Position numbers and translations under genes: made by a program. A stretch of 64,000 bases of DNA from Thiobacillus sp. (GTDB lineage: Bacteria; Pseudomonadota; Gammaproteobacteria; Burkholderiales; Thiobacillaceae), in contig JAUXRY010000040.1 in NCBI GenBank assembly GCA_030679915.1, forward strand, positions 1-64,000. The letters run 5' to 3'. Below the pieces are notes generated by a model, which worked only from the letters and a program-made list of their open reading frames with translations, ran no database searches and was not told where the DNA came from. Below, one piece after another: positions 1 through 64,000 of this stretch; the first letter of the stretch is position 1; each line of letters opens with the position of its first letter.

Positions 1-295
1 TGGTGTCATTCTTGACCGGCAGGCGAATCAGCACGTCGTGGCTGGTGCCGAAGTTCTGCACCGAGACTTCGGGCAAACCGGTCTTTTCCAGCGCGTCGCG
101 AATCGCAGGCAGATTGGCTGGCTGGCTGGTGCGCACTTCCAAGACCGTGCCGCCGGTAAAATCGACGCCCAGATTCAGGCCTTGGTGCCACAGTGACCAG
201 ATCGCAAAGATAAAGGTGAGCAGCGAAATCGCGGTCGTCACCTTTCCCCAACTCATGAAGGGGATGGTTCTTTTGAAGGGAAAAAATTCCAGCAT
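1..295 (-). CDS. secF: Protein translocase subunit SecF, 5' part only
   Basis: SecF is the inner-membrane partner of SecD in the SecDF complex, which uses the proton gradient to pull secreted proteins across the membrane after SecYEG. The 98 codons present run off the window edge. They start at the ATG at 293-295 and show a first membrane segment (about residues 19-34) followed by GVDFTGGTVLEV, the typical start of the SecF periplasmic domain. The start is 9 bp after the secD stop, so the two are co-transcribed in the usual yajC-secD-secF order. The C-terminal membrane segments lie outside the window. The family call is firm. Confidence 0.93.
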   Translation of the reverse strand, partial: MLEFFPFKRTIPFMSWGKVTTAISLLTFIFAIWSLWHQGLNLGVDFTGGTVLEVRTSQPANLPAIRDALEKTGLPEVSVQNFGTSHDVLIRLPVKNDT

Positions 296-304
296 GACGT
301 GCCC

Positions 305-2119
305 TTAAATCGAGACTTTGGCTAGCCGCGCCTGGCGGCCATAGGTGAGGTTGACCATGGCGCGCGACACGGTGACGGCGCTGAACATGGAAGTGAGGAT
401 GCCCAGACACAGCACCACGGCAAAGCCGCGCACCGGGCCCGACCCCAGCCAGAACAGCGCAATGCCGGCGATCAGGGAGGTGAGGTTGGAGTCGAGAATG
501 GTGGCCCAGGCGCGTTCATAACCGGCGTGGATGGCCGCCTGCGGGGTGGCGCCGCTGCGCAGTTCTTCGCGGATGCGTTCGTTGATCAGCACGTTGGCGT
601 CGATCGCCATGCCGAGCGTGAGCGCGATCGCCGCCATGCCGGGCAGGGTGAGCGTGGCCTGCAGCATCGATAGCAAGGCAATCAGGAAAAAGCCGTTGAT
701 GGCGAGCGCGATCGACGAGAACAGCCCGAACACGCGATAGTAGATCGCCATGAACAGCGTGACGGCGAGGAAGCCCCAGAGGTTGGAGTGGAAGCCTTTT
801 TCGATGTTTTCCGCGCCCATGCTGGGCCCCACGGTGCGTTCCTCGACGATCTGCATCGGCGCCGCCAGCGCGCCGGCGCGCAGCAGCAGTGAGACGTCGG
901 AGGCCTCCTGGGCGGATTCCATGCCGGTGATCTGCACCCGGCCACCGCCGATTTCCTCGCGGATCACCGGTGAGGTGATGGCCTCGGCGCGTCCCTTCTC
1001 GATCAGCAGGATCGCCATGCGCTTGCCGACGTTTTCGCGCGTCACATCCTTGAAGATGCGTGCGCCCTTGCCGTCCAGGTTGATGTGCACGGCGGCCTGG
1101 CCGCTGGAATTGTCAAAGCCGGGCGAGGCATCGGTAATCGAGTCGCCGGTCAGCACCACGTCCTTTTTTACCGCGATGCTGCCGCCTTCACGGCTGGCCA
1201 CGATTTCGTCGCCGAACGGCACCTGGCCCTGGCTGACGGCAAGCGGGTCTGCCTGCTCGTCGACCATGCGGATTTCCAGGGTGGCGGTGCGGCCCAGAAT
1301 GTCCTTGGCCTTGGCCGTGTCCTGCACGCCGGCCAGTTGCACCACGATGCGGCTGGCGCCCTGTTGCTGGATGACGGGTTCGGTTACGCCGAGTTCGTTG
1401 ACGCGGTTTCTGAGCGTGGTGATGTTTTGCTGCAGGGCAAATGCCTGTACCTTGGTTTCCTCCTCTGGTTTGAGGTGAGCGGCCAGGGTAAAACCATCGG
1501 CCTGATCTTCCGGGATGAACGTCAGTTCGCTGAACACGGTGCCGAGTTTGTTGATACCGGCATCGCGTTGGTCACGGGTGGAGAAATGTACAGTGACCAC
1601 TTTGCCTTCGCGGCTGATACGGCCATAACGAATTTTGTCGCTACGCAGCTCGGTGCGGAAATCGTTCTGATAACGGATGGCCGATTTTTCCAGCGCCGCC
1701 TTCATGTCGACTTCGAGCAGAAAGTGCACGCCGCCGCGCAAATCCAGGCCGAGGTACATCGGCAGCGCACGAATGGAGGTCAGCCAGGACGGCGAAGCTG
1801 AAACCAGGTTGAGCGCGACCGAGTAGCGCTCGCCCAGGCTGGTTTGCAGCACATCCTTGGCCTTAATTTGCAGGTCGGTGTTGGCAAGGCGCACCTTGAT
1901 GCTGTTCCCTGTCATCTCCATTCCGCTGTAAGCCACATTGGCCGTCTTGAGCGCGGACTCAACCTGCCCTAGCAGCGCCGTGTCAACCTTTTCAGAGGCG
2001 CGTAGCGGCAAGAGTTGCACTGCCGGCACTTCACCAAAAAAGTTGGGGAGGGTGTAGAGGAAGGAGATCACCAGCGTGAAGCCGATGAGCACATATTTCC
2101 AGAGCGGGAAGCGGTTCAT
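305..2119 (-). CDS. secD: Protein translocase subunit SecD
   Basis: SecD is the larger subunit of the SecDF accessory motor for protein export. The 604 residues match the usual length. An N-terminal membrane segment lies at about residues 8-25, the motif GLDLRGGVHF at about 124-133 opens the periplasmic P1 domain, and a C-terminal block of five membrane segments follows from about residue 450, ending in the conserved stretch GMAIDANVLINERIREEL. The gene sits between yajC (69-bp gap) and secF (9-bp gap) in the standard operon order. Nothing in it looks broken. Confidence 0.97.
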   Translation of the reverse strand: MNRFPLWKYVLIGFTLVISFLYTLPNFFGEVPAVQLLPLRASEKVDTALLGQVESALKTANVAYSGMEMTGNSIKVRLANTDLQIKAKDVLQTSLGERYSVALNLVSASPSWLTSIRALPMYLGLDLRGGVHFLLEVDMKAALEKSAIRYQNDFRTELRSDKIRYGRISREGKVVTVHFSTRDQRDAGINKLGTVFSELTFIPEDQADGFTLAAHLKPEEETKVQAFALQQNITTLRNRVNELGVTEPVIQQQGASRIVVQLAGVQDTAKAKDILGRTATLEIRMVDEQADPLAVSQGQVPFGDEIVASREGGSIAVKKDVVLTGDSITDASPGFDNSSGQAAVHINLDGKGARIFKDVTRENVGKRMAILLIEKGRAEAITSPVIREEIGGGRVQITGMESAQEASDVSLLLRAGALAAPMQIVEERTVGPSMGAENIEKGFHSNLWGFLAVTLFMAIYYRVFGLFSSIALAINGFFLIALLSMLQATLTLPGMAAIALTLGMAIDANVLINERIREELRSGATPQAAIHAGYERAWATILDSNLTSLIAGIALFWLGSGPVRGFAVVLCLGILTSMFSAVTVSRAMVNLTYGRQARLAKVSI

Positions 2120-2188
2120 GATTTAGCTGAGCGGAGAAGAGTGAGGAACAGGCAGCAGGTAGATTACCCGCCACCCCTGACAGTAATC

Positions 2189-2506
2189 TTACAGTCCTTT
2201 GATCGTACCTTTGGGCAGCAACGTCTGCACGGACTGTTTTTGTACGTGGGTGATGACGCCATCGGCAATTTCCAGTGACACATACTGATCGCCAATCTTG
2301 CTGATTTTTCCGACCTGGCCGCTGGAGGTGACGACTTCATCCCCCTTGGTCAGTTCGGCCAGCATTTTCTTCTGTTCCTTGGCTCGCTTCATCTGGGGGC
2401 GGATGAGCATGAACCAGAACAGGATGCCAATGATGATCAGTGGCAGGAAGTCGGTAATGCCGGGGGTTGCAGCGGCAGCGGATTGCGCGTGGGCAAATGA
2501 GATCAT
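2189..2506 (-). CDS. yajC: Sec translocase accessory protein YajC
   Basis: YajC is a small single-span inner-membrane protein that associates with SecDF. The 105-aa product has one hydrophobic segment at about residues 19-36 followed by the family signature RPQMKRAKEQKKM and a cytoplasmic domain with the pattern GDEVVTSSGQVGKI. It is first in the yajC-secD-secF cluster. The 56-bp gap upstream separates it from the M48 peptidase gene, so it may have its own promoter; none is obvious. Confidence 0.96.
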   Translation of the reverse strand: MISFAHAQSAAAATPGITDFLPLIIIGILFWFMLIRPQMKRAKEQKKMLAELTKGDEVVTSSGQVGKISKIGDQYVSLEIADGVITHVQKQSVQTLLPKGTIKGL

Positions 2507-2562
2507 GGTAGTGGGCTTGAAGTTAAAAAACCTCCGGATTTTAGCACGGCAGGGGCCAGGCT

Positions 2563-3576
2563 TCAGGTGCAGCGGTGGGAGGCAAGGAAAGGTTTGATCC
2601 GTTGATGGGTGCCGGGATGGCTATCGAGCAGCGTGGTGGAGTCTGTCGAGTCCTTGTCTAGGCGACCCAGAATGTCGGCAAAGTGTCTGGGCGGGATGCA
2701 AGCGGTGTTGAGCCAGGCCAGGGCGTAGGCATCGGCTTCGCGCTCCATGTCTCGCGAATAGCCGTTTTGCAGCAACAGGCTGGGCAGTCCGGCAGCGAGA
2801 TCGCTGACGCTACCGATATCGCCCGTGATGGCCACCAGAATGACGCCCGCTCCGATGCTTTGCAGCGCCAGCCGCAGGCTGTGGCGGTGGGCCACATGGC
2901 CCAGCTCGTGGGCAATCACCGCGATCAATTCAGTATCGGTGTGCGCCAGGTCAATCAGGGCATCCGTCACCACGATCGTGCCGCCGGGCAGCGCCATGGC
3001 ATTGGCGCCAAATAGTTTGCTGTTGCGAAACAGCAGGGTGTAGGGCGGGCAGGTTTGCTTGCCGCATTGTGCGGCCAGCTGTTGGGTGAGTGACTGCTGG
3101 CGTGCGAGGGGCAGCCGGCTGGGCGACAGGCTGAATTTATCCATCAGCGTTAAGGATTCTTCGCCGATGTTGCGCTCCAGCCCCGCGGGCAGGGTGTGGG
3201 CGGCAAGCTGGGCCGCGGCAGGGACGCCCCAGCGCAGCCCGGCAAACATGACCAGTACGGAGACGACCAGCGCGATGAGCGCATAGCCCAGCCGGCTTTC
3301 CAGATGCCGTGCCCAGCGTTCGGGACGGTTGGTGGCAGTGGCCTGGGACAAAGCGGCCAGGGCGGCGAGGTCGGTGCTGTGCAGTTCCTGGCCTTCGGGC
3401 AGATGAACCACCCCGCGCGCTGCGCCCACGGGCGGTGCGACATCGATCTGGCTGAGTGGATAAACCAGCGCGATGTCTTCTCCCGTGATGTGCAACTGCC
3501 CCGCATCGAGCGTGGCGTTGACCGGGTGCGCCTGCGAACTGCGTCCGTCGAACAGGTCACCGGAAAAAGCCGTCAC
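2563..3576 (-). CDS. Membrane-anchored M48 family metallopeptidase
   Basis: This is a zinc metallopeptidase of the M48 (HtpX/Ste24-like) family. The 337-aa protein has a beta-rich N-terminal region (about 1-75), one membrane segment (about 98-118) and a peptidase domain with the zinc site HELGH at 223-227. A downstream EREADAYAL motif supplies the third zinc ligand. The ATG overlaps the stop of the DUF898 gene by 4 bp, which implies translational coupling. A role in membrane or envelope proteostasis is inferred; the substrate is unknown. Confidence 0.9.
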   Translation of the reverse strand: MTAFSGDLFDGRSSQAHPVNATLDAGQLHITGEDIALVYPLSQIDVAPPVGAARGVVHLPEGQELHSTDLAALAALSQATATNRPERWARHLESRLGYALIALVVSVLVMFAGLRWGVPAAAQLAAHTLPAGLERNIGEESLTLMDKFSLSPSRLPLARQQSLTQQLAAQCGKQTCPPYTLLFRNSKLFGANAMALPGGTIVVTDALIDLAHTDTELIAVIAHELGHVAHRHSLRLALQSIGAGVILVAITGDIGSVSDLAAGLPSLLLQNGYSRDMEREADAYALAWLNTACIPPRHFADILGRLDKDSTDSTTLLDSHPGTHQRIKPFLASHRCT

Positions 3577-4619
3577 GTCAGGCCGATGTTGAGATCGAAC
3601 AGGTCAGCCATTTCGGCACCCGTGGCGGTGCTGCTCTGTTGTTGGCCCGCGGTGAATTCGCTCAGGTTTTCTGGTCCAGTGAGCGTCAGATGGCCTGCTC
3701 GATAACGCGCCAGCCGGACCTTGGCCCAGGGAATGAAGATGCCAATAGTGAGGGCGATCAGAACAAGGTTCGAAAAATACAACCAGATCAGATCACGCGC
3801 GCGCTGGTTGGACTGAAAACCAATGGGCCCGATGGTGGTGGCGTTGTAAAACAGGTTGGCCGTCCGTGCCATGATCATAGCGCCGGCGACCAGGGTCATC
3901 AGGTAGAACAGCGCTGCGCCTGCGAAGATGCTGGTGCCCACAGCGGCCATTGCGACTTCCGGTGGCATGCCTGCGGTTTTCATTTGTGCGACTTGGTAGA
4001 GGCCAAGGGCAATGACGCCAATTGGCAGCAGCATCAGCACCAGGGCAAACAGATACACCCCCCAGAATGGTTTGGACGTGCCCTGGTAGCGGGAAGCCGT
4101 CTGGCCGTATGTCGTGTTGTCGGCGATGAACTTGATCTGACGGTAGGCCAGATAAGGCAGGATCAGACCGAGCGTGGGAATGACAAGGAGCGACAAGCCA
4201 ATATAGATCCGGGCTGCTTCACCCACCGACCCGGTGAAATCGAAGCGCAGGCCGCGATAGGCGCTCATGCGCGCGTGAAAGCGCAGGCTGCTGACCACGA
4301 TCCAGGGCATGGCAATCAAAAGAATGATCATCAGCGCGACGGCCAGCATGGGCGAGTAAAACGACGCGGCGTAATAAGCAACCAAGGCAGCGAGGGCAAT
4401 CAGCCGGCCCTTGAGTATCTGCATGGGTGTGGCGAGGTATGTAAAGGTCTGGTTGTCGAGCAGGGTATGGCCGTAGAACCAGCGCATGGTGCGGACTTTG
4501 GCCCAGGCTGAGTAGATGCCCAGCGTGAGCAGCGTGAGTGCGATGTTGACGATCCAGATGACGAAGTATTCGCCGCCACGGCCGGTGAACTGCATTGGAT
4601 ATTGCTTGGTATTAGTCAT
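3573..4619 (-). CDS. DUF898 (YjgN-type) multi-span membrane protein
   Basis: The 348-aa protein is almost entirely hydrophobic helices and belongs to the DUF898/YjgN type. It contains an internal repeat: an N-terminal stretch with LTLLTLGIYSAWAKVR and a C-terminal stretch with LIALTIGIFIPWAKVR, each preceded by aromatic-rich sequence, as expected for the two-half architecture of the family. Function is not established. It overlaps the M48 peptidase gene by 4 bp, so the two probably act together. The 89-bp gap upstream toward tgt holds no other gene. Confidence 0.85.
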   Translation of the reverse strand: MTNTKQYPMQFTGRGGEYFVIWIVNIALTLLTLGIYSAWAKVRTMRWFYGHTLLDNQTFTYLATPMQILKGRLIALAALVAYYAASFYSPMLAVALMIILLIAMPWIVVSSLRFHARMSAYRGLRFDFTGSVGEAARIYIGLSLLVIPTLGLILPYLAYRQIKFIADNTTYGQTASRYQGTSKPFWGVYLFALVLMLLPIGVIALGLYQVAQMKTAGMPPEVAMAAVGTSIFAGAALFYLMTLVAGAMIMARTANLFYNATTIGPIGFQSNQRARDLIWLYFSNLVLIALTIGIFIPWAKVRLARYRAGHLTLTGPENLSEFTAGQQQSSTATGAEMADLFDLNIGLT

Positions 4620-4708
4620 GGTCTCCCCTTGGTGTTTGTGCGCGTTTTTATTGTGTGATTGAGACTCCGCGGTTCCGATTTTACACAGTCAAGGGGATTG
4701 TTAGTGCG

Positions 4709-6834
<2,126 letters not shown>

Positions 6835-6842
6835 GGGGCGCG

Positions 6843-6848
6843 ATTATA
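6843..6848 (-). promoter_or_regulatory. Possible -10 element of queA-tgt
   Basis: A perfect TATAAT on the minus strand ends 8 nt before the queA ATG. A start site 6-7 nt downstream of it would leave a leader of only one or two nucleotides. No good -35 box is found at 16-18 bp, so the call is tentative. Confidence 0.35.
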
Positions 6849-6857
6849 GCGTTCACC

Positions 6858-6887
6858 TTGCAGGGAGGCGCCTGATTCGGTGATAAT
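6858..6887 (+). promoter_or_regulatory. Probable sigma-70 promoter of tRNA-Leu
   Basis: TTGCAG at 6858-6863 and GATAAT at 6882-6887 are separated by 18 bp and lie about 40 bp upstream of the mature tRNA. The bases just after the -10 box are GC only (GCGCGCC), the kind of discriminator found at stringently controlled stable-RNA promoters. Start-site mapping is not available. Confidence 0.55.
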
Positions 6888-6928
6888 GCGCGCCTCTGTC
6901 GCTGGGCGCGTTCGCGTTCGGCACCCTT

Positions 6929-7015
6929 GCCGGGATGGCGGAATCGGTAGACGCAGCGGATTCAAAATCCGCCGCTGGTAACAGTGTGGGGGTTCGAGTC
7001 CCCCTCCCGGCACCA
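6929..7015 (+). tRNA. tRNA-Leu (anticodon CAA)
   Basis: An 87-nt cloverleaf can be folded by eye. The acceptor arms GCCGGGA and TCCCGGC pair, the anticodon loop TTCAAAA reads CAA and sits on a GCGGA/TCCGC stem, a long variable arm typical of class II tRNAs is present, and the T-arm is GGGGG-TTCGAGT-CCCCC. The 3' CCA is encoded. The anticodon decodes UUG. A terminator follows within about 10 bp. Confidence 0.97.
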
Positions 7016-7023
7016 AATTCCGC

Positions 7024-7062
7024 AAAAGGCCGGCTCCATTCGGGAGCCGGCCTTTTTGTTTT
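7024..7062 (+). terminator. Rho-independent terminator of tRNA-Leu
   Basis: A perfect 10-bp stem (GGCCGGCTCC with GGAGCCGGCC, extended by flanking A/T pairs) closes a short loop and is followed by TTTTTGTTTT. It directly follows the tRNA. Confidence 0.9.
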
Positions 7063-7076
7063 CCAGATGTAGGATT

Positions 7077-7147
7077 GGCGCTAAATTCTAGTGCCATCGT
7101 TGTTAAACGACCGAAGTGCAAGGATGGGTGGGGTGGCATTTAGCGCC
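7077..7147. repeat. 71-nt nested inverted repeat downstream of tRNA-Leu
   Basis: The outer arms GGCGCTAAAT (7077-7086) and ATTTAGCGCC (7138-7147) are perfect complements. Inside, GCCA at 7093-7096 can pair with TGGC at 7134-7137 after a one-sided bulge, and TCGTT-GTTA-AACGA (7098-7111) forms an inner hairpin. It is not followed by a T-run, so it is unlikely to be a terminator. It could be a small mobile-type repeat or a structured RNA. Confidence 0.6.
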
Positions 7148-7323
7148 TATTCGGCCAAATCAGCTGACCCAGCTAGCTAAAGAATTTGATCTTCTTGTTA
7201 CTGAGGATTTCGGCTTTGACAGAATAGTCGTGAACTTTTCACAAATTTTGGGCGAGCGCGTGCCCCGGCTGGAAGTGACGCTTCTCACGTACCTCAGCCG
7301 CTAGTTCAGCTAACGGAGTTGGA

Positions 7324-7458
7324 ATGCGTTTACTTGCGCTTACGAAATTTCTTGAGGAGCTCGGCGAGCTTCAGAACCTCAGTGATGAATTTGATCACTG
7401 TGTTCAGATGCTCGAGGATCATCCAGAAGTCGTCGTGGTTCACATAAACTCCAATTAA
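7324..7458 (+). CDS. Possible small protein, 44 aa, unknown
   Basis: This short reading frame begins MRLLALTKFLEELGEL and is acidic (many Glu/Asp). The ATG is preceded by GGAGTTGG, a weak Shine-Dalgarno, and the stop lies 11 bp before a strong stem-loop with A- and T-rich flanks. This gene-then-terminator layout is the main argument for it. A 78-aa frame on the opposite strand (7330-7566) covers the same bases but reads straight through the hairpin, which makes it less likely. No family is recognised. Confidence 0.3.
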   Translation: MRLLALTKFLEELGELQNLSDEFDHCVQMLEDHPEVVVVHINSN

Positions 7459-7463
7459 CGGAC

Positions 7464-7497
7464 GAAAAAAAGCCGCTCTTCTGAGCGGCTTACTTTT
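7464..7497 (+). terminator. Stem-loop terminator
   Basis: AAGCCGCTC (7470-7478) and GAGCGGCTT (7483-7491) form a perfect 9-bp stem with a 4-nt loop. An A-run precedes it and TACTTTTG follows, so it could work in either direction. It ends whatever is transcribed from the left, such as the 44-codon frame. Confidence 0.7.
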
Positions 7498-7980
7498 GCT
7501 GGGCGCAACTTCCCCAACAGTTAGAGTTTTACCAGTTTCGTTCGGCTTTGTGTTCCCCCTCGCCAATCAAATGAAGTAGAGGCTTCCAGCGGGCTATCAG
7601 GTCACTTATACAGTGGTCAGACTCCGTGGGGGATGTCGTAGTCCTTCCGGGGCTGTGACGCACAAAGATGAGGGAACCAATCGCTATACATAGAACAGTA
7701 GGAGGAAGACAAGGCTTCTGGCCTCAATGACTGTCTGTTGAGGCTGAGAAACGGTTGACGAGTGGTTCCGGACAATCCATTTTGGTTGCCTGAATACTTG
7801 GCCTCGCATTATCAATACGCAAACCCGCGCGCATTGCACTAATTCAGTGCGCCACAGTCCGACCGGCGACCTTGAACCGTGTGGTGCCGCGAACTTAACG
7901 CAAGCTTCATCGCACTGACATCTGTATCTCCAGCGAGATTTCCTATAGTTCAAGCTTGATGTGCGCAATGCCCGGGCGGG
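7498..7980. other. Upstream region of the glycogen operon, no gene seen
   Basis: No convincing coding sequence is present on either strand. Two small dyads may be regulator sites: GCCTCAA (7721-7727) with TTGAGGC (7738-7744), and GCACT-AATTC-AGTGC (7837-7851). They lie about 240 and 130 bp upstream of the sigma-54 promoter, distances usual for enhancer-binding proteins, but assigning them is inference. Confidence 0.4.
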
Positions 7981-7996
7981 TGGCACAGGCGTTGCT
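7981..7996 (+). promoter_or_regulatory. Sigma-54 (-24/-12) promoter of the glycogen operon
   Basis: The bases TGGCAC-AGGCG-TTGCT match the RpoN consensus TGGCAC-N5-TTGCW exactly, with ten bases between the GG and GC dinucleotides as required. The predicted start near 8007-8008 gives a leader of about 38 nt before pgi. It is correctly oriented, sits in non-coding DNA and is the last element before an eight-gene operon. Transcription from it would need an AAA+ enhancer-binding protein, which is not encoded in this window. Confidence 0.8.
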
Positions 7997-8045
7997 TAAT
8001 ACCTGTTAATGACCATTCCAGCGGCATCAGGACCAAGGAGGAATG

Positions 8046-9728
8046 ATGGCTTTAGCTGTGCAGCCTTATACAAACGAGATGGACGATCACGATCCATTGC
8101 ATCGGCCGGTGTGTCGATTGCTGCAGGCGCATCAGGCCGAAATGGCGTCGGTGCACATGCGCGACCTGTTTGTCGCCGAGCCTGAGCGGTTCGAGCGTTT
8201 TTCGTTGCAAGTGGGTGAGATTCTGCTGGATTACTCCAAGAACCGCATCACTGACGAAACCATGCGTTTGTTGATGCAACTGGCTGAAGAAGCCGAGGTG
8301 CCGGACTGGCGCGAGCGCATGTTCAACGGCGACAAGATCAACCACACTGAAAACCGCGCTGTGCTGCATGTGGCCTTGCGTAACCGCAGCAATAATCCGG
8401 TGGTGGTCGATGGTGAGGATGTGATGCCAAAGGTGAATGCCGTCATTGAGCGCATGGGTGCGTTTGCCGAGCGGGTTCGCAGCGGACAATGGCGTGGTTA
8501 TACCGATGAGCGCATCACGGATGTGGTGAATATCGGGATTGGCGGTTCGGATCTGGGGCCGCAAATGGTGGTGCAGGCCTTGAGGCCTTATCGTCATCCG
8601 CGCCTCAAGCTGCATTTCATTTCCAACGTCGACGGTGCGCATGTGAAGGAGACACTGGAGTCGCTGAACCCCGAGACCACGCTGTTCATCGTGTCGTCCA
8701 AGACCTTTACCACCCAGGAAACCATGACCAATGCACACTATGCGCGGGACTGGTTCATGGCGCAGTCGCAGGCGGTCAAGCATGTGGCCAAGCATTTCGT
8801 GGCGGTATCTACCAACCGCGATGCGGTGACGCAATTTGGCATCGATCCGGACAACATGTTTGAGTTCTGGGACTGGGTCGGCGGCCGTTATTCGCTGTGG
8901 TCGGCCATCGGGTTGTCGATCGTGCTGGCGGTGGGGGCGGAGCGCTTTAGCGAACTGCTGGAGGGCGCACACGAAATGGACGAGCACTTTCGGCATGCCC
9001 CGCTGGCGCAGAACATGCCGGTGATCCTTGCCATGCTGGGGGTGTGGTACAACAATTTCTTTGGCGCTGAGTCGCAGGCCATCCTGCCGTATGATCATTA
9101 TTTACGTAACCTGCCAGCCTATCTTGAGCAGGCGGACATGGAAAGCAATGGCAAATCGGTGGACCGTGAAGGCCATGTGGTGGATTATGCGACGGGCGCT
9201 ATTGTCTGGGGCGCGACCGGTATCAATGGACAACATGCGTTTTATCAAATGCTGCATCAAGGCACCAAGTTGATACCGGCTGATTTTATTGTGTCGATTG
9301 AGCCACCCACCGAACTGGAAGGGCACCACGATATTTTGATGGCAAATTTTCTGGCACAGACCGAAGCCTTGATGCGTGGCCGCACCCGCGAGGAGACTCA
9401 ACTTGAATCGGGCGCAGTCCAGGCTGGCCAATTTATTCAGCACAAGGTTTTTGACGGCAATCACCCGAGTAATGCCATCCTGCTGCAAAAGCTCACGCCG
9501 CATGCGCTGGGGATGCTGGTCGCCCTGTATGAACACAAAATATTTGTGCAGGGCGTGATCTGGAATCTCAATTCGTACGACCAGTGGGGAGTGGAACTGG
9601 GCAAGCAACTGGCCAGCCGGATTTTGCCTGAACTGCATGCCGATGTGCAGGTGGGTAGCCACGATGCGTCGACCAATGCGCTGATCAATCATTACCGCCG
9701 CATGAGTCATCCGCGCGCGGGCCTGTAG
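8046..9728 (+). CDS. pgi: Glucose-6-phosphate isomerase
   Basis: Pgi interconverts fructose-6-P and glucose-6-P. The 560-aa protein has the family signatures [26 protein letters not shown] and the block [20 protein letters not shown], plus a C-terminal [27 protein letters not shown] ends at 8041; the ATG at 8043 would be only one base away, so the adjacent in-frame ATG at 8046 is preferred. It is the first gene behind the sigma-54 promoter and 8 bp ahead of glk, linking central metabolism to glycogen synthesis. Confidence 0.97.
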
Positions 9729-9736
9729 ACCGCTGT

Positions 9737-10708
9737 ATGGAGTTGATAGCGGGCGATATAGGCGGGACAAAAAGCTGGCTGGCCTGGGTTGCTTTGACAG
9801 CTGAAGGGAAAGTGAAATTGCGCTTTGAAAAAGTCTATGTCAGTGCTGACTTTGTGTCAGCCGATGCTTTGTTAAAGCAGTACATCACGGATGCCCAGGT
9901 TGAACTCGAGCCTGATGCGTTGTGGCTGGCATTGCCTGGTGCCCTGAACGAACAGCGCACGACCCTGACCAACCTTGAGTGGACGCTTGACGCTGCTGAA
10001 CTGCAGCGGTCGACAGGACTGTCAACTGTCCGTTTCATCAATGACTTTCAGGCCGCAGCAGCCGGCGTGGCGACGCTCACCATACAAGACATGATTGTGC
10101 TTAATCCACAAGCTGCCGAGTTGGGCGGCGTGCGTGCGATTACGGGTGCAGGAACCGGACTGGGGTTGGCATTCATGATGGCCGATGCCACTGGACGTTA
10201 TCAAAGCTACCCTACAGAGGGCGGGCATATCGATTTTGCGCCGGGCAATGCACAGCAGCAGCGTTTGTTGGAATACCTGGGTGCAAGGTATGCCCATGTG
10301 TCGTGGGAACGTGCCGTGTCGGGTTCGGCGATGAATGATTTGTATCGTTTTTGCTGTATTGAACAGGGTCAGGCATTACCCGATGTCGCGGTCGAGGGCG
10401 CAGCGCTGGTGGCATTGGCCGAAGCAGGAAACAAAACGGCAGAAGCAACGCTTGATCTGTTCATCGATTTGTACGGTGCGTGGGTGGGCAATGTGGCGTT
10501 GCTGTATCAACCGCGTGGCGGATTGTTTATCGCGGGCGGCGTGGCCGGGCATTTACAGGCGCGCATGCAGTCGCCGCGTTTTATGGCTGCGGCAACCGAT
10601 AAGGGCAGGATGCGCAGTGTGGTCGAACGCACACCGATATTTTTGATTACCTGCAACCGAATGGGCGTGCAGGGTGTCATTGCCAGTGCACGTACAAGCC
10701 AAACGTAA
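9737..10708 (+). CDS. glk: Glucokinase
   Basis: Glk phosphorylates free glucose with ATP to glucose-6-P. The 323-aa protein begins with the phosphate-1 motif GDIGGTK (residues 6-12) and has INDFQAAAAG, the adenosine-side GAGTGLGLAF and the TEGGHIDFAP block of the bacterial Glk family (not the ROK family). It follows pgi by 8 bp. In this operon it would recycle glucose released when malto-oligosaccharides are trimmed. Confidence 0.94.
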   Translation: MELIAGDIGGTKSWLAWVALTAEGKVKLRFEKVYVSADFVSADALLKQYITDAQVELEPDALWLALPGALNEQRTTLTNLEWTLDAAELQRSTGLSTVRFINDFQAAAAGVATLTIQDMIVLNPQAAELGGVRAITGAGTGLGLAFMMADATGRYQSYPTEGGHIDFAPGNAQQQRLLEYLGARYAHVSWERAVSGSAMNDLYRFCCIEQGQALPDVAVEGAALVALAEAGNKTAEATLDLFIDLYGAWVGNVALLYQPRGGLFIAGGVAGHLQARMQSPRFMAAATDKGRMRSVVERTPIFLITCNRMGVQGVIASARTSQT

Positions 10709-10756
10709 TTTTACCGTATTGCATGAATCCAAAAACAGTAGAAACCAGGAGTAGGC

Positions 10757-12076
10757 ATGACGATTTCCAAGGATGAGCAGGCACGACTGTATCGTTATTA
10801 CACTGAACCAAAATCTGCGACCGAATTGACCCGCAAAACGCTGGCACTGGTGCTGGCAGGAGGCGAAGGATCACGCTTGAAGGATTTGACCTTATGGCGC
10901 GCCAAGCCGGCGGTACCGATTGGAGGCAAATATCGCATCATCGATTTTCCGCTGTCCAATTGTGTCAACTCGGGCATCCGTCGTATCGGTGTGCTCACCC
11001 AATACAAATCGCATTCGTTGATACGTCACCTGCAGCGTGCGTGGGGATTCATGCGCGCCGAGATTGGTGAGTTTGTGGAAATTCTGCCAGCACAGCAGCG
11101 CACCAACAAAAAAGAGTGGTATCAGGGTACGGCCGATGCGCTGTTCCAGAACATCGATATCATGCAACGCCATCATCCCGAATACGTGCTGGTGCTGGGT
11201 GGTGATCATGTCTACACCATGGATTACTCGGAGATGCTGTTGCACCACGTTGAAACCGGTGCCGATTTCACGGTAGGCAGCATTGAAGTACCGGAAGAAG
11301 AAGCCCGTTCTTTCGGGGTGATGACAGTAGACGCTGACATGCGCATTACCCAATTTACCGAAAAGCCGGATAAACCGGATTGCATCCCGGGCAAGCCGGG
11401 CATTGCGCTGGTTTCAACAGGGATCTATGTTTTTTCAAAGGACTTCCTCTACCAGACCCTGATCGAGGATGCAGGGAAAACCGGGTCGAGCCACGACTTC
11501 GGCAAGGACATCATTCCTTCCAAGATCGGCCATTCGCGCGCGATAGCCTTTCCTTTCCGCAACCGGGATGGGCAGCCCTCCTACTGGCGCGATGTTGGGA
11601 CGCTGGATTCCTACTGGAAAACCAATATGGAACTGTGTTCGGTTGAGCCCGAGCTCAACCTGTACAACCGCAACTGGCCGATCTGGACTTATCAGCCGCA
11701 ATACCCGCCCGCCAAATTCATTTTTGACGATGAAGGCCGGCGCGGCGAGGCAATCGATTCGTTGATCGCGGGTGGATGCATCCTGTCGGGCGCGCGGGTC
11801 AAACGTTCGGTTCTGTTTTTCGCTACCACGGTGGAAAGCTACAGCCACGTCAAGGACAGTGTCATCCTTCCCAAGGTCAGCATCGGCAGAAACTGTCGCA
11901 TCAACCGCACGATTATCGACAAGGGGACGGTTATTCCGGACGGCACAGTGATCGGTGAAAACAGGGAGGACGACGCCAAACGTTTTCATGTCACCCCAGA
12001 AGGCATTGTGCTGGTGACCCCAGCCATGCTCGGCCAAAATCTTTACGCGAGGCCACAGAATGATTACAACGGCTAA
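10757..12076 (+). CDS. glgC: Glucose-1-phosphate adenylyltransferase (ADP-glucose pyrophosphorylase)
   Basis: GlgC makes ADP-glucose from glucose-1-P and ATP, the committed and allosterically controlled step of bacterial glycogen synthesis. The 439 residues include the nucleotide loop LAGGEGSRLKDLT near 33-45, KPAVPIGGKYRIIDFPLSNC, the HVYTMDY metal/substrate motif, and a C-terminal beta-helix region (SVLFFATTVE...). AGGAG stands 5 bp before the ATG. Its 3' end overlaps the GH57 gene by 17 bp. Confidence 0.97.
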   Translation: MTISKDEQARLYRYYTEPKSATELTRKTLALVLAGGEGSRLKDLTLWRAKPAVPIGGKYRIIDFPLSNCVNSGIRRIGVLTQYKSHSLIRHLQRAWGFMRAEIGEFVEILPAQQRTNKKEWYQGTADALFQNIDIMQRHHPEYVLVLGGDHVYTMDYSEMLLHHVETGADFTVGSIEVPEEEARSFGVMTVDADMRITQFTEKPDKPDCIPGKPGIALVSTGIYVFSKDFLYQTLIEDAGKTGSSHDFGKDIIPSKIGHSRAIAFPFRNRDGQPSYWRDVGTLDSYWKTNMELCSVEPELNLYNRNWPIWTYQPQYPPAKFIFDDEGRRGEAIDSLIAGGCILSGARVKRSVLFFATTVESYSHVKDSVILPKVSIGRNCRINRTIIDKGTVIPDGTVIGENREDDAKRFHVTPEGIVLVTPAMLGQNLYARPQNDYNG

Positions 12077-13793
12077 ACCGCTCAACGTGGTGCTGTGCTG
12101 GCACATGCATCAGCCGTATTACCGCGAAGGACTCAAGGGCGCGTATCACCTGCCCTGGGTCTATTTGCACGGCATCAAGGATTACAGTGACATGGCCGCG
12201 CACCTGGAACGCTATCCGGACATGCATGCGGTGGTGAATTTTGCGCCGGTGTTGCTCGAGCAGCTGGATGATTATGCAAAACAGCTCGATGTGCTGTTGA
12301 AGCATGGCAAGCCGACCCAGGATCACATGCTGAACCTGCTTTCCGGGATCGAACGCATTCCCTCGGATATCGCCAGTCGCCAGCGCATCGTGCAGGATTG
12401 TCAGCGCTGTAACGCACCCCGCATGATTCATGTTCATCCGCCATTCCACCGGCTGGTGCGCATGGTTGAGTCGGATCAGATCGAAGCGGAAGATCCCCCT
12501 GCCTTGCAGACGCATTTAGGGTATTTGTCCGAACAGTATTTTCTGGATCTGCTGACCTGGTATCACCTGGCCTGGATAGGGCATTCACTGAAGAGTCTGC
12601 CGCTGGTCAAACGCTTGATGGCACAGGGTAAAGAGTATTCCGCGGCCGACCGGCACGAGTTGCTGCATCTGATTCAGCATAGTCTGGTCGGATTGATTCC
12701 ACGCTACCGTGCGCTGGCTGAACGTGGGCAGATCGAGCTGTCGATGACGCCTTACGGCCATCCCATCGTGCCGCTGCTGAACGATTTTGAAAATCTGCGT
12801 GATGCGATGCCTGACGTGCCGGTTCCCGAGGCTCAAACCTATCCGGGGGGTGCCGAGCGTTCACGCTGGCATCTTCAGCACGGCGTTGAAGTCTTCGAAC
12901 ATTATTTCGGCAAGAAGCCGGTCGGCGTCTGGTTGTCAGAAGGCGGCGTGAGTGAGGATGCGCTGGCCCAACTGGATGAAATGGAATTTGCCTGGACGGC
13001 TACTGGAGAGGGTGTGTGGCGCAACAGTTGCCGCAAATCGGGCAGCGGAGATGACGCGGTCGAAAACAAACCCGCGCTGTTTTCTCCCGCACTGGTCGAT
13101 GGTTTCAAGACGCGGGTGTTTTTCCGGGACGACGGACTGTCTGACCTGATTGGTTTCAAATACAGCGACTGGCATTCCGCTGATGCCGTGGGCGATTTTG
13201 TTCAGCACCTGGAAAACATTGCACGCCTGTTCAGCAAGGATGCAACGCAGCATGTTGTTTCGGTCATTCTCGATGGCGAAAATGCCTGGGAGTATTACCC
13301 TGACAATGGACACTATTTTCTGGATGCCTTGTATGCAGCGCTGTCGAGCCATCCGACCATCAAGGTCAGCACCTTTGCCGAACAAACCGTGCAGGCACCC
13401 ACCATTGCCATGAAACGGCTGGCGGCCGGCAGCTGGGTGTATGGCAGCTTTTCAACCTGGATCGGGTCGGAAGACAAAAACGAGGGCTGGGATTATTTGG
13501 TTGCCGCAAAAGAGGCCTATGACAGCGTGGTTAAATCCGGAAAGTTGACTTCGGAACACTTGATGCAGGCGACTCGTCAACTTGCCGTATGTGAGGGGTC
13601 AGACTGGTTCTGGTGGTTTGGCGACTACAACCCATCTGGCAGCGTCAGTGATTTTGAACAGTTGTTTCGAACCCAGTTACGCGAGTTGTATCGCATGCTG
13701 GGCGTGGCGCCGCCCGCGCTTCTCGATGTGCCACTGTCGAGCGGCGGTAACTGGGCTGAGAACGCAGGCACCATGCGCAGGAATACTGGATGA
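12060..13793 (+). CDS. Glycoside hydrolase family 57 alpha-glucan enzyme
   Basis: This 577-aa protein is a GH57 enzyme acting on alpha-1,4-glucans (amylase or transferase activity cannot be told apart here). GH57 motifs seen are WHMHQPYYR near residue 15, VWLSEGGVSE near 289 with the likely catalytic Glu, and ILDGENAWEYY near 402 with the likely catalytic Asp. It begins inside the end of glgC and overlaps malQ by 4 bp, so it is embedded in the glycogen operon. It probably trims or remodels the polymer inside the cell, as no signal peptide is present. Confidence 0.9.
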   Translation: MITTAKPLNVVLCWHMHQPYYREGLKGAYHLPWVYLHGIKDYSDMAAHLERYPDMHAVVNFAPVLLEQLDDYAKQLDVLLKHGKPTQDHMLNLLSGIERIPSDIASRQRIVQDCQRCNAPRMIHVHPPFHRLVRMVESDQIEAEDPPALQTHLGYLSEQYFLDLLTWYHLAWIGHSLKSLPLVKRLMAQGKEYSAADRHELLHLIQHSLVGLIPRYRALAERGQIELSMTPYGHPIVPLLNDFENLRDAMPDVPVPEAQTYPGGAERSRWHLQHGVEVFEHYFGKKPVGVWLSEGGVSEDALAQLDEMEFAWTATGEGVWRNSCRKSGSGDDAVENKPALFSPALVDGFKTRVFFRDDGLSDLIGFKYSDWHSADAVGDFVQHLENIARLFSKDATQHVVSVILDGENAWEYYPDNGHYFLDALYAALSSHPTIKVSTFAEQTVQAPTIAMKRLAAGSWVYGSFSTWIGSEDKNEGWDYLVAAKEAYDSVVKSGKLTSEHLMQATRQLAVCEGSDWFWWFGDYNPSGSVSDFEQLFRTQLRELYRMLGVAPPALLDVPLSSGGNWAENAGTMRRNTG

Positions 13794-15145
13794 ATTTCGA
13801 CACGCATCGTGCGGGTCTGTTACTGCATCCAACCTCATTGCCATCCGGAACGCTGGCCGATGCCGAGCGCTGGCTGGATTTCCTGCAGGCATCAGGGATG
13901 CAGATCTGGCAGATGCTGCCGCTGGGCCTGCCACTTGGCGGGCTGTCACCTTACCAATGCGCATCAGCATTTGCCGTCAATCCCGCCTTGTTTCCACAGG
14001 GACAAGCCACCCGGCCGCGACCGGATATGCGTCGTTTTGCAAGCTGGCATAACTCCCAGCGCCATTGGCTCGACGATTACGCCCGTTTCATCATCATCAA
14101 GCAGGAACAGGGGGGGGCGGAGTGGACGGATTGGCCCATTCCGCTTCGCGATCGCGAAGCGCACGCCCTGGCCGAATTCGATGCCGTTCATGCGGTTGCA
14201 CTCAAGGAAGTGATGGCCGTGCAGTATCGCGCGACGGTGTATTGGCAGGGCTTGCATGCCGAGGCGACGACGCGAGGGATCCAGTTGTTTGGTGACATGC
14301 CGATATTTGTTGCGCATGACAGTGCCGACGTATGGGCGCGACGTGATTTGTTCTTGCTGGACGAGAGCGGACACCCCACCGTTGTGGCGGGTGTGCCACC
14401 CGATTACTTTTCCGAAACGGGTCAACGTTGGGGCAACCCTCACTACAATTGGGCGGCCATGCAACAGGATGGTTTTGCCTGGTGGCGTGCGCGCTTGCGT
14501 GCGCACTTCGAATGGTTTGACCTGGTGCGCATTGACCACTTTCGCGGTTTGGCGGCAGCCTGGACGATCCCGGCCCAAGAGCCCACGGCGATCCATGGCG
14601 AATGGGTCACAACCCCCGGCGCGGCATTGTTGCAAGCGATTGCCGACGAAATGGGTGCGTTGCCATTGGTGGCGGAGGACCTGGGCGTCATTACGCCTGA
14701 TGTCACAGCATTACGCCACCAGTTTGAATTGCCTGGCATGGCGGTGCTGCAATTTGCCTTTGACGACCACGCCGACAATCCACACAAACCCGAGAACGTG
14801 CACCCTGATACCGTGTATTACGTTGGCACGCATGACAACGACACCGCACTGGGATGGTGGCGCACGCTGCCTGACCATGCGCAGCATCAAGTGATGCAGC
14901 GATTGGGCGGGGTGGATGCCGATGCGGTGCCGGATGCGATGTTGGACACCGTGCTGCACAGCCCCGCCGCACTGGCGGTGTTGACGATGCAGGACGTGCT
15001 TCATCTGGGTTCGGAGGCGCGCATGAATACGCCTGGCACAGACAACGGAAACTGGCGCTGGCGATTTGAATGGGAGGCACTGCCGTCCGACTTGGCGCCC
15101 CGTTTGCGTGATCAATTACAGAAAGCCCATCGATGCGAGAGATAA
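13790..15145 (+). CDS. malQ: 4-alpha-glucanotransferase (amylomaltase), short form
   Basis: MalQ moves glucan segments between malto-oligosaccharides (GH77). The N-terminus RAGLLLHPTSLPSG and the stretches LFGDMPIFVAHDSADVWA, DLVRIDHFRGLAAAW (nucleophile Asp) and VAEDLGVITPDV (acid/base Glu) are all present. At 451 aa it is shorter than the usual 500-690 aa but keeps the catalytic residues, so it looks functional. It overlaps the GH57 gene by 4 bp and glgB by 13 bp. In glycogen turnover it would recycle short chains left by phosphorylase. Confidence 0.93.
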   Translation: MNFDTHRAGLLLHPTSLPSGTLADAERWLDFLQASGMQIWQMLPLGLPLGGLSPYQCASAFAVNPALFPQGQATRPRPDMRRFASWHNSQRHWLDDYARFIIIKQEQGGAEWTDWPIPLRDREAHALAEFDAVHAVALKEVMAVQYRATVYWQGLHAEATTRGIQLFGDMPIFVAHDSADVWARRDLFLLDESGHPTVVAGVPPDYFSETGQRWGNPHYNWAAMQQDGFAWWRARLRAHFEWFDLVRIDHFRGLAAAWTIPAQEPTAIHGEWVTTPGAALLQAIADEMGALPLVAEDLGVITPDVTALRHQFELPGMAVLQFAFDDHADNPHKPENVHPDTVYYVGTHDNDTALGWWRTLPDHAQHQVMQRLGGVDADAVPDAMLDTVLHSPAALAVLTMQDVLHLGSEARMNTPGTDNGNWRWRFEWEALPSDLAPRLRDQLQKAHRCER

Positions 15146-17364
15146 GCTCACCCATGAATGCGCCTTTGAAAAAGCCTGTCAGCAGCAATCTGCCCGTCAT
15201 CAGCGCGCCGATTCAACGCGTGCAAAGTGGCACGCACCATGACCCCTTCGAAGTGCTGGGGCCGCATGCGCAGCCCGATGGCAGCACCCTGATCCGGGCC
15301 TTCCTGCCCGCGGCCGAAGCCGTCGAGGTGGCAGGTGGGCGGATGACCCGTTTAGCGGAAACCGACTGTTTTGAGCGGCGGCTGCCGCCGGGAAGCGTTG
15401 TTGAAGCCCATCCCACTTTGCGTTGGCAGGACAAGGGCGCGGGCGACTGGCACCTCACTCAATGCCCCTACAGCTTTGCCCCGCAACTGGGCGAAATGGA
15501 TTTGCATTTACTGGGTGAAGGCCGTCACTTCGAAGCCTGGAAGGTGCTGGGTGCACGGCTTAAAACCATCGATGGGATTGAAGGCTGTTTGTTCGCCGTG
15601 TGGGCACCCGCCGTGCAGCGGGTCAGTGTGATCGGCGATTTCAACGGCTGGGATGGCCGCCGTCATCCGATGCGCTGTCGCGGCACATCGGGCATCTGGG
15701 AACTGTTCATTCCCGGTCTCGATGCGGGCCATGCCTACAAATACGAAATTCTCGGCAGCCACGGCCAGCTGGTGAAAAAGACCGACCCTTATGCGCGGCA
15801 GATGTTCTTGCGGCCCGAGACCACCAGTCGTATTGCCGATAACGCTTGCTATGACTGGGGGGATGGCGACTGGATCGCGGCGCGTGCCCACTTTGACTGG
15901 CAGCACCAACCCGTCAGTATTTACGAGATGCATCCGGGCTCCTGGCGCAAGCATGCGAATGGGCGGTTTTATGACTGGGCCGATCTCACAGCAGAATTGA
16001 TTCCTTATGTAACAGATCTGGGCTACACCCACATTCAATTGATGCCGGTGGCCGAGCATCCACTCGATGCCTCATGGGGCTATCAGGTGTCGGGTTATTA
16101 CGCACCGTCTGCGCGCTTCGGAACGCCCGATGGTTTTCGCGCGTTTGTCGATGCCTGTCATCAGGCCGGTATCGGTGTCCTGCTTGACTGGGTGCCGGGG
16201 CATTTCCCCAAGGATGATTTCGCGCTGGCGCGCTTCACTGGCGAGCCGGTATACGAACACGCCGACCCTCGCCGTGGCGAGCATCAGGACTGGGGCACGC
16301 TGGTTTTCGATTTCGGCCGTAACGAGGTGCGCAATTTTCTGGTCGCCAACGCTCTGTTCTGGCTGGACGAATTTCACATCGACGGGCTGCGTGTCGATGC
16401 AGTCGCATCGATGTTGTATCTGGATTATTCGCGCAAGCATGGCGAATGGCTGCCGAACCAGTACGGCGGGCGCGAGAACATCGAGGCCATCCATTTCCTC
16501 CGCGAAATGAATACCGAAGTGCATGGTCGTTTCCCGGGTGTGCTGACCATCGCCGAGGAGTCGACTGCATGGCCGGCAGTGTCACGCCCAGTTGAATTGG
16601 GTGGACTGGGCTTCTCGATGAAATGGAACATGGGCTGGATGAACGACAGCCTGGCCTACATCGAAAAGGAGCCGATTTTCCGAAAGTTTCAGCACAATCA
16701 ACTGACCTTCAGCCAGATGTATGCATGGACTGAAAACTTCGTCTTGCCGCTGTCGCATGACGAAGTCGTGCACATGAAAAAAAGCATGCTCGACAAGATG
16801 CCGGGTGACGCCTGGCAGCGTTTTGCCAATCTGCGGCTGTTCTATGCCTGGCAGTATGCACATCCCGGAAAAAAGCTGCTGTTCATGGGCGGCGAATTTG
16901 GCCAGTGGAACGAATGGAGCGAAGTCGATCAGCTCGACTGGGCGCTGCTAGAGTTCCCCGCCCACGACAGTATTCGTACGTTATTGCGTGACCTAAACAA
17001 GTTGTATCGCACTGATCCTGCATTGCATGCATACGACTTTGAACCACGCGGATTTCGCTGGATTAATTGTCACGATGCTGACCAGTCGGTGCTCAGTTTC
17101 ATTCGTCAGGGCGGTGATGACACCGAACCCATGGTGATGTTGTTTAATTTCACCCCTGTGCCGCGCCGCGCTTACCGAATTGGTGTGCCATTGGGGGCCG
17201 CCTGGTGCGAAGTGCTGAATACTGACTCGACGTTTTACGGTGGCAGCAATCTGGGCAACGGCAGGCCGCTGCATCCACAGAACCTGTTATGGATGGGATT
17301 CGATCACTCGGTTGAGGTGACGATCCCACCTCTGGGCGCCATTTTCCTCAAGCCCTGTCAATAA
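15133..17364 (+). CDS. glgB: 1,4-alpha-glucan branching enzyme
   Basis: GlgB creates the alpha-1,6 branch points of glycogen (GH13). The 743-aa protein has two N-terminal CBM48-type regions (HHDPFEVLGPH near 35; AVWAPAVQRVSVIGDFNGW near 155-173), then the catalytic barrel with GLRVDAVASMLYLDY (nucleophile Asp), LTIAEESTAWP (acid/base Glu) and PLSHDEVVH. The start overlaps the end of malQ. An alternative in-frame ATG at 15154 is possible; neither has a clear Shine-Dalgarno. Confidence 0.97.
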   Translation: MREISSPMNAPLKKPVSSNLPVISAPIQRVQSGTHHDPFEVLGPHAQPDGSTLIRAFLPAAEAVEVAGGRMTRLAETDCFERRLPPGSVVEAHPTLRWQDKGAGDWHLTQCPYSFAPQLGEMDLHLLGEGRHFEAWKVLGARLKTIDGIEGCLFAVWAPAVQRVSVIGDFNGWDGRRHPMRCRGTSGIWELFIPGLDAGHAYKYEILGSHGQLVKKTDPYARQMFLRPETTSRIADNACYDWGDGDWIAARAHFDWQHQPVSIYEMHPGSWRKHANGRFYDWADLTAELIPYVTDLGYTHIQLMPVAEHPLDASWGYQVSGYYAPSARFGTPDGFRAFVDACHQAGIGVLLDWVPGHFPKDDFALARFTGEPVYEHADPRRGEHQDWGTLVFDFGRNEVRNFLVANALFWLDEFHIDGLRVDAVASMLYLDYSRKHGEWLPNQYGGRENIEAIHFLREMNTEVHGRFPGVLTIAEESTAWPAVSRPVELGGLGFSMKWNMGWMNDSLAYIEKEPIFRKFQHNQLTFSQMYAWTENFVLPLSHDEVVHMKKSMLDKMPGDAWQRFANLRLFYAWQYAHPGKKLLFMGGEFGQWNEWSEVDQLDWALLEFPAHDSIRTLLRDLNKLYRTDPALHAYDFEPRGFRWINCHDADQSVLSFIRQGGDDTEPMVMLFNFTPVPRRAYRIGVPLGAAWCEVLNTDSTFYGGSNLGNGRPLHPQNLLWMGFDHSVEVTIPPLGAIFLKPCQ

Positions 17365-17397
17365 ATGATTCAACGAATAAAAAAAACGGACAAAATA

Positions 17398-17445
17398 ATG
17401 AATTGCGGAGCAAAAGAATAAATGAATAGCGGAGCAAAAAAAATC
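17398..17445 (+). repeat. 24-bp tandem duplication of the glgA start creating a 7-codon leader ORF
   Basis: The bases 17398-17421 and 17422-17445 are two adjacent copies of the same sequence, identical over most positions. The first copy reads MNCGAKE and then TAA, and the TAA abuts the glgA ATG; the second copy is the true glgA start, MNSGAKKI. The GCGGAG in copy one also lies 11-12 nt before the glgA ATG and might serve as its ribosome site. Confidence 0.85.
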
Positions 17446-18930
17446 CTGTTTGTTGCCAGCGAAGCCTATCCGCTGGTTAAAACCGGCGGGCTGGGGGATG
17501 TGCTTTACAGCCTGCCACACGCCTTGTATGCACGGGGTGCAGACGTTCGTCTGCTGCTGCCGGGTTATCGTGCATTGTTACGCCAGTTGGATCAGGTTCA
17601 CATACTGGGCTGGCTCGATGTGCGCGGTGCCGAGGGCATTGTGAGTGTGCGCATTCTGGAAACCCGGCATCCTGAATATGCTTTCCCCCTGTGGGTGGTG
17701 GATTGCCCGAGTCTGTTCGATCGTCCTGGTAATCCTTATGTGGGTGCCAGCGGCCACGACTGGCCGGATAATGCTGAGCGCTTTGCCGTGTTTGCGCGGG
17801 TGGCAGCACTTTTGGCACTGGATGCCCTGGATAGGGGATGGCAGCCAGAAGTGGTTCACTCGCACGACTGGCAGGCCGGTCTGGTGGCCGCATTTCTGGC
17901 CGATCAGCCAGCACGGCCGAAAACCGTGTTCACGATCCATAATCTGGCTTACGGCGGCTATTTTTCACACGGCGATTTTGTGCGGCTTCAGTTGCCGAGC
18001 CACTGGTGGTCACCCGAGAGCCTGGAATTCCACGGCGGGTTTTCCATGCTGAAGGCGGGTATTGTCTATGCCGATGCCGTGACCACGGTGAGCCCTACCT
18101 ACGCTGCCGAAATCTGCACCCCGGAATTCGGCTATGGGCTCGACGGTCTCCTGCTTTCCTTAGAGCACAAACTGCATGGCATTCTCAATGGAATCGATAC
18201 CAAAATCTGGAATCCCTCCACGGATGAACACTTGCCTGCGCGATATTCATCGAGTCGTATTCTTCCGGGGAAGCGGCGTAACAAACAATCCCTGATTGAG
18301 CGTTTTTTGCCGCAGGCAGACGATGCCGCCATGCAGGCGCCATTGTTGGGCCAGGTGGGACGGCTGGTCGAACAGAAGGGCATCGACTGGGTGCTCGCCG
18401 TGATCCCCATTTTGCTGGCTGAAACCGATGCCCGTTTTGTGCTGCTGGGAAGCGGCCAAACCATCTACGAGCATAAGCTCATGCGCCTGGCCAAGCTGCA
18501 TCCGGAGCGGGTATTCGTTGAGATTGGGTATGACGAGTCGCTGGCACATCAGATCGAAGCCGGCGCGGACATGTTCATGATGCCGTCGCGCTTCGAACCC
18601 TGTGGCTTGAATCAGATGTACAGCCTGAATTACGGTACCCCCCCTATCGTGTTCAAGACAGGCGGGTTGGCCGACACCGTGGTCGATGCAGACAGGACCA
18701 CATTGAAAGATGCCACCGCCAATGGTTTCGTGTTCGACACGCCGGATGTGGCGTCATTCCTGAACACGATTCGCCGCGCCCTTGCGCTGTATCAGAAGCC
18801 TGCCCAGTGGCGGAAGTTGCAGCAAACCGGGATGCGCCAGTCATTCGACTGGGCGGATAGCGCCGGCCATTACCTGGCTTTGTATTCCACTTCAATTAGC
18901 GAGGATAGCCATGCCATCCATACCCATTAA
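17422..18930 (+). CDS. glgA: Glycogen synthase (ADP-glucose)
   Basis: GlgA transfers glucose from ADP-glucose to the growing glycogen chain (GT5). The 502-aa protein has the N-terminal [13 protein letters not shown] motif (ADP-glucose binding, residues 20-32), [23 protein letters not shown] and the C-terminal [19 protein letters not shown] followed by [10 protein letters not shown] 57-bp gap after glgB contains the duplicated start described separately. Its 3' end overlaps glgP by 20 bp. Confidence 0.97.
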
Positions 18931-21391
18931 TTCTCAGTGCCCTGTTTCATTTTCAATGGACTCTCTGCCGAATAGCGCCGATGAAATCGGCGAGGATATA
19001 GAGCGTTATCGGTTCTACCACATGGGCCGCTTGCAGGCGTGCCCACCGGTCTATACCTATCAGGCACTGGCCTGGACCCTGCGTGATCGCCTCATGTCGG
19101 ACTGGATGAATTCCTATGCGGCACGCGATCAGCCGGGCAAGCGACGTGCGTACTATTTGTCACTCGAGTTCCTGATCGGCCGTGCGCTGTCCAACCATGT
19201 ATTGAACCTCGGACTGGACGAACCTGTGCACGACGCGTTGCAGCGATTCGGCCATGATCTGGAAAGCCTTGCCGAAGAAGAGCTCGATGCCGGGCTGGGC
19301 AATGGCGGTCTGGGTCGGCTGGCAGCGTGTTTCATGGACAGTTGTGCCACGCTCAATTTGCCGGTGATGGGCTATGGCCTGCATTACGAGTATGGGATGT
19401 TTCGCCAGCGCATCGAAAATGGTTACCAAATGGAAGACACGGATCACTGGCTGCGTGACGGCAACCCGTGGGAAGTCGAACGCCCCGAATTCACCTGCAG
19501 GGTGCCTTTCGGCGGCCACACCGAGCACTTCCGCGACAAAGAAGGAATCGGGCGTGCACGCTGGTCCGGCACCAATGATGTGCTGGCGATTCCGTTCGAT
19601 ATGCCGATATCGGGTTATCGCAACCACGCAGTGAATACGTTGCGACTATGGAAAGCTGCAGCGACAGACGAATTCAACCTGGATGAATTCAACGCAGGTA
19701 GCTACACCGAGGCGGTGCAGGAAAAGAATCACGCCGAACACATTTCGATGGTGTTGTATCCCAACGACAGCAGTGAAAGCGGCAAAGTGCTCCGACTACG
19801 CCAGCAGTATTTTTTGGCCTCGGCCAGTTTGCAGGATGCGATGCGGCAATGGCGCTCAGCCGGCAATACCGATCTGCTTCTGTTTGCCGAACAAAATGTA
19901 TTCCAGATGAATGACACCCACCCCACCATCGCGGTGGCTGAGCTGATGCGACTCCTGCTCGATGAGGAAAGGCTGGTTTGGGACCAGGCCTGGGCGATTA
20001 CTACACGCTGCATGGCTTATACCAATCACACGCTTTTGCCCGAAGCATTGGAACGCTGGCCGGTTGCACTTTTCGAGCGTCTGTTGCCACGTCCCCTGGA
20101 AATCATTTACGAGATCAACGCACGATTCCTGCGTGAGGTGTCGATGAAATGGCCCGGCGATATGGGTCGCCAGCGTCGCATGTCGATCATCGAAGAGGAT
20201 GGGGAGCGTCAGGTGCGCATGGCGTGGCTGGCTATCGTCGGCAGCTTCTCAGTCAATGGCGTAGCCGCATTGCATTCCCGCTTGCTGAAGGAAGGGCTGT
20301 TCCGCGATTTTGTCGATTTGTGGCCGGGAAAATTCAACAACAAGACCAACGGCGTTACCCCCCGTCGCTGGGTGGCGCATGCCAATCCTGGCATGAGTGC
20401 TCTGATTACCAGCAAAATAGGGGATGCCTGGATTGCTGATCTGAGCCAACTGGAGAATCTCAAGCCGCTGGCCGAACTGGAACATACCGCATTCCATGCA
20501 CAGTGGAACGCGTCTAAACGGGATAACAAAGTCAGACTTGCTGAGCTGGTCAGAGACAGGTGCAGCGTTGAATTCAATCCGGACGCCTTGTTTGATGTTC
20601 AGGTTAAGCGCATCCACGAATACAAGCGCCAACTGCTGAATGTGCTGCACGTAATCCATCTCTACAATCGCATCAAGAATGGACAATTGGAAGGCTGGGC
20701 AGACCGTTGTGTGCTGATTGGCGGCAAGGCTGCACCGGGTTATGTAATTGCCAAGCGCATCATCAAGCTGATTAATAGCGTAGCCGATGTCATCAATAAT
20801 GACCCAGCGGTCAATGGTCGCTTGAAGGTGGCTTTTTTGCCCAACTACCGTGTGACGAGCATGGAAATCATCGCACCCGCAACGGACTTGTCGGAGCAGA
20901 TATCGACTGCCGGAAAAGAAGCCTCAGGCACCGGAAATATGAAATTCATGATGAATGGCGCTATCACGATAGGGACCTATGATGGTGCCAACATTGAAAT
21001 TCTCGATGCAGTGGGGGCGGATAACTTCTACCTGTTTGGACTTCGGGCTGAAGAGGTCGAGGCATTGCGTCCGAACTATCAGCCGCTGTCTTACGTGGAA
21101 AACGACCCGTCGTTGCGCGAAGTGATCGAGCTCCTGTCTTCTGGGCACTTTAATTCGTGTGAGCCGGGGATCTTCGACATGATTCTTGATGCGCTCATGA
21201 GCCCGCATGACCCGTGGATGGTTCTGGCCGATTTTGGCAGCTACGTCGAGGCGCAGGAAAAAGTAGCGCAGGCCTGGCTAGACAAAGAAAATTGGACGCG
21301 CATGAGCATACTCAACACCGCATCGAGCGGATTTTTTTCCACCGACCGCACCATGCGGGAATACAACGCCGAAATCTGGAAGTTGACCTAG
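18911..21391 (+). CDS. glgP: Glycogen phosphorylase
   Basis: GlgP releases glucose-1-P from chain ends (GT35, pyridoxal-phosphate enzyme). The ATG at 18911 is chosen because GAGG lies 6 bp before it and the resulting 826 aa is the family length; the frame is open further upstream inside glgA. Motifs seen include [26 protein letters not shown] and the PLP site [14 protein letters not shown] around residue 676. It closes the operon, so synthesis and breakdown are co-transcribed. No clear terminator is visible after the stop. Confidence 0.96.
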
Positions 21392-21699
21392 GCTGGTTTG
21401 CCTGACAGTTACGCGGAAATGGGGTTTTGGATCGCAGTGTGGGGTCGGCACGGATGCGTTGCGTGATATTAATGCGCAGTTTATTGAGAATGCCCCCATT
21501 AATCCTGGCATCCAGGCACTTCGCCATCTAAGACCCGCTGACATGCTTTCGGCCTATATTCCTACGTGGATATACAAGCTCCGCTGACTGTAACGTACCG
21601 GCCCCTTCCCCACAATTCATACTATAGGCTCAGTCATTGACTGACTACCTGTCACGGCGGGCATCCGCTTGGCGTGTACGTACAGATAGGGGAATAAAA
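21392..21699 (+). other. Gap after glgP, no gene seen
   Basis: About 300 bp without a supported gene. One plus-strand frame stays open over about 21400-21586 but lacks any start codon and a recognisable product. No strong terminator stem with a T-run was found. Confidence 0.35.
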
Positions 21700-22029
21700 A
21701 TGAAATCCAGCACATCACATCCCGATATCCAGGGCGAGGATGATTATGTTTCTGCAGAAAAATATAACCAGAAATATAACCAGAAAATGCGTGCTTTCGA
21801 TGATTCGGGCAAGGTCGAAGAGGCGGCCAATGATCCAACTTCGAGTAACGCATACGAGGACGCCGCCTTACGTATGGATGAAGCCAAATTACGTGCTCAC
21901 GCCAAAGCAATGAGGGGCAGAATGGAAATTTGCCTGGACGCGACAAGCCGACCAATTCAGGTAACGATTACGAGGGCGCCGCCATGCAAATGGACGAAGC
22001 CAAAGTCCGTGACCACGCCAATGCACTGA
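21700..22029 (+). CDS. Small acidic hypothetical protein with frameshifted C-terminal repeat
   Basis: AGGGG stands about 8 bp before the ATG at 21700. The 109-aa product begins MKSSTSHPDIQGEDDYVSAE and includes MRAFDDSGKVEEAAND, a pattern I recall from small soluble proteins of unknown function in many proteobacteria. Residues around 45-75 carry a unit (YEDAALRMDEAKLRAHAKAM) that recurs about 116 bp later as YEGAAMQMDEAKVRDHANAL, but in another frame that ends at 22044-22046. The last 30 or so residues in the annotated frame are therefore out-of-frame sequence. The gene is either frameshifted or truncated. Confidence 0.6.
   Translation: MKSSTSHPDIQGEDDYVSAEKYNQKYNQKMRAFDDSGKVEEAANDPTSSNAYEDAALRMDEAKLRAHAKAMRGRMEICLDATSRPIQVTITRAPPCKWTKPKSVTTPMH
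21760..21783 (+). repeat. 12-bp perfect tandem repeat
   Basis: AAATATAACCAG occurs twice in a row (21760-21771 and 21772-21783), adding KYNQ twice to the small protein. It keeps the frame. Confidence 0.85.
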
Positions 22030-22069
22030 GGTCAGAATGGCACTGAGGAAAAAATGGAAATTTGCCTGA
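21832..22069 (+). repeat. Diverged tandem duplication of about 116 bp
   Basis: Two similar units lie side by side: 21832 to about 21936 and about 21942 to 22069. Shared landmarks are TACGAGG (21853 and 21969, 116 bp apart), ATGGA(T/C)GAAGCCAAA, and ATGGAAATTTGCCTG at both ends. The second copy has about 17 extra bases before its last landmark. Since 116 is one short of a multiple of three, the second unit is out of frame with the first. Confidence 0.75.
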
Positions 22070-22135
22070 GTTCACCCATTTTCCACGGACACGTTTGAAA
22101 CCAGACTACCCCTGGGTTTGTATTGGGCGGCGGGT

Positions 22136-22516
22136 TTACGCTGCCTGCACTGGAATCTCGTGGCGTGTGTCGAGGATGCAGTTGCCTTCGCCTATGTAAA
22201 CCAGTTCCGGGGCATAGCGCGCCAGTTCCAGTTCGTTGTAGACGGCGTAGGTGGCGATGATCACGAGGTCGCCCGGGTTCGCTTTATGCGCGGCCGCGCC
22301 GTTGACCGAAATTACGCCCGATCCGCGGGTTGCACGGATGGCATAGGTGGTGAAGCGCTCACCGTTGGTGACGTTGTAAATCTGGATCTGCTCGTATTCG
22401 TGGATATTTGCAGCGTCCAGCAGAACTTCATCGATGGCACACGAGCCTTCGTAGTGCAGCTCGGAATGGGTGACGGTTGCCCGATGAAGCTTGGACTTGA
22501 GCATCGTTCTTTGCAT
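22136..22516 (-). CDS. panD: Aspartate 1-decarboxylase proenzyme
   Basis: PanD makes beta-alanine for pantothenate from aspartate. The 126-aa protein begins [20 protein letters not shown] and carries the self-cleavage site Gly24-Ser25 within HYEGSCAID; Ser25 becomes the pyruvoyl group. NGAAAH further on is also conserved. It is 57 bp downstream of panC on the same strand, completing a panB-panC-panD set. Confidence 0.97.
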
Positions 22517-22573
22517 GACGGTGCCCTCACGAAAAATGGACTCCCATTATACCCAAAGGGCACAAGTAAAACT

Positions 22574-23422
22574 TCAGGGCAAATTACCTAACAGGGAAAA
22601 GTCGATGTTGTCGATCAGCCGGGTTGTGCCCAGCCAGGCTGCGCCCAGGACGACCAGCCGGGTGCTGCCGGAGGTAGGCGCCTGCAGGGTGGGGGCGTCG
22701 CGCAGCGCAACATAATCGACGCGCCAACCCGCCATTTTCAGCTGACGGCTGGCGGTGGTGCACAAAGCCTGAAAATCACGTTCACCCGCCTGAATAGCGG
22801 CAACGATGGCAGCAAGCTGGCTCTGCAACTGGGCGGCCTGGAGCCGTTCGGACTCGTTGAGATACCCATTGCGTGAACTCATTGCCAGTCCGCTGGCCTC
22901 GCGCAGGGTGTCGCCCGCCAGAATTTCGATTGGGAGGTTGAAATGCCGAACCAGTTCGCGGATGACCTGCAACTGCTGGAAGTCCTTTTTACCGAACACG
23001 GCGGTTTTGGGTTGAACCAGATTGAACAGTTTCAACACCACGGTCGCCACGCCGGTGAAATGGCCCGGGCGGAAGGCGCCGCACAAATCCTGTGTCAGGC
23101 TGTCAGGCGGGCGGGCGGTGAAGGTCTGCGGCACGGGGTAGACCTCGGCGACATCGGGCGCGAACACCATGTCGCAGCCTGCTGCCTCCAGCTGCGCACA
23201 GTCGGCATCCAGCGTGTGCGGATAACGCTCAAAGTCCTCTCCAGCGCCAAACTGCAGCGGGTTGACAAAGATGCTGGAGACGACAGGATGGCCGTGCTGT
23301 TTTGCCAGTTCAACCAGCGAGATGTGGCCCGCATGGAGGTTGCCCATGGTGGGGACAAACGCGATGTTCTCTTGTCCGGAGAGGGCGGCACGTAACTCGG
23401 CTACGGTGTGATAAAGCTGCAT
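22574..23422 (-). CDS. panC: Pantothenate synthetase
   Basis: PanC joins pantoate and beta-alanine using ATP. The 282-aa protein has the nucleotidyl-transferase motif PTMGNLHAGHISL near residues 25-37, the FVNPLQFG block, FGKKDFQQLQVIR and SSRNGYL, all family hallmarks. It overlaps panB by one base (TGATG-type junction), which indicates coupled translation. Confidence 0.97.
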   Translation of the reverse strand: MQLYHTVAELRAALSGQENIAFVPTMGNLHAGHISLVELAKQHGHPVVSSIFVNPLQFGAGEDFERYPHTLDADCAQLEAAGCDMVFAPDVAEVYPVPQTFTARPPDSLTQDLCGAFRPGHFTGVATVVLKLFNLVQPKTAVFGKKDFQQLQVIRELVRHFNLPIEILAGDTLREASGLAMSSRNGYLNESERLQAAQLQSQLAAIVAAIQAGERDFQALCTTASRQLKMAGWRVDYVALRDAPTLQAPTSGSTRLVVLGAAWLGTTRLIDNIDFSLLGNLP

Positions 23423-24210
23423 CAGAATGCGTGATCGGCGGTCGGGAAATGTCCGTTTTTAACGGCGGCGACGTAAGCGCGTGTCGCCGCTTCGATGCTA
23501 TCGCTGCCGGCGAGAAAGTTTTTCGAGAACTTGGGCGCGTGGGGGTATATCCCGAGCATGTCATACAGCACCAGCACCTGGCCGGAACAGGCCGCGCCTG
23601 CGCCAATACCGATGGTGGGGATGGTCAACGCGTCGGTGACGGCTTTTGCCACGGCTGCGGGCACCATTTCCAGCACGATCAGCCCGGCACCGGCGGATTC
23701 CAGCGCACGGGCGTCAGCCACTAACTGCGTGGCGGCAGCATCTTCACGGCCCTGCACCTTGTAGCCGCCCAGCTGGTTGACCGATTGCGGCAGCAGACCG
23801 ATATGCGCGCACACCGGGATGCCGCGCTGGGTGAGGAAGGCCACTGTGTCGACCATGACCGCGCCGCCTTCGAGCTTGACCATGTGTGCGCCTGCCGCCA
23901 TCAAGCGTGCCGCGGACGTGTAGGCGCGCTCGGGCGAAGGCTGGTAGCTGCCAAAGGGCAGGTCGGCGACGATGAACGCACGTTCGATACCGGCCGCCAC
24001 GCAACGCGTGTGATAGGTCATTTCGGCCAACTTGACCGGCAGTGTCGAGCTGTGGCCCTGGATCACCATGCCGAGCGAGTCGCCGACCAGCAGCACATCG
24101 ACTTCGGCCGCATCGAGTACACGGGCGAAGCTGGCGTCATAGCAGGTGAGCACGGCGATTTTCTCGTCGCGCTCGCGCATAGCCTTGAGTGTGGAAAGCG
24201 TAATGGCCAT
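23422..24210 (-). CDS. panB: 3-methyl-2-oxobutanoate hydroxymethyltransferase
   Basis: PanB transfers a hydroxymethyl group from methylene-THF to ketoisovalerate, the first pantothenate step. The 262-aa protein shows [29 protein letters not shown] and [18 protein letters not shown], the substrate and magnesium sites of the family. The gene follows the deoxynucleoside kinase gene by 16 bp. Confidence 0.97.
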
Positions 24211-24226
24211 CGTGATGAAAGCGCGC

Positions 24227-24868
24227 TTAGGCCGCGCGGCTGAAAAATTCGCGCGGGCCGCGCATTTTGGTCATGCGTTCCAGCAGCAGTTCGAAATCTT
24301 CATCGCTTTCGGCGAAGTTGAGATTGCTGGTATTGATGATCAATAGTGGCGACGCATCGTAGCGGTGGAAAAACTCACTATAGCTGTTGGCCAGGCGTTG
24401 CAAATAGCCCGCGTCCATGCCGCGCTCGAACTCCACCCCACGCCGGTTGACGCGTTCCTGCAGCGCGTCGATGGGCGCTTGCAGATAAATCACCAGGTCG
24501 GGCGTGGGGGCTTGTACGGTCAGGTCGGCATATACTTTTTGGTACAACTCGAATTCGTCGTCGTCCAGATTCAGGCGCGCGAACAGCATGTCCTTGTCGA
24601 TCAGGAAGTCGGAAACGGTGCCGCCACGAAACAAGTCCCCTTGCGCCAGCTCGCGTATTTGCCGTGAACGCTCGAACAGGAAATGCAGCTGCGTGGGCAG
24701 AGCATAGCGTTTGGGTTCCTGATAAAAACGCGGCAGGAACGGGGTATCGCTGGCGTTTTCCAGCAGCGTGTCGGCACTCAGATGCTCGGCCAGCTTGTGC
24801 GTAAGGCTGGTTTTCCCCGCGCCAATCGGACCTTCGACGACGACGTAACGGTAACGGTCAAGACTCAT
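24227..24868 (-). CDS. Deoxynucleoside kinase (dNK family)
   Basis: A salvage kinase that phosphorylates deoxynucleosides. The start ATG at 24866-24868 overlaps the folK stop by 4 bp and gives 213 aa beginning [20 protein letters not shown]; the P-loop GPIGAGKT is at 13-20. [17 protein letters not shown] contains the LID-type arginines and PDLVIYL the strand before it. Whether it prefers dA, dG or dC cannot be judged. An upstream extension in the same frame would overlap folK needlessly. Confidence 0.88.
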
Positions 24869-25371
24869 GCGTGGGCGGCCGCAGCAGGCGGTGGGAGGAG
24901 CGTAATGGGTTGGTCGGCACAAGCGGCAAGCCAGTCGGCGGCCGGGCCGCGTCCCGGAATAACGGTGTCGGGCGCAATCTCAAGCAAAGGCAGCAGCACA
25001 AAGCCGCGCTCACACATGCGTGGGTGTGGCAGCGTGAGAGCCTCTTCATGAAAATGCGCGTGTCCGTACAGCAGCAGGTCAAGGTCCAGGGTGCGCGGGG
25101 CATTGCGAAAGCTGCGCTCGCGGCCATGTCGATGTTCGATGTCGAGCAATGCGTCCAGCAGGGCGCGCGGCGCGAGGGTGGTTTCCACCTGGGCGACGGC
25201 GTTGATGAAGTCGGGCTGGTCCACGTAACCCACGGGTGCCGAGGCATACAACGAGGAATGTGCGGTCAAACGGGTGCCGGGCAGACGGTCGAGCTCGGCC
25301 AGCGCATATTCAACCTGCGCGGCAGGGTCGTTAAGATTGGCCCCCAGCCCGATGGTCGCAATGACGCTCAT
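24865..25371 (-). CDS. folK: 6-hydroxymethyl-7,8-dihydropterin pyrophosphokinase
   Basis: FolK pyrophosphorylates hydroxymethyldihydropterin for folate synthesis. The 168-aa protein has the N-terminal IGLGANLNDP, the mid motif SSLYASAPVGY..QPDFINAV, RTLDLDLLLYG and LPHPRMCERGFVLLPL. It overlaps pcnB by 4 bp upstream and the kinase gene by 4 bp downstream. Folate is also needed by PanB two genes on. Confidence 0.96.
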   Translation of the reverse strand: MSVIATIGLGANLNDPAAQVEYALAELDRLPGTRLTAHSSLYASAPVGYVDQPDFINAVAQVETTLAPRALLDALLDIEHRHGRERSFRNAPRTLDLDLLLYGHAHFHEEALTLPHPRMCERGFVLLPLLEIAPDTVIPGRGPAADWLAACADQPITLLPPPAAAAHA

Positions 25372-26732
25372 GTGGGTTCGTTTTCACCCGTGGTCGGGCC
25401 TGTTGAGTCACCGAGATTTTTGCGTTTACGGCGCCGGCGCGGCTTGGGGGCGCTGTCTGTCTTCAGCATCGATTCGCGGGCGTTATCATCGACCTCCTGG
25501 AAACGCGTCCACCATTCGCCCATCTCGATATCGATCTCGCCGGACTCCGCGCGCAGCAGCAAAAAGTCGTAGGCGGCACGGAAGCGCGGATGTTCGAGCA
25601 GGCGATACGGACGTTGACCGCCGCGTTGTTCAAAGCGCGGTTGCAGCGCCCAGATTTCTTTCATCATGCCATCGTAACGGCGCGGAATGGCGAGCTGGCC
25701 GCGTTGCGCGTCGAGCACTTCATCCATCGCCATGAACAGGGCAGGTTGCGGTTTTTCGCCGCCCGCTTCCAGCGCCTGCCAGCGCTGCAACACCTGTGGC
25801 CACAACAGCGTACCAAACAGAAAGGCCGGCGAGGCGGGCTTGTCCTGGGCGATGCGCGCATCGGTGGTTTTCAGCGCAGCGTTGATAAAGCGGGTGCCGG
25901 TGGGGTCGTCGAGGATCGTGTCGAGCAGCGGCAGCATGCCGTGGTGCAGGCCTTCGGCGCGCAGCTGGTGAACCCCGCGCAGGGCGTGACCGGACATCAA
26001 CAGTTTCAGTGCCTCGTCGAAGATGCGGGCACGCGGAATGTTGGAAAGAAGGGGGGCCAGAGTGGCGACTGGCTTGCGCGTTTCGGGGTCGATATGGAAG
26101 TCGAGCTTGGCGGCAAACCGCGCGGCACGAAGCATGCGTACCGGGTCTTCGCGGAAGCGCGTTTCGGGGTCGCCGATGATGCGCAGCACCCGTTTTTTAC
26201 AGTCGGCCACGCCGTCGAAGTAGTCGTGCACTTCCTCGCGCGAGGGGTCGTAATAGAGGGCGTTGATGGTGAAGTCGCGGCGTGCGGCGTCATCGGCCAT
26301 GCTGCCGAATACGTTGTCCGACAACAGGCGGCCATGTTCGTCGGTGGGCCGTTCGTCGACTTCGTCTGTTTCTTTTTGCTCGTTAGAGCGGAAGGTGGTG
26401 ACTTCGATGGTCACGCGGCCACACATGACGTGGACGATCTGGAAGCGCCGACCAATGATGCGCGAACGGCGGAACAGGCGCCGCACTTCCTCAGGGGTGG
26501 CATCAGTTGCCACATCGAAATCCTTGGGCGTTTTGCCCAGCAGCAGATCGCGCACCGCGCCGCCCACCAGATAACCCTTGTAGCCGGCGTTCGCCAGTGT
26601 TTCGCAGGTTTTCAGCGCACAGTCGTCGAGCTGGTCGCGGCGGATCCCGTGCGCGGTGTGCGCCAGAACCTGGGCGCCGGAAGCTGAGCGGGTTTTGCGG
26701 CCGAATATTTTATTGAAAATGCGACGGATCAT
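25368..26732 (-). CDS. pcnB: Poly(A) polymerase I
   Basis: PcnB adds 3' poly(A) tails that mark RNAs for decay. The 454-aa protein has GGAVRDLLLG and KDFDVATDATPEEVRRLF (nucleotidyl-transferase catalytic acids, about 57-85), RDFTINALYYD and an arginine- and lysine-rich C-terminal tail (KPRRRRKRKN). The RNA-binding basic tail separates it from the CCA-adding enzymes, which share the head domain. It heads the pcnB-folK-dNK-panB-panC-panD run. Confidence 0.93.
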   Translation of the reverse strand: MIRRIFNKIFGRKTRSASGAQVLAHTAHGIRRDQLDDCALKTCETLANAGYKGYLVGGAVRDLLLGKTPKDFDVATDATPEEVRRLFRRSRIIGRRFQIVHVMCGRVTIEVTTFRSNEQKETDEVDERPTDEHGRLLSDNVFGSMADDAARRDFTINALYYDPSREEVHDYFDGVADCKKRVLRIIGDPETRFREDPVRMLRAARFAAKLDFHIDPETRKPVATLAPLLSNIPRARIFDEALKLLMSGHALRGVHQLRAEGLHHGMLPLLDTILDDPTGTRFINAALKTTDARIAQDKPASPAFLFGTLLWPQVLQRWQALEAGGEKPQPALFMAMDEVLDAQRGQLAIPRRYDGMMKEIWALQPRFEQRGGQRPYRLLEHPRFRAAYDFLLLRAESGEIDIEMGEWWTRFQEVDDNARESMLKTDSAPKPRRRRKRKNLGDSTGPTTGENEPT

Positions 26733-26771
26733 GAGGTGCGCGAAGGCGTGTGAATGCGGAATAGACTGCGA

Positions 26772-27545
26772 TTATACAGTCTGCCCCCAGCCTATCTGTT
26801 GCCATAGCGCAGCTGTACCAGGACCGTATAGCGCTTCGAGCGCATTGGGCGTCAGCAGATCGGCCGGCACGCCCAGCTGCCAGCGCCCGTCGCCATGCAG
26901 AAAAAGTAGGCGATCACAGTGTCCGGCAGCCCAGTTGGGGTCGTGCAACGTCATCGCCACTGTGCGACCAGCATCAGCCTCGCTTCGCGCCCAGGCCAGC
27001 AATCGGGCCTGATGAGCCGGGTCGAGGTGGGTCAACGGCTCGTCCAGCAGGGCAATGCGGGCTTGCTGAACTGCCAGCTGCGCCAGCCGCGCACGCTGGC
27101 GTTCGCCACCGGAGAGCGTGTCGAACGCGCGCTGGGCCAGTTCGGTCAGTTCCCAAGTCAGCAGTTGCATCGCAACGTCGTCGGGCGCATGGCCGACGGG
27201 TTTGCCCTGAGTATCGTCGAAAGGATAGCGCCCAAGCGCGACGAAATTGACCACGCTGCCGAAAAACACGCCCTCGTCACCCTGCGGCAAAAGGCCGATA
27301 TGCTGCGCGCGAGTGAGCGGCGGCAGCGCGCTGAGCGCGTGGCCATCGAGCGTCACCTGGCCTTGTGTCGGCGCGGCGAGTCCCGCCAGCACCGCCAGCA
27401 GCGTCGATTTGCCAGCACCGTTCGCGCCGAGGATGCCCAGCACTTCACCGGACTCAAGCGTGAGATCGAGCGAATCGACCAGCGTGCGGGTGCCGGTTTG
27501 CAGCGTTAACTGAAACGCGGTCAGGCTGGGAACAGTGGATTCCAT
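26772..27545 (-). CDS. ABC transporter ATP-binding protein (FecE/BtuD-like)
   Basis: The ATPase of a metal-chelate or cobalamin type importer. Translation is taken from the ATG at 27543-27545 (MESTVPSLTAF), giving 257 aa; the frame continues upstream without support. Walker A is GANGAGKSTLL, the signature is LSGGERQRARLAQL, and Walker B is ARIALLDEPLTHLD. The FecCD-type permease that would normally sit directly upstream is 4.9 kb away at 32403. No binding protein is in the window, so the substrate is open. Confidence 0.9.
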   Translation of the reverse strand: MESTVPSLTAFQLTLQTGTRTLVDSLDLTLESGEVLGILGANGAGKSTLLAVLAGLAAPTQGQVTLDGHALSALPPLTRAQHIGLLPQGDEGVFFGSVVNFVALGRYPFDDTQGKPVGHAPDDVAMQLLTWELTELAQRAFDTLSGGERQRARLAQLAVQQARIALLDEPLTHLDPAHQARLLAWARSEADAGRTVAMTLHDPNWAAGHCDRLLFLHGDGRWQLGVPADLLTPNALEALYGPGTAALWQQIGWGQTV

Positions 27546-27751
27546 GAAACGAAGGTGGCCAGTAATGCATCCGAGCATAGCAGCACAGCGGTCTGGGCGG
27601 CAGTGTGTGGCGGGGCTGGGTAATGTCGGTGAAGGTAAGCGGGATTTGTGGAATTTCCGCTATCGACCCAAACTAGACAAAAAAATAAATAAACAATGGC
27701 CTGCTTTACCAGCATTAGCTGACATCTGCCATACCGAATGGTTAATCATTT

Positions 27752-28549
27752 CTATTGAGGCAGAGTTGTTTGGCTTGGTTCGCTATATTCGAGAATGCTC
27801 CAGAAATCACCGCCTTTATCACTATCAGTGGCACACACACTCGCGGAATTGTGGGAGAAGGAATATCTTCTCACCCAACCACCCCACCAACGGTAGTGTG
27901 TATATGACGCTACGAGACGTCCATTCTTCAGGTCTTTTATATATGCGAAATCCTTATCAAGTTTCGTGTTGGGCAGAAATGTTGGTGGTCGGTCTTCGCT
28001 AAAAAGCCATGTAAATGACATGTTGCCCTTTGATACTTCATATCTACTCTCGGGTTTATTAAGAAGCGTGTATGCCACACATTTTCCTGCTGGCACTCCC
28101 GTTTCGTACCATATTGAATAGCGCGTAAGATCTTTAGGGTCCTTTGCACATCTACCAGAATCTTCATCTGCCAGGTAGAAGTGATGAATGCCATATTTCT
28201 TGGTGTTGTAAACAGGTTCCCGAACATTTTGTTCATAGAATTTGAAGCTAAGCTTGGTGAGTGCAGAAATACACTTGTAATCGCAACCTTGAAAACTATC
28301 AGCATCTAAGTAGCCCTCGCCGAGTACTACTTTTTCTAAAATATGCGCCCCCCCATCCTGATTACATTTGTATCGCACATAGAACTGCCCAAGAATTTCA
28401 TCGAAAAACATTATCAATAAGATAAAGACTAACAATCCTAGAGTTGTTATGAGGACTCGAAGTCGGCGCCCCTTATTCTTGGGTAGAGCTAGTCTACTAA
28501 GGCCAGCAAAAGCAAAAATAAAGAGAATGAGTAGAAGTACGAGCTCCAT
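27752..28549 (-). CDS. Hypothetical membrane-anchored protein, AT-rich
   Basis: I do not recognise this 265-aa protein. It has two hydrophobic segments at the N-terminus (about 1-20 and 32-50), then a mainly polar region with several cysteines (for example CNQDGGAHI, GCDYKC, GRCAKD, GKCVAY) that could form disulfides outside the membrane. Its codons are clearly more AT-rich than those of neighbours, and it lies between the split halves of an ABC importer, so it is probably acquired DNA. No clear Shine-Dalgarno precedes the ATG. Confidence 0.65.
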   Translation of the reverse strand: MELVLLLILFIFAFAGLSRLALPKNKGRRLRVLITTLGLLVFILLIMFFDEILGQFYVRYKCNQDGGAHILEKVVLGEGYLDADSFQGCDYKCISALTKLSFKFYEQNVREPVYNTKKYGIHHFYLADEDSGRCAKDPKDLTRYSIWYETGVPAGKCVAYTLLNKPESRYEVSKGNMSFTWLFSEDRPPTFLPNTKLDKDFAYIKDLKNGRLVASYTHYRWWGGWVRRYSFSHNSASVCATDSDKGGDFWSILEYSEPSQTTLPQ

Positions 28550-28652
28550 TGATCAAAGGGTATCTAATAAAGTTAGTTAGTATGAAATTTAAAACCAAAG
28601 GAGAAGCAAAAGGACCGGCTCAATTTGGTTCCAATGGAATACTACTGCATGT

Positions 28653-28692
28653 ATTCGAGCCAAAAAGAATATGTCTTTTGGCACACTCGAAT
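28653..28692. repeat. 40-nt inverted repeat with a bulged base
   Basis: GCCAAAAAGA pairs with TCTTTTGGC across ATATG with one unpaired A, and outside it ATTCGAG matches CTCGAAT after a small internal loop. There is no T-run, so it is not an ordinary terminator. Confidence 0.6.
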
Positions 28693-28760
28693 AACTGCTT
28701 CCCGGCTAAGACCGGACATCTAAGTTAGACACCCTTTCGGTCCACTTTTGGCCGGTTGTT

Positions 28761-28814
28761 GCCTGACAACATAACTCGAGACTGCACCTGCGGCCGGCAA
28801 AAAGTTTGTTAGGC
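28761..28814. other. attC-like imperfect palindrome
   Basis: The 54-bp element starts GCCTGACAA and ends TTGTTAGGC, which are complementary except at one position. The right end GTTAGGC fits the integron core-site consensus GTTRRRY exactly; the left end differs from RYYYAAC at one base. The interior can only partly pair. No integrase gene is in the window, so it may be a relic or chance. Confidence 0.3.
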
Positions 28815-28974
28815 CATCATCTGTCTGTGCGTCTTCGGCCTGACCCAGCTATTCATACATTGGGCGCCGATCCGGCTTCTCCACTTCCAATCAGGCAGCA
28901 TTCCGGTCTGAACGCTGCCAGCTTCATCTGGCAAACAGCGGGTAAACTTCGTCTATTGCGTCCCCGTTTACCTC

Positions 28975-31900
28975 ATGCCTTTCCCTTCTTTTACCGAAGC
29001 CGATGTCCTGCGCTGGTTTGGCGCGCGCGAACTGACCAAGGCGAAAACCTATGTTGGCTCGGTCACCCGACTGAGCGCCAAACCGCCTGAGCTGTCTGCA
29101 TTTGTGCTGGGTAGCGCACCCCGGCCTTATCAGGTCAAGATCCGTTTCAGCACCAATCTCGCCGGCAGTGTCGTGATATCCCCGCAATGCACCTGCCCGG
29201 TTCAATGGCATTGCAAACACACCGCGGCGACCCTGCTGGCCTGGCTGCAGCAAAACAAACCGCCGACCAAAATCAATCCCGATGTGCTGACCTGGCTGGA
29301 GGGGTTTCGCCGCACGCTGGCCGAGACCCGCCCGGCGAAACCCGCCAAAGCCCCACCCAAGCGCGACACGCTGCTCTATTGCCTGACGCCGCGCGCGGAT
29401 GGCAGCCTGCGCGTGACCTTCTTCAAGGCGCGGCTGGACGATCACGGGCGGCCGTTGAAGCTGGCCGACTGGAATAACGTCGAGCGCGCCATCACCAACC
29501 CGCCGTCGTTTGTGACGGAAGACGATCTGACCATCCTGCCGCTGCTGTGGGGACAGCGCGACCGCCATGCCTTTATCGACAGCTTTCCGCTGCTGGGCGA
29601 CAAGGGCGAGATCGTATTGCAGCGCATGCTGGCAAGCGGCCGGCTGTTTTATGCGGGTGAAGATTTGAAGCTGCTCTCCGCTGCGCCCACGCGCCCGGCC
29701 ATCCTGCAATGGCCCGCCGACAGCCATCACCTTATCCGTGCCGAGCTGATCGCGAATCCGCCGGCCGATCGGGTGCTGACGCTCAAACAAACCTGGTATG
29801 TCGATGGCGCGCGCGGCGAGTTGGGGCTGCTCGAGGTGCCGTATTCAGCTGAGCTGATTGCGCATCTGTTTGCGCTGCCGCCGTTGTCTGCTCTGGATGT
29901 GCCGCTGGTGTCGGGTGCGCTGGCCGAACTTGCGCCCGAGCTGCCGCGACCGCAAACAACGTCCAGTCTGCGCGTGATCAATACCGCGCCGCAGCCCTGG
30001 CTGACGCTGGGCACGCTGACAAGCTACGGGATGAACCGCTACCGCGATTACAGCCACAGTTATTTCACGGTGCAGTTTGATTTTGCCACGCTGAAATTTC
30101 AGTACGACACGTTCAGTTTCATGGCGGACGATCCCACGGAGTTTGTCACTACGCTTACCGGCGAAGCGGTGCGGGTCAGGCGGGACACGGTGCGCGAGGC
30201 TGCCTGCCTCAAGCAGCTTGATACCCTGGGTTTCAAACCAGTGCCGCTGAAGGCGTTGGACAAAACCCCCAAGCATCTGCTCGGGCTGGAGAGCGAAGCA
30301 GCTTGGCCAGGATTGATCGCGACCGGTTTGGCCGCGCTGCGCGCCGATGGCTGGACCATCGAGGTGCCGCGCAACTTCCGCCATACCCTGCTGGAGGTCG
30401 ATGCCTGGGAGGCGGACTTTCAGGACGATGGCAATGGCTGGCTGTCGCTCAATCTGGGCGTGGTGCTGGAGGGTCAGCGCCTGCCGCTGGCGCCGCTGCT
30501 GTACGACCTGTTTCAGCACGATGCACGCTGGCTGGATGCGGCCAAGCTTGAACACATTCGCGATGCCGAACGCATCACGCTGCACACCCCAGAGGGTGTG
30601 CGCTTCACTGCCCCGGCGGGGCGGCTGAAACCGTTGGCGCACACCCTCATCGACCTGTTCGACACGCGCCCGCAAGGAGCAATCAAAGTGTCGCGGCTGG
30701 ATGCGCCGCGTCTGGCCGAGCTTGCCGACAGCCCGCAATGGAACAACACCGGCGGCGATGCGGTGGTCCAGTTCGCCCGCCAGTTGCAGCACCAGGGTGG
30801 CATCAAGACAGTCAAACCGCCCAAGGGATTGGGGCTGGCGCTGCGTCCCTATCAGCGCGAAGGACTGGCCTGGCTCCAATACCTGCGCGAGCAAAATCTG
30901 GCTGGCATCCTGGCCGACGACATGGGGCTGGGCAAAACCGCGCAGGCACTGGCGCACCTGCTGCTGGAAAAGCAGGCCGGGCGGCTGGATCGCCCGGCGC
31001 TGGTGGTGTTGCCCACCTCGCTTATTTTCAACTGGAAGCGCGAAGCCGAACGCTTCGCACCTGCCTTGAAAGTGTTATCGCTGCACGGCAAGGACCGCGC
31101 CGAACGCTTTGGCGAGATTGCGCAACACGATATTGCGCTCACCACCTATCCGCTGCTGTGGCGCGACCACGACACGCTGGGCAAAATCGACTGGCATCTG
31201 CTGATTCTGGACGAAGCGCAAACGGTGAAGAACGCCGGCAGCCGTGCCGCCAAGATCGTGCGGGATCTCAAGGCGCGGCATCGCCTGTGCCTCACCGGCA
31301 CGCCGCTGGAAAACCACTTGGGCGAGCTATGGGCGCAGTTCGATTTTCTGCTGCCGGGATTTCTGGGCGACAGCAAACAGTTCACCCGCGCTTTTCGCAC
31401 TCCGATCGAAAAACATGGCGATGCGATTCGTGCCGGGATTTTATCCAGGCGCATCGCTCCGTTTATTTTGCGGCGGCGCAAGGAAGATGTGGCGAAGGAA
31501 TTGCCGCCCAAAACCATCATCGTGCGCACTGCCGAAATCGTCGGCGGCCAGCGCGACTTGTACGAAACCGTACGCAGCGCGATGGACGCCAAAGTGCAGG
31601 AAGCCATCGCGCAGAAAGGCTTCGCCCGCAGCCAGATCGTGATTCTGGATGCGCTGCTGAAGCTGCGTCAGGTGTGCTGCGACCCGCGCCTGCTGAAAAG
31701 CGCGGGCGCACAGAAGGTCAAGGAACGCGCCAAGCTCGACCTGCTGATGGACATGCTGCCCGAACTGCTCGACGAGGGGCGCCGCGTGCTGCTGTTCTCG
31801 CAGTTCACCTCGATGCTCGCTCTGATCGAGCTGGAGCTGGCCGCACGAAAAATTGAATACGCCCTCCTCACCGGCGACACCCAGGATCGCGAAACCGTCA

Positions 31901-32259
31901 TCCGCAACTTTCAGGAAGGCAGCGTACCGGTGTTTCTCATCAGCCTGAAAGCGGGCGGCGTCGGCCTCAACCTCACCGCCGCTGACACCATCATTCACTA
32001 CGATCCTTGGTGGAACCCCGCGGTGGAAAATCAGGCCACCGACCGCGCCCACCGCATCGGCCAAACCAAACACGTGTTCGTTTACAAGCTGGTGGTGGCG
32101 GGCAGTATCGAAGAAAAAATTCTTGCCCTGCAGGAGAAAAAAGCCGAGCTCGCCGCCAGCGTGCTGTCGGAAGACAGCACCGCGCTCGCCAAATTTGGCG
32201 AGGCTGATATTCGTGCCTTGCTGGCGCCGCTTCCCAGCGCTGATCGCGCCTCATCATGA
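28975..32259 (+). CDS. SWIM zinc-finger SNF2-family DNA-dependent ATPase
   Basis: A 1094-aa Swi2/Snf2 protein of the bacterial RapA/HepA-like group. The N-terminus has a SWIM zinc motif (C72-x-C74-x5-C80-x-H82). The helicase core shows motif I DDMGLGKTAQAL (about 647), motif II LDEAQTVKN (about 746), motif III LTGTPLENHLGELW, and the C-terminal lobe with LLFSQFTSML, LKAGGVGLNLTAADTII and DRAHRIGQTKHVFVYKL. These predict ATP-driven translocation on DNA rather than strand separation. It lies in the block that separates two ABC-importer genes; its partner is unknown. Confidence 0.9.
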   Translation: MPFPSFTEADVLRWFGARELTKAKTYVGSVTRLSAKPPELSAFVLGSAPRPYQVKIRFSTNLAGSVVISPQCTCPVQWHCKHTAATLLAWLQQNKPPTKINPDVLTWLEGFRRTLAETRPAKPAKAPPKRDTLLYCLTPRADGSLRVTFFKARLDDHGRPLKLADWNNVERAITNPPSFVTEDDLTILPLLWGQRDRHAFIDSFPLLGDKGEIVLQRMLASGRLFYAGEDLKLLSAAPTRPAILQWPADSHHLIRAELIANPPADRVLTLKQTWYVDGARGELGLLEVPYSAELIAHLFALPPLSALDVPLVSGALAELAPELPRPQTTSSLRVINTAPQPWLTLGTLTSYGMNRYRDYSHSYFTVQFDFATLKFQYDTFSFMADDPTEFVTTLTGEAVRVRRDTVREAACLKQLDTLGFKPVPLKALDKTPKHLLGLESEAAWPGLIATGLAALRADGWTIEVPRNFRHTLLEVDAWEADFQDDGNGWLSLNLGVVLEGQRLPLAPLLYDLFQHDARWLDAAKLEHIRDAERITLHTPEGVRFTAPAGRLKPLAHTLIDLFDTRPQGAIKVSRLDAPRLAELADSPQWNNTGGDAVVQFARQLQHQGGIKTVKPPKGLGLALRPYQREGLAWLQYLREQNLAGILADDMGLGKTAQALAHLLLEKQAGRLDRPALVVLPTSLIFNWKREAERFAPALKVLSLHGKDRAERFGEIAQHDIALTTYPLLWRDHDTLGKIDWHLLILDEAQTVKNAGSRAAKIVRDLKARHRLCLTGTPLENHLGELWAQFDFLLPGFLGDSKQFTRAFRTPIEKHGDAIRAGILSRRIAPFILRRRKEDVAKELPPKTIIVRTAEIVGGQRDLYETVRSAMDAKVQEAIAQKGFARSQIVILDALLKLRQVCCDPRLLKSAGAQKVKERAKLDLLMDMLPELLDEGRRVLLFSQFTSMLALIELELAARKIEYALLTGDTQDRETVIRNFQEGSVPVFLISLKAGGVGLNLTAADTIIHYDPWWNPAVENQATDRAHRIGQTKHVFVYKLVVAGSIEEKILALQEKKAELAASVLSEDSTALAKFGEADIRALLAPLPSADRASS

Positions 32260-32402
32260 AACCACCCTTTTGGTGGGGAAGGCGAAGCGGGGTCGGCTAA
32301 ATCCCGTCCTCCAGCCAAGCCTTTACTGGCTATCGGAATATCGAGTTGAACTCGCATGGTGCGTGACTCCCTGCTTCAAGCCGGTTCCAGCCACTGCCGT
32401 AT

Positions 32403-33263
32403 TTACGGCCGCCGTAATAGCCACAGCATGAGCGGCACGCCGAGCAATGCGGTCAGCACCCCCACCGGCAGTTCGCGCGGCGCGATGATGGTACGTGCCA
32501 GCGCGTCGGCCAACACCAGCAGGCTGCCGCCAGCCAGCGCGCAGGCGGGGAGCAGGGCGCGGTGGCCGGAGTATCCAAGTTTTCTCAACGCATGCGGTAC
32601 CATCAGGCCGACAAAGCCGATGCTGCCCGCCTGCGCGACGACCAGCGAGGTGCAGGCACCGGCCAGGATAAACAGCATCCAGCGGGTGGGCGCGACGGCG
32701 ACGCCGAGAGAGGCGGCTTTCAACGGGGCGAGTTGCAGCACGTCGAGGCGTCCTGCCAACGCTAGCGCGGCGGCGGTTGCCAGTAACAATGCGACCCACA
32801 GCAAGGCGGGCTGGGCGGTCCATGCCAGATCGCCCATCAAGAAGAACAGCATGCCCGGCAGGCGCTCGGCGGGTGTCACACTCAACACCAGCGCGATCAA
32901 GGCACCGAAGCCGGCTGCCAACATGACGCCGGCCAGCAATAATGGCGTGTGGTCGCGCGCCAGCAGCCGCCCACCCAGCGCAGCGGCCAGCGACAGCGCC
33001 AACAGGCTGCCGGCAAAGGCGAGTGCGGATATCCAGGGCCACGCCAACCCTGCGGCCATGCCAAGCAGGGCCAACAGGCCTGCGCCGCCGGAAACACCCA
33101 GCAGATAAGGTTCAGCCAGCGGATTGCGGAACAGCGTTTGCATCAGTGCGCCCGCCAGCGCCAGCAGGCCCCCGCAGGCAAACGCCGCCGCCACGCGCGG
33201 GCCGCGCAGTTGGGTGAGAATCTGCAACGCCAGTTCGCGATCGTCGGGCAGCGCGCCGGCCAT
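32403..33263 (-). CDS. FecCD/BtuC-type ABC transporter permease, start uncertain
   Basis: An inner-membrane permease for iron-siderophore, haem or cobalamin type substrates. The 286 aa from the ATG at 33263 contain RGPRVAAAFACGGLLALAGA, FRNPLAEPYLLGVSGGAGL and GLMVPHALRKLGYSGHRALL, all typical. The open frame continues upstream for 22 codons that encode the missing first membrane helix (STKLLLLGLAAPLAIAI), yet no ATG, GTG or TTG occurs between the ATG and an in-frame stop. Either a CTG at 33327-33329 starts translation or the 5' end was lost when a dispersed repeat arrived there. Confidence 0.85.
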   Translation of the reverse strand: MAGALPDDRELALQILTQLRGPRVAAAFACGGLLALAGALMQTLFRNPLAEPYLLGVSGGAGLLALLGMAAGLAWPWISALAFAGSLLALSLAAALGGRLLARDHTPLLLAGVMLAAGFGALIALVLSVTPAERLPGMLFFLMGDLAWTAQPALLWVALLLATAAALALAGRLDVLQLAPLKAASLGVAVAPTRWMLFILAGACTSLVVAQAGSIGFVGLMVPHALRKLGYSGHRALLPACALAGGSLLVLADALARTIIAPRELPVGVLTALLGVPLMLWLLRRP

Positions 33264-33337
33264 CAGCCCAATCGCAATGGCCAGTGGCGCGGCCAGCCCG
33301 AGTAGCAGCAGTTTGGTGCTAGGTTTCAGATCGCGCT

Positions 33338-34027
33338 TTACAGCTTGGGGCCTTCGACAGGCTCAGGCCGAACGGTGCTGGGGTCTGAGGGCAGGGGCTG
33401 AGGCAAAAGGGTGACGCGTTTCATCACAATCGGTTCGACGGGCACATCGCCGTGCGGGCCGCGATTGCCGCGTGGCACGGAAACGATGGCGTCGACCACG
33501 TCCATGCCGTCGATCACCTGGCCGAATACGGCATAGCCCCAGCCTTCAAAGCTTTTGCCGCGATGGTTGAGAAAGGCGTTGTCCGCCACGTTGATGAAGA
33601 ATTGCGAACTGGCCGAATGCGGTTCGCCGGTACGCGCCATCGCCAGGGTGCCACGCAGGTTTTTCAGGCCGTTGTCGGCTTCGTTCTGAATCGGCGCGTT
33701 CTTGGGTTTTTCTGCCATGTCCGGCGTCATGCCGCCGGTCTGGATCATGAAACCGGGGATGACACGATGGAATGCCAGGCCGTCGTAAAAGCCGGTCTTC
33801 ACATAATTGATGAAATTTCCCGCCGATTGCGGTGCCTGGCCGGGGAAGACTTCAACCGTGATGTTGCCTTTGCTGGTTTCGATCAGCACGCGCGGATTGG
33901 CAGGCTGGCCGGCAGCCGGGGCGGTGGAAGCAGTTTGCTTGCCGGGCTCGCTGGCTCCGCAACCGGGTATACCGATCATGAGAACGCCAATTAACAGCGG
34001 GGTGGAAAACAGGGAAAAACGGGTCAT
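33338..34027 (-). CDS. Lipoprotein cyclophilin-type peptidyl-prolyl isomerase
   Basis: A cyclophilin that catalyses proline isomerisation in the envelope. The 229-aa precursor has a lipoprotein signal ending IGIPGC (Cys about residue 23), a Ala/Pro-rich linker and a cyclophilin domain with [34 protein letters not shown] and [16 protein letters not shown]. The last 14 or so residues ([13 protein letters not shown]) come from a dispersed repeat and are unlike the family. It is separated from the next minus-strand gene by a short gap. Confidence 0.93.
33349..33375. repeat. Dispersed proteobacterial repeat (PEPVEG-type)
   Basis: The bases CCTTCGACAGGCTCAGG with GCCGAACGG following match a short repeat I know from many beta- and gammaproteobacterial and sphingomonad genomes, where it often appears in reading frames as RPEPVEG or FGLSLSK. 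Here it encodes the tail [10 protein letters not shown] of the cyclophilin and ends just before the FecCD permease. Confidence 0.7.
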
Positions 34028-34109
34028 GGGGAAAGCTCCGGATTTGAAGGTGGAAAGAGTGTAATGGTGGGCGTCAGTGGCTCAAAGGATATGCAGCCGA
34101 GCTGAGGTG

Positions 34110-34739
34110 TCAGGATTCTTTTTCCAGGGCTTGGTCGATCGCATTGCGGACGGTTTCCAGCGGGAGACAGCCGTTGCTGATGGGGTGTAATTGCATATCC
34201 CGTTGAATGATCAAGGTGGGGAATCCTTTGACCCCTGCTTTTCGTGCCTGCTGGAAATGCGCCTGCGTTTTGGCACGTGCCGCGTCACTATTAAACAGCT
34301 CCAGAAAAGCGGTGTCATCTACACCGAGTTCGGTCGCAAGTTCGGTTAGAACCGCAGCCTGTGTCACATCACGTCCCTGCGCATAAAACGCGTGTTGAAT
34401 TGCCTGGAACAGCGGAAAAATCAGGGTTGGCTCTATGGAGCTTACCGCGACTACGGCACGGCTGGCCGGCTCCGTGTCGTATACAAAACCATCAGGCAAT
34501 GCCTCTTCAAATTGGAAGGGTTGCGCTGTGCGGGTGTGCACGTCGTGCCAGTGATGCAGGATATCTTCGCGCGCCGCAGGGGTCATGGGCGTGATTTCGC
34601 CCGGTCTCAAGCCGCCGAGCACCAGTGCGATTTTCATCCGCTTCCGGTATGCATCGCGCAGCACGTCGATGGCGGGCGAAAAGCCCCAGCACCACGAACA
34701 CATGGGATCGGCAAAGTACCAGAGAATGGGCGTGCTCAT
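34110..34739 (-). CDS. DsbA-family thioredoxin-like oxidoreductase
   Basis: A 209-aa protein with the thioredoxin-fold active site CSWC (residues 14-17 in FADPMCSWCWGF) and a helical insert, ending with the cis-Pro region GVKGFPTLII. It has no signal peptide, so it probably works in the cytoplasm, like the FrnE/DSBA-like group. Substrate unknown. It lies upstream of the cyclophilin on the same strand and just downstream of ccoS. Confidence 0.88.
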   Translation of the reverse strand: MSTPILWYFADPMCSWCWGFSPAIDVLRDAYRKRMKIALVLGGLRPGEITPMTPAAREDILHHWHDVHTRTAQPFQFEEALPDGFVYDTEPASRAVVAVSSIEPTLIFPLFQAIQHAFYAQGRDVTQAAVLTELATELGVDDTAFLELFNSDAARAKTQAHFQQARKAGVKGFPTLIIQRDMQLHPISNGCLPLETVRNAIDQALEKES

Positions 34740-34790
34740 GTTGCAGCTCCTGTGGCTGTCAGCCAGAAATAACAGGATACGCGAACGCCG

Positions 34791-34976
34791 CTATTTGGCC
34801 TCTTCATGCTTTGAGTTGTTAGCGGACTTGGGCGGCGTGTCGTCGTCCATGAGGATACTGTGTGCCGGGCCTTCGAGATCGTCGAATTGACCATTCCTGG
34901 CGGCCCACAGCATGACCCAGGCAATGACGCCGACGAGGACGAGGCTTAACGGAATGAGCAGTAACAGGATATCCAC
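34791..34976 (-). CDS. ccoS: cbb3-type oxidase assembly protein CcoS
   Basis: CcoS is a very small membrane protein needed for cofactor insertion into cbb3 cytochrome oxidase. A GTG start at 34974-34976 gives 61 aa beginning MDILLLLIPLSLVLVGVIA (one membrane helix) followed by FWAARNGQFDDLE-type sequence (here LWAARNGQFDDLEGPAHSIL), the CcoS signature. The GTG is 2 bp after the ccoI stop. A longer frame that reads into ccoI (to 35111) is not the real start. Confidence 0.88.
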   Translation of the reverse strand: MDILLLLIPLSLVLVGVIAWVMLWAARNGQFDDLEGPAHSILMDDDTPPKSANNSKHEEAK

Positions 34977-34978
34977 GG

Positions 34979-37471
34979 CTAGCGATTTGATGCGAGAACG
35001 GCGCGTATTTCGGTTGATACGGTGCCGCTGCCTGGTTTGAAGTCGGACAGCCGCAGCGCGTTCAGCACCACCAGCAGCGAACTGGATGACATGCCGATGC
35101 CGGCGATCCACGGTGTCACAAAACCCATTGCGGCGGCGGGGATGGCGATGAGGTTGTAGCCGAGCGCCCAGCCCAGATTCTGCCGAATGATCTTCTGGGT
35201 TTTGCGGGCGAGCGCGATGCCGTCTGCAAGCGTGGCGAGGCGACCACCGAGCATCACCATGTCGGCGGCCGCCTGCGCCACATCCGCGCCTTCGCCCATG
35301 GCAATCGACACTTGCGCGCCGGCTAGTACGGGCGCGTCGTTGATGCCATCGCCCACCATGGCGACGATACGACCTTCGGCCTGGAGTGCCTTGACATAGG
35401 CGAGCTTGTCTTCCGGTAGTGCGCCGGCACGCCAGTCGGCCATGCCAAGTTGCTGTGCAGTGGTTTTGACGGCTGCCTCGCCGTCGCCGGATAAAAGATG
35501 CAGGCGGAGTCCCAGTGCGCGCAGGGCGATGAGGGAAGCGGCAGCATCAGGTCGCGGCGTGTCGGCCAGCGCAAACCAGGCGATCAATCCGGATTCGTCG
35601 GCCAGCGCAACCCAACTCGATCCGCCTTCCTGTTCCGGCGGCGCGGGGGGCGACTCGCTGCGCGAAGCATAACGCGGCGAACCGATGCGGTAGGTGTGGC
35701 CCTCGATCATGGCTTCAACGCCGCGCCCAGGCGTATTTCGAATCTGGCTGGCGCTGAATGTCGCGTCGCCAGTCACTCTTAGGGCACGTGCAATCGGATG
35801 CTCGGAGCCGACCTCGAGTGCAGACGCCAATGCGCTGACTTCGGATTCGCTGCGTCCCCCCAGCGGTATCACGCGGCGCACGCTCAGCTGCCCGTGGGTG
35901 AGGGTGCCGGTTTTGTCGAACACCAGGTCGGTTGCGCGCGCCAGCGTTTCCAGCGCGTGGCCACGGGTGGTCAGCAAGCCCAGGCGGGTCAGTCGGCCGG
36001 TGGCGGTGGTGAGTGCGGCGGGGGTGGCGAGCCCCAGCGCACAGGGGCAGGTGACAACCAGAATAGACACCACGATCCATAGCACTTTCGACGGATCGAT
36101 GACATACCAAACCAGACCCACTATTACGGTGATCACCAGCAGCAGGCCGACGAACCATGCAGCAGCGCGATCGGCCAGTTGGGCGAGTCGCGGTTTTTCG
36201 GATTGCGCGCGGTCAAGCAGGCGCACGATGGAAGCCAGACGCGTATCGGCACCGAGTTTTTCCACTTGCACCACCAGCGGGCTGGCCTGGTTGAGGCTGC
36301 CACCGACCACGCGTGAATGCACAGTTTTGGACACCGGCAGCGATTCGCCGGTCAGCATGGCTTCGTTCACCGCGCTGTCGCCCTCGATCACCACCCCGTC
36401 GGCAGGCAAGGTTTCGCCGGGGCGCACGAGCACATGGTCGCCCACCGCCAATCGCGCTACGGGAACCTGTTCTTCTTCACGGTTTGGCCAGTTGGCCAGC
36501 CGCGTGGTGGCTGCAGGGATGAGTTTGACCAATTCTTCTACCGCTGCACCGGCGCGGCGGCGTGCATTCATTTCGAGAAAACGTCCGGTCAGCAGCAAAA
36601 AGACAAACATGGTGACCGAGTCGTAATACACCTCGCCGTGTCCGGTGAAGGTGCTGTATACGCTGGCGAGGAAGGCGGTTCCAATACCGAGCGCGACAGG
36701 GACATCCATCCCCAGCATGCGGCGTTTCAGATCGCGCCAGGCGCCGATGAAGAACGGCCACGCCGAATACAGCACCACGGGAATCGTGAGCACGAGGCTT
36801 GCCCAGCTCATCAGCAGCCGGATCTCGTCGGTCATGTCGGTGGCGGTATAGGTCGGCAGCGCATACATCATCACCTGCATCATGCCGAGGCCGGCGATGG
36901 CCAGGCGCTTGATCGCGGTGTTGCGCTCGCGTTTGTAGATATCGTCGGAGCGGCCGGGGTCGAACGGGTGGGCGATGTAGCCGATGTCGGACACCGCTTT
37001 CAAAATCGCCGACAACTGAATGCGGCTGTTGTCCCAGCGCACCCGCGCGCGTCGGGTGGCGTAGTTGATTTCCACCGACAACACGCCGGGCAGGCCGGAG
37101 ATATGACGCTCGTTGAGCCAAATGCACGCCGCACAGACGATGTTCTCCAGAATTAGCGCAGCTTCGCGGATGTGCTCCGCTTCTACTCTGACAAAGCTTT
37201 CCTGAATTTCAGGCAGGTCGTACAGCCCCAGTTTGGCGAGTTCGGTTTCAGCTTGTTGTGGCGTCGCGGGGAGGGCGGTTCGGTGGGTGTAATACGCACC
37301 CTGGCCGCTATCAATAATTGTTTGTGCCACGGCCTGGCAGCCACGACAGCAGGTCTGCTGGGTCTGGTTTTCGAACTGAATGGGATAGTGTGCGCCGTCA
37401 GGAACGGGCAGGCCGCAGTGAAAGCAACCCGAAAAAAGAGGGGCGTTCACGAGTCCAGGAGAGTGGCTCAT
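34979..37471 (-). CDS. ccoI: Copper-transporting P-type ATPase CcoI/FixI
   Basis: A P1B copper ATPase that supplies copper to cbb3 oxidase. The ATG at 37469-37471 (MSHSPGLVNAP) is preferred to an upstream TTG because GGGG stands just before it; this gives 830 aa. Order: N-terminal Cys-rich zone (CFHCGLPVP, CCRGCQ), a metal-binding domain with CAAC, the transmembrane CPC site (VTCPCALGLATPAAL), DKTGTLTHG (phosphorylated Asp) and GDGINDAPVL. The adjacent ccoS supports CcoI over plain CopA. The cbb3 structural genes and ccoH are not in the window. Confidence 0.9.
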   Translation of the reverse strand: MSHSPGLVNAPLFSGCFHCGLPVPDGAHYPIQFENQTQQTCCRGCQAVAQTIIDSGQGAYYTHRTALPATPQQAETELAKLGLYDLPEIQESFVRVEAEHIREAALILENIVCAACIWLNERHISGLPGVLSVEINYATRRARVRWDNSRIQLSAILKAVSDIGYIAHPFDPGRSDDIYKRERNTAIKRLAIAGLGMMQVMMYALPTYTATDMTDEIRLLMSWASLVLTIPVVLYSAWPFFIGAWRDLKRRMLGMDVPVALGIGTAFLASVYSTFTGHGEVYYDSVTMFVFLLLTGRFLEMNARRRAGAAVEELVKLIPAATTRLANWPNREEEQVPVARLAVGDHVLVRPGETLPADGVVIEGDSAVNEAMLTGESLPVSKTVHSRVVGGSLNQASPLVVQVEKLGADTRLASIVRLLDRAQSEKPRLAQLADRAAAWFVGLLLVITVIVGLVWYVIDPSKVLWIVVSILVVTCPCALGLATPAALTTATGRLTRLGLLTTRGHALETLARATDLVFDKTGTLTHGQLSVRRVIPLGGRSESEVSALASALEVGSEHPIARALRVTGDATFSASQIRNTPGRGVEAMIEGHTYRIGSPRYASRSESPPAPPEQEGGSSWVALADESGLIAWFALADTPRPDAAASLIALRALGLRLHLLSGDGEAAVKTTAQQLGMADWRAGALPEDKLAYVKALQAEGRIVAMVGDGINDAPVLAGAQVSIAMGEGADVAQAAADMVMLGGRLATLADGIALARKTQKIIRQNLGWALGYNLIAIPAAAMGFVTPWIAGIGMSSSSLLVVLNALRLSDFKPGSGTVSTEIRAVLASNR

Positions 37472-37555
37472 AGAACGCCCCAAAAGAGGACGATATTGCG
37501 CGGCAAATTCGGGAGAGAGGTCGAACGTGCCGCAGTCCTCAGGGGAAACGTGTGA

Positions 37556-38131
37556 TCAGAAGCGGAAGCCGTAACCAATGCCCCAGACAACCGGATTGAT
37601 ATCCAGATTGGTGACCGTGGCGCCCGTAGCCGAATCCTTGACTGTAGTGTCGATCCAGATTTTCTTGACGTCGAGGTTGAGATAGCCATTTTTGGTTACT
37701 GCGATGTCGACGCCTGCCTGTAAGGCGCCGCCGATGCTGTTGTTGTCGACCTTGAAACCGGGCAAGTCGACATTATAGAAGCGAGTGTAGTTTACGCCCG
37801 CACCTACATAAGGTTTGATCTTCGGTGTGGGGTTGAAGTGGTACTGAAGAGTCACCGTGGGAGGCAGGTGATTCAGCTTGCCGAGGCTTGTGCCGTTCAA
37901 TGTAACTTCATGGCGTGCGGTAGCCAGAATCAGCTCCACGCCGATGTTCGGCGTCACAAAATAGGTGAAATCGACTTCCGGTACCCATTCGCTGGACACA
38001 TCAAGACCTGCCAGGCTCGAACTGGCATCCGGTTTGATATCAATGGCGCGTACACGCATCATCCAGTCTTCAGCCAAAGCAGTAGCAGGCAAAGTGGCAA
38101 TCAGGGCGGCGGTAATCAATGTGCGTTTCAT
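37556..38131 (-). CDS. ompW: OmpW family outer-membrane protein
   Basis: A small eight-stranded beta-barrel. The ATG at 38129-38131 gives 191 aa with a clear signal peptide (MKRTLITAALIATLPATALA) and then the OmpW pattern VRAIDIKPDASSS, PEVDFTYFVTPNIGVELIL, KPYVGAGVNYTRFY and a C-terminal aromatic WGIGYGFRF for BAM recognition. OmpW is often up-regulated at low oxygen. It lies upstream of ccoI with an 84-bp gap, which may be a coincidence or may reflect shared control. Confidence 0.92.
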   Translation of the reverse strand: MKRTLITAALIATLPATALAEDWMMRVRAIDIKPDASSSLAGLDVSSEWVPEVDFTYFVTPNIGVELILATARHEVTLNGTSLGKLNHLPPTVTLQYHFNPTPKIKPYVGAGVNYTRFYNVDLPGFKVDNNSIGGALQAGVDIAVTKNGYLNLDVKKIWIDTTVKDSATGATVTNLDINPVVWGIGYGFRF

Positions 38132-38223
38132 GGCTGCGGATCCTATCGGTATTGAAGATATGTTTATCGTAATATAAAGCATTAATAGCCGCAATGGTTT
38201 GTTGCTTCCGCTACCATGGTTGC

Positions 38224-38916
38224 ATGCGCGAACGTCTCGAAAACGCCACATTCTTTCCGCCGGTTGAAACCGCGCTCACGGACCCCAATGGCCTGCTGGC
38301 GATGGGAGGTGATTTGTCGCTTGAGCGTTTGCTGGACGCCTACCGGCACGGCATTTACCCCTGGTTCAACCCGGGCGAGACCATTCTGTGGTGGAGCCCA
38401 GACCCCCGTATGGTGTTGGTCCCGGATCAAGTTCGTGTGACGCGCTCACTGGCAAAACGCATCCGTAACGGGGGATTCGAGGTTCGGGTTGATACCGTCT
38501 TTGCCGACGTGATGCGTGCCTGTGCTGCTCCGCGAGTCGATGCCACCGGCACCTGGATTTCGCCGGACATGGTGACGGCCTATTCCCGGTTGCATCTGGC
38601 GGGTTATGCGCATTCGGTGGAAACCTGGCACAACGGCGAACTGGTGGGAGGCCTGTATGGCGTGGCGATGGGCCGCATGTTTTATGGCGAATCGATGTTC
38701 AGCCGCGTGCCCGATGCTTCCAAGGTGGCGTTGGTGCGGCTGGCGCAACAGTTGCAGCAGTGGGGGTTTGGATTGATCGACTGCCAGATGGAAACCGAAC
38801 ACCTGGCCAGCATGGGCGCGCGCACCGTGCCACGTAGTGTGTTTACAGCGCGGCTGGCGGACTTGGTAAACTTACCCCATCGATCCGGCCCCTGGACTTT
38901 TGATGCACCCGACTGA
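38224..38916 (+). CDS. aat: Leucyl/phenylalanyl-tRNA-protein transferase
   Basis: Aat attaches Leu or Phe to N-terminal Arg or Lys of proteins, marking them for ClpAP (N-end rule). The ATG at 38224 ([15 protein letters not shown]) fits the family N-terminus; an upstream in-frame ATG at 38194 is possible. Motifs: [49 protein letters not shown]. The 3' end overlaps bpt by 14 bp, giving an N-end-rule pair. Confidence 0.95.
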
Positions 38917-39625
38917 ACCCCCGCTTCAGCGCATACAGTTTTACCTGACCGCGCCCTATGACTGCAGCTATCTGCCGGGTCAACAGGCGCGCTCGCAAGT
39001 GGCCACGCCGACGCATCTGATCGACGGCGGTGCCTATAGCGCGCTGATTCGCGCCGGATTTCGTCGCAGTGGGCAGTTCACTTACCGTCCGCACTGCGAA
39101 GCATGTCAAGCCTGTGTACCGGTTCGCGTCGAGGTAGACAAGTTCGTGCCTAACCGCACCCAGCGTCGCTGTCTCAAGCGTAACCATCATCTTGCGGCGC
39201 GTTTTTTCCCGCTGGATTTCAAGGAAGAGCATTACGCGCTTTATCGCGCCTATCTGGGCAGCCGCCATTCCGGCGGTGGCATGGATAAAGACGGCCCCGA
39301 TCAATACACACAGTTTCTACTGTCGTCCAACGTAGACACGGTGATGGTCGAGTTCCGCGATGGCGAGACGCTGGTCATGGTCGCGGTGATCGATCAGGTC
39401 GAGAACGGCTTGTCAGCGGTTTACACTTTTTTTGATCCCGCGCGCGAGCAGGACAGCCTCGGCGTGTATGGCGTGCTGTGGCAGATCGAACTGGCAAAGC
39501 GGCTGGAAATTTCCCATCTCTACCTCGGCTACTGGATCGGTGAAAGCCGCAAGATGGCCTACAAGAAACAATATGGTCCACTCGAAGGCCTGGTCGATGG
39601 ACGCTGGCAGGAGCTCGACGCATGA
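38903..39625 (+). CDS. bpt: Aspartate/glutamate leucyltransferase
   Basis: Bpt attaches leucine to N-terminal Asp or Glu. The ATG at 38903 gives 240 aa (a TTG one codon upstream is ignored). It contains the N-terminal [25 protein letters not shown] (conserved Cys cluster), [10 protein letters not shown] and [14 protein letters not shown], all as in the arginyl-transferase-like family. It is coupled to aat upstream and overlaps the lipoprotein gene downstream by 4 bp. Confidence 0.95.
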
Positions 39626-40461
39626 GGCGGTGGGGCTTGCTCATTTTGGTGGCACTGCTGCAGGGTTGTGCACTCACTGTAAGCAACCCGCGTGCACTGC
39701 TGCCGATCGACAGCTTTGTTCCGTTGGCCAGTGATGCACGGGTTTGGGTTGAGCCGGGTTATGAAGATTACGGCGAGCGTGTAGCAAGCGCACTGCCTGC
39801 TGCCATCGCCCGGGTCGAGTCAGCGCATTACCGCGCTTTTGCCAGTACGCCGCGGGTTTATGTATGCGGCAGCGCTGAATGTTTCAGTCGCTACGTCATG
39901 ACCCCCCGGCTCTCTGCTGCCGTGGTTCCGGACAATCGACTCATCCTTTCGCCCAACCTCAATGGCCGTGAAAGCCATCGCCTGCCTTTGCTGCTTACCC
40001 ACGAGCTGGCGCATCTGCATTTGGGGCAGCGTATCGGCCACTACAACAACAGCCTGCCGGTCTGGTTCCACGAAGGCTGGGCTTCGCTGGCAGCGGATGG
40101 CGGGGGAGCCGAATTCACCTCTGACGAAAAAGCCTACGCAGCGATTCGCGAAGGGCGTCGGGTTAATCTCACTGTGCGAGACACGTACGATAAACGCCAT
40201 CGCGCGTCCGCATCCGGGCTCAGCATTCATGAGTTCTATCGTCAGTCCATGCTGCTGGTGGGCTGGCTTAAATCGCAGGATGAAGCCCGCTTCCGTGATC
40301 TGGTGCTCGCCATTCAGGACAACGCCGATTTCGATATCGCCTTCTGGAATATCTATGGCCGTGCGCCCGACACCCAGCTTGCTGGATTTTTTTCGGGCGT
40401 TCAGCGCGCAACTGTATTAAACGATAATGACTCGACCCTAGCCTCACCCGCACAACCTTAA
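39622..40461 (+). CDS. Predicted lipoprotein gluzincin metallopeptidase
   Basis: The 279-aa precursor has a lipoprotein signal ending LLQGC (Cys 16). The mature part holds the zinc motif HELAH in [14 protein letters not shown] and, about 24 residues later, [10 protein letters not shown], whose Glu is the typical third ligand of gluzincins. No named family is recognised. It overlaps bpt by 4 bp and precedes thyA by 12 bp. It is likely a periplasmic or outer-membrane-anchored protease, function unknown. Confidence 0.75.
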
Positions 40462-40473
40462 GCCACCTCAGCC

Positions 40474-41268
40474 ATGAAACCCTACCTTGATTTGATGCGC
40501 CACGTGCTCGACCACGGCACCCAAAAAAATGACCGCACCGGCACCGGCACCTTGTCCGTATTTGGTTGGCAAATGCGTTACAACCTCGCCGAAGGTTTTC
40601 CGCTCGTCACCACCAAAAAGTGTCACCTGCGTTCCATCCTCCACGAATTGCTGTGGTTTTTGCAGGGCGACACTAACACCAAATACCTGAAGGAAAACGG
40701 CGTCTCGATCTGGGACGAATGGGCCGATAAAAACGGCAACCTCGGCCCGGTCTACGGCCACCAGTGGCGTAGCTGGCCCAAGCCAGACGGCGGCACCATC
40801 GACCAGATCAGCGAAGTGGTGAACACCCTCAAGACCAACCCCGATTCGCGCCGCATCATCGTCTCAGCCTGGAACGTCGCCGACCTCGACAAAATGGCAC
40901 TGGCACCGTGCCACGCCTTCTTCCAGTTCTACGTCGCCGACGGCAAGTTGAGCTGCCAGCTGTATCAGCGCAGCGCCGACATCTTCCTCGGTGTGCCCTT
41001 CAACATCGCCAGCTATGCACTGCTCACGCTGATGATGGCGCAGGTGACAGGATTACAACCCGGCGATTTCGTCCACACCCTCGGCGACGCGCACCTGTAT
41101 TCCAATCACCTCGACCAGACGCGCGAGCAATTGAGCCGTGAGCCGCGCCCGTTGCCGACGATGACGTTGAACCCCGATGTGAAAGACATCTTCGCATTTC
41201 GCTTTGAGGATTTCACGCTGAGTGGATACGATCCGCACCCGGCAATCAAGGCGCCGGTCGCGGTATGA
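40474..41268 (+). CDS. thyA: Thymidylate synthase
   Basis: ThyA methylates dUMP with methylene-THF to form dTMP and DHF. The 264 aa match the family exactly. It has [18 protein letters not shown], the catalytic cysteine in [32 protein letters not shown] and [12 protein letters not shown]. The 3' end overlaps folA by 4 bp, so DHF produced here is reduced by the next gene product. Confidence 0.98.
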
Positions 41269-41768
41269 GTGCGCTTAAAAGGCCCCGCATCAGCGTCATT
41301 GCCGCGCTCGCCAAAAACCGCGTTATCGGCATCGAGAATCGCCTGCCGTGGCGGTTGCCGGAAGACCTCGCCCACTTCAAAGCGCTCACCCTCGGCCACC
41401 CCATTCTCATGGGCCGCAAGACCTTTGAATCGCTCGGCCGCCCACTGCCCGGCCGCACCAACATCGTCATCACGCGTAATCGCGACTACTGCAAAGACGG
41501 CTGCCTGGTCGCCGACTCCATTCCCGCTGCGCTGGCCTTGTGTGCGGACGTTGAGGAAGTCTTCTTCATCGGTGGCGCTGAACTCTACGCCCAGGTCATT
41601 CCGTTGGCGGACCGGCTGTACCTGACCGAAGTAGATATCGAAGCCGAGGGTGATGCCTGGTTCCCCGACTACGACCGCAGCGTATTCAGGGAAGTCTCGC
41701 GCGAGTCGCACACCGGCGAGAAGGGCGATGCACTGGGGTTTGATTTTGTGGTGCATGAGAGAGGGTAA
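41265..41768 (+). CDS. folA: Dihydrofolate reductase
   Basis: DHFR regenerates THF after thymidylate synthesis. The 167 aa include [20 protein letters not shown] (substrate acid in the family position), [16 protein letters not shown] (NADPH site) and [11 protein letters not shown]. It overlaps thyA by 4 bp and is the last gene of the aat-bpt-lipoprotein-thyA-folA run. Confidence 0.98.
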
Positions 41769-41813
41769 AGAAATGGGTAGTCCTTGGGCGCCTGATTTTT
41801 AGGCGATTTAATC

Positions 41814-42788
41814 ATGCCCAGATACGCATTAGTTTTTGGTAATGGCCTCGGGATGGCGATGGACGATCAGTATTTTTCCCTTGGTTCTGGGCTTAAGTCC
41901 GTATGGAATGGTTCTGAGAATTTTGGGCCAGAGCAAAAACGGCTGATGGTTTCAGCGATAAATGGATTATCAGTTAATGATTTTCCGAAATCTGAGGAGC
42001 AGCTCGACCAATTACAGGTTGCTATAGTCGCCTCTGAGTTTCTACGGAACTTTGAATCCGATGAAGTGAAGTGGTTAAGTGATATGTCACGGGGATTTCC
42101 TGAAGCATTCAGGCGCTTTGTTCATGAGGTCGCATCGTATTTTCATGACTCTGGAAAAATGCTACCCGACGCATTCGTGATGCCACTTTCAGCCTTTATA
42201 AAAGAAACAAAATCGCATGTTGCCGTATTGAATTATGACAATCTACTGTATGACGCCTTCAATAACACTGATGTGCTTTCTGGATACCGTGGAGCATTAA
42301 TCGATGGATTTCTTCGAGCGGGTTTTGATAAGGAAAATCTGGACCGTTATAACCCAAAAAAGCTCGGGTGGTATCTACATCTCCACGGCTCACCATTGTT
42401 CATCGGTAATAGAAAGCTAATGGGTGATGAACGGTTGTTTTTGAGACCAGATGAAAAGTCTCACATTGTGCTAACCCATGTTGAGCATAAACCCCTCGTT
42501 ATTGCTTCATCATTGATCCTCAGTGAATATTGGTCTCGCCTACCAAAGGCTCTTAAAGAGGCGGACAAAATTATCATTTTTGGCTATTCTGGATGTGATA
42601 CGCATCTTAACGAGATAGTCACTACTAGCTGCCCTGACAAAGATATCTACATTATTGAGTGGGAAGGCTCGGGAGATATTGATGAACGTTCCAACTATTG
42701 GAGCGACAGATTGTCTGGTTGCCGCAACATTCAAATTCGGCACATTGGCAATCTGCTAGATTTCAATGATTGGTTTAACCTTGAGTGA
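41814..42788 (+). CDS. SIR2-like NAD-binding domain protein, possible defence gene
   Basis: The 324-aa protein fits the SIR2-like fold: an early glycine loop FGNGLGM (8-14), VLNYDNLLYDAF around 138-149 (compare the NxD site of SIR2), LHLHGSP near 188-194, and GYSGCDTHLNEIV near 257-269 like the C-terminal GYSxxDxH pattern. It has no extra domain. Its DNA is more AT-rich than folA before it, and it lacks a clear Shine-Dalgarno. SIR2-like domains are common NADases in anti-phage systems, but no partner gene is next to it, so the role is inference. Confidence 0.6.
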   Translation: MPRYALVFGNGLGMAMDDQYFSLGSGLKSVWNGSENFGPEQKRLMVSAINGLSVNDFPKSEEQLDQLQVAIVASEFLRNFESDEVKWLSDMSRGFPEAFRRFVHEVASYFHDSGKMLPDAFVMPLSAFIKETKSHVAVLNYDNLLYDAFNNTDVLSGYRGALIDGFLRAGFDKENLDRYNPKKLGWYLHLHGSPLFIGNRKLMGDERLFLRPDEKSHIVLTHVEHKPLVIASSLILSEYWSRLPKALKEADKIIIFGYSGCDTHLNEIVTTSCPDKDIYIIEWEGSGDIDERSNYWSDRLSGCRNIQIRHIGNLLDFNDWFNLE

Positions 42789-42958
42789 ACCGAAGAAATA
42801 ATCGGAAATAGGCCGCGATCCATGTGGGCCTTTAAGTGATGCAAAATCACAAGGGAGGGTCAGGTTTCGACTCTTGTCGGCTTCTGGCGACGTAACTAAA
42901 TGGATCAGCATCGAGTTGTGATGTAAGAATTCCAACCCGCGATGTCACTTCGCGCATA

Positions 42959-42990
42959 AATAAAAACGGGGCCGCAGCCCCGTTTTTATT
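42959..42990 (+). terminator. Strong rho-independent terminator
   Basis: AATAAAAACGGGGC and its exact complement close a CGCA-type tetraloop; the right arm contains a T-run. It is symmetric, so it could act in both directions between the SIR2-like gene and the RAYT element. Confidence 0.85.
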
Positions 42991-43000
42991 TTCAGCCAGC

Positions 43001-43033
43001 GTAGGTTGGGCTGAATGCAATGAAGCCCAACAC
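43001..43033 (+). repeat. REP-like element, left flank of RAYT
   Basis: GTAGGTTGGGCTG and AGCCCAACAC form an imperfect hairpin. The same sequence occurs in reverse orientation at 43580-43605, so the two copies bracket the transposase gene. This GTAGGTTGGGC type repeat is familiar from other proteobacterial genomes. Confidence 0.75.
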
Positions 43034-43047
43034 AACCCCTGCATGAC

Positions 43048-43572
43048 ATGCACTATCGACGAGCGCTAATTCCAGGCGGCACCTATTTTTTCACCGTAGC
43101 GCTGGCGGACCGCAAAAGCGCGCTGTTGGTCGAACAGGCGGACGCGCTGCGTGAAGCCATCCGCGTCGTCAAGCTCCGTCACCCGTTCGAGATTGTGGCC
43201 ATGGTGGTGTTGCCGGATCATCTTTATGCGGTCTGGCGATTGCCGCAGGGGGATGCGGACTATCCGACGCGCTGGTCGCTGATCAAGGCGGGATTCTCAC
43301 GCAGTATTCCAAAGGATGAGCGCATTCGTCCGAGCCGCATCGCGAAACGGGAACGTGGGATTTGGCAACGCCGCTATTGGGAGCACCTGATACGGGACGA
43401 TCAGGATTTGCAAACGCACGTTGATTACATCCACCACAATCCGGTCAAGCATGGATATGTGGCGCAGGCGTCAGCGTGGCCACATTCGAGTATTCATCGA
43501 TACATTCGAATGGGGTGGGTGAAGGAAGACTGGAGCGGCGGAATCGAGACGGGCGAGGGGTATGGCGAGTGA
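43048..43572 (+). CDS. REP-associated tyrosine transposase (RAYT), HUH motif altered
   Basis: RAYTs are single-copy relatives of IS200/IS605 TnpA that act on REP hairpins. The 174-aa protein matches the family along its length: [54 protein letters not shown] and [15 protein letters not shown] (with the candidate catalytic Tyr in DYI). The HUH motif, normally His-x-His, reads His58-Leu59-Tyr60, which should weaken metal binding. The change needs only one C-to-T transition. REP-like repeats flank the gene on both sides in inverted orientation. Confidence 0.9.
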
Positions 43573-43579
43573 GGCGGGG

Positions 43580-43605
43580 GTGTTGGGCTTGGCAGCCCAA
43601 CCTAC
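43580..43605 (-). repeat. REP-like element, right flank of RAYT
   Basis: The hairpin GTGTTGGGCT-TGGC-AGCCCAACCTAC is the reverse-complement orientation of the left copy at 43001-43033. It joins directly to the phnA remnant. Confidence 0.75.
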
Positions 43606-43756
43606 GGGGCTGAAGGTGAAAGGGTCGTCATCGGTGGTGAAGGTAGGCACCAAGGTGAAGAACATCCGCCTGGTCGAAGGTGATCACGACATCGACTGCA
43701 AAGTGGATGGTATTGGCACCATGCAGTTGAAGTCGGAGTTTGTGAAGAAGGTGTAG
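43606..43756 (+). pseudogene. 3' remnant of phnA/yjdM
   Basis: From about 43610 the frame reads [18 protein letters not shown] followed by [18 protein letters not shown] and LKSEFVKKV, which is the C-terminal third to half of the PhnA/YjdM zinc-ribbon family. The N-terminal zinc ribbon is absent, and the sequence before 43606 is the REP hairpin, so the gene is truncated at the repeat. No 5' part is found upstream of the RAYT. An in-frame ATG at 43562 inside the RAYT end gives a 64-aa frame, but its first 16 codons are repeat-derived. Confidence 0.75.
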
Positions 43757-43769
43757 TCAGGAAACAAGA

Positions 43770-43800
43770 AAAAGGCGCAGCTTCTGCTGCGCCATTTTTA
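43770..43800 (+). terminator. Rho-independent terminator after phnA remnant
   Basis: GGCGCAGC-TTCT-GCTGCGCC forms a perfect 8-bp stem with A-run before and ATTTTTA after. It is probably the original terminator of the phnA gene and may also serve the minus-strand DsbA-like gene that ends at 43840. Confidence 0.85.
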
Positions 43801-43839
43801 CTGATTGAACGCGTTTGACCCAGTGCGGGTGTGTTGCGC

Positions 43840-44496
43840 TTATCGCTGTTTGGTTTCTTTCAATTCATCGGCAACCAGGATTTTCAATTGTTCTGGGCCG
43901 AAGCTCGGCAGGGGTTTGCCATTGACGAAGAACTCCGGCGTCTTGTCGACCTTGAGGGTTTCACCGTCGGCAAGGTCCTGTGCGATCAGGTTGGCGATTT
44001 CCGGGGCATGCATGTCGATCCGCATTTTCTCGATATCCAGCCCAAGGCCTTCGAGGTGCGGCCAGACCAGTTCAACTTGCGGCGTGTGGTGCGGTGACCA
44101 GTCGGCCTGCGTAGCGAGCAGTGCCTCCAGCGCCGGCCAGAATTTTCCCTGTTTGCGGGCCGCTTCCAGCACGGCCACTACCTTGTCCGAGCCGTTGTGG
44201 AAAGGGGCATAGCGCAGTACGAGACGGACCTGATCTGGGTTTGCTGCCAGGATGTCCTTGACCAGCGGATAGAAGGCGCTGCAGGTCTCGCATGCGGGGT
44301 CAAAAAACTCGACGATCACGACTGGTGCATCAGGCTTGCCGAGGGTGGGGGAGTGCATACGGATGAGTACATCACGATTCGTATCGACCAAGGCCGTGGA
44401 TTGTTCTTTTTTCTGGGTGGTGTAGAGCAGTGCGCCGACGATAAAAACCAGTAGCAGGACTGCTGCGGCAGTGATAAACAGTGTTCTTTTGTTCAT
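43840..44496 (-). CDS. Membrane-anchored DsbA-like thiol oxidoreductase
   Basis: The ATG at 44494-44496 gives 218 aa with an N-terminal membrane anchor (LFITAAAVLLLVFIVGALL) and a thioredoxin fold with active site CETC in FFDPACETCSAFYP, plus the cis-Pro region KTPEFFVNGKPLP. It overlaps the DsbB-like gene by 4 bp. The pair resembles BdbD/BdbC: DsbB-like protein reoxidises this one, which introduces disulfides into exported proteins. Target unknown. Confidence 0.9.
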   Translation of the reverse strand: MNKRTLFITAAAVLLLVFIVGALLYTTQKKEQSTALVDTNRDVLIRMHSPTLGKPDAPVVIVEFFDPACETCSAFYPLVKDILAANPDQVRLVLRYAPFHNGSDKVVAVLEAARKQGKFWPALEALLATQADWSPHHTPQVELVWPHLEGLGLDIEKMRIDMHAPEIANLIAQDLADGETLKVDKTPEFFVNGKPLPSFGPEQLKILVADELKETKQR

Positions 44497-44930
44497 TTTG
44501 AACCTTTGAAATGGGCCGAAAATAGCAAGCCGATGATGGAGGAAAAAGCCAGTACTGAGAGCAACGGGATGCTGACGAAACCGAACCAGACGACCTGTAA
44601 CTCTGAGCATGGCACGCCCTTTTGACAGGGGGTGATGCTTTCCGGGATGAGCCCGACGACCAACGCCATCTGAAAGATCGCCAGCAGCCAGCCGACAAGC
44701 GCCAGCGGCAGGGCGTAGCGAATGACTTTGGGATCAAATGGAAAAAGTCCGGCCGCAAGCACGAAGACCAGCGGAAACATGGCTATCCGCTGATACCAGC
44801 AGAACTGGCAGGGGGTGTATCCCATGATTTCGCCGAGAAACAGGGCGCCGAGCGTCGAGACGGTGGCAAGCACCCAGGCAATAAAAACCAGGGTCCACGC
44901 GGTGTTGGATGAATGATCAAGGCTAGGCAT
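44493..44930 (-). CDS. DsbB/BdbC-like disulfide bond formation protein
   Basis: A 145-aa four-helix membrane protein that passes electrons from a DsbA-like partner to quinone. First redox pair CQFC in GYTPCQFCWYQRIAMFPL and second pair in TPCQKGVPCSE are both present. It ends with an ATGA overlap with the DsbA-like gene. The short length and WYQRIAMFPL pattern favour the BdbC type over classical DsbB. Confidence 0.92.
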   Translation of the reverse strand: MPSLDHSSNTAWTLVFIAWVLATVSTLGALFLGEIMGYTPCQFCWYQRIAMFPLVFVLAAGLFPFDPKVIRYALPLALVGWLLAIFQMALVVGLIPESITPCQKGVPCSELQVVWFGFVSIPLLSVLAFSSIIGLLFSAHFKGSK

Positions 44931-45348
44931 GGGGCATCACGGTGATGATGTAGGCTGGGTCGAAAGAGATGGAAAGCAGGTTTTGACTGTAGTTCCTGTC
45001 TCGTTAAAAATCGCCCACGTAGGGTACCAGTTTTGATCCTGCCCCATCTCTTGGCGGGCTGAATCAACGCAATGCTTCAGTTCAGATGTTTTGGCTCAGG
45101 CCTCATTATTGGGAATGTTTGCTTCGTCGTTATTGTTGGCGTGTCCGGAATGCGTGCATGGCGGGCCCAATTTTTAGCCTGAAAGCACGGGTGAATCAGT
45201 TGAAATCGGGGCTGGGGGCAGGGTTCAAGGCGGGTTGCCAAGGCCGCCCGCATAGGCATGTTGTATCCTTCAGCATACCGAGTGTAAATCTCCAAATACT
45301 CCAGGCGATAGGGTTAATCTGCATGAACCCGAATCGATTGCGCACCCT
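44931..45348. other. Divergent intergenic region, no gene seen
   Basis: About 418 bp between two divergently transcribed genes. No coding frame with support, tRNA or strong terminator is seen. It presumably holds promoters for the DsbB-like and histidine kinase genes, but none is convincing by eye. Confidence 0.4.
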
Positions 45349-47556
45349 ATGAAATCCGCAAACAGAGGAAATGTCTGTCGAATGGAGTTGAACAACCAAT
45401 TGTCAGAGCATGAAGTGGCCGATTCCATGTTGGGTCGAAAGCCCGCTATTGCCTGGCTGACGCTTCTGATTATGCTGACGCTGACTGCGTTGGCCTGGCA
45501 TCTGGTGAACAAGGGTGTAGAGGCGACCGCCCAGGCCGATTTCAAAAATTATGTCGACCGCACGCATGATGCGGTTAAACAGCGCATGCTGGCTTATGAG
45601 CAGGTATTGCGTGGTGGGATTGCCCTGTTCAACGCATCTGACTCTGTCACCCGTCAGGATTGGCACGCTTATGTCGGCAGCCTGAAAATTGATAAAAACT
45701 TTCCGGGCATTCAGGGAGTCGGGTTTTCCCGGCGTATTGCACCCAGTGAATTGGACGATCACATCCAGGCAATACGTGCAGAAGGCTTTCCGGAATTCAC
45801 CGTCAAACCGGCCGGGAAACGGGATGAATACACCTCCATCGTTTATCTTGAGCCGTTCGATGCGCGTAACCAGCGTGCCTTTGGTTTTGACATGTTTTCG
45901 GAGCCAACCCGCCATGTGGCGATGGTGCAGGCACGTGATACAGGGCGTCCGGCAACCACTGGCAAGGTCATTCTCAAACAGGAAACGTCAACCGACGTGC
46001 AGGCCGGTTTCCTGATGTACCTCCCGCTTTATGCCAAAGGCGCTGCTCTCGATAGCGTGGCCCAACGTGAAAAGGCTTTAATTGGCTATGTGTACAGCCC
46101 TTTCCGGATGAAGGATATGATGCGCGGCATTCTGGGGCAGGAAGGACGGGACGCTGAAATCGACCTGGAAATTTATGACGGCGATGAGGTTTCAGACGGC
46201 ACCCTGATGTTTGACAACGATGGCGTAATCCATGGGAGAAATACAGAGAATCTCAGACTGTTCAGCAATGTGGGAAAGATCGATATGCAGGGGCATGGAT
46301 GGACCCTGGTCATCACCTCCACACCGGCCTTTGAAGCCCGGATTGACCGCGCCAAGCCCACGATTGTTGCCCTCGCCGGCATCGTTATCAGCTTTTTGTT
46401 TTTTGCCGTAGTGTTGTCTCTGGCAACCCACCGTTCACGCGCCCTGAAGCTGGCGGGACAAATGACCGATGCCTTACGGCGCAGCGAAGAGCGATTTGAG
46501 CTGGCCATCAGAGGCGCCAATGATGGCTTGTGGGACTGGGATATTCAGACCGATATCGTTTACTTTTCACCACGCTGGAAAGCCATGCTCGGTTATGCCG
46601 AGGATGAGGTAGGCAACACGATCGAGGAGTGGAACAAACGCATCGATCCGGACGACCTGGGTCGCGTGGAAAATGAGGTCAAGGCCTATCTTGATGGGAA
46701 CAAGGCGCACTACCAGAGTGAATACCGTGTGCGCCATAAAGAGGGTCATTATGTCTGGATACTGGATCGCGGTATCGCTCAGCGCGATGCCAATGGCACG
46801 CCCTACCGGATGGTTGGAATTTATACCGATATCAGCCAGCAGAAAAAGATGGATCGCCTGAAAAGCGAGTTTGTGTCCACGGTCAGCCATGAGCTGAGAA
46901 CCCCTTTGACCTCGATTCGGGGTTCGCTGGGTTTGGTTGCAGGCGGGGTGGCAGGCGAATTGCCGGCGCAGGCCAAAGCGCTCATTGATATCGCCTACAG
47001 CAATACAGAGCGCTTGCTGACGCTGATCAACGACATCCTCGATATTGAGAAAATACAGTCCGGAAAAATTGACTTCGATTTCAAGCCGCAGCCGTTATTG
47101 CCGCTTGTCGAGCAAGCGATTTCGGCTAACAAGGGGTATGCCGAGCGTCACAATGTGACGTTCACGCTTGTCGAAGGCTTGCCCGGGGTGAGGGTCAATG
47201 TGGATGGCGAACGGCTGATGCAGGTCATGTCCAATCTGTTGTCCAACGCGGCCAAGTTTTCCCATACTGATGGAAAAGTCGAGATCAGTGTTAGCCTGGA
47301 GAATCAACGGGTTCGCATTGCCGTGATTGATCATGGCGTGGGCGTTCCGGACAATTTTCGCGGGCACATTTTTGACAAATTTACCCAGGCCGATTCCTCG
47401 GACACCCGCCACAAAGGTGGAACGGGACTCGGTCTGAGTATCACCAAGTCGATCGTCGAAATGATGCAGGGTGAGATAGGTTTTGACAGCAAACCTGGTG
47501 TGGGCACGACGTTCTATTTCACCTTGCCGCTGTGGTGCGACGCGAATAAAACCTGA
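45349..47556 (+). CDS. CHASE-PAS sensor histidine kinase
   Basis: A 735-aa membrane sensor kinase. Order: membrane helix near 30-48, a CHASE domain outside the membrane (about 60-300, with GVGFSRRIAPSEL and EPFDARNQRAFGFDMFSE), second helix near 340, PAS/PAC (about 380-500), HisKA with the phospho-site His in VSTVSHELRTPLTSIRGS, and HATPase with DILDIEK..., GVGVPDNFRGHIFDKF and GGTGLGLSI. No receiver is attached or adjacent. The ligand is unknown. An alternative ATG at 45382 exists; neither has good Shine-Dalgarno spacing. Confidence 0.9.
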   Translation: MKSANRGNVCRMELNNQLSEHEVADSMLGRKPAIAWLTLLIMLTLTALAWHLVNKGVEATAQADFKNYVDRTHDAVKQRMLAYEQVLRGGIALFNASDSVTRQDWHAYVGSLKIDKNFPGIQGVGFSRRIAPSELDDHIQAIRAEGFPEFTVKPAGKRDEYTSIVYLEPFDARNQRAFGFDMFSEPTRHVAMVQARDTGRPATTGKVILKQETSTDVQAGFLMYLPLYAKGAALDSVAQREKALIGYVYSPFRMKDMMRGILGQEGRDAEIDLEIYDGDEVSDGTLMFDNDGVIHGRNTENLRLFSNVGKIDMQGHGWTLVITSTPAFEARIDRAKPTIVALAGIVISFLFFAVVLSLATHRSRALKLAGQMTDALRRSEERFELAIRGANDGLWDWDIQTDIVYFSPRWKAMLGYAEDEVGNTIEEWNKRIDPDDLGRVENEVKAYLDGNKAHYQSEYRVRHKEGHYVWILDRGIAQRDANGTPYRMVGIYTDISQQKKMDRLKSEFVSTVSHELRTPLTSIRGSLGLVAGGVAGELPAQAKALIDIAYSNTERLLTLINDILDIEKIQSGKIDFDFKPQPLLPLVEQAISANKGYAERHNVTFTLVEGLPGVRVNVDGERLMQVMSNLLSNAAKFSHTDGKVEISVSLENQRVRIAVIDHGVGVPDNFRGHIFDKFTQADSSDTRHKGGTGLGLSITKSIVEMMQGEIGFDSKPGVGTTFYFTLPLWCDANKT

Positions 47557-47584
47557 TGGATCCGGTGTGACGAATTGACTGCGA

Positions 47585-50251
47585 TTATTGTGATCGCAGA
47601 AACGCTTCCAGCTCTGCCGCTGGAAGCGGTCGGCTGAATAAATAGCCCTGCAGGATGTCGCAGCCCAGGGTGCCCAGGAAGTCTCGCTGGGCATGGGTTT
47701 CCACGCCCTCTGCCACCACGCTCAAAGACAGGCTGTGCGCCATGGCAATGGTTGCCGAGCAGATCGCGGCATCGTTCGGGTCGTGTTCAATGTCCCGGAC
47801 AAAGGAGCGGTCGAGCTTGAGCCGATGGATGGGCAGAAGCTTGAGATAGGACAGCGACGAGTACCCCGTGCCAAAGTCGTCGATGGCCAGTTCGATGCCC
47901 ATCGCACGCAGTCGGCCCAGAATCTCGGTGGTGACCTGCGGGTTCTGCATGGCCGCACTTTCGGTGATTTCCAGTTCCAGATCGGGTGGGGTCAACTGAT
48001 GCTGAATCAGCAGATCGCCAATGGTTTCTGGCAATGTGCGCATGCGTAACTGATGCACCGACAGGTTGATGCCCATGCGCACGGTGGTCGCAATGCCTCC
48101 CGCACGCCATAACGCGAGTTGGCGGAGTGCTTCATTCAGCACCCATACGCCCAGCGGCTCGATAAAACCAGTTTCCTCGGCGATCGGAATGAATTTATCG
48201 GGAGGGATGAGGCCTTTTTCGGGATGCTGCCAGCGCACCAGCGCCTCCAGGCTGATGATGTTGCCAGTGGCGAAATCGACCAGGGGCTGGTAGTGAAGTA
48301 TGAATTGGCGCTGTTCCAGTGCATGGTTCATGGCGTGGCCCAGCTCGATGCGTTCCATGGACGCCTGGGTGATGCTGCGATTGAAGAACTGCACATTATT
48401 GCGCCCCGCGCCCTTGGCGTGATACATGGCAGCGTCGGCATGCTTCATCAGGCTGTTGATGTCGTCGCCGTCTTCGGGCGAGAGGGCGACGCCAATACTG
48501 GCTGAGACGTTGAGTTTGTGGTTTTCGATATGGTAGGTTTTGTCCAGACTCACCAGCATCTTGTCGGTCCACATCTCCACCGCGGCGGGGTCGATATCCG
48601 TCAGGATCACCACAAACTCGTCCCCGCCCAGTCGCGCCACGATATCCGTTTCACGCACCCTGACTTTCAGCCGATTGGCCACCTCGATCAGCAAACGGTC
48701 GCCCGTATGGTGCCCGAGACTGTCGTTGATGTCCTTGAACCGGTCGAGATCGATGAACAGCACGGCGATGTTTTTCTTGTCACGCTTTGCCAAGGCCAGC
48801 GCCTGTTCCAGTCGACCCTGCAGGCTCAAGCGGTTGGCCAGGCCGGTCAAGGGATCATGGTGGGCAAGGTGATGAATCTGCTCGGTGGCCGCCTGGTGTT
48901 CACTGATGTCGGTGAAGCTGCCGATATAGTTTTCTATCGCATTGCCTTCACCCTGGACGGTCGAGATGGACAGTCGAATTGGATGTAGGGAACCATCCTT
49001 GCGCGCGCTCCAGATTTCACCCTGCCAGAAATTGTCTGTGAGGATGGATTGCCACATGGCCTGATATTCCTCGGGCGTGGTTCGGCCGGAGGCAAGCATG
49101 CTCGGGTTCTGCTCTAGGGCATCTTCAAGGGTGTAGCCCGTCATGTCGGTGAACGAATGGTTGACCTCGATGATGCGATTCTCGGCATCGGTAATCATGA
49201 TGGCTTCAGCGCTGTGTTCGAATACCTTGGCCAGCAATTGCAATCTGGCGCCCTGCCGAGCCAGGCTTGCGTTGGCCTGCGCTTCGCGTCGTTCAGTGTG
49301 GCGTAGCCGCATCAGCAGCCAGGTCAGAAAAGCCAGAAGAACGAGTCCGATCGCCAGAACAGCGAAAGTTCTCTGGTACCAACTTGCACGGACTTCCTGG
49401 CTGGCCAAGGCGATTTGCACATAAAAAGGATAGTGCTCAAGTTTGCGGAAACTCCAGATCCGCGGAATTGCATCCGAAACAGCAACATATTCTTTTGTCC
49501 CCGCGCTTTCGCCTGCAAGGATGGCCTGGACGACTGGATGTTGTTGAGGGAGCGGCTTGTTGATGTCGTCCTCCTTCACGGGTTGACGCAACACCAAGGA
49601 AAAATTATCACTGCGCCGGATGTTGATGAGTCCTTGATGGCCCACATCGATGGATCGCAGCAGGTCCTGAAAAACATCCAGGTCCAGTACGCCGCTGATA
49701 ATGCCGAGAAAATCCCCATTGGCATCCCGAACAGGGCGCGTCATCACCAGGACCTTGCGGCCACTGACGCGCGATACGATGACCTCGGAAAAAGTGGTGG
49801 TTGTACTCGCGTTTGCTCGCGACTGTTTGAAGTAAGGACGGTCTTTGATGTTGATGCGCGGTGAAGTTGCGCTTGCCGTTGTGTAGAGCAGGTCGCCTGC
49901 TGCATCGTAGAACCGTAGCCCTGAGAGTTCTGGAAAGTGTCTTAGCTGGGCATCAAGCTCAGGCTCGATGAGGGGGGCATAGTGCGGCACGGCTTGCTTG
50001 CGGGCAGCTTCTCGGGGAATCGTGTCTGCGGTGACTTCGACCACGGTTTCGATGCGGCGCAGTGTGGTATCGAGTCGAGATTCGAGCATCCATACCAGGT
50101 TGCGGCTGTTTGTGTTGGCAGCATGCAAGGCCTCGGTATAGCCAGACCACAGCAGGTAGCTCAGCAGCATCCCGACAATAGTGACAGCGAGCCCTGTGAC
50201 GGCAACCAGCGGCCGAAAGGTGTGATGCGTGGAGAGGAACGATGGGTGCAT
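47585..50251 (-). CDS. Cache-PAS-GGDEF-EAL cyclic-di-GMP protein
   Basis: An 888-aa protein for cyclic-di-GMP turnover. It has an N-terminal helix, a double-Cache type sensor (about 45-290), a second helix, a PAS domain (EHSAEAIMITDAENRIIEVN), a GGDEF domain with intact VARLGGDEFVVIL and an EAL domain with intact SLEALVRWQHPEKGL, DDFGTGYSSLSYLK and the ETHAQRDFL region. Both synthesis and hydrolysis motifs are intact. It is convergent with the CHASE kinase gene (28 bp between stops). Confidence 0.94.
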   Translation of the reverse strand: MHPSFLSTHHTFRPLVAVTGLAVTIVGMLLSYLLWSGYTEALHAANTNSRNLVWMLESRLDTTLRRIETVVEVTADTIPREAARKQAVPHYAPLIEPELDAQLRHFPELSGLRFYDAAGDLLYTTASATSPRINIKDRPYFKQSRANASTTTTFSEVIVSRVSGRKVLVMTRPVRDANGDFLGIISGVLDLDVFQDLLRSIDVGHQGLINIRRSDNFSLVLRQPVKEDDINKPLPQQHPVVQAILAGESAGTKEYVAVSDAIPRIWSFRKLEHYPFYVQIALASQEVRASWYQRTFAVLAIGLVLLAFLTWLLMRLRHTERREAQANASLARQGARLQLLAKVFEHSAEAIMITDAENRIIEVNHSFTDMTGYTLEDALEQNPSMLASGRTTPEEYQAMWQSILTDNFWQGEIWSARKDGSLHPIRLSISTVQGEGNAIENYIGSFTDISEHQAATEQIHHLAHHDPLTGLANRLSLQGRLEQALALAKRDKKNIAVLFIDLDRFKDINDSLGHHTGDRLLIEVANRLKVRVRETDIVARLGGDEFVVILTDIDPAAVEMWTDKMLVSLDKTYHIENHKLNVSASIGVALSPEDGDDINSLMKHADAAMYHAKGAGRNNVQFFNRSITQASMERIELGHAMNHALEQRQFILHYQPLVDFATGNIISLEALVRWQHPEKGLIPPDKFIPIAEETGFIEPLGVWVLNEALRQLALWRAGGIATTVRMGINLSVHQLRMRTLPETIGDLLIQHQLTPPDLELEITESAAMQNPQVTTEILGRLRAMGIELAIDDFGTGYSSLSYLKLLPIHRLKLDRSFVRDIEHDPNDAAICSATIAMAHSLSLSVVAEGVETHAQRDFLGTLGCDILQGYLFSRPLPAAELEAFLRSQ

Positions 50252-50368
50252 GGCTGGAAGTTTGCGCGCTGATGATTATCTGGACAAGCAAGCAACCCGT
50301 CGCTACAGGACCATCAGGTACATTCCGTCACACTGGTTTTCATTATCTGTTCGTTCAACAGAACATTG

Positions 50369-51472
50369 TCAGTCGCGTGCGCCCATCGCAAGCGCGCGAT
50401 TTTTGGCGACCTGACGGGCCTGTTCAGCGGCATCGCGATCCAGGGTGTCGCTGACCCAGCCACCCAGGTTTTCCAGTGCGATCTGGCCCAGTGCATCGAT
50501 CCACTGCGGGTGTTCGTTGAGTGCGGGGATGTAGTTGAACTCTTTGCCGCCAGCAGCGAGAAAACTGGCGCGACCTTCCATGGCCAGTTCTTCCAGCGTT
50601 TCCAGACAGTCGGCGACAAAGCCGGGCGCGACGATATCCACCCGCTTCACGCCTTCGCGGCCGAGTGCTTCCAGCGTTTTGTCGGTGTAGGGTTGCAGCC
50701 ACTCGGCACGGCCGAAGCGTGACTGGAAGGTGAGTCGGAACTGGCTCGGTTCCAGCCCAAGTGCTTCGGTCAATAGGCGGCCGGTTTTCTGGCATTCGCA
50801 GTGGTAGGGGTCGCCTTTTTCGAGGGTGTAGCGGGGCACGCCGTGAAAGCTCATCACGAGCAGGTCGGGGCGGCCGTGCATTTGCCAGTAGTCTCGAATG
50901 TTGGCAGCCAGCGCCTGAATGTAGGCGGGGTGATCGTGGTAATGCTTGAGCGTGCGTACTGCGGGTTGATTGCGACTGCGCTGGAGCCAGGCAAACACCG
51001 CGTCAAATGCGGTGGCGGTGCTGGAGGCGGCATATTGCGGGTAGGCCGGCAGGACCAGGATGCGGTCGCAGCCCGCGGCTTTCATGCGCGCCAGCGTGTC
51101 AGGCACCGATGGGTTGCCGTAACGCATGGCGTATTCGACCATGAAGGGCGAGGCGATTTTTTCGCCCAGCCAGCCTTTTAACAGCTTGGCCTGCTTTTCG
51201 GTGTGGACCTTGAGCGGTGAGCCATCCGCGGTCCAGATCGCAGCGTACTTCGCGGCCGATTTCTTGGGCCGGGTATTGAGGATGATGCCGTTGAGTATCA
51301 GCCACCACACGGCACGCGGAATTTCGACCACGCGCGGATCGGACAAAAACTCCTTCAAGTAAGGTCGCAGCGCTTGCGCCGTTGGCGCCTCGGGGGTGCC
51401 GAGGTTGACCAGCAGAATGCCGGTGCGGGCAGGCTGGCCGTGGGTGTGTTCGGGTTCTTTGAGGTAGCTCAT
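50369..51472 (-). CDS. hemH: Ferrochelatase
   Basis: HemH inserts iron into protoporphyrin IX, the last haem step. The ATG at 51470-51472 ([18 protein letters not shown]) gives 367 aa; upstream codons in the same frame lack support. Motifs include [40 protein letters not shown] (with the conserved His) and [18 protein letters not shown]. It follows hrcA by 16 bp on the same strand. Confidence 0.95.
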
Positions 51473-51488
51473 CAAGGGGTAACGCGTC

Positions 51489-52505
51489 CTAATGGTGGGA
51501 GAGTGCACTCGATAACAATTTGGCCGTGATGTCGACTATCGGCACCACTCGTTCGTAGGCCATGCGGGTGGGGCCGACGACACCGAGGGTGCCCACAACC
51601 TGGCCGTCGACTGAATACGGTGCGGTGACCAGGCTGCATTCGTCGAGCGACATCAGTTCGGAATCGCCGCCTATAAAAATCTGCACACCTGCGGCAGAAC
51701 GCGACTGATCGAGCAATTGCAGCAACCCGGTTTTTTGCTCGAAGGCATCGAACAGGCGGCGCAGGTTGCCCATGTTGCTGGAGAGTTCTTCCACGTCGAG
51801 CAGTTTGCGGCTGCCCGATACCACCACGTTATCCTGGCTGGCATCGTGTGCCTGGCTGCCGGCATCGACTGCAGCCGACATCAACCGGGTGATGTCGTCG
51901 CGCACGCTGCCCAGTTCGTCACGCAGTTTGCTGCGGACCTGATCGAAGCTGTGGCCGGCAAAGTTCTGGTTGAAGTAATTGGCCGCCTCGGTCAGTTTGG
52001 AGGGGCTGTAGGGTTTGTCGGTGAGGATGACACGGTTTTCGACTTCGCCTTCCATGGTCACGATGATGAGCAGGATGCGCTTTTCCGACAGACTGAGAAA
52101 TTCGACCTGACGAAATGCCGGGCTGCGGCGCGGCGTCAGCACCAACCCGGCAAACTGGCTGAGGTCGGACAATAGGGTAGACGCTGCAGTCATCAGGCGC
52201 TGCGGATCGGACGGCGTCAGGCTGAGTGCCAGCCTGTTGACTTCGACCTGCGCCAGCGGACGCACGGTCAGCAGCGTGTCGACAAACAACCGGTAGCCAC
52301 GCGGTGTCGGGACGCGTCCCGACGAGGTGTGAGGACTGGCGACAAAGCCCATGTCTTCAAGGTCGGCCACGATGTTGCGGATGGTGGCGGGCGATAAATC
52401 CAGCCCGGCATATTGCGACAAGGTGCGTGAACCCACCGGCTCACCGTCGGCGATATATCGTTCTACCAGGGTCTTCAGCAGGATGCGCGCGCGATCATTG
52501 AGCAT
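51489..52505 (-). CDS. hrcA: Heat-inducible transcription repressor HrcA
   Basis: HrcA binds CIRCE operators to repress groE/dnaK genes. The 338-aa protein has an N-terminal winged helix ([38 protein letters not shown]), then the HrcA domain with [16 protein letters not shown] and a C-terminal [17 protein letters not shown]. No CIRCE dyad (TTAGCACTC type) is found in this window, and grpE/dnaK are elsewhere. It is divergent from nadK. Confidence 0.96.
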
Positions 52506-52613
52506 GGGGGAATTATATTGGGCTGAAGGCGGGAGGGGGAAAGCGGTTCATGATTTTTGATAAAAACCTGACCGAGAGGTTCACTGTGACCCGAATACTC
52601 AATGCGCAGCCCT

Positions 52614-52619
52614 TATAAT
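52614..52619 (+). promoter_or_regulatory. Possible -10 element of nadK
   Basis: A perfect TATAAT lies 8 nt before the nadK ATG, and no Shine-Dalgarno is present between them. A start site at normal distance would give a leaderless or nearly leaderless mRNA. The -35 region is weak, so the call is tentative. Confidence 0.35.
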
Positions 52620-52627
52620 CGTCAGTC

Positions 52628-53500
52628 ATGCAAACACCTTTCCACACTGTCGGCCTGGTTGGCAAATATGATAATCAGGGCATGGGCGCCTCGGTGCGCG
52701 CGCTGGGCGAGTTTCTGCGGGGGCGCGGCCATGACGTGCTGCTTGCCAGCCAGACAGCTGAAAACCTGAGCATCGCGGATTTCCCTACGCGTAACTTGCA
52801 TGAGCTGGCGATTGAATGCGGCGCCGTGGTGGTGCTGGGTGGCGATGGCACCATGTTGTCGATTGCGCGTGAACTGGCACCGCATGGCGTTCCGCTGATC
52901 GGCATCAACCAGGGCCGGCTGGGTTTTCTCACCGACATCACCGTCGGTGACATGTTTGGCGCCGTGGCCGAAATTCTCAGCGGACAATATGTGGCCGAAG
53001 AGCGCATCCTGCTGAATGGAAAAGTGCGGCGGGGCAGCGAGCAGGTGTTTGAAGCCAGCGCTTTCAATGACGTGGTGGTGGGCAAAGGGGGGTCGGGCCG
53101 TTTGATCGACCTGGAAATCTCCATCAACAGCGAGTTTGTCTACAGCCAGCGCGCCGATGGTCTGGTAGTCACCACCCCAACCGGAACCACGGCGTATGCC
53201 CTCTCAGCCGGCGGCCCCATCGTGCATCCGACACTGGAAGCGGTAGCACTGGTGCCGATCTGCCCGCACACCCTGTCGGCGCGACCGATTGTGGTCAGCA
53301 GTCATTCGCGGATCGAGCTGCATCTGACTTACGCTGATGATGCGCGGGTTCACTTTGATGGCCAGCATCATTTCGACCTGATCAGCGGCGATCATGTGTG
53401 GATCACCCGTGCCAGCCGTACGATCACGCTACTGCATCCGCATTCCTATAGTTACTACGACACCCTGCGGCAAAAACTGCACTGGGGCAAACAGCTTTAA
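52628..53500 (+). CDS. nadK: NAD kinase
   Basis: NadK phosphorylates NAD to NADP. The 290-aa protein shows the catalytic GGDGTMLSIAREL motif around residues 72-84, GINQGRLGFLTDI and the C-terminal LVVTTPTGTTAYALSAGGPI. It is followed 14 bp later by recN, a common gene order. See the -10 entry for the possibly leaderless start. Confidence 0.97.
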   Translation: MQTPFHTVGLVGKYDNQGMGASVRALGEFLRGRGHDVLLASQTAENLSIADFPTRNLHELAIECGAVVVLGGDGTMLSIARELAPHGVPLIGINQGRLGFLTDITVGDMFGAVAEILSGQYVAEERILLNGKVRRGSEQVFEASAFNDVVVGKGGSGRLIDLEISINSEFVYSQRADGLVVTTPTGTTAYALSAGGPIVHPTLEAVALVPICPHTLSARPIVVSSHSRIELHLTYADDARVHFDGQHHFDLISGDHVWITRASRTITLLHPHSYSYYDTLRQKLHWGKQL

Positions 53501-53514
53501 CGCACAGCCGGTTC

Positions 53515-55170
53515 ATGCTGTCGCATCTTTCTATCCGCAATTATCTTCTGGTCGAATCGGTTGAACTCGATTTCGCTCCGGGCCTGACTGTGCTCACCGG
53601 CGAAACCGGGGCTGGAAAATCCATTCTGATTGACGCGCTGGCACTGGCATTGGGTGACCGCGCCGAAGGTGGCGTGGTGCGCAAGGATGCCTCACGTGCC
53701 GAAATCACCGCCGAGTTTGCAATCGATGGCTTGCCTGCGCTTGCGGCCTGGCTCGATGAGGCGGGTTATGCGACTGATGACGAGTCGGTGATCCTGCGCC
53801 GCGTGATCGAAGCCGGCGGCCGCTCGCGCGCGTTTATCAATGGCAGTGCCGCGCCGCTGATGCAATTGAAGGACGCGGCCGAATTTCTGCTTGATATTCA
53901 CGGCCAGCATGCGCATCACGCCTTGTTGCGTCCGCAGGCGCAGCGCGAAGTCATTGATGCGTATGCCGGTGCACAGCAGCAAGCTGCGGCGGTGAGTGCG
54001 GCCTGGCATGCCTGGCAACACGCCCGGCAACTACGGCTGGCGTGCGAGTCGCACGGTCAGGCGCGGCAGATCGAGCGCGAAGGCCTGACGCTGGCAGTGG
54101 AAGAGCTGCGCGCACTGGGCGACGACCTGCCGCGCTGGGACGACATTCAAATTGAGCACGCACGGCTGGCCCACGTCACGGCCTTGATCGAAGGCAGTCA
54201 GGCGCTGATTCAGGGACTGGACGATGGCGATGCGGCGGTCTCCAGCCAGCTGGGTGAAATGAGTGCGCGACTCGACACCATGCAGGCGATGGACGACAGC
54301 CTGACCGAGATCGGCACTTTGTTGAATTCAGCCAGTGCCAACCTCGCAGAAGCGGTGCATGCGCTGCGCCGCTACGCTGACAACCTTAACCTCGATCCCG
54401 AACGATTGACTGTACTCGACCGCTTGCTCAGCGACATGCATCTGTTGGCACGCAAGCACCGGGTTCAACCCGATGCGCTGGCCGGTCTGCTTGAACAGTT
54501 TCAGACCCGGTTGGCTGAACTGGTCGCCAGTGATGATCTCGAAGCGCTGCAGGCAAGTGAAGACGCTACCTGGGCGCAATACAAAAAAGGAGCCGAGCGA
54601 TTGACCACGCAGCGCCGCAAGGCCGCTGCTGCGTTATCGAAGCAAGTAACCGACGCAATGCACGAACTTGCGCTGGCAGGCGGTCAACTCGAGATTCAAC
54701 TGCTGCCGGTGAGCGAGCCGCGTGCGCACGGGCTGGAGGACGTAAGCTTTCTCGTCGCCAGCCATCCGGGCCTGCCGCCGGGGCCGCTGGCCAAGGTGGC
54801 GTCGGGCGGCGAATTGTCGCGCATCAGCCTGGCCATACAGACTGCGCTGTCTGGTGTGGCGGGCGTGCCGACACTGATATTCGACGAAGTGGATGTCGGC
54901 ATCGGCGGCAGCGTGGCCGAAGCGGTCGGGCGGCGGCTGGCGAAACTGGGCGAAACCCGGCAGGTGTTGGTCATTACCCATTTGCCTCAGGTGGCCGCAC
55001 GCGGCACCCAGCACTTGCGGGTGAGCAAACAGGCCAATGGTGGCTTTGTTTCATCCAATATCGAAACGCTGGATGCGGACACCCGGGTGGAAGAAATCGC
55101 GCGCATGCTGGGCGGGCTCAAAATCACGACGACGACACGGCAACACGCGGCGGAAATGCTGGCTGGGTGA
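53515..55170 (+). CDS. recN: DNA repair protein RecN
   Basis: RecN is an SMC-like ATPase that helps hold broken chromosome ends during double-strand break repair. The 551 aa contain Walker A GETGAGKSILIDALALAL near 29-46, a central region rich in coiled-coil type Leu/Ala/Glu, the signature KVASGGELSRISLAIQ and Walker B PTLIFDEVDVGIGG. The stop overlaps the GTG of the nuclease gene by 3 bp (GTGA). Confidence 0.97.
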   Translation: MLSHLSIRNYLLVESVELDFAPGLTVLTGETGAGKSILIDALALALGDRAEGGVVRKDASRAEITAEFAIDGLPALAAWLDEAGYATDDESVILRRVIEAGGRSRAFINGSAAPLMQLKDAAEFLLDIHGQHAHHALLRPQAQREVIDAYAGAQQQAAAVSAAWHAWQHARQLRLACESHGQARQIEREGLTLAVEELRALGDDLPRWDDIQIEHARLAHVTALIEGSQALIQGLDDGDAAVSSQLGEMSARLDTMQAMDDSLTEIGTLLNSASANLAEAVHALRRYADNLNLDPERLTVLDRLLSDMHLLARKHRVQPDALAGLLEQFQTRLAELVASDDLEALQASEDATWAQYKKGAERLTTQRRKAAAALSKQVTDAMHELALAGGQLEIQLLPVSEPRAHGLEDVSFLVASHPGLPPGPLAKVASGGELSRISLAIQTALSGVAGVPTLIFDEVDVGIGGSVAEAVGRRLAKLGETRQVLVITHLPQVAARGTQHLRVSKQANGGFVSSNIETLDADTRVEEIARMLGGLKITTTTRQHAAEMLAG

Positions 55171-55667
55171 AACACGGGCTGCTGGTGGGCTTGTTCGTAG
55201 CGGCATGGGCGTTTGCCCTGCCGGCACTTGCGGAGACCTTGCGCGGCGTCGTGATCGTGGTGATCGATGGTGATACGGTGTTGTTTAAGCCTGATCACTA
55301 TGGCGCCCAATCGCGCGCCTTCCTGAAAATCCGTCTGGCGGATATCGATGCCCCCGAGAAAGGCCAAGCCTATGGCGACGTGGCAACGCACACCTTGAAG
55401 GCACTGGTGCTGAATCAGCCAGTGGAAATCAACACGGTGGCAACCGACGCCTATGGACGCAGAATCGCGCACCTCCAAAAAGGAGCGTTGCGGATCAATA
55501 CCGAGATGGTGCGTTTAGGCTTAGCCTGGTCATCTTCGCGCTATCAGCGCAATGCGGAAGGGGTGACGGCGCAGGATGAAGCGCGCCGTGCACTTCGCGG
55601 ACTTTGGTTGGATGCTGCGCCGACGCCGCCTTGGGTATGGCGGCGGGCGCAAAGGGCATCCGATTAA
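55167..55667 (+). CDS. Secreted thermonuclease (SNase)-like protein
   Basis: A 166-aa precursor starting at GTG, with a signal peptide (LLVGLFVAAWAFALPALA) and an SNase fold. IDGDTVLF, IRLADIDAPEKGQ and AYGRRIAH carry the Asp, Arg, Glu and Arg that match the catalytic residues of micrococcal nuclease. A periplasmic or secreted DNA/RNA nuclease is inferred. It is translationally coupled to recN and ends one base before the convergent sulP stop. Confidence 0.88.
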   Translation: MKHGLLVGLFVAAWAFALPALAETLRGVVIVVIDGDTVLFKPDHYGAQSRAFLKIRLADIDAPEKGQAYGDVATHTLKALVLNQPVEINTVATDAYGRRIAHLQKGALRINTEMVRLGLAWSSSRYQRNAEGVTAQDEARRALRGLWLDAAPTPPWVWRRAQRASD

Positions 55668-57467
55668 TTAATCGCTTCGTGGCGTGCCGTCGGGCAGGGC
55701 GGCGTGGCATTCGCGGAATACGCGTGCCGTGCAGGTGCGACAGATTTCAGTGTCCATTCGAGCGTAAATCGCTTTAATGGCGTCGCCTTTATGGCTGAAA
55801 ATATGGTCTTCGCCCACGGTGTCAACCTGGCCGCTGCGCTTCATCATTTCACACAGGTCGGGTTGTACGCCGACGATGTACAGGCCGCCGCCCATTTTGC
55901 GACGCCGGATGGCTTCCTTGGCGAACAGTTCGGCACCCGACAGATCGATGAAGCCAATGGCGCGGGCCGCCAGCAAGAGGTGTTTCTTGTTCGGGTCGGC
56001 TTCGTCCACATTGCGGAAATGTTGCTGGACGTGTTCGACCGCGCCAAAAAAGATGGATCCTTCAACACGCAGGATGGCCATTTGCGGACAGGCCGGGGCG
56101 TCCGAGTCGACTGCCACAAGCTTGCGCTGCGGGTTGAGGCGATTGGAGAATGACGGCACCAGTTCGCGTATGGACGGTTGCGAGGTGCGGTACAGATAAA
56201 ACATCAGCGACGCCAGAATGCCGAGAAAAATGCCTTTTTCCAGATCGACCAAGGTGCCGATGAAGGTGATGGCAAGAATGATGCGCTCGCGATTGTGGCG
56301 CTTGAGGATTTCTCCAATGTGATGGAAGTCGATCAGACTCCACGCCACGATGAACAGAATGGCCGCCATCGAGGCAACCGGCAGATAGGCGGCGAGCGGC
56401 GCTACCAGCAGCACGATCAACAGTAAAAACACGGCCGACATTGCCGCAGCCAACGGCGTTTTTGCGCCCGAGGCGTAATTCACGCCGCTACGATTGAACG
56501 AGCCGCTGGAGGCATAGCTGGAGAAAAAGCTGCCCGCAATATTCGACAAGCCCTGCCCGACAAATTCCTGGTTGCTGTCGATCCGCTGGTCTGACTTGGC
56601 GGCTACCGAGCGTGCAATGGCGACCGCTTCGGTCAAAGCCAGAATCGCAATGATGGTGGCGGGAAACAGGGTTTGCTTGATGGCCGTGAGGGAAAAGTCC
56701 GGCAGCGATAGGGGTGGGAACGAGGCGACCAGTGCGCCAACAGTGTGGATGCCGGTTTGCTCTGCACCCATCTCGTAGTTCAGAAAAGCCGCGACCACGC
56801 TGCCAGCCACCATGGCGACAATCATGTAAGGCAGTTTGGTCAGATAGCGTTTGGCGAGGATGCCCGACACCAGCGTGACCATGCCTACCGTGAGTACCCA
56901 GGGCTGGGTGTCGACGATATGGGTGCCGAACTGGATGAATACCTCATGAAAGTGCGCGCCGCGGGAAATATCCAGGCCAAAGAAGTTCTTGATCTGGCTG
57001 GTTGCGATGAGAATCGCTGCCCCTGCGGTGAAACCAATGATGACCGTGTGAGAGATGAAATTGACCAGCGCCCCCAGTCGCGCGAGCCCCATTGCCAACT
57101 GGATCAGCCCGGCCAATAAGGTCAGCGTGAGCACCATGCCAATAAATTGCGCGCTACCGGGCTCGGCCAGCGGACTGATTGACGCAAAAACCACAATCGA
57201 GATGGCGGTCGTGGGTCCCGATACCAGATGCCAGCTTGAGCCCCACATGGCACCGACGATGGCGGGCACCATGGCCGCATACAAACCATATTCGGGGGGC
57301 AGGCCGGCGATGGTGGCAAAGGCTACTGCCTGCGGCAGGACAATCATCGCGCCGGTTAGCGCGGCCAGGGCGTCGCTCTTGAATGTTTGCTGGGTGACGT
57401 TGGGCCACCAGCGTAAAAAGGGGAGCAGGCGATAAAGCCAGAGTGGGCAGGCCTTGAAATCGATCAC
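55668..57467 (-). CDS. SulP-family anion transporter with STAS domain
   Basis: A 599-aa permease of the SulP/SLC26 family, which carry sulfate, bicarbonate or other anions. Signatures: TGAMIVLPQAVAFATIAGLP, GLYAAMVPAIVGAMWGSS, a run of about 10-12 membrane helices, and a C-terminal STAS domain (AILRVEGSIFFGAVEHV; AIGFIDLSGAELFAKEA). The C-terminal tail adds EICRTCTARVFRECH, a small Cys cluster unusual for the family. It is divergent from the cytochrome genes. Substrate not predictable. Confidence 0.92.
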   Translation of the reverse strand: MIDFKACPLWLYRLLPFLRWWPNVTQQTFKSDALAALTGAMIVLPQAVAFATIAGLPPEYGLYAAMVPAIVGAMWGSSWHLVSGPTTAISIVVFASISPLAEPGSAQFIGMVLTLTLLAGLIQLAMGLARLGALVNFISHTVIIGFTAGAAILIATSQIKNFFGLDISRGAHFHEVFIQFGTHIVDTQPWVLTVGMVTLVSGILAKRYLTKLPYMIVAMVAGSVVAAFLNYEMGAEQTGIHTVGALVASFPPLSLPDFSLTAIKQTLFPATIIAILALTEAVAIARSVAAKSDQRIDSNQEFVGQGLSNIAGSFFSSYASSGSFNRSGVNYASGAKTPLAAAMSAVFLLLIVLLVAPLAAYLPVASMAAILFIVAWSLIDFHHIGEILKRHNRERIILAITFIGTLVDLEKGIFLGILASLMFYLYRTSQPSIRELVPSFSNRLNPQRKLVAVDSDAPACPQMAILRVEGSIFFGAVEHVQQHFRNVDEADPNKKHLLLAARAIGFIDLSGAELFAKEAIRRRKMGGGLYIVGVQPDLCEMMKRSGQVDTVGEDHIFSHKGDAIKAIYARMDTEICRTCTARVFRECHAALPDGTPRSD

Positions 57468-57632
57468 GAAAACTCCAGAAGAATATTACCGAATAATACT
57501 ATATCCACTTGCCATAAAAGGATTTATGGCAGTCAACAGGCATGTTGAGAAGGGTATACGGTTTTATAATGGACATTAAATCCTGCGACAGACAGGATCC
57601 TGATGACAACTCAACCAGAGAGAGCGAGGAAG

Positions 57633-57968
57633 ATGAAAACCACCACGATTGCGCTGTGCGCGTCCGTGCTGTTGGTGTTGGCCATGCCGGTACAGGCAGC
57701 GGGCGACCCCAAGGCCGGGCAACTGAAAACATCAATGTGTGCCGGTTGCCACGGTATTCCAGGCTGGCGTACTGCGTACCCCAGTGTCTATAGCGTACCC
57801 AAGCTGGGCGGACAGCACGCAGACTACATCGTGGCGGCACTCAAGGCTTATAAAAGCGGCGAGCGCAGCCATCCAAGCATGAAGGGCATCGCAGCCAGTT
57901 TGACCGAGCAGGACATGGAAGATCTCGCCGCCTATTACGCTTCTTCCTACAGCGGCCCTGCCAACTAA
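57633..57968 (+). CDS. Periplasmic c-type cytochrome (c553-like), first of pair
   Basis: The ATG at 57633 has GAGGAAG just before it, giving 111 aa with a signal peptide (MKTTTIALCASVLLVLAMP) and one haem site CAGCH. Met ligand candidates occur in HPSMKGIAA. It is of the small single-haem c553/c4-domain kind and would carry electrons in the periplasm. The next gene is a paralogue 14 bp away. Confidence 0.92.
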   Translation: MKTTTIALCASVLLVLAMPVQAAGDPKAGQLKTSMCAGCHGIPGWRTAYPSVYSVPKLGGQHADYIVAALKAYKSGERSHPSMKGIAASLTEQDMEDLAAYYASSYSGPAN

Positions 57969-57982
57969 ACGAGGACGACACC

Positions 57983-58306
57983 ATGAAAACAACATTGTTT
58001 ATCCTCGCTACGGTTGCGTTGGGTTTTTCGCTGCAAGTGCAGGCCAAGGGCAACTATGAAGCAGGCAAGGCCAAGTCCACCACGTGTGCCGGGTGCCATG
58101 GCGCAGACGGCGTGAGCACCGTCTCGTCTTTCCCCACGCTAGCGGGCCAGCAACGTGATTATCTGTATCACTCGCTCAAGGACTACAAGTCTGGCAAGCG
58201 CAACAACCCCATCATGGCCGGTCAGGTGCAAACCCTGTCAGATGCAGACATGCTGGATCTGGCACTGTTTTTCTCCAAGCAGAACGGTCTCAAGCTGAAG
58301 TATTGA
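57983..58306 (+). CDS. Periplasmic c-type cytochrome (c553-like), second of pair
   Basis: A 107-aa precursor with signal peptide (MKTTLFILATVALGFSLQV) and one haem site CAGCH in TTCAGCHGADGVS; Met in NPIMAGQVQTLSD is the likely sixth ligand. It is similar to the gene before it (LxxYKSGxRxxP in both), indicating a tandem duplication. Together they resemble the two domains of a dihaem cytochrome c4 split into separate genes. A terminator follows. Confidence 0.93.
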   Translation: MKTTLFILATVALGFSLQVQAKGNYEAGKAKSTTCAGCHGADGVSTVSSFPTLAGQQRDYLYHSLKDYKSGKRNNPIMAGQVQTLSDADMLDLALFFSKQNGLKLKY

Positions 58307-58324
58307 GATAGCTGCGTCAAACTG

Positions 58325-58370
58325 AAAACGGGCGTTGCCATGGATTAAATGGCAGCGCCCGTTTTTTTTA
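58325..58370 (+). terminator. Rho-independent terminator of cytochrome pair
   Basis: AAAACGGGCG...TGCCAT pairs with ATGGCA...CGCCCGTTTT over a 7-nt loop and runs into a T-tract. It lies between convergent genes and may serve both strands. Confidence 0.9.
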
Positions 58371-58389
58371 GACTATGTCTTTTGCAGGG

Positions 58390-60264
58390 TCAAGCGTTGC
58401 TGGCACACACCTGGTTACGTCCGTCCTTCTTGGCTTGATAGAGCGCCTTGTCTGCCGCACTGACCAGCGCATCGATGTCAGTGGTGCCCACTTCATGTAC
58501 CGCGACACCGATGCTGGCCGTTACGGTTTTCTCAGTGTGTCCGATCAGAATCTGTTTGGTTTCCAGGCAAGCGCGCAAACGTTCGGCAGACAGCATGGCA
58601 GCCTTGAGGTCAGTGCCCGGGCAGATAACCAGAAACTCCTCGCCGCCGATACGGCATACGCTGTCTTCCCGGCGAGCTGATGCGCGCAGCGAATGCGCGG
58701 CTTCGCGTAGCACAATGTCTCCGCTAGCATGACCAAAAGTGTCATTGACCTGTTTGAAATGGTCAATGTCGATCACCATTACCGACAGGGGCAAGCCGGA
58801 GCGGGTCGCCGCGCTCCATGCCTGTGCGAGCAGGTCTATGGCCGAGCGACGATTGGGTAGCCCGGTTAACAAATCGGTGAGGGCCGCATTTGCCAGCCGG
58901 CGATTGGCAACAGCCAGCTCTGCCGCAGTCTGGCGAAGTTGGGCGCGGTCTTTAGACCATGCGTTTTGCAGTTGCACCAGGCGCTGTGCTGGATGGAGTC
59001 GAGCGCGCAGTCCGATGGCACTGATTGTGCTGGGTGCGTAGGAATCGGCCCCTACTTCGTATGCATCCGTCCGATGGGATTCCTCGTTGTCGTCCGCCAT
59101 CAGCACGATGTGCATGCGCTGGCCTTCGTCGGTCGCGCGCAAGGCCTGGCACAAATCAGAACCATTCAGACGCGGTAAATTGATGTGGGCGATGATGACA
59201 TGGGGAAGCACCTCCATGGCCAATGCCAGCGCGGTATTTCCATTGTCGGCCGGGTAAACGAAATGCCCGCCTTCCTCAACCAGCAAACTCATAATCCGAT
59301 GGCGGGTCAGGGCGTTAGCATCTGCAACCAGAATGCGTAATGACGATTCTTGGTTCGATGAGGGATTTTTACGTTGCGTGAGCTCGGTGAAGGGGGGCAA
59401 GGATGCGGTAGGGATGTGAAGCAGTGCGCCCCAGTCACGCCAGCTTGCAATGACCTCGTCAATGAAGATGCCGGAGGCCTCAAGCGGGATATCGAGTTCG
59501 GTGGCCAGGGATATCCATTCCTTGGCTAATCTGGGACGTTGGTCTGCTTCGGCCAGTCCCAGGTCAGCCAGGCGATGCGACAAACGCAACATCAACGTGA
59601 AGCTGGTTGAGCGTGAGTCATGCGGGTAACTGGGCGGAATTTCATCCTCATACTGGGCGATGGGATTGGTAAAAGCCTTGGGAATACCCCAGTCGCTCAT
59701 GAGCACGTTGCCCAGTTCGGTGTGGTCGGTTTCAAGGTGGATGCGTTCATGGGCGCCGAGGGTTTGAATTCCCTCTGCACGATAGTCGGTCAGAACCGTG
59801 TTGTACTCATCTGGATATGCGGTTGCCAGCGCCAATTGGCCCACCTGTGCCAGCAAGCCACAAATGAACATTTCGTCGGCAGCAGCAACTCTTACGCGCT
59901 CGCCCAGCGCCTGCATGGTCAGTCCCATCAGGAGCGAGTGCGACCAGTAAAATTGATAATCAAATGCCACGCAGGCACCAGAGCGATATTGGTCCAACAG
60001 GGAAAACCCCAATGCAAGCTGTCGCACTGTGGTCATGCCTTGGCGCACGACAGCCTCTTGCACCGATACCACAGGGCGCGCAATGCGCGTAGCGGTGTTG
60101 GCGAGTTTGATCAGACGTCCAGACAAGGCCGGGTCGGTTTGGACGACACGGGCAATTTCACCCAGGGTCACATTTTCGCGTTGAGACAACTCGAGTACGG
60201 CCAAGGCGACCCCTTTGGGGCTGGGTAATTGCGTGCTGATTTCGAGTTGTTCTACCTGGGTCAT
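58390..60264 (-). CDS. HDOD - degenerate receiver - GGDEF regulatory protein
   Basis: The ATG at 60262-60264 has AGGA 6 bp before it and gives 624 aa. Order: HDOD domain (about 10-220, beginning with LPSPKGVALAVLELSQRENV), a linker, a CheY-like domain (about 310-430) and a GGDEF domain with GGEEF in VCRIGGEEFLVI (active form). In the receiver the usual acidic pair is DA in VADANALTR, and the phospho-acceptor Asp is replaced by His in IAHINLPRLNG, so phosphorylation is unlikely. It probably makes cyclic-di-GMP under control of the HDOD part. Confidence 0.9.
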   Translation of the reverse strand: MTQVEQLEISTQLPSPKGVALAVLELSQRENVTLGEIARVVQTDPALSGRLIKLANTATRIARPVVSVQEAVVRQGMTTVRQLALGFSLLDQYRSGACVAFDYQFYWSHSLLMGLTMQALGERVRVAAADEMFICGLLAQVGQLALATAYPDEYNTVLTDYRAEGIQTLGAHERIHLETDHTELGNVLMSDWGIPKAFTNPIAQYEDEIPPSYPHDSRSTSFTLMLRLSHRLADLGLAEADQRPRLAKEWISLATELDIPLEASGIFIDEVIASWRDWGALLHIPTASLPPFTELTQRKNPSSNQESSLRILVADANALTRHRIMSLLVEEGGHFVYPADNGNTALALAMEVLPHVIIAHINLPRLNGSDLCQALRATDEGQRMHIVLMADDNEESHRTDAYEVGADSYAPSTISAIGLRARLHPAQRLVQLQNAWSKDRAQLRQTAAELAVANRRLANAALTDLLTGLPNRRSAIDLLAQAWSAATRSGLPLSVMVIDIDHFKQVNDTFGHASGDIVLREAAHSLRASARREDSVCRIGGEEFLVICPGTDLKAAMLSAERLRACLETKQILIGHTEKTVTASIGVAVHEVGTTDIDALVSAADKALYQAKKDGRNQVCASNA

Positions 60265-60488
60265 ACGTGGTCCTGATTTAGCACGGCGATACACATAGCG
60301 CGGGATCAGGGTCGGCCTGGCGCGGCGCGCACCCGGCTACGACAGATAACAATCCTGAACGGAACGATTCCTTTGCCATGCTGATGTTGAGATTTTTACG
60401 ATTGCACAGCCACCGTTACCAGGATTATCGACAGGATTACAGCAAAATGAAGACTTGGACGTGTCAATTGTTGGACACAATAAACTAT

Positions 60489-60923
60489 TCAGTTTTTATT
60501 AAGTTGTTGGTCCAGACAACGCAAATAGGCAGCTGAATCGAAAGCGGTCTGGTGGCGTTGCACCTGCCAGATCATTTCCCCCAGGCATTCCATGATCGCG
60601 TGCTGGGCGTCCATCTCGTCACCCTGCAGCGTGATCAACTGCTGGTATCGCTCACGTATGCCCGGCGGCTGGTCAACCGACAACTGCTCGGCAATCGCCA
60701 GATGCATGGATAAATGCAGAAAAGGATTGGTTTCACCCGCCTCGGGCAAGTAATCCCGTTCCTGATAACGCTCGGGTTGATCGAGGATGCCATGGTATTC
60801 AGGGTGCGCCAGCACCGCATCGAGTGCGGGTTGTTCCGCGCCCGCCAGGGGCTGTCCGGCGCGGTATTTCGCCCACACCTCGAAGAAGAACTGGCGAACC
60901 TGGTCGCGGCTGGGGTTAAACAC
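60489..60923 (-). CDS. DUF1841 family protein
   Basis: A GTG at 60921-60923 gives 144 aa starting MFNPSRDQVRQFFFEVW, the usual DUF1841 N-terminus; AAGGG stands 5 bp before it. The frame is open 10 codons further into nth, but that would be an unusual start. It has NPFLHLSMHLAIAEQ and HAIMECLGEMIWQVQR. Function unknown. It overlaps the end of nth by 8 bp. Confidence 0.85.
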   Translation of the reverse strand: MFNPSRDQVRQFFFEVWAKYRAGQPLAGAEQPALDAVLAHPEYHGILDQPERYQERDYLPEAGETNPFLHLSMHLAIAEQLSVDQPPGIRERYQQLITLQGDEMDAQHAIMECLGEMIWQVQRHQTAFDSAAYLRCLDQQLNKN

Positions 60924-61548
60924 TTTTTCCCTTGTATTCGCACAGGTCGGCAATGATGCACTCGCCGCATTTTGGCTTGCGGGCCTGGCATATATAGCGC
61001 CCGTGCAGGATCAGCCAGTGGTGAGCGTCGACGCGAAATTCGGCGGGAATGGTTTTAACCAGTTTTTTTTCCACCTCCAGCACCGTTTTACCGGGCGCGA
61101 GGCCGATACGGTTGGCGACGCGAAAAATGTGGGTGTCGACCGCCATGGTCGGCTGGCCGAAAGCGGTGTTCAGAATCACGTTTGCGGTCTTGCGTCCCAC
61201 GCCGGGCAGCGCTTCGAGCGCAGCACGGTCGGCCGGAACCGCGCTGCCGTGCAGGCCGATCAGCATCTTGCAGGCGGCGATCAGGTGGCGGGCCTTGCTT
61301 CTATATAAACCAATCGTCTTGATGAAATAGGCCAGCTCGGCTTCACCCAGCGCAACAATGGCCTCGGGCGTATTGGCCACCGGAAACAGCCGGCGCGTGG
61401 CCAGATTGACGCCCTTGTCGGTGGATTGCGCCGACAGCACCACCGCAACCAGCAACTCGAAGGGAGTGCTGTATTCAAGTTCGGTGGTGGGATGCGGGTT
61501 GGCCGCACGCAGACGGCTGAATATTGCGTGTCGCTTGGCTGGATTCAT
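60916..61548 (-). CDS. nth: Endonuclease III
   Basis: Nth is a DNA glycosylase/AP lyase for oxidised pyrimidines. The 210-aa protein has the helix-hairpin-helix EALPGVGRKTANVILNTAFG (catalytic Lys), VDTHIFRVANRIGL with the catalytic Asp, and a 4Fe-4S cluster from C-x6-C-x2-C-x5-C near the C-terminus (CQARKPKCGECIIADLC). It is located after the rnf genes, as is usual in proteobacteria. Confidence 0.97.
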   Translation of the reverse strand: MNPAKRHAIFSRLRAANPHPTTELEYSTPFELLVAVVLSAQSTDKGVNLATRRLFPVANTPEAIVALGEAELAYFIKTIGLYRSKARHLIAACKMLIGLHGSAVPADRAALEALPGVGRKTANVILNTAFGQPTMAVDTHIFRVANRIGLAPGKTVLEVEKKLVKTIPAEFRVDAHHWLILHGRYICQARKPKCGECIIADLCEYKGKSV

Positions 61549-61570
61549 GGTGTTGGCGGTACGCGGTGCG

Positions 61571-61723
61571 TCACTGCGTATCGAGCGATTTTATCAAGGC
61601 TTGTTTTTCAGCTTGTCGTTTGGCGCCTGCAGATTGTTCATGCTCGCCCGCTTTGCGTTGAAGCGCCAGCGGAACATACGGATTGCGCGGCTTGGGCACG
61701 CGCTTTTTCAGTGGCGGCTTCAT
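61571..61723 (-). CDS. Small conserved-looking basic protein, 50 aa
   Basis: The ATG at 61721-61723 overlaps the rnfE stop by 4 bp (ATGA). The 50-aa product begins MKPPLKKRVPKPRNPYV and continues with LQRKAGEHEQSAGAKRQAEK; it is rich in Lys, Arg and Pro. Such a KKRVPKPRNP... protein between rnf and nth is familiar to me from related genomes, but I cannot give a function. It is not in any other frame of importance, and the overlap with rnfE argues for a real gene. Confidence 0.6.
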   Translation of the reverse strand: MKPPLKKRVPKPRNPYVPLALQRKAGEHEQSAGAKRQAEKQALIKSLDTQ

Positions 61724-62397
61724 GCCGGAACCGGTAAGGCCGCGTGGGCGCGCTGCTCGGCGCGCGCTTTTTTCCAGTTGTTGGCGGCGATCAGCAGCCC
61801 CAGCGCGATGAAGGCGCCGGGTGGCAGAATCGCCAGCAAAAATCCCTGATAGTTGGGTAGCACATGCAGCACCCAGCCTTTGGCGGCCTCGCCGAACACC
61901 AGATCGATGCCAGAGAGCAACGTACCCTGGCCGGCGAGTTCCCGAATGGCACCCAGCACCACCAGCACCAGCGTCAGTCCCAGTCCCATGGCAATGCCGT
62001 CGACTATGCTGTGCAGCGGGTGATTCTTGGCGGCGAAGGCGTCGGCGCGCGCCAGCACGATGCAGTTAGTGGTGATGAGCGGAATGAAAATCCCCAGCAC
62101 CAGATACAGCGGATGCACAAACGCGTTCATCACCAGATCGATCACGGTGACCAGCGCGGCAATGATGAGGACAAACACCGGGATGCGAATTTCGTTCGGC
62201 ACGAAATTGCGCACACCCGACACCGCGCCACTCGATGCCGCCATCACCAGCGTCGTGGCGATCCCAAGCGACAGCGCGTTGATGACGTTGTTGCTGATCG
62301 CCAGCAGCGGGCACAGGCCGAGCAGCTGCACCAGGCCGGTGTTTTGCTTGACGAGGCCGTTGTGAAACAGACCGCGGAATTCATTCAGCGTCATCAT
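61720..62397 (-). CDS. rsxE: Rnf/Rsx electron transport complex subunit E
   Basis: RnfE is a six-helix membrane subunit of the ion-pumping ferredoxin:NAD or SoxR-reducing complex. The ATG at 62395-62397 gives 225 aa: FRGLFHNGLVKQNTGLVQLL, GLCPLLAISNNVINALSLG, ITTNCIVLARADAFAAKN and GAIRELAGQGTLLSG are hallmarks. Frame extension to 62451 is not supported. It follows rnfG with a small overlap and is followed by the 50-aa gene. Confidence 0.95.
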   Translation of the reverse strand: MMTLNEFRGLFHNGLVKQNTGLVQLLGLCPLLAISNNVINALSLGIATTLVMAASSGAVSGVRNFVPNEIRIPVFVLIIAALVTVIDLVMNAFVHPLYLVLGIFIPLITTNCIVLARADAFAAKNHPLHSIVDGIAMGLGLTLVLVVLGAIRELAGQGTLLSGIDLVFGEAAKGWVLHVLPNYQGFLLAILPPGAFIALGLLIAANNWKKARAEQRAHAALPVPA

Positions 62398-63040
62398 GGG
62401 CTTTCTCCTGGGCGACTGGCGGCGCAACAAGTGTCGCGCGGTGCCGTGCAAAAAAATCGAGCGCGTTCCTGACCGCCTTGACCACCGCGCGCGGAGTGAT
62501 GGTGGCGCCGGCGCGCGCGTCGAATGCGCCGCCGTCCTTGGTGACCTTCCATTGTGGCAGCGGCGGCGCGGTCAGCGACTTGCCTTCAAACTGGCGGATC
62601 CATGCGCTCTTGGCCAACTCGATGTAATCGCCCAGGCCGGGTGTTTCGCGGTGGGCCGTGACACGCACGCCGGTCACATTGCCGTCAATGTCGATGCCGA
62701 TCAGCAAGGCGATCTCGCCGCTGTAACCGTCTGGTGCGATGGCTTCCAGTACTAGGCCGCTGACTTGATCGCCGCGGCGGGCAATCCACAAGGCGGAGGG
62801 CTGGCGCGTGCCCAGCAACGCGTCCGGCGGCACGCTTTGCTGGCTGGACAGGAGATCGTTGTCGTACAGCGTGGCGGGCAGAACCTGGCTCAGCAGCGCG
62901 CGTTTTGCGGCCAGCTGGCCACGGGTAATGGTCGGCTCGGTGCGGTCATGGGTAAATGCCAGCATGGCGGTGCCGACGACCGCGAACACGAACAGGATCA
63001 CGCCGGTACGCAGCGCGTTGCGGCTGGCTGCGGTGATCAC
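62381..63040 (-). CDS. rsxG: Rnf/Rsx electron transport complex subunit G
   Basis: RnfG is a flavoprotein with a covalently bound FMN on Thr. A GTG at 63038-63040 overlapping the rnfD stop (GTGA) gives 219 aa with one N-terminal membrane helix (GVILFVFAVVGTAMLAF) and the FMN site AGATITPRAVVKAV. HRETPGLGDYIELAKSAW is also conserved. The longer frame (to 63298) runs through rnfD sequence and is a shadow. It overlaps rnfE at its 3' end. Confidence 0.95.
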   Translation of the reverse strand: MITAASRNALRTGVILFVFAVVGTAMLAFTHDRTEPTITRGQLAAKRALLSQVLPATLYDNDLLSSQQSVPPDALLGTRQPSALWIARRGDQVSGLVLEAIAPDGYSGEIALLIGIDIDGNVTGVRVTAHRETPGLGDYIELAKSAWIRQFEGKSLTAPPLPQWKVTKDGGAFDARAGATITPRAVVKAVRNALDFFARHRATLVAPPVAQEKAHDDAE

Positions 63041-64000
63041 GCGCGCGGCTCCTTGCCTGCGCCGCCGTAGATGCGCGGCTGGGTGTACTGGTCGATCAGC
63101 GGCACGCACAGATTCATCAGCAGAATGGCGAACGCCACCCCGTCGGGGAAGCCGCCCCAGGTGCGGATGACGATGGTGAGCAGGCCCGCGCCGAAACCGA
63201 AAATCAGCTTGCCGCGCGGGGTGGTCGCACCCGACACCGGATCGGTGGCGATGAAGAAGGCGCCGAGCATCACCGACGGCGCAAACAGGTGGAACCACGG
63301 CGCGCCGAAGCGCCCGGCGTCAAAAAAATGCAGAAAGCCGGCGGCCAGCCAGATGCCGGCGAGAAAGGCCAGTGGTACCTGCCAGCTAATGATACGCAGC
63401 GCCCACAGCAACAGTCCGCCGATCAGAAACGCGGCCGCCAGCCATTCGAACCCGGTTCCACCGTAATGGCCAAAAATGGATTTCGGCATAATCTCATCGA
63501 TGGTCAATTGCTGCAGCAAGCCGGTTCGCAACGTGTCCAGCGGGGTGGCCATGGTGACGGCGTCGAGCACAGCTTTGGGGAATTCACCGCCAAAAATCAC
63601 CGTTGCGCTTTGGGCAAAGCTCAGTGAGGAAGGAGTGAGTTCGACCGGACCCGACCACTGGGTCATCTGCACCGGGAAGGACACGATGAGAACGGCGTAA
63701 CCGACCATCGCCGGGTTGAAAATATTTTGTCCCAGCCCGCCATACAAATGTTTGGCGACGACGATGGCAAAAACTGTGCCCGTGATGATGAGCCACCAGG
63801 GTGCCAGTGACGGCAGCGACAGTGCCAGCAGCCAGGCGGTCACGATGGCAGAAAGGTCGGTGAGGAATGGCTTGGCCGGATAGCCGCGAGCCTTGAGCAT
63901 GGCTGCTTCCGCAGCCAATGCCGTCACGGTGGCGAGCGACAATGTGACCAGGATACCCGGCCCGAACACCCACACATATGCGGCGACACCGGGCAGCAAT
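63037..64000 (-). CDS. rsxD: Rnf/Rsx electron transport complex subunit D, 5' end cut
   Basis: RnfD is the other FMN-carrying membrane subunit. The window ends before its start; the visible part begins LLPGVAAYVWVFGPGILV, which is normally about residue 25-30. The FMN attachment site appears as TDPVSGATTPRGKLIFGFGAG-type sequence near the C-terminal third, and KHLYGGLGQNIFNPAMVGYA is also typical. The stop overlaps rnfG. The rnfABC genes are presumably beyond the window. Confidence 0.94.
   Translation of the reverse strand, partial: LLPGVAAYVWVFGPGILVTLSLATVTALAAEAAMLKARGYPAKPFLTDLSAIVTAWLLALSLPSLAPWWLIITGTVFAIVVAKHLYGGLGQNIFNPAMVGYAVLIVSFPVQMTQWSGPVELTPSSLSFAQSATVIFGGEFPKAVLDAVTMATPLDTLRTGLLQQLTIDEIMPKSIFGHYGGTGFEWLAAAFLIGGLLLWALRIISWQVPLAFLAGIWLAAGFLHFFDAGRFGAPWFHLFAPSVMLGAFFIATDPVSGATTPRGKLIFGFGAGLLTIVIRTWGGFPDGVAFAILLMNLCVPLIDQYTQPRIYGGAGKEPRA

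Follow-up and report, generated by a model that had tools for sequence, protein, structure and literature searches.

A conserved sigma-54 promoter with an NtrC-type enhancer box lies upstream of the glycogen operon in Thiobacillus

That bacteria accumulate glycogen when nitrogen runs short is textbook physiology. In E. coli, control of glgBX and glgCAP involves CsrA, cAMP-CRP, ppGpp and, indirectly via glgS, RpoS, and the glycogen genes respond when growth stops while carbon is in excess. To our knowledge, the transcriptional link from nitrogen sensing to glycogen is indirect in model bacteria, and an NtrC/sigma-54 promoter has no place in the standard account of E. coli glycogen control. In the Thiobacillus DNA analyzed here, an exact sigma-54 consensus precedes a complete set of glycogen genes, which raises the question of whether nitrogen status controls carbon storage directly in this organism and, if so, through which activator. 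From comparison of sequences within and beyond the genus, we consider it highly likely that an NtrC-activated, sigma-54-dependent promoter drives the whole glycogen operon under nitrogen limitation.

Eight genes, pgi-glk-glgC-GH57-malQ-glgB-glgA-glgP, form the operon behind the promoter (Table 1). The genes glgC, glgA, glgB and glgP are adjacent and co-directional, and successive reading frames of the operon overlap or leave gaps no longer than 57 bp, with an approximate start for glgP. Terminator-like sites show no excess between 7900 and 21700 (11, against 12.9 in shuffled sequence). Another pgi, with 56% identity to the one in the operon, is found at G000 C1:35404-37020, so the operon has an isomerase of its own. 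Among 36 same-genus genomes, this one included and many of them incomplete, 18 hold both types of pgi, 10 have the operon type alone and 8 the second type alone.

Table 1. Positions of the promoter elements and operon genes, with the basis of each assignment
Feature	Position	Strand	Basis
NtrC-type enhancer box TGCACTAATTCAGTGCG, core GCAC-N7-GTGC = GCACTAATTCAGTGC (7836-7850)	7835-7851	.	10/14 vs TGCACCAnnnTGGTGCA
Pho-box-like direct repeats CTGACAT-N4-ATCTCCA	7915-7932	+	6/7 and 3/7 vs CTGTCAT-N4-CTGTCAC
Putative sigma-70 -10 element TATAGT (P1)	7944-7949	+	5/6 to TATAAT
Sigma-54 -24/-12 promoter (P2), TGGCAC-N5-TTGCT = TGGCACAGGCGTTGCT	7981-7996	+	exact consensus
Inferred transcription start of P2	8006-8008 (~8007)	+	~12 nt past -12 GC
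Ribosome-binding site AAGGAGGA before pgi	8035-8042	+	sequence; ATG at 8043 or, better spaced, 8046
pgi, glucose-6-phosphate isomerase, operon copy	8043-9728	+	NF001211, 868 bits, over cut-off
glk, glucokinase	9737-10708	+	PF02685 over cut-off; NCBIfam glucokinase models below theirs
glgC, ADP-glucose pyrophosphorylase	10757-12076	+	TIGR02091 over cut-off
Glycoside hydrolase family 57 protein	12060-13793	+	PF03065 over cut-off
malQ, 4-alpha-glucanotransferase	13790-15145	+	TIGR00217 over cut-off
glgB, branching enzyme	15133-17364	+	NF003811 over cut-off
glgA, glycogen synthase	17422-18930	+	TIGR02095 over cut-off
glgP, glycogen phosphorylase (approximate start)	18950-21391	+	TIGR02093 over cut-off

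The -24/-12 element has GG at -24 and GC at -12 at the exact spacing that defines a sigma-54 promoter. As an earlier note on this DNA had claimed, the match is exact, and it is the only such match in the window (the whole 64-kb stretch under analysis). Matches with up to two mismatches are at chance level (30, with 27.45 expected), so the exact match alone is notable. Across the genome (2.5 Mb, about 80% complete), TGGCACN5TTGCW occurs 14 times and its reversal once. By our own arithmetic, a 2.5-Mb genome should contain about one exact TTGCT-type match and two to three TTGCW-type matches by chance, and some of the 14, inspected by eye, fall within genes. These figures speak for a chance match without function and, because of them, the match taken alone, ahead of comparative data, is suggestive only.

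The element lies close upstream of pgi as proposed, 46 bp rather than 50 bp before the first ATG. Sigma-54 promoters start transcription about 12 nt after the -12 GC, which would leave a 5' UTR of about 36 nt. The stretch between the last terminator-like hairpin (7470-7491) and pgi is indeed non-coding and measures about 550 bp, not quite the nearly 600 bp first given; the term leader is a misnomer for it, the predicted 5' UTR being so short. Searching 6800-9800 with Rfam returned only tRNA-Leu at the gathering threshold and no RNA element in the leader, and a simple scan of 6900-8200 found no plain sigma-70 promoter. Just past the tRNA-Leu (6929-7015) and its terminator is an inverted repeat, GGCGCTAAAT/ATTTAGCGCC, at 7077-7147.

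We searched 60 genomes with the operon Pgi and obtained 27 same-genus loci with usable upstream regions (L002-L028, own included). L029, whose contig begins inside pgi, was left out, another contig of the same genome (L196) carrying the combined pattern described below; L030 and L031, from other families, lack the element and stand outside the 27. In the alignment of orthologous upstream regions that had been proposed as a check, with minus-strand loci turned round, the -24/-12 element is kept with at most one mismatch in 21 of the 27, where it begins about 50-95 bp upstream of the extrapolated pgi start codon. It is absent from L016, L017, L019, L021 (degenerate), L024 and L026 (spacing two bases short). 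On a Pgi tree of 29 rows, including two outgroups, the presence of the promoter requires five changes, which we read as presence in the ancestor of the genus followed by about four losses, several forks being weakly supported. All six genomes without the element have RpoN, and NtrC over its cut-off, so the site was lost while the regulators were kept, and the element is dispensable. In the genus as a whole, RpoN is present in 54 of 56 genomes and NtrC is over cut-off in 49.

The promoter region also varies in structure. In L026 (G006) the dyad and the Pho-like block described below are intact, but two bases are missing from the -24/-12 spacing (TGGCACAGGCTGCT), which looks like a recent inactivation of the sigma-54 promoter. 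In L014, L026 and L027, a further -24/-12-like element, degenerate in sequence (TGGCAGGCACGRTGC), precedes the main element by about 25 bp, and in L025 about 38 bp are duplicated in tandem at the same place. The region upstream of pgi seems to duplicate repeatedly.

Block alignment of the genus upstream regions revealed further conserved blocks, among them the dyad at 7836-7850. The earlier note had offered two dyads as candidate activator sites. One of these, placed there at 7837-7851, turns out to be a conserved NtrC-type box; the other, GCCTCAA/TTGAGGC at 7721-7744, exists but has no conserved counterpart in the nearest relative, L003, which shares no sequence with the window upstream of about 7750. 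The NtrC box consensus TGCACCAnnnTGGTGCA is that given in PMC8743547, and a close form appears in Table 1 of PMC4987338. The box in the window matches this consensus at 10 of 14 positions, boxes in relatives at up to 13, and the two boxes of the organism's own glnA promoter at 11 each. The exact core GCAC-N7-GTGC is found in 18 of the 21 promoter carriers (absent from L009, L020 and L025) versus one of the six non-carriers, the exception being L026 with its broken -24/-12 spacing. Box and promoter are lost jointly.

The distance between the two elements is nearly fixed. From the end of the box to the -24 element it is 126-131 bp, within the 100-150 bp expected of an NtrC-dependent promoter, in 18 of the 21 carriers, which were selected on the promoter only. 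A set of 34 aligned carriers was formed from these 21 and 13 more found by the dyad, spacing and promoter together; with the 13 from the spacing-limited pattern counted in, 28 of the 34 fall in the same range, and the other six measure 97, 106, 117, 117, 118 and 167 bp. Mean pairwise identity in the 34 is 0.94 at -24, 1.00 at -12 and 0.97-0.99 in the dyad half-sites, values that are partly by construction, the carriers having been selected on those letters (13 of them with a pattern that contains the dyad core), and 0.38-0.41 in the stretches between elements and upstream. Neither the Pho-like block, in all 34, nor the dyad with its distance, in the first 21 carriers, entered into the selection. 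A chance match is contradicted by the conservation of the element, its nearly constant distance to an independent dyad and the joint loss of the two, and we regard it as extremely improbable. Given that one proposed dyad is a conserved NtrC-type box at a nearly fixed distance, we name NtrC as the candidate activator with good confidence.

Strong NtrC promoters usually bear a second, neighboring NtrC box; here the second-best site shows only a slight excess (mean 9.0, against 8.3 in shuffles). An IHF-type site (AATCAA-type elements) between enhancer and promoter reaches 6 of 9 in this genome, not above shuffles (6.4), and 8-9 of 9 in nine of the 34 carriers.

We used the combined arrangement, dyad-N(104-134)-TGGCAYN5TTGCT, as a search pattern with its reversal as control. 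Within the genus it matched 31 of 56 genomes, once each, and the control none; all 31 matches precede pgi or a pgi remnant. In the 30 loci loaded first, a Pgi motif follows in 26, and the other four are known pgi loci (L192 and L195), a pgi that runs off its contig (L196) and a remnant (L190); downstream of the thirty-first (G079, L240) is an open reading frame that by eye is Pgi. In L190 (G067) pgi has shrunk to its final 16 codons and, by eye, its start, directly before glk, with the dyad and sigma-54 promoter retained; here the promoter has outlived its first gene.

Across 399 genomes of the order, the pattern matched 29 and the control none; all four genus members drawn in this sample matched, and none of the eight from other genera of the family. 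We loaded 26 of 29 places outside the genus and took as the target the longest open reading frame starting within 450 bp (the second longest for L217). Targets include glnA (5), amtB (3), NarK-like or MFS transporters (3), a NirB-like protein, a uroporphyrinogen methyltransferase, a molybdopterin oxidoreductase, NMT1-type and Peripla_BP_5 binding proteins and an ANTAR response regulator. By our count 17 of the 26 are nitrogen-linked: the eight glnA and amtB loci firmly, and nine others as fitting nitrate, nitrite, urea or NasT-like functions, where two NarK calls and the NirB call are under NCBIfam cut-offs and L228, L232, L237 and L239 have general Pfam matches only. The remaining nine comprise three circularly permuted ATP-grasp genes, a Peripla_BP_6 and a Gcw_chp gene, and four others with no clear link. 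With order-wide matches falling mostly before glnA, amtB and nitrate- or nitrite-type genes, the arrangement of dyad, spacing and promoter appears to be largely an NtrC signature, which in this genus marks glycogen.

The genome encodes the required regulators: RpoN (PF04552 at C11, 221 bits), NtrC (TIGR01818, 690 bits, cut-off 558.6) and NtrB (NR(II) model, 338 bits, over cut-off), the NtrC gene adjoining glnA and the NtrB gene. It also encodes four other full enhancer-binding proteins, namely PrsR, whose gene adjoins that of PrsK, and three that we name PilR-like, AtoC-like and secretion-linked, their best NCBIfam matches being below cut-off; this inventory may lack a further activator, since only about 80% of the genome is present. 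The sigma-54 promoter might therefore be real and answer to one of these instead, PrsR of the exosortase/EPS system for example, which would tie glycogen to exopolysaccharide or surface growth. PrsK and PrsR exceed their NCBIfam cut-offs, and, by eye, pilin-like, exosortase-linked and EPS-like genes are found near other -24/-12 sites. We nevertheless judge control by another activator improbable: the dyad fits the NtrC box and marks mostly nitrogen genes across the order, whereas none of the other 13 exact sigma-54 sites in the genome has GCAC-N7-GTGC within 350 bp upstream, their best NtrC-box scores being 8-10 of 14. The organism's own glnA promoter has the dyad core, two NtrC boxes and a -24/-12 element, TGGCACGGTTGCTGCT. 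The helix GWGRNTLTRK is, by eye, found only in NtrC among the five proteins, and the C-terminal region of NtrC aligns to the NtrC domain 1ntc, which has alanines at three positions of this helix.

Further exact sigma-54 sites of this genome (L126, L127, L128, L130, L136 and L137) are followed, by eye, by a gene that diverges from an AtoS/AtoC-like pair, one YceI-like and one pilin-like gene, a PEP-CTERM-like gene with a PrsT-like neighbor, an operon for an ABC transporter and a gene with a PAS domain.

In the favored mechanism, activation by NtrC, nitrogen limitation would lead NtrB to phosphorylate NtrC, which would bind the dyad at 7836-7850, loop over about 130 bp and use ATP to open sigma-54 RNA polymerase at 7981-7996. 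Transcription from about 8007 would then read through all eight genes, and fixed carbon that is unusable for protein would be stored as glycogen. The mechanism predicts occupancy of the box by NtrC, a start at that site and induction by nitrogen starvation. Comparative evidence, in the form of the conserved promoter and its NtrC-type box, thus supports the earlier proposal that RpoN and an enhancer-binding protein switch the entire operon in response to nitrogen.

RpoN is probably not the only factor in control, because a Pho-box-like sigma-70 promoter appears between the enhancer and the -24 element. The Pho box is described as two 7-nt repeats separated by 4 nt, with CTGTCAT in E. coli (PMC4415409). 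In the carriers, the conserved block takes the form (T/C)TGTCAT-N4-nnnTCAC-N10-TATRGT, with 28-33 nt from its end to the -24 element in 30 of the 34; the gap from the box to the -10 element is 11 nt in the window and 10 nt in most relatives. Our Pho-box model takes CTGTCAC as the second repeat and 10 nt as the spacing to -10. Scored with this model, which was chosen after seeing the block, 28 of the 34 are unusual against 200 shuffles each that preserve single-base composition only (p <=0.025), and L009, L023, L027, L184, L186 and L190 are not. Pairwise identity in the 34 is 0.83 in the first repeat, 0.61 in the second, 0.62 in the spacer between them and 0.82 in the -10 element. Of 30 pstS loci in the genus 25 were readable, 19 with CTGAAAT-N4-CTGTAAT-N10-TA(G/A)TAT, five with close variants and one (L257) with neither; pstS of this genome scores 373 bits and has, by eye, pst-like genes beside it. 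We think it rather probable that the block at 7915-7949 is a Pho-box and -10 promoter, which would lie about 30 bp upstream of -24 and probably add an input from phosphate limitation.

Such a PhoB-sigma-70 promoter could even be the main driver, with the sigma-54 element as an addition or in decay. The block is recognizable, unselected, in 28 of 34 carriers with the geometry of pstS in the genus, and it persists in L021, L024 and L026, which have no sigma-54 element (scores 16, 14 and 13; L017 scores 13 and L016 12). Yet the -24/-12 element, where present, is the most conserved part, in some measure through selection; the Pho repeats of the window are imperfect; L019 has no clear block (score 10); and the model was picked post hoc, with a strict double CTGTMAY pattern finding no pho gene. 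We therefore consider the Pho promoter unlikely to be the main driver and retain NtrC and sigma-54 in that role. There is an even chance, in our estimate, that the PhoB-sigma-70 and NtrC-sigma-54 promoters, in tandem about 30 bp apart, make the complete glycogen operon, with a pgi and a glk of its own, an integrated module for nitrogen and phosphate starvation in which either shortage diverts Calvin-cycle hexose phosphate to storage, ancestral in the genus and repeatedly trimmed, some lineages having lost the nitrogen arm and kept the phosphate arm.

Compared with known systems, the sigma-54 promoter resembles the NtrC-dependent promoters of glnA and amtB-glnK in enteric bacteria and betaproteobacteria, the class in which the genus is placed, in its -24/-12 element, GCAC-N7-GTGC dyad and similar enhancer distance. 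It differs in having one clear box instead of two and in its target, a whole glycogen operon rather than nitrogen uptake or assimilation. The Pho-like block shares with Pho promoters such as pstS, those of the genus likewise, two 7-nt repeats 4 nt apart followed after about 10 nt by a -10 element, but has a poor second repeat, lies upstream of a sigma-54 promoter and has a glycogen target. A likeness to E. coli glgBX and glgCAP would lie in the response to growth arrest with carbon excess, noted for E. coli at the outset.

Several published observations touch on this link. A survey of NtrC and RpoN in E. coli (PMC8743547) contains, by term count, no main-text word starting with glycogen, glg or pgi. 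Transcripts of glgA1 and glgX1 in Sinorhizobium meliloti (PMC5596199) and of glgA in Pseudomonas stutzeri A1501 (PMC2820453) rise under nitrogen limitation or nitrogen fixation; the relevant passages of these reports concern expression only and describe no NtrC/sigma-54 glycogen promoter. In Pseudomonas putida, CbrB, a sigma-54 activator of the NtrC family, was located at glgA by in vivo binding, and glgA is described there as repressed, not shifted in vitro and, in the authors' judgment, not sigma-N dependent (PMC6296734). A Salmonella survey assigns a sigma-54 binding site to glgA (PMC3844500). Among the matches listed for glycogen with NtrC, RpoN/sigma54, PhoB or Thiobacillus, from a collection with few subscription journals, none is known to describe a glycogen operon behind an NtrC/sigma-54 promoter. 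The parts are familiar; what appears to be new is the target and their combination. If true, control of the whole operon by a conserved NtrC/RpoN promoter would wire nitrogen status directly to carbon storage, and the neighboring Pho-type promoter, if true, would show two starvation signals joined at one operon. For a genus whose lifestyle we take to be autotrophic and sulfur-oxidizing, this points to a way for an autotroph to put fixed carbon aside while it cannot grow, and offers a simple handle on carbon overflow.

The searches also touched genes outside glycogen metabolism. The circularly permuted ATP-grasp gene stands behind the NtrC/sigma-54 arrangement in three genomes from two families (L218, L229 and L242), which suggests that it has a nitrogen-regulated role. 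The strict double CTGTMAY pattern, present in 6 of 56 genomes, was of no help for or against PhoB, as none of its targets was read by eye as a pho gene. In five of those genomes (L210-L213 and L215), CTGTCAY-N4-CTGTCAT and a -10-like element precede what is by eye a LuxR/EpsA-like regulator gene, and a link from Pho to exopolysaccharide through this gene is possible.
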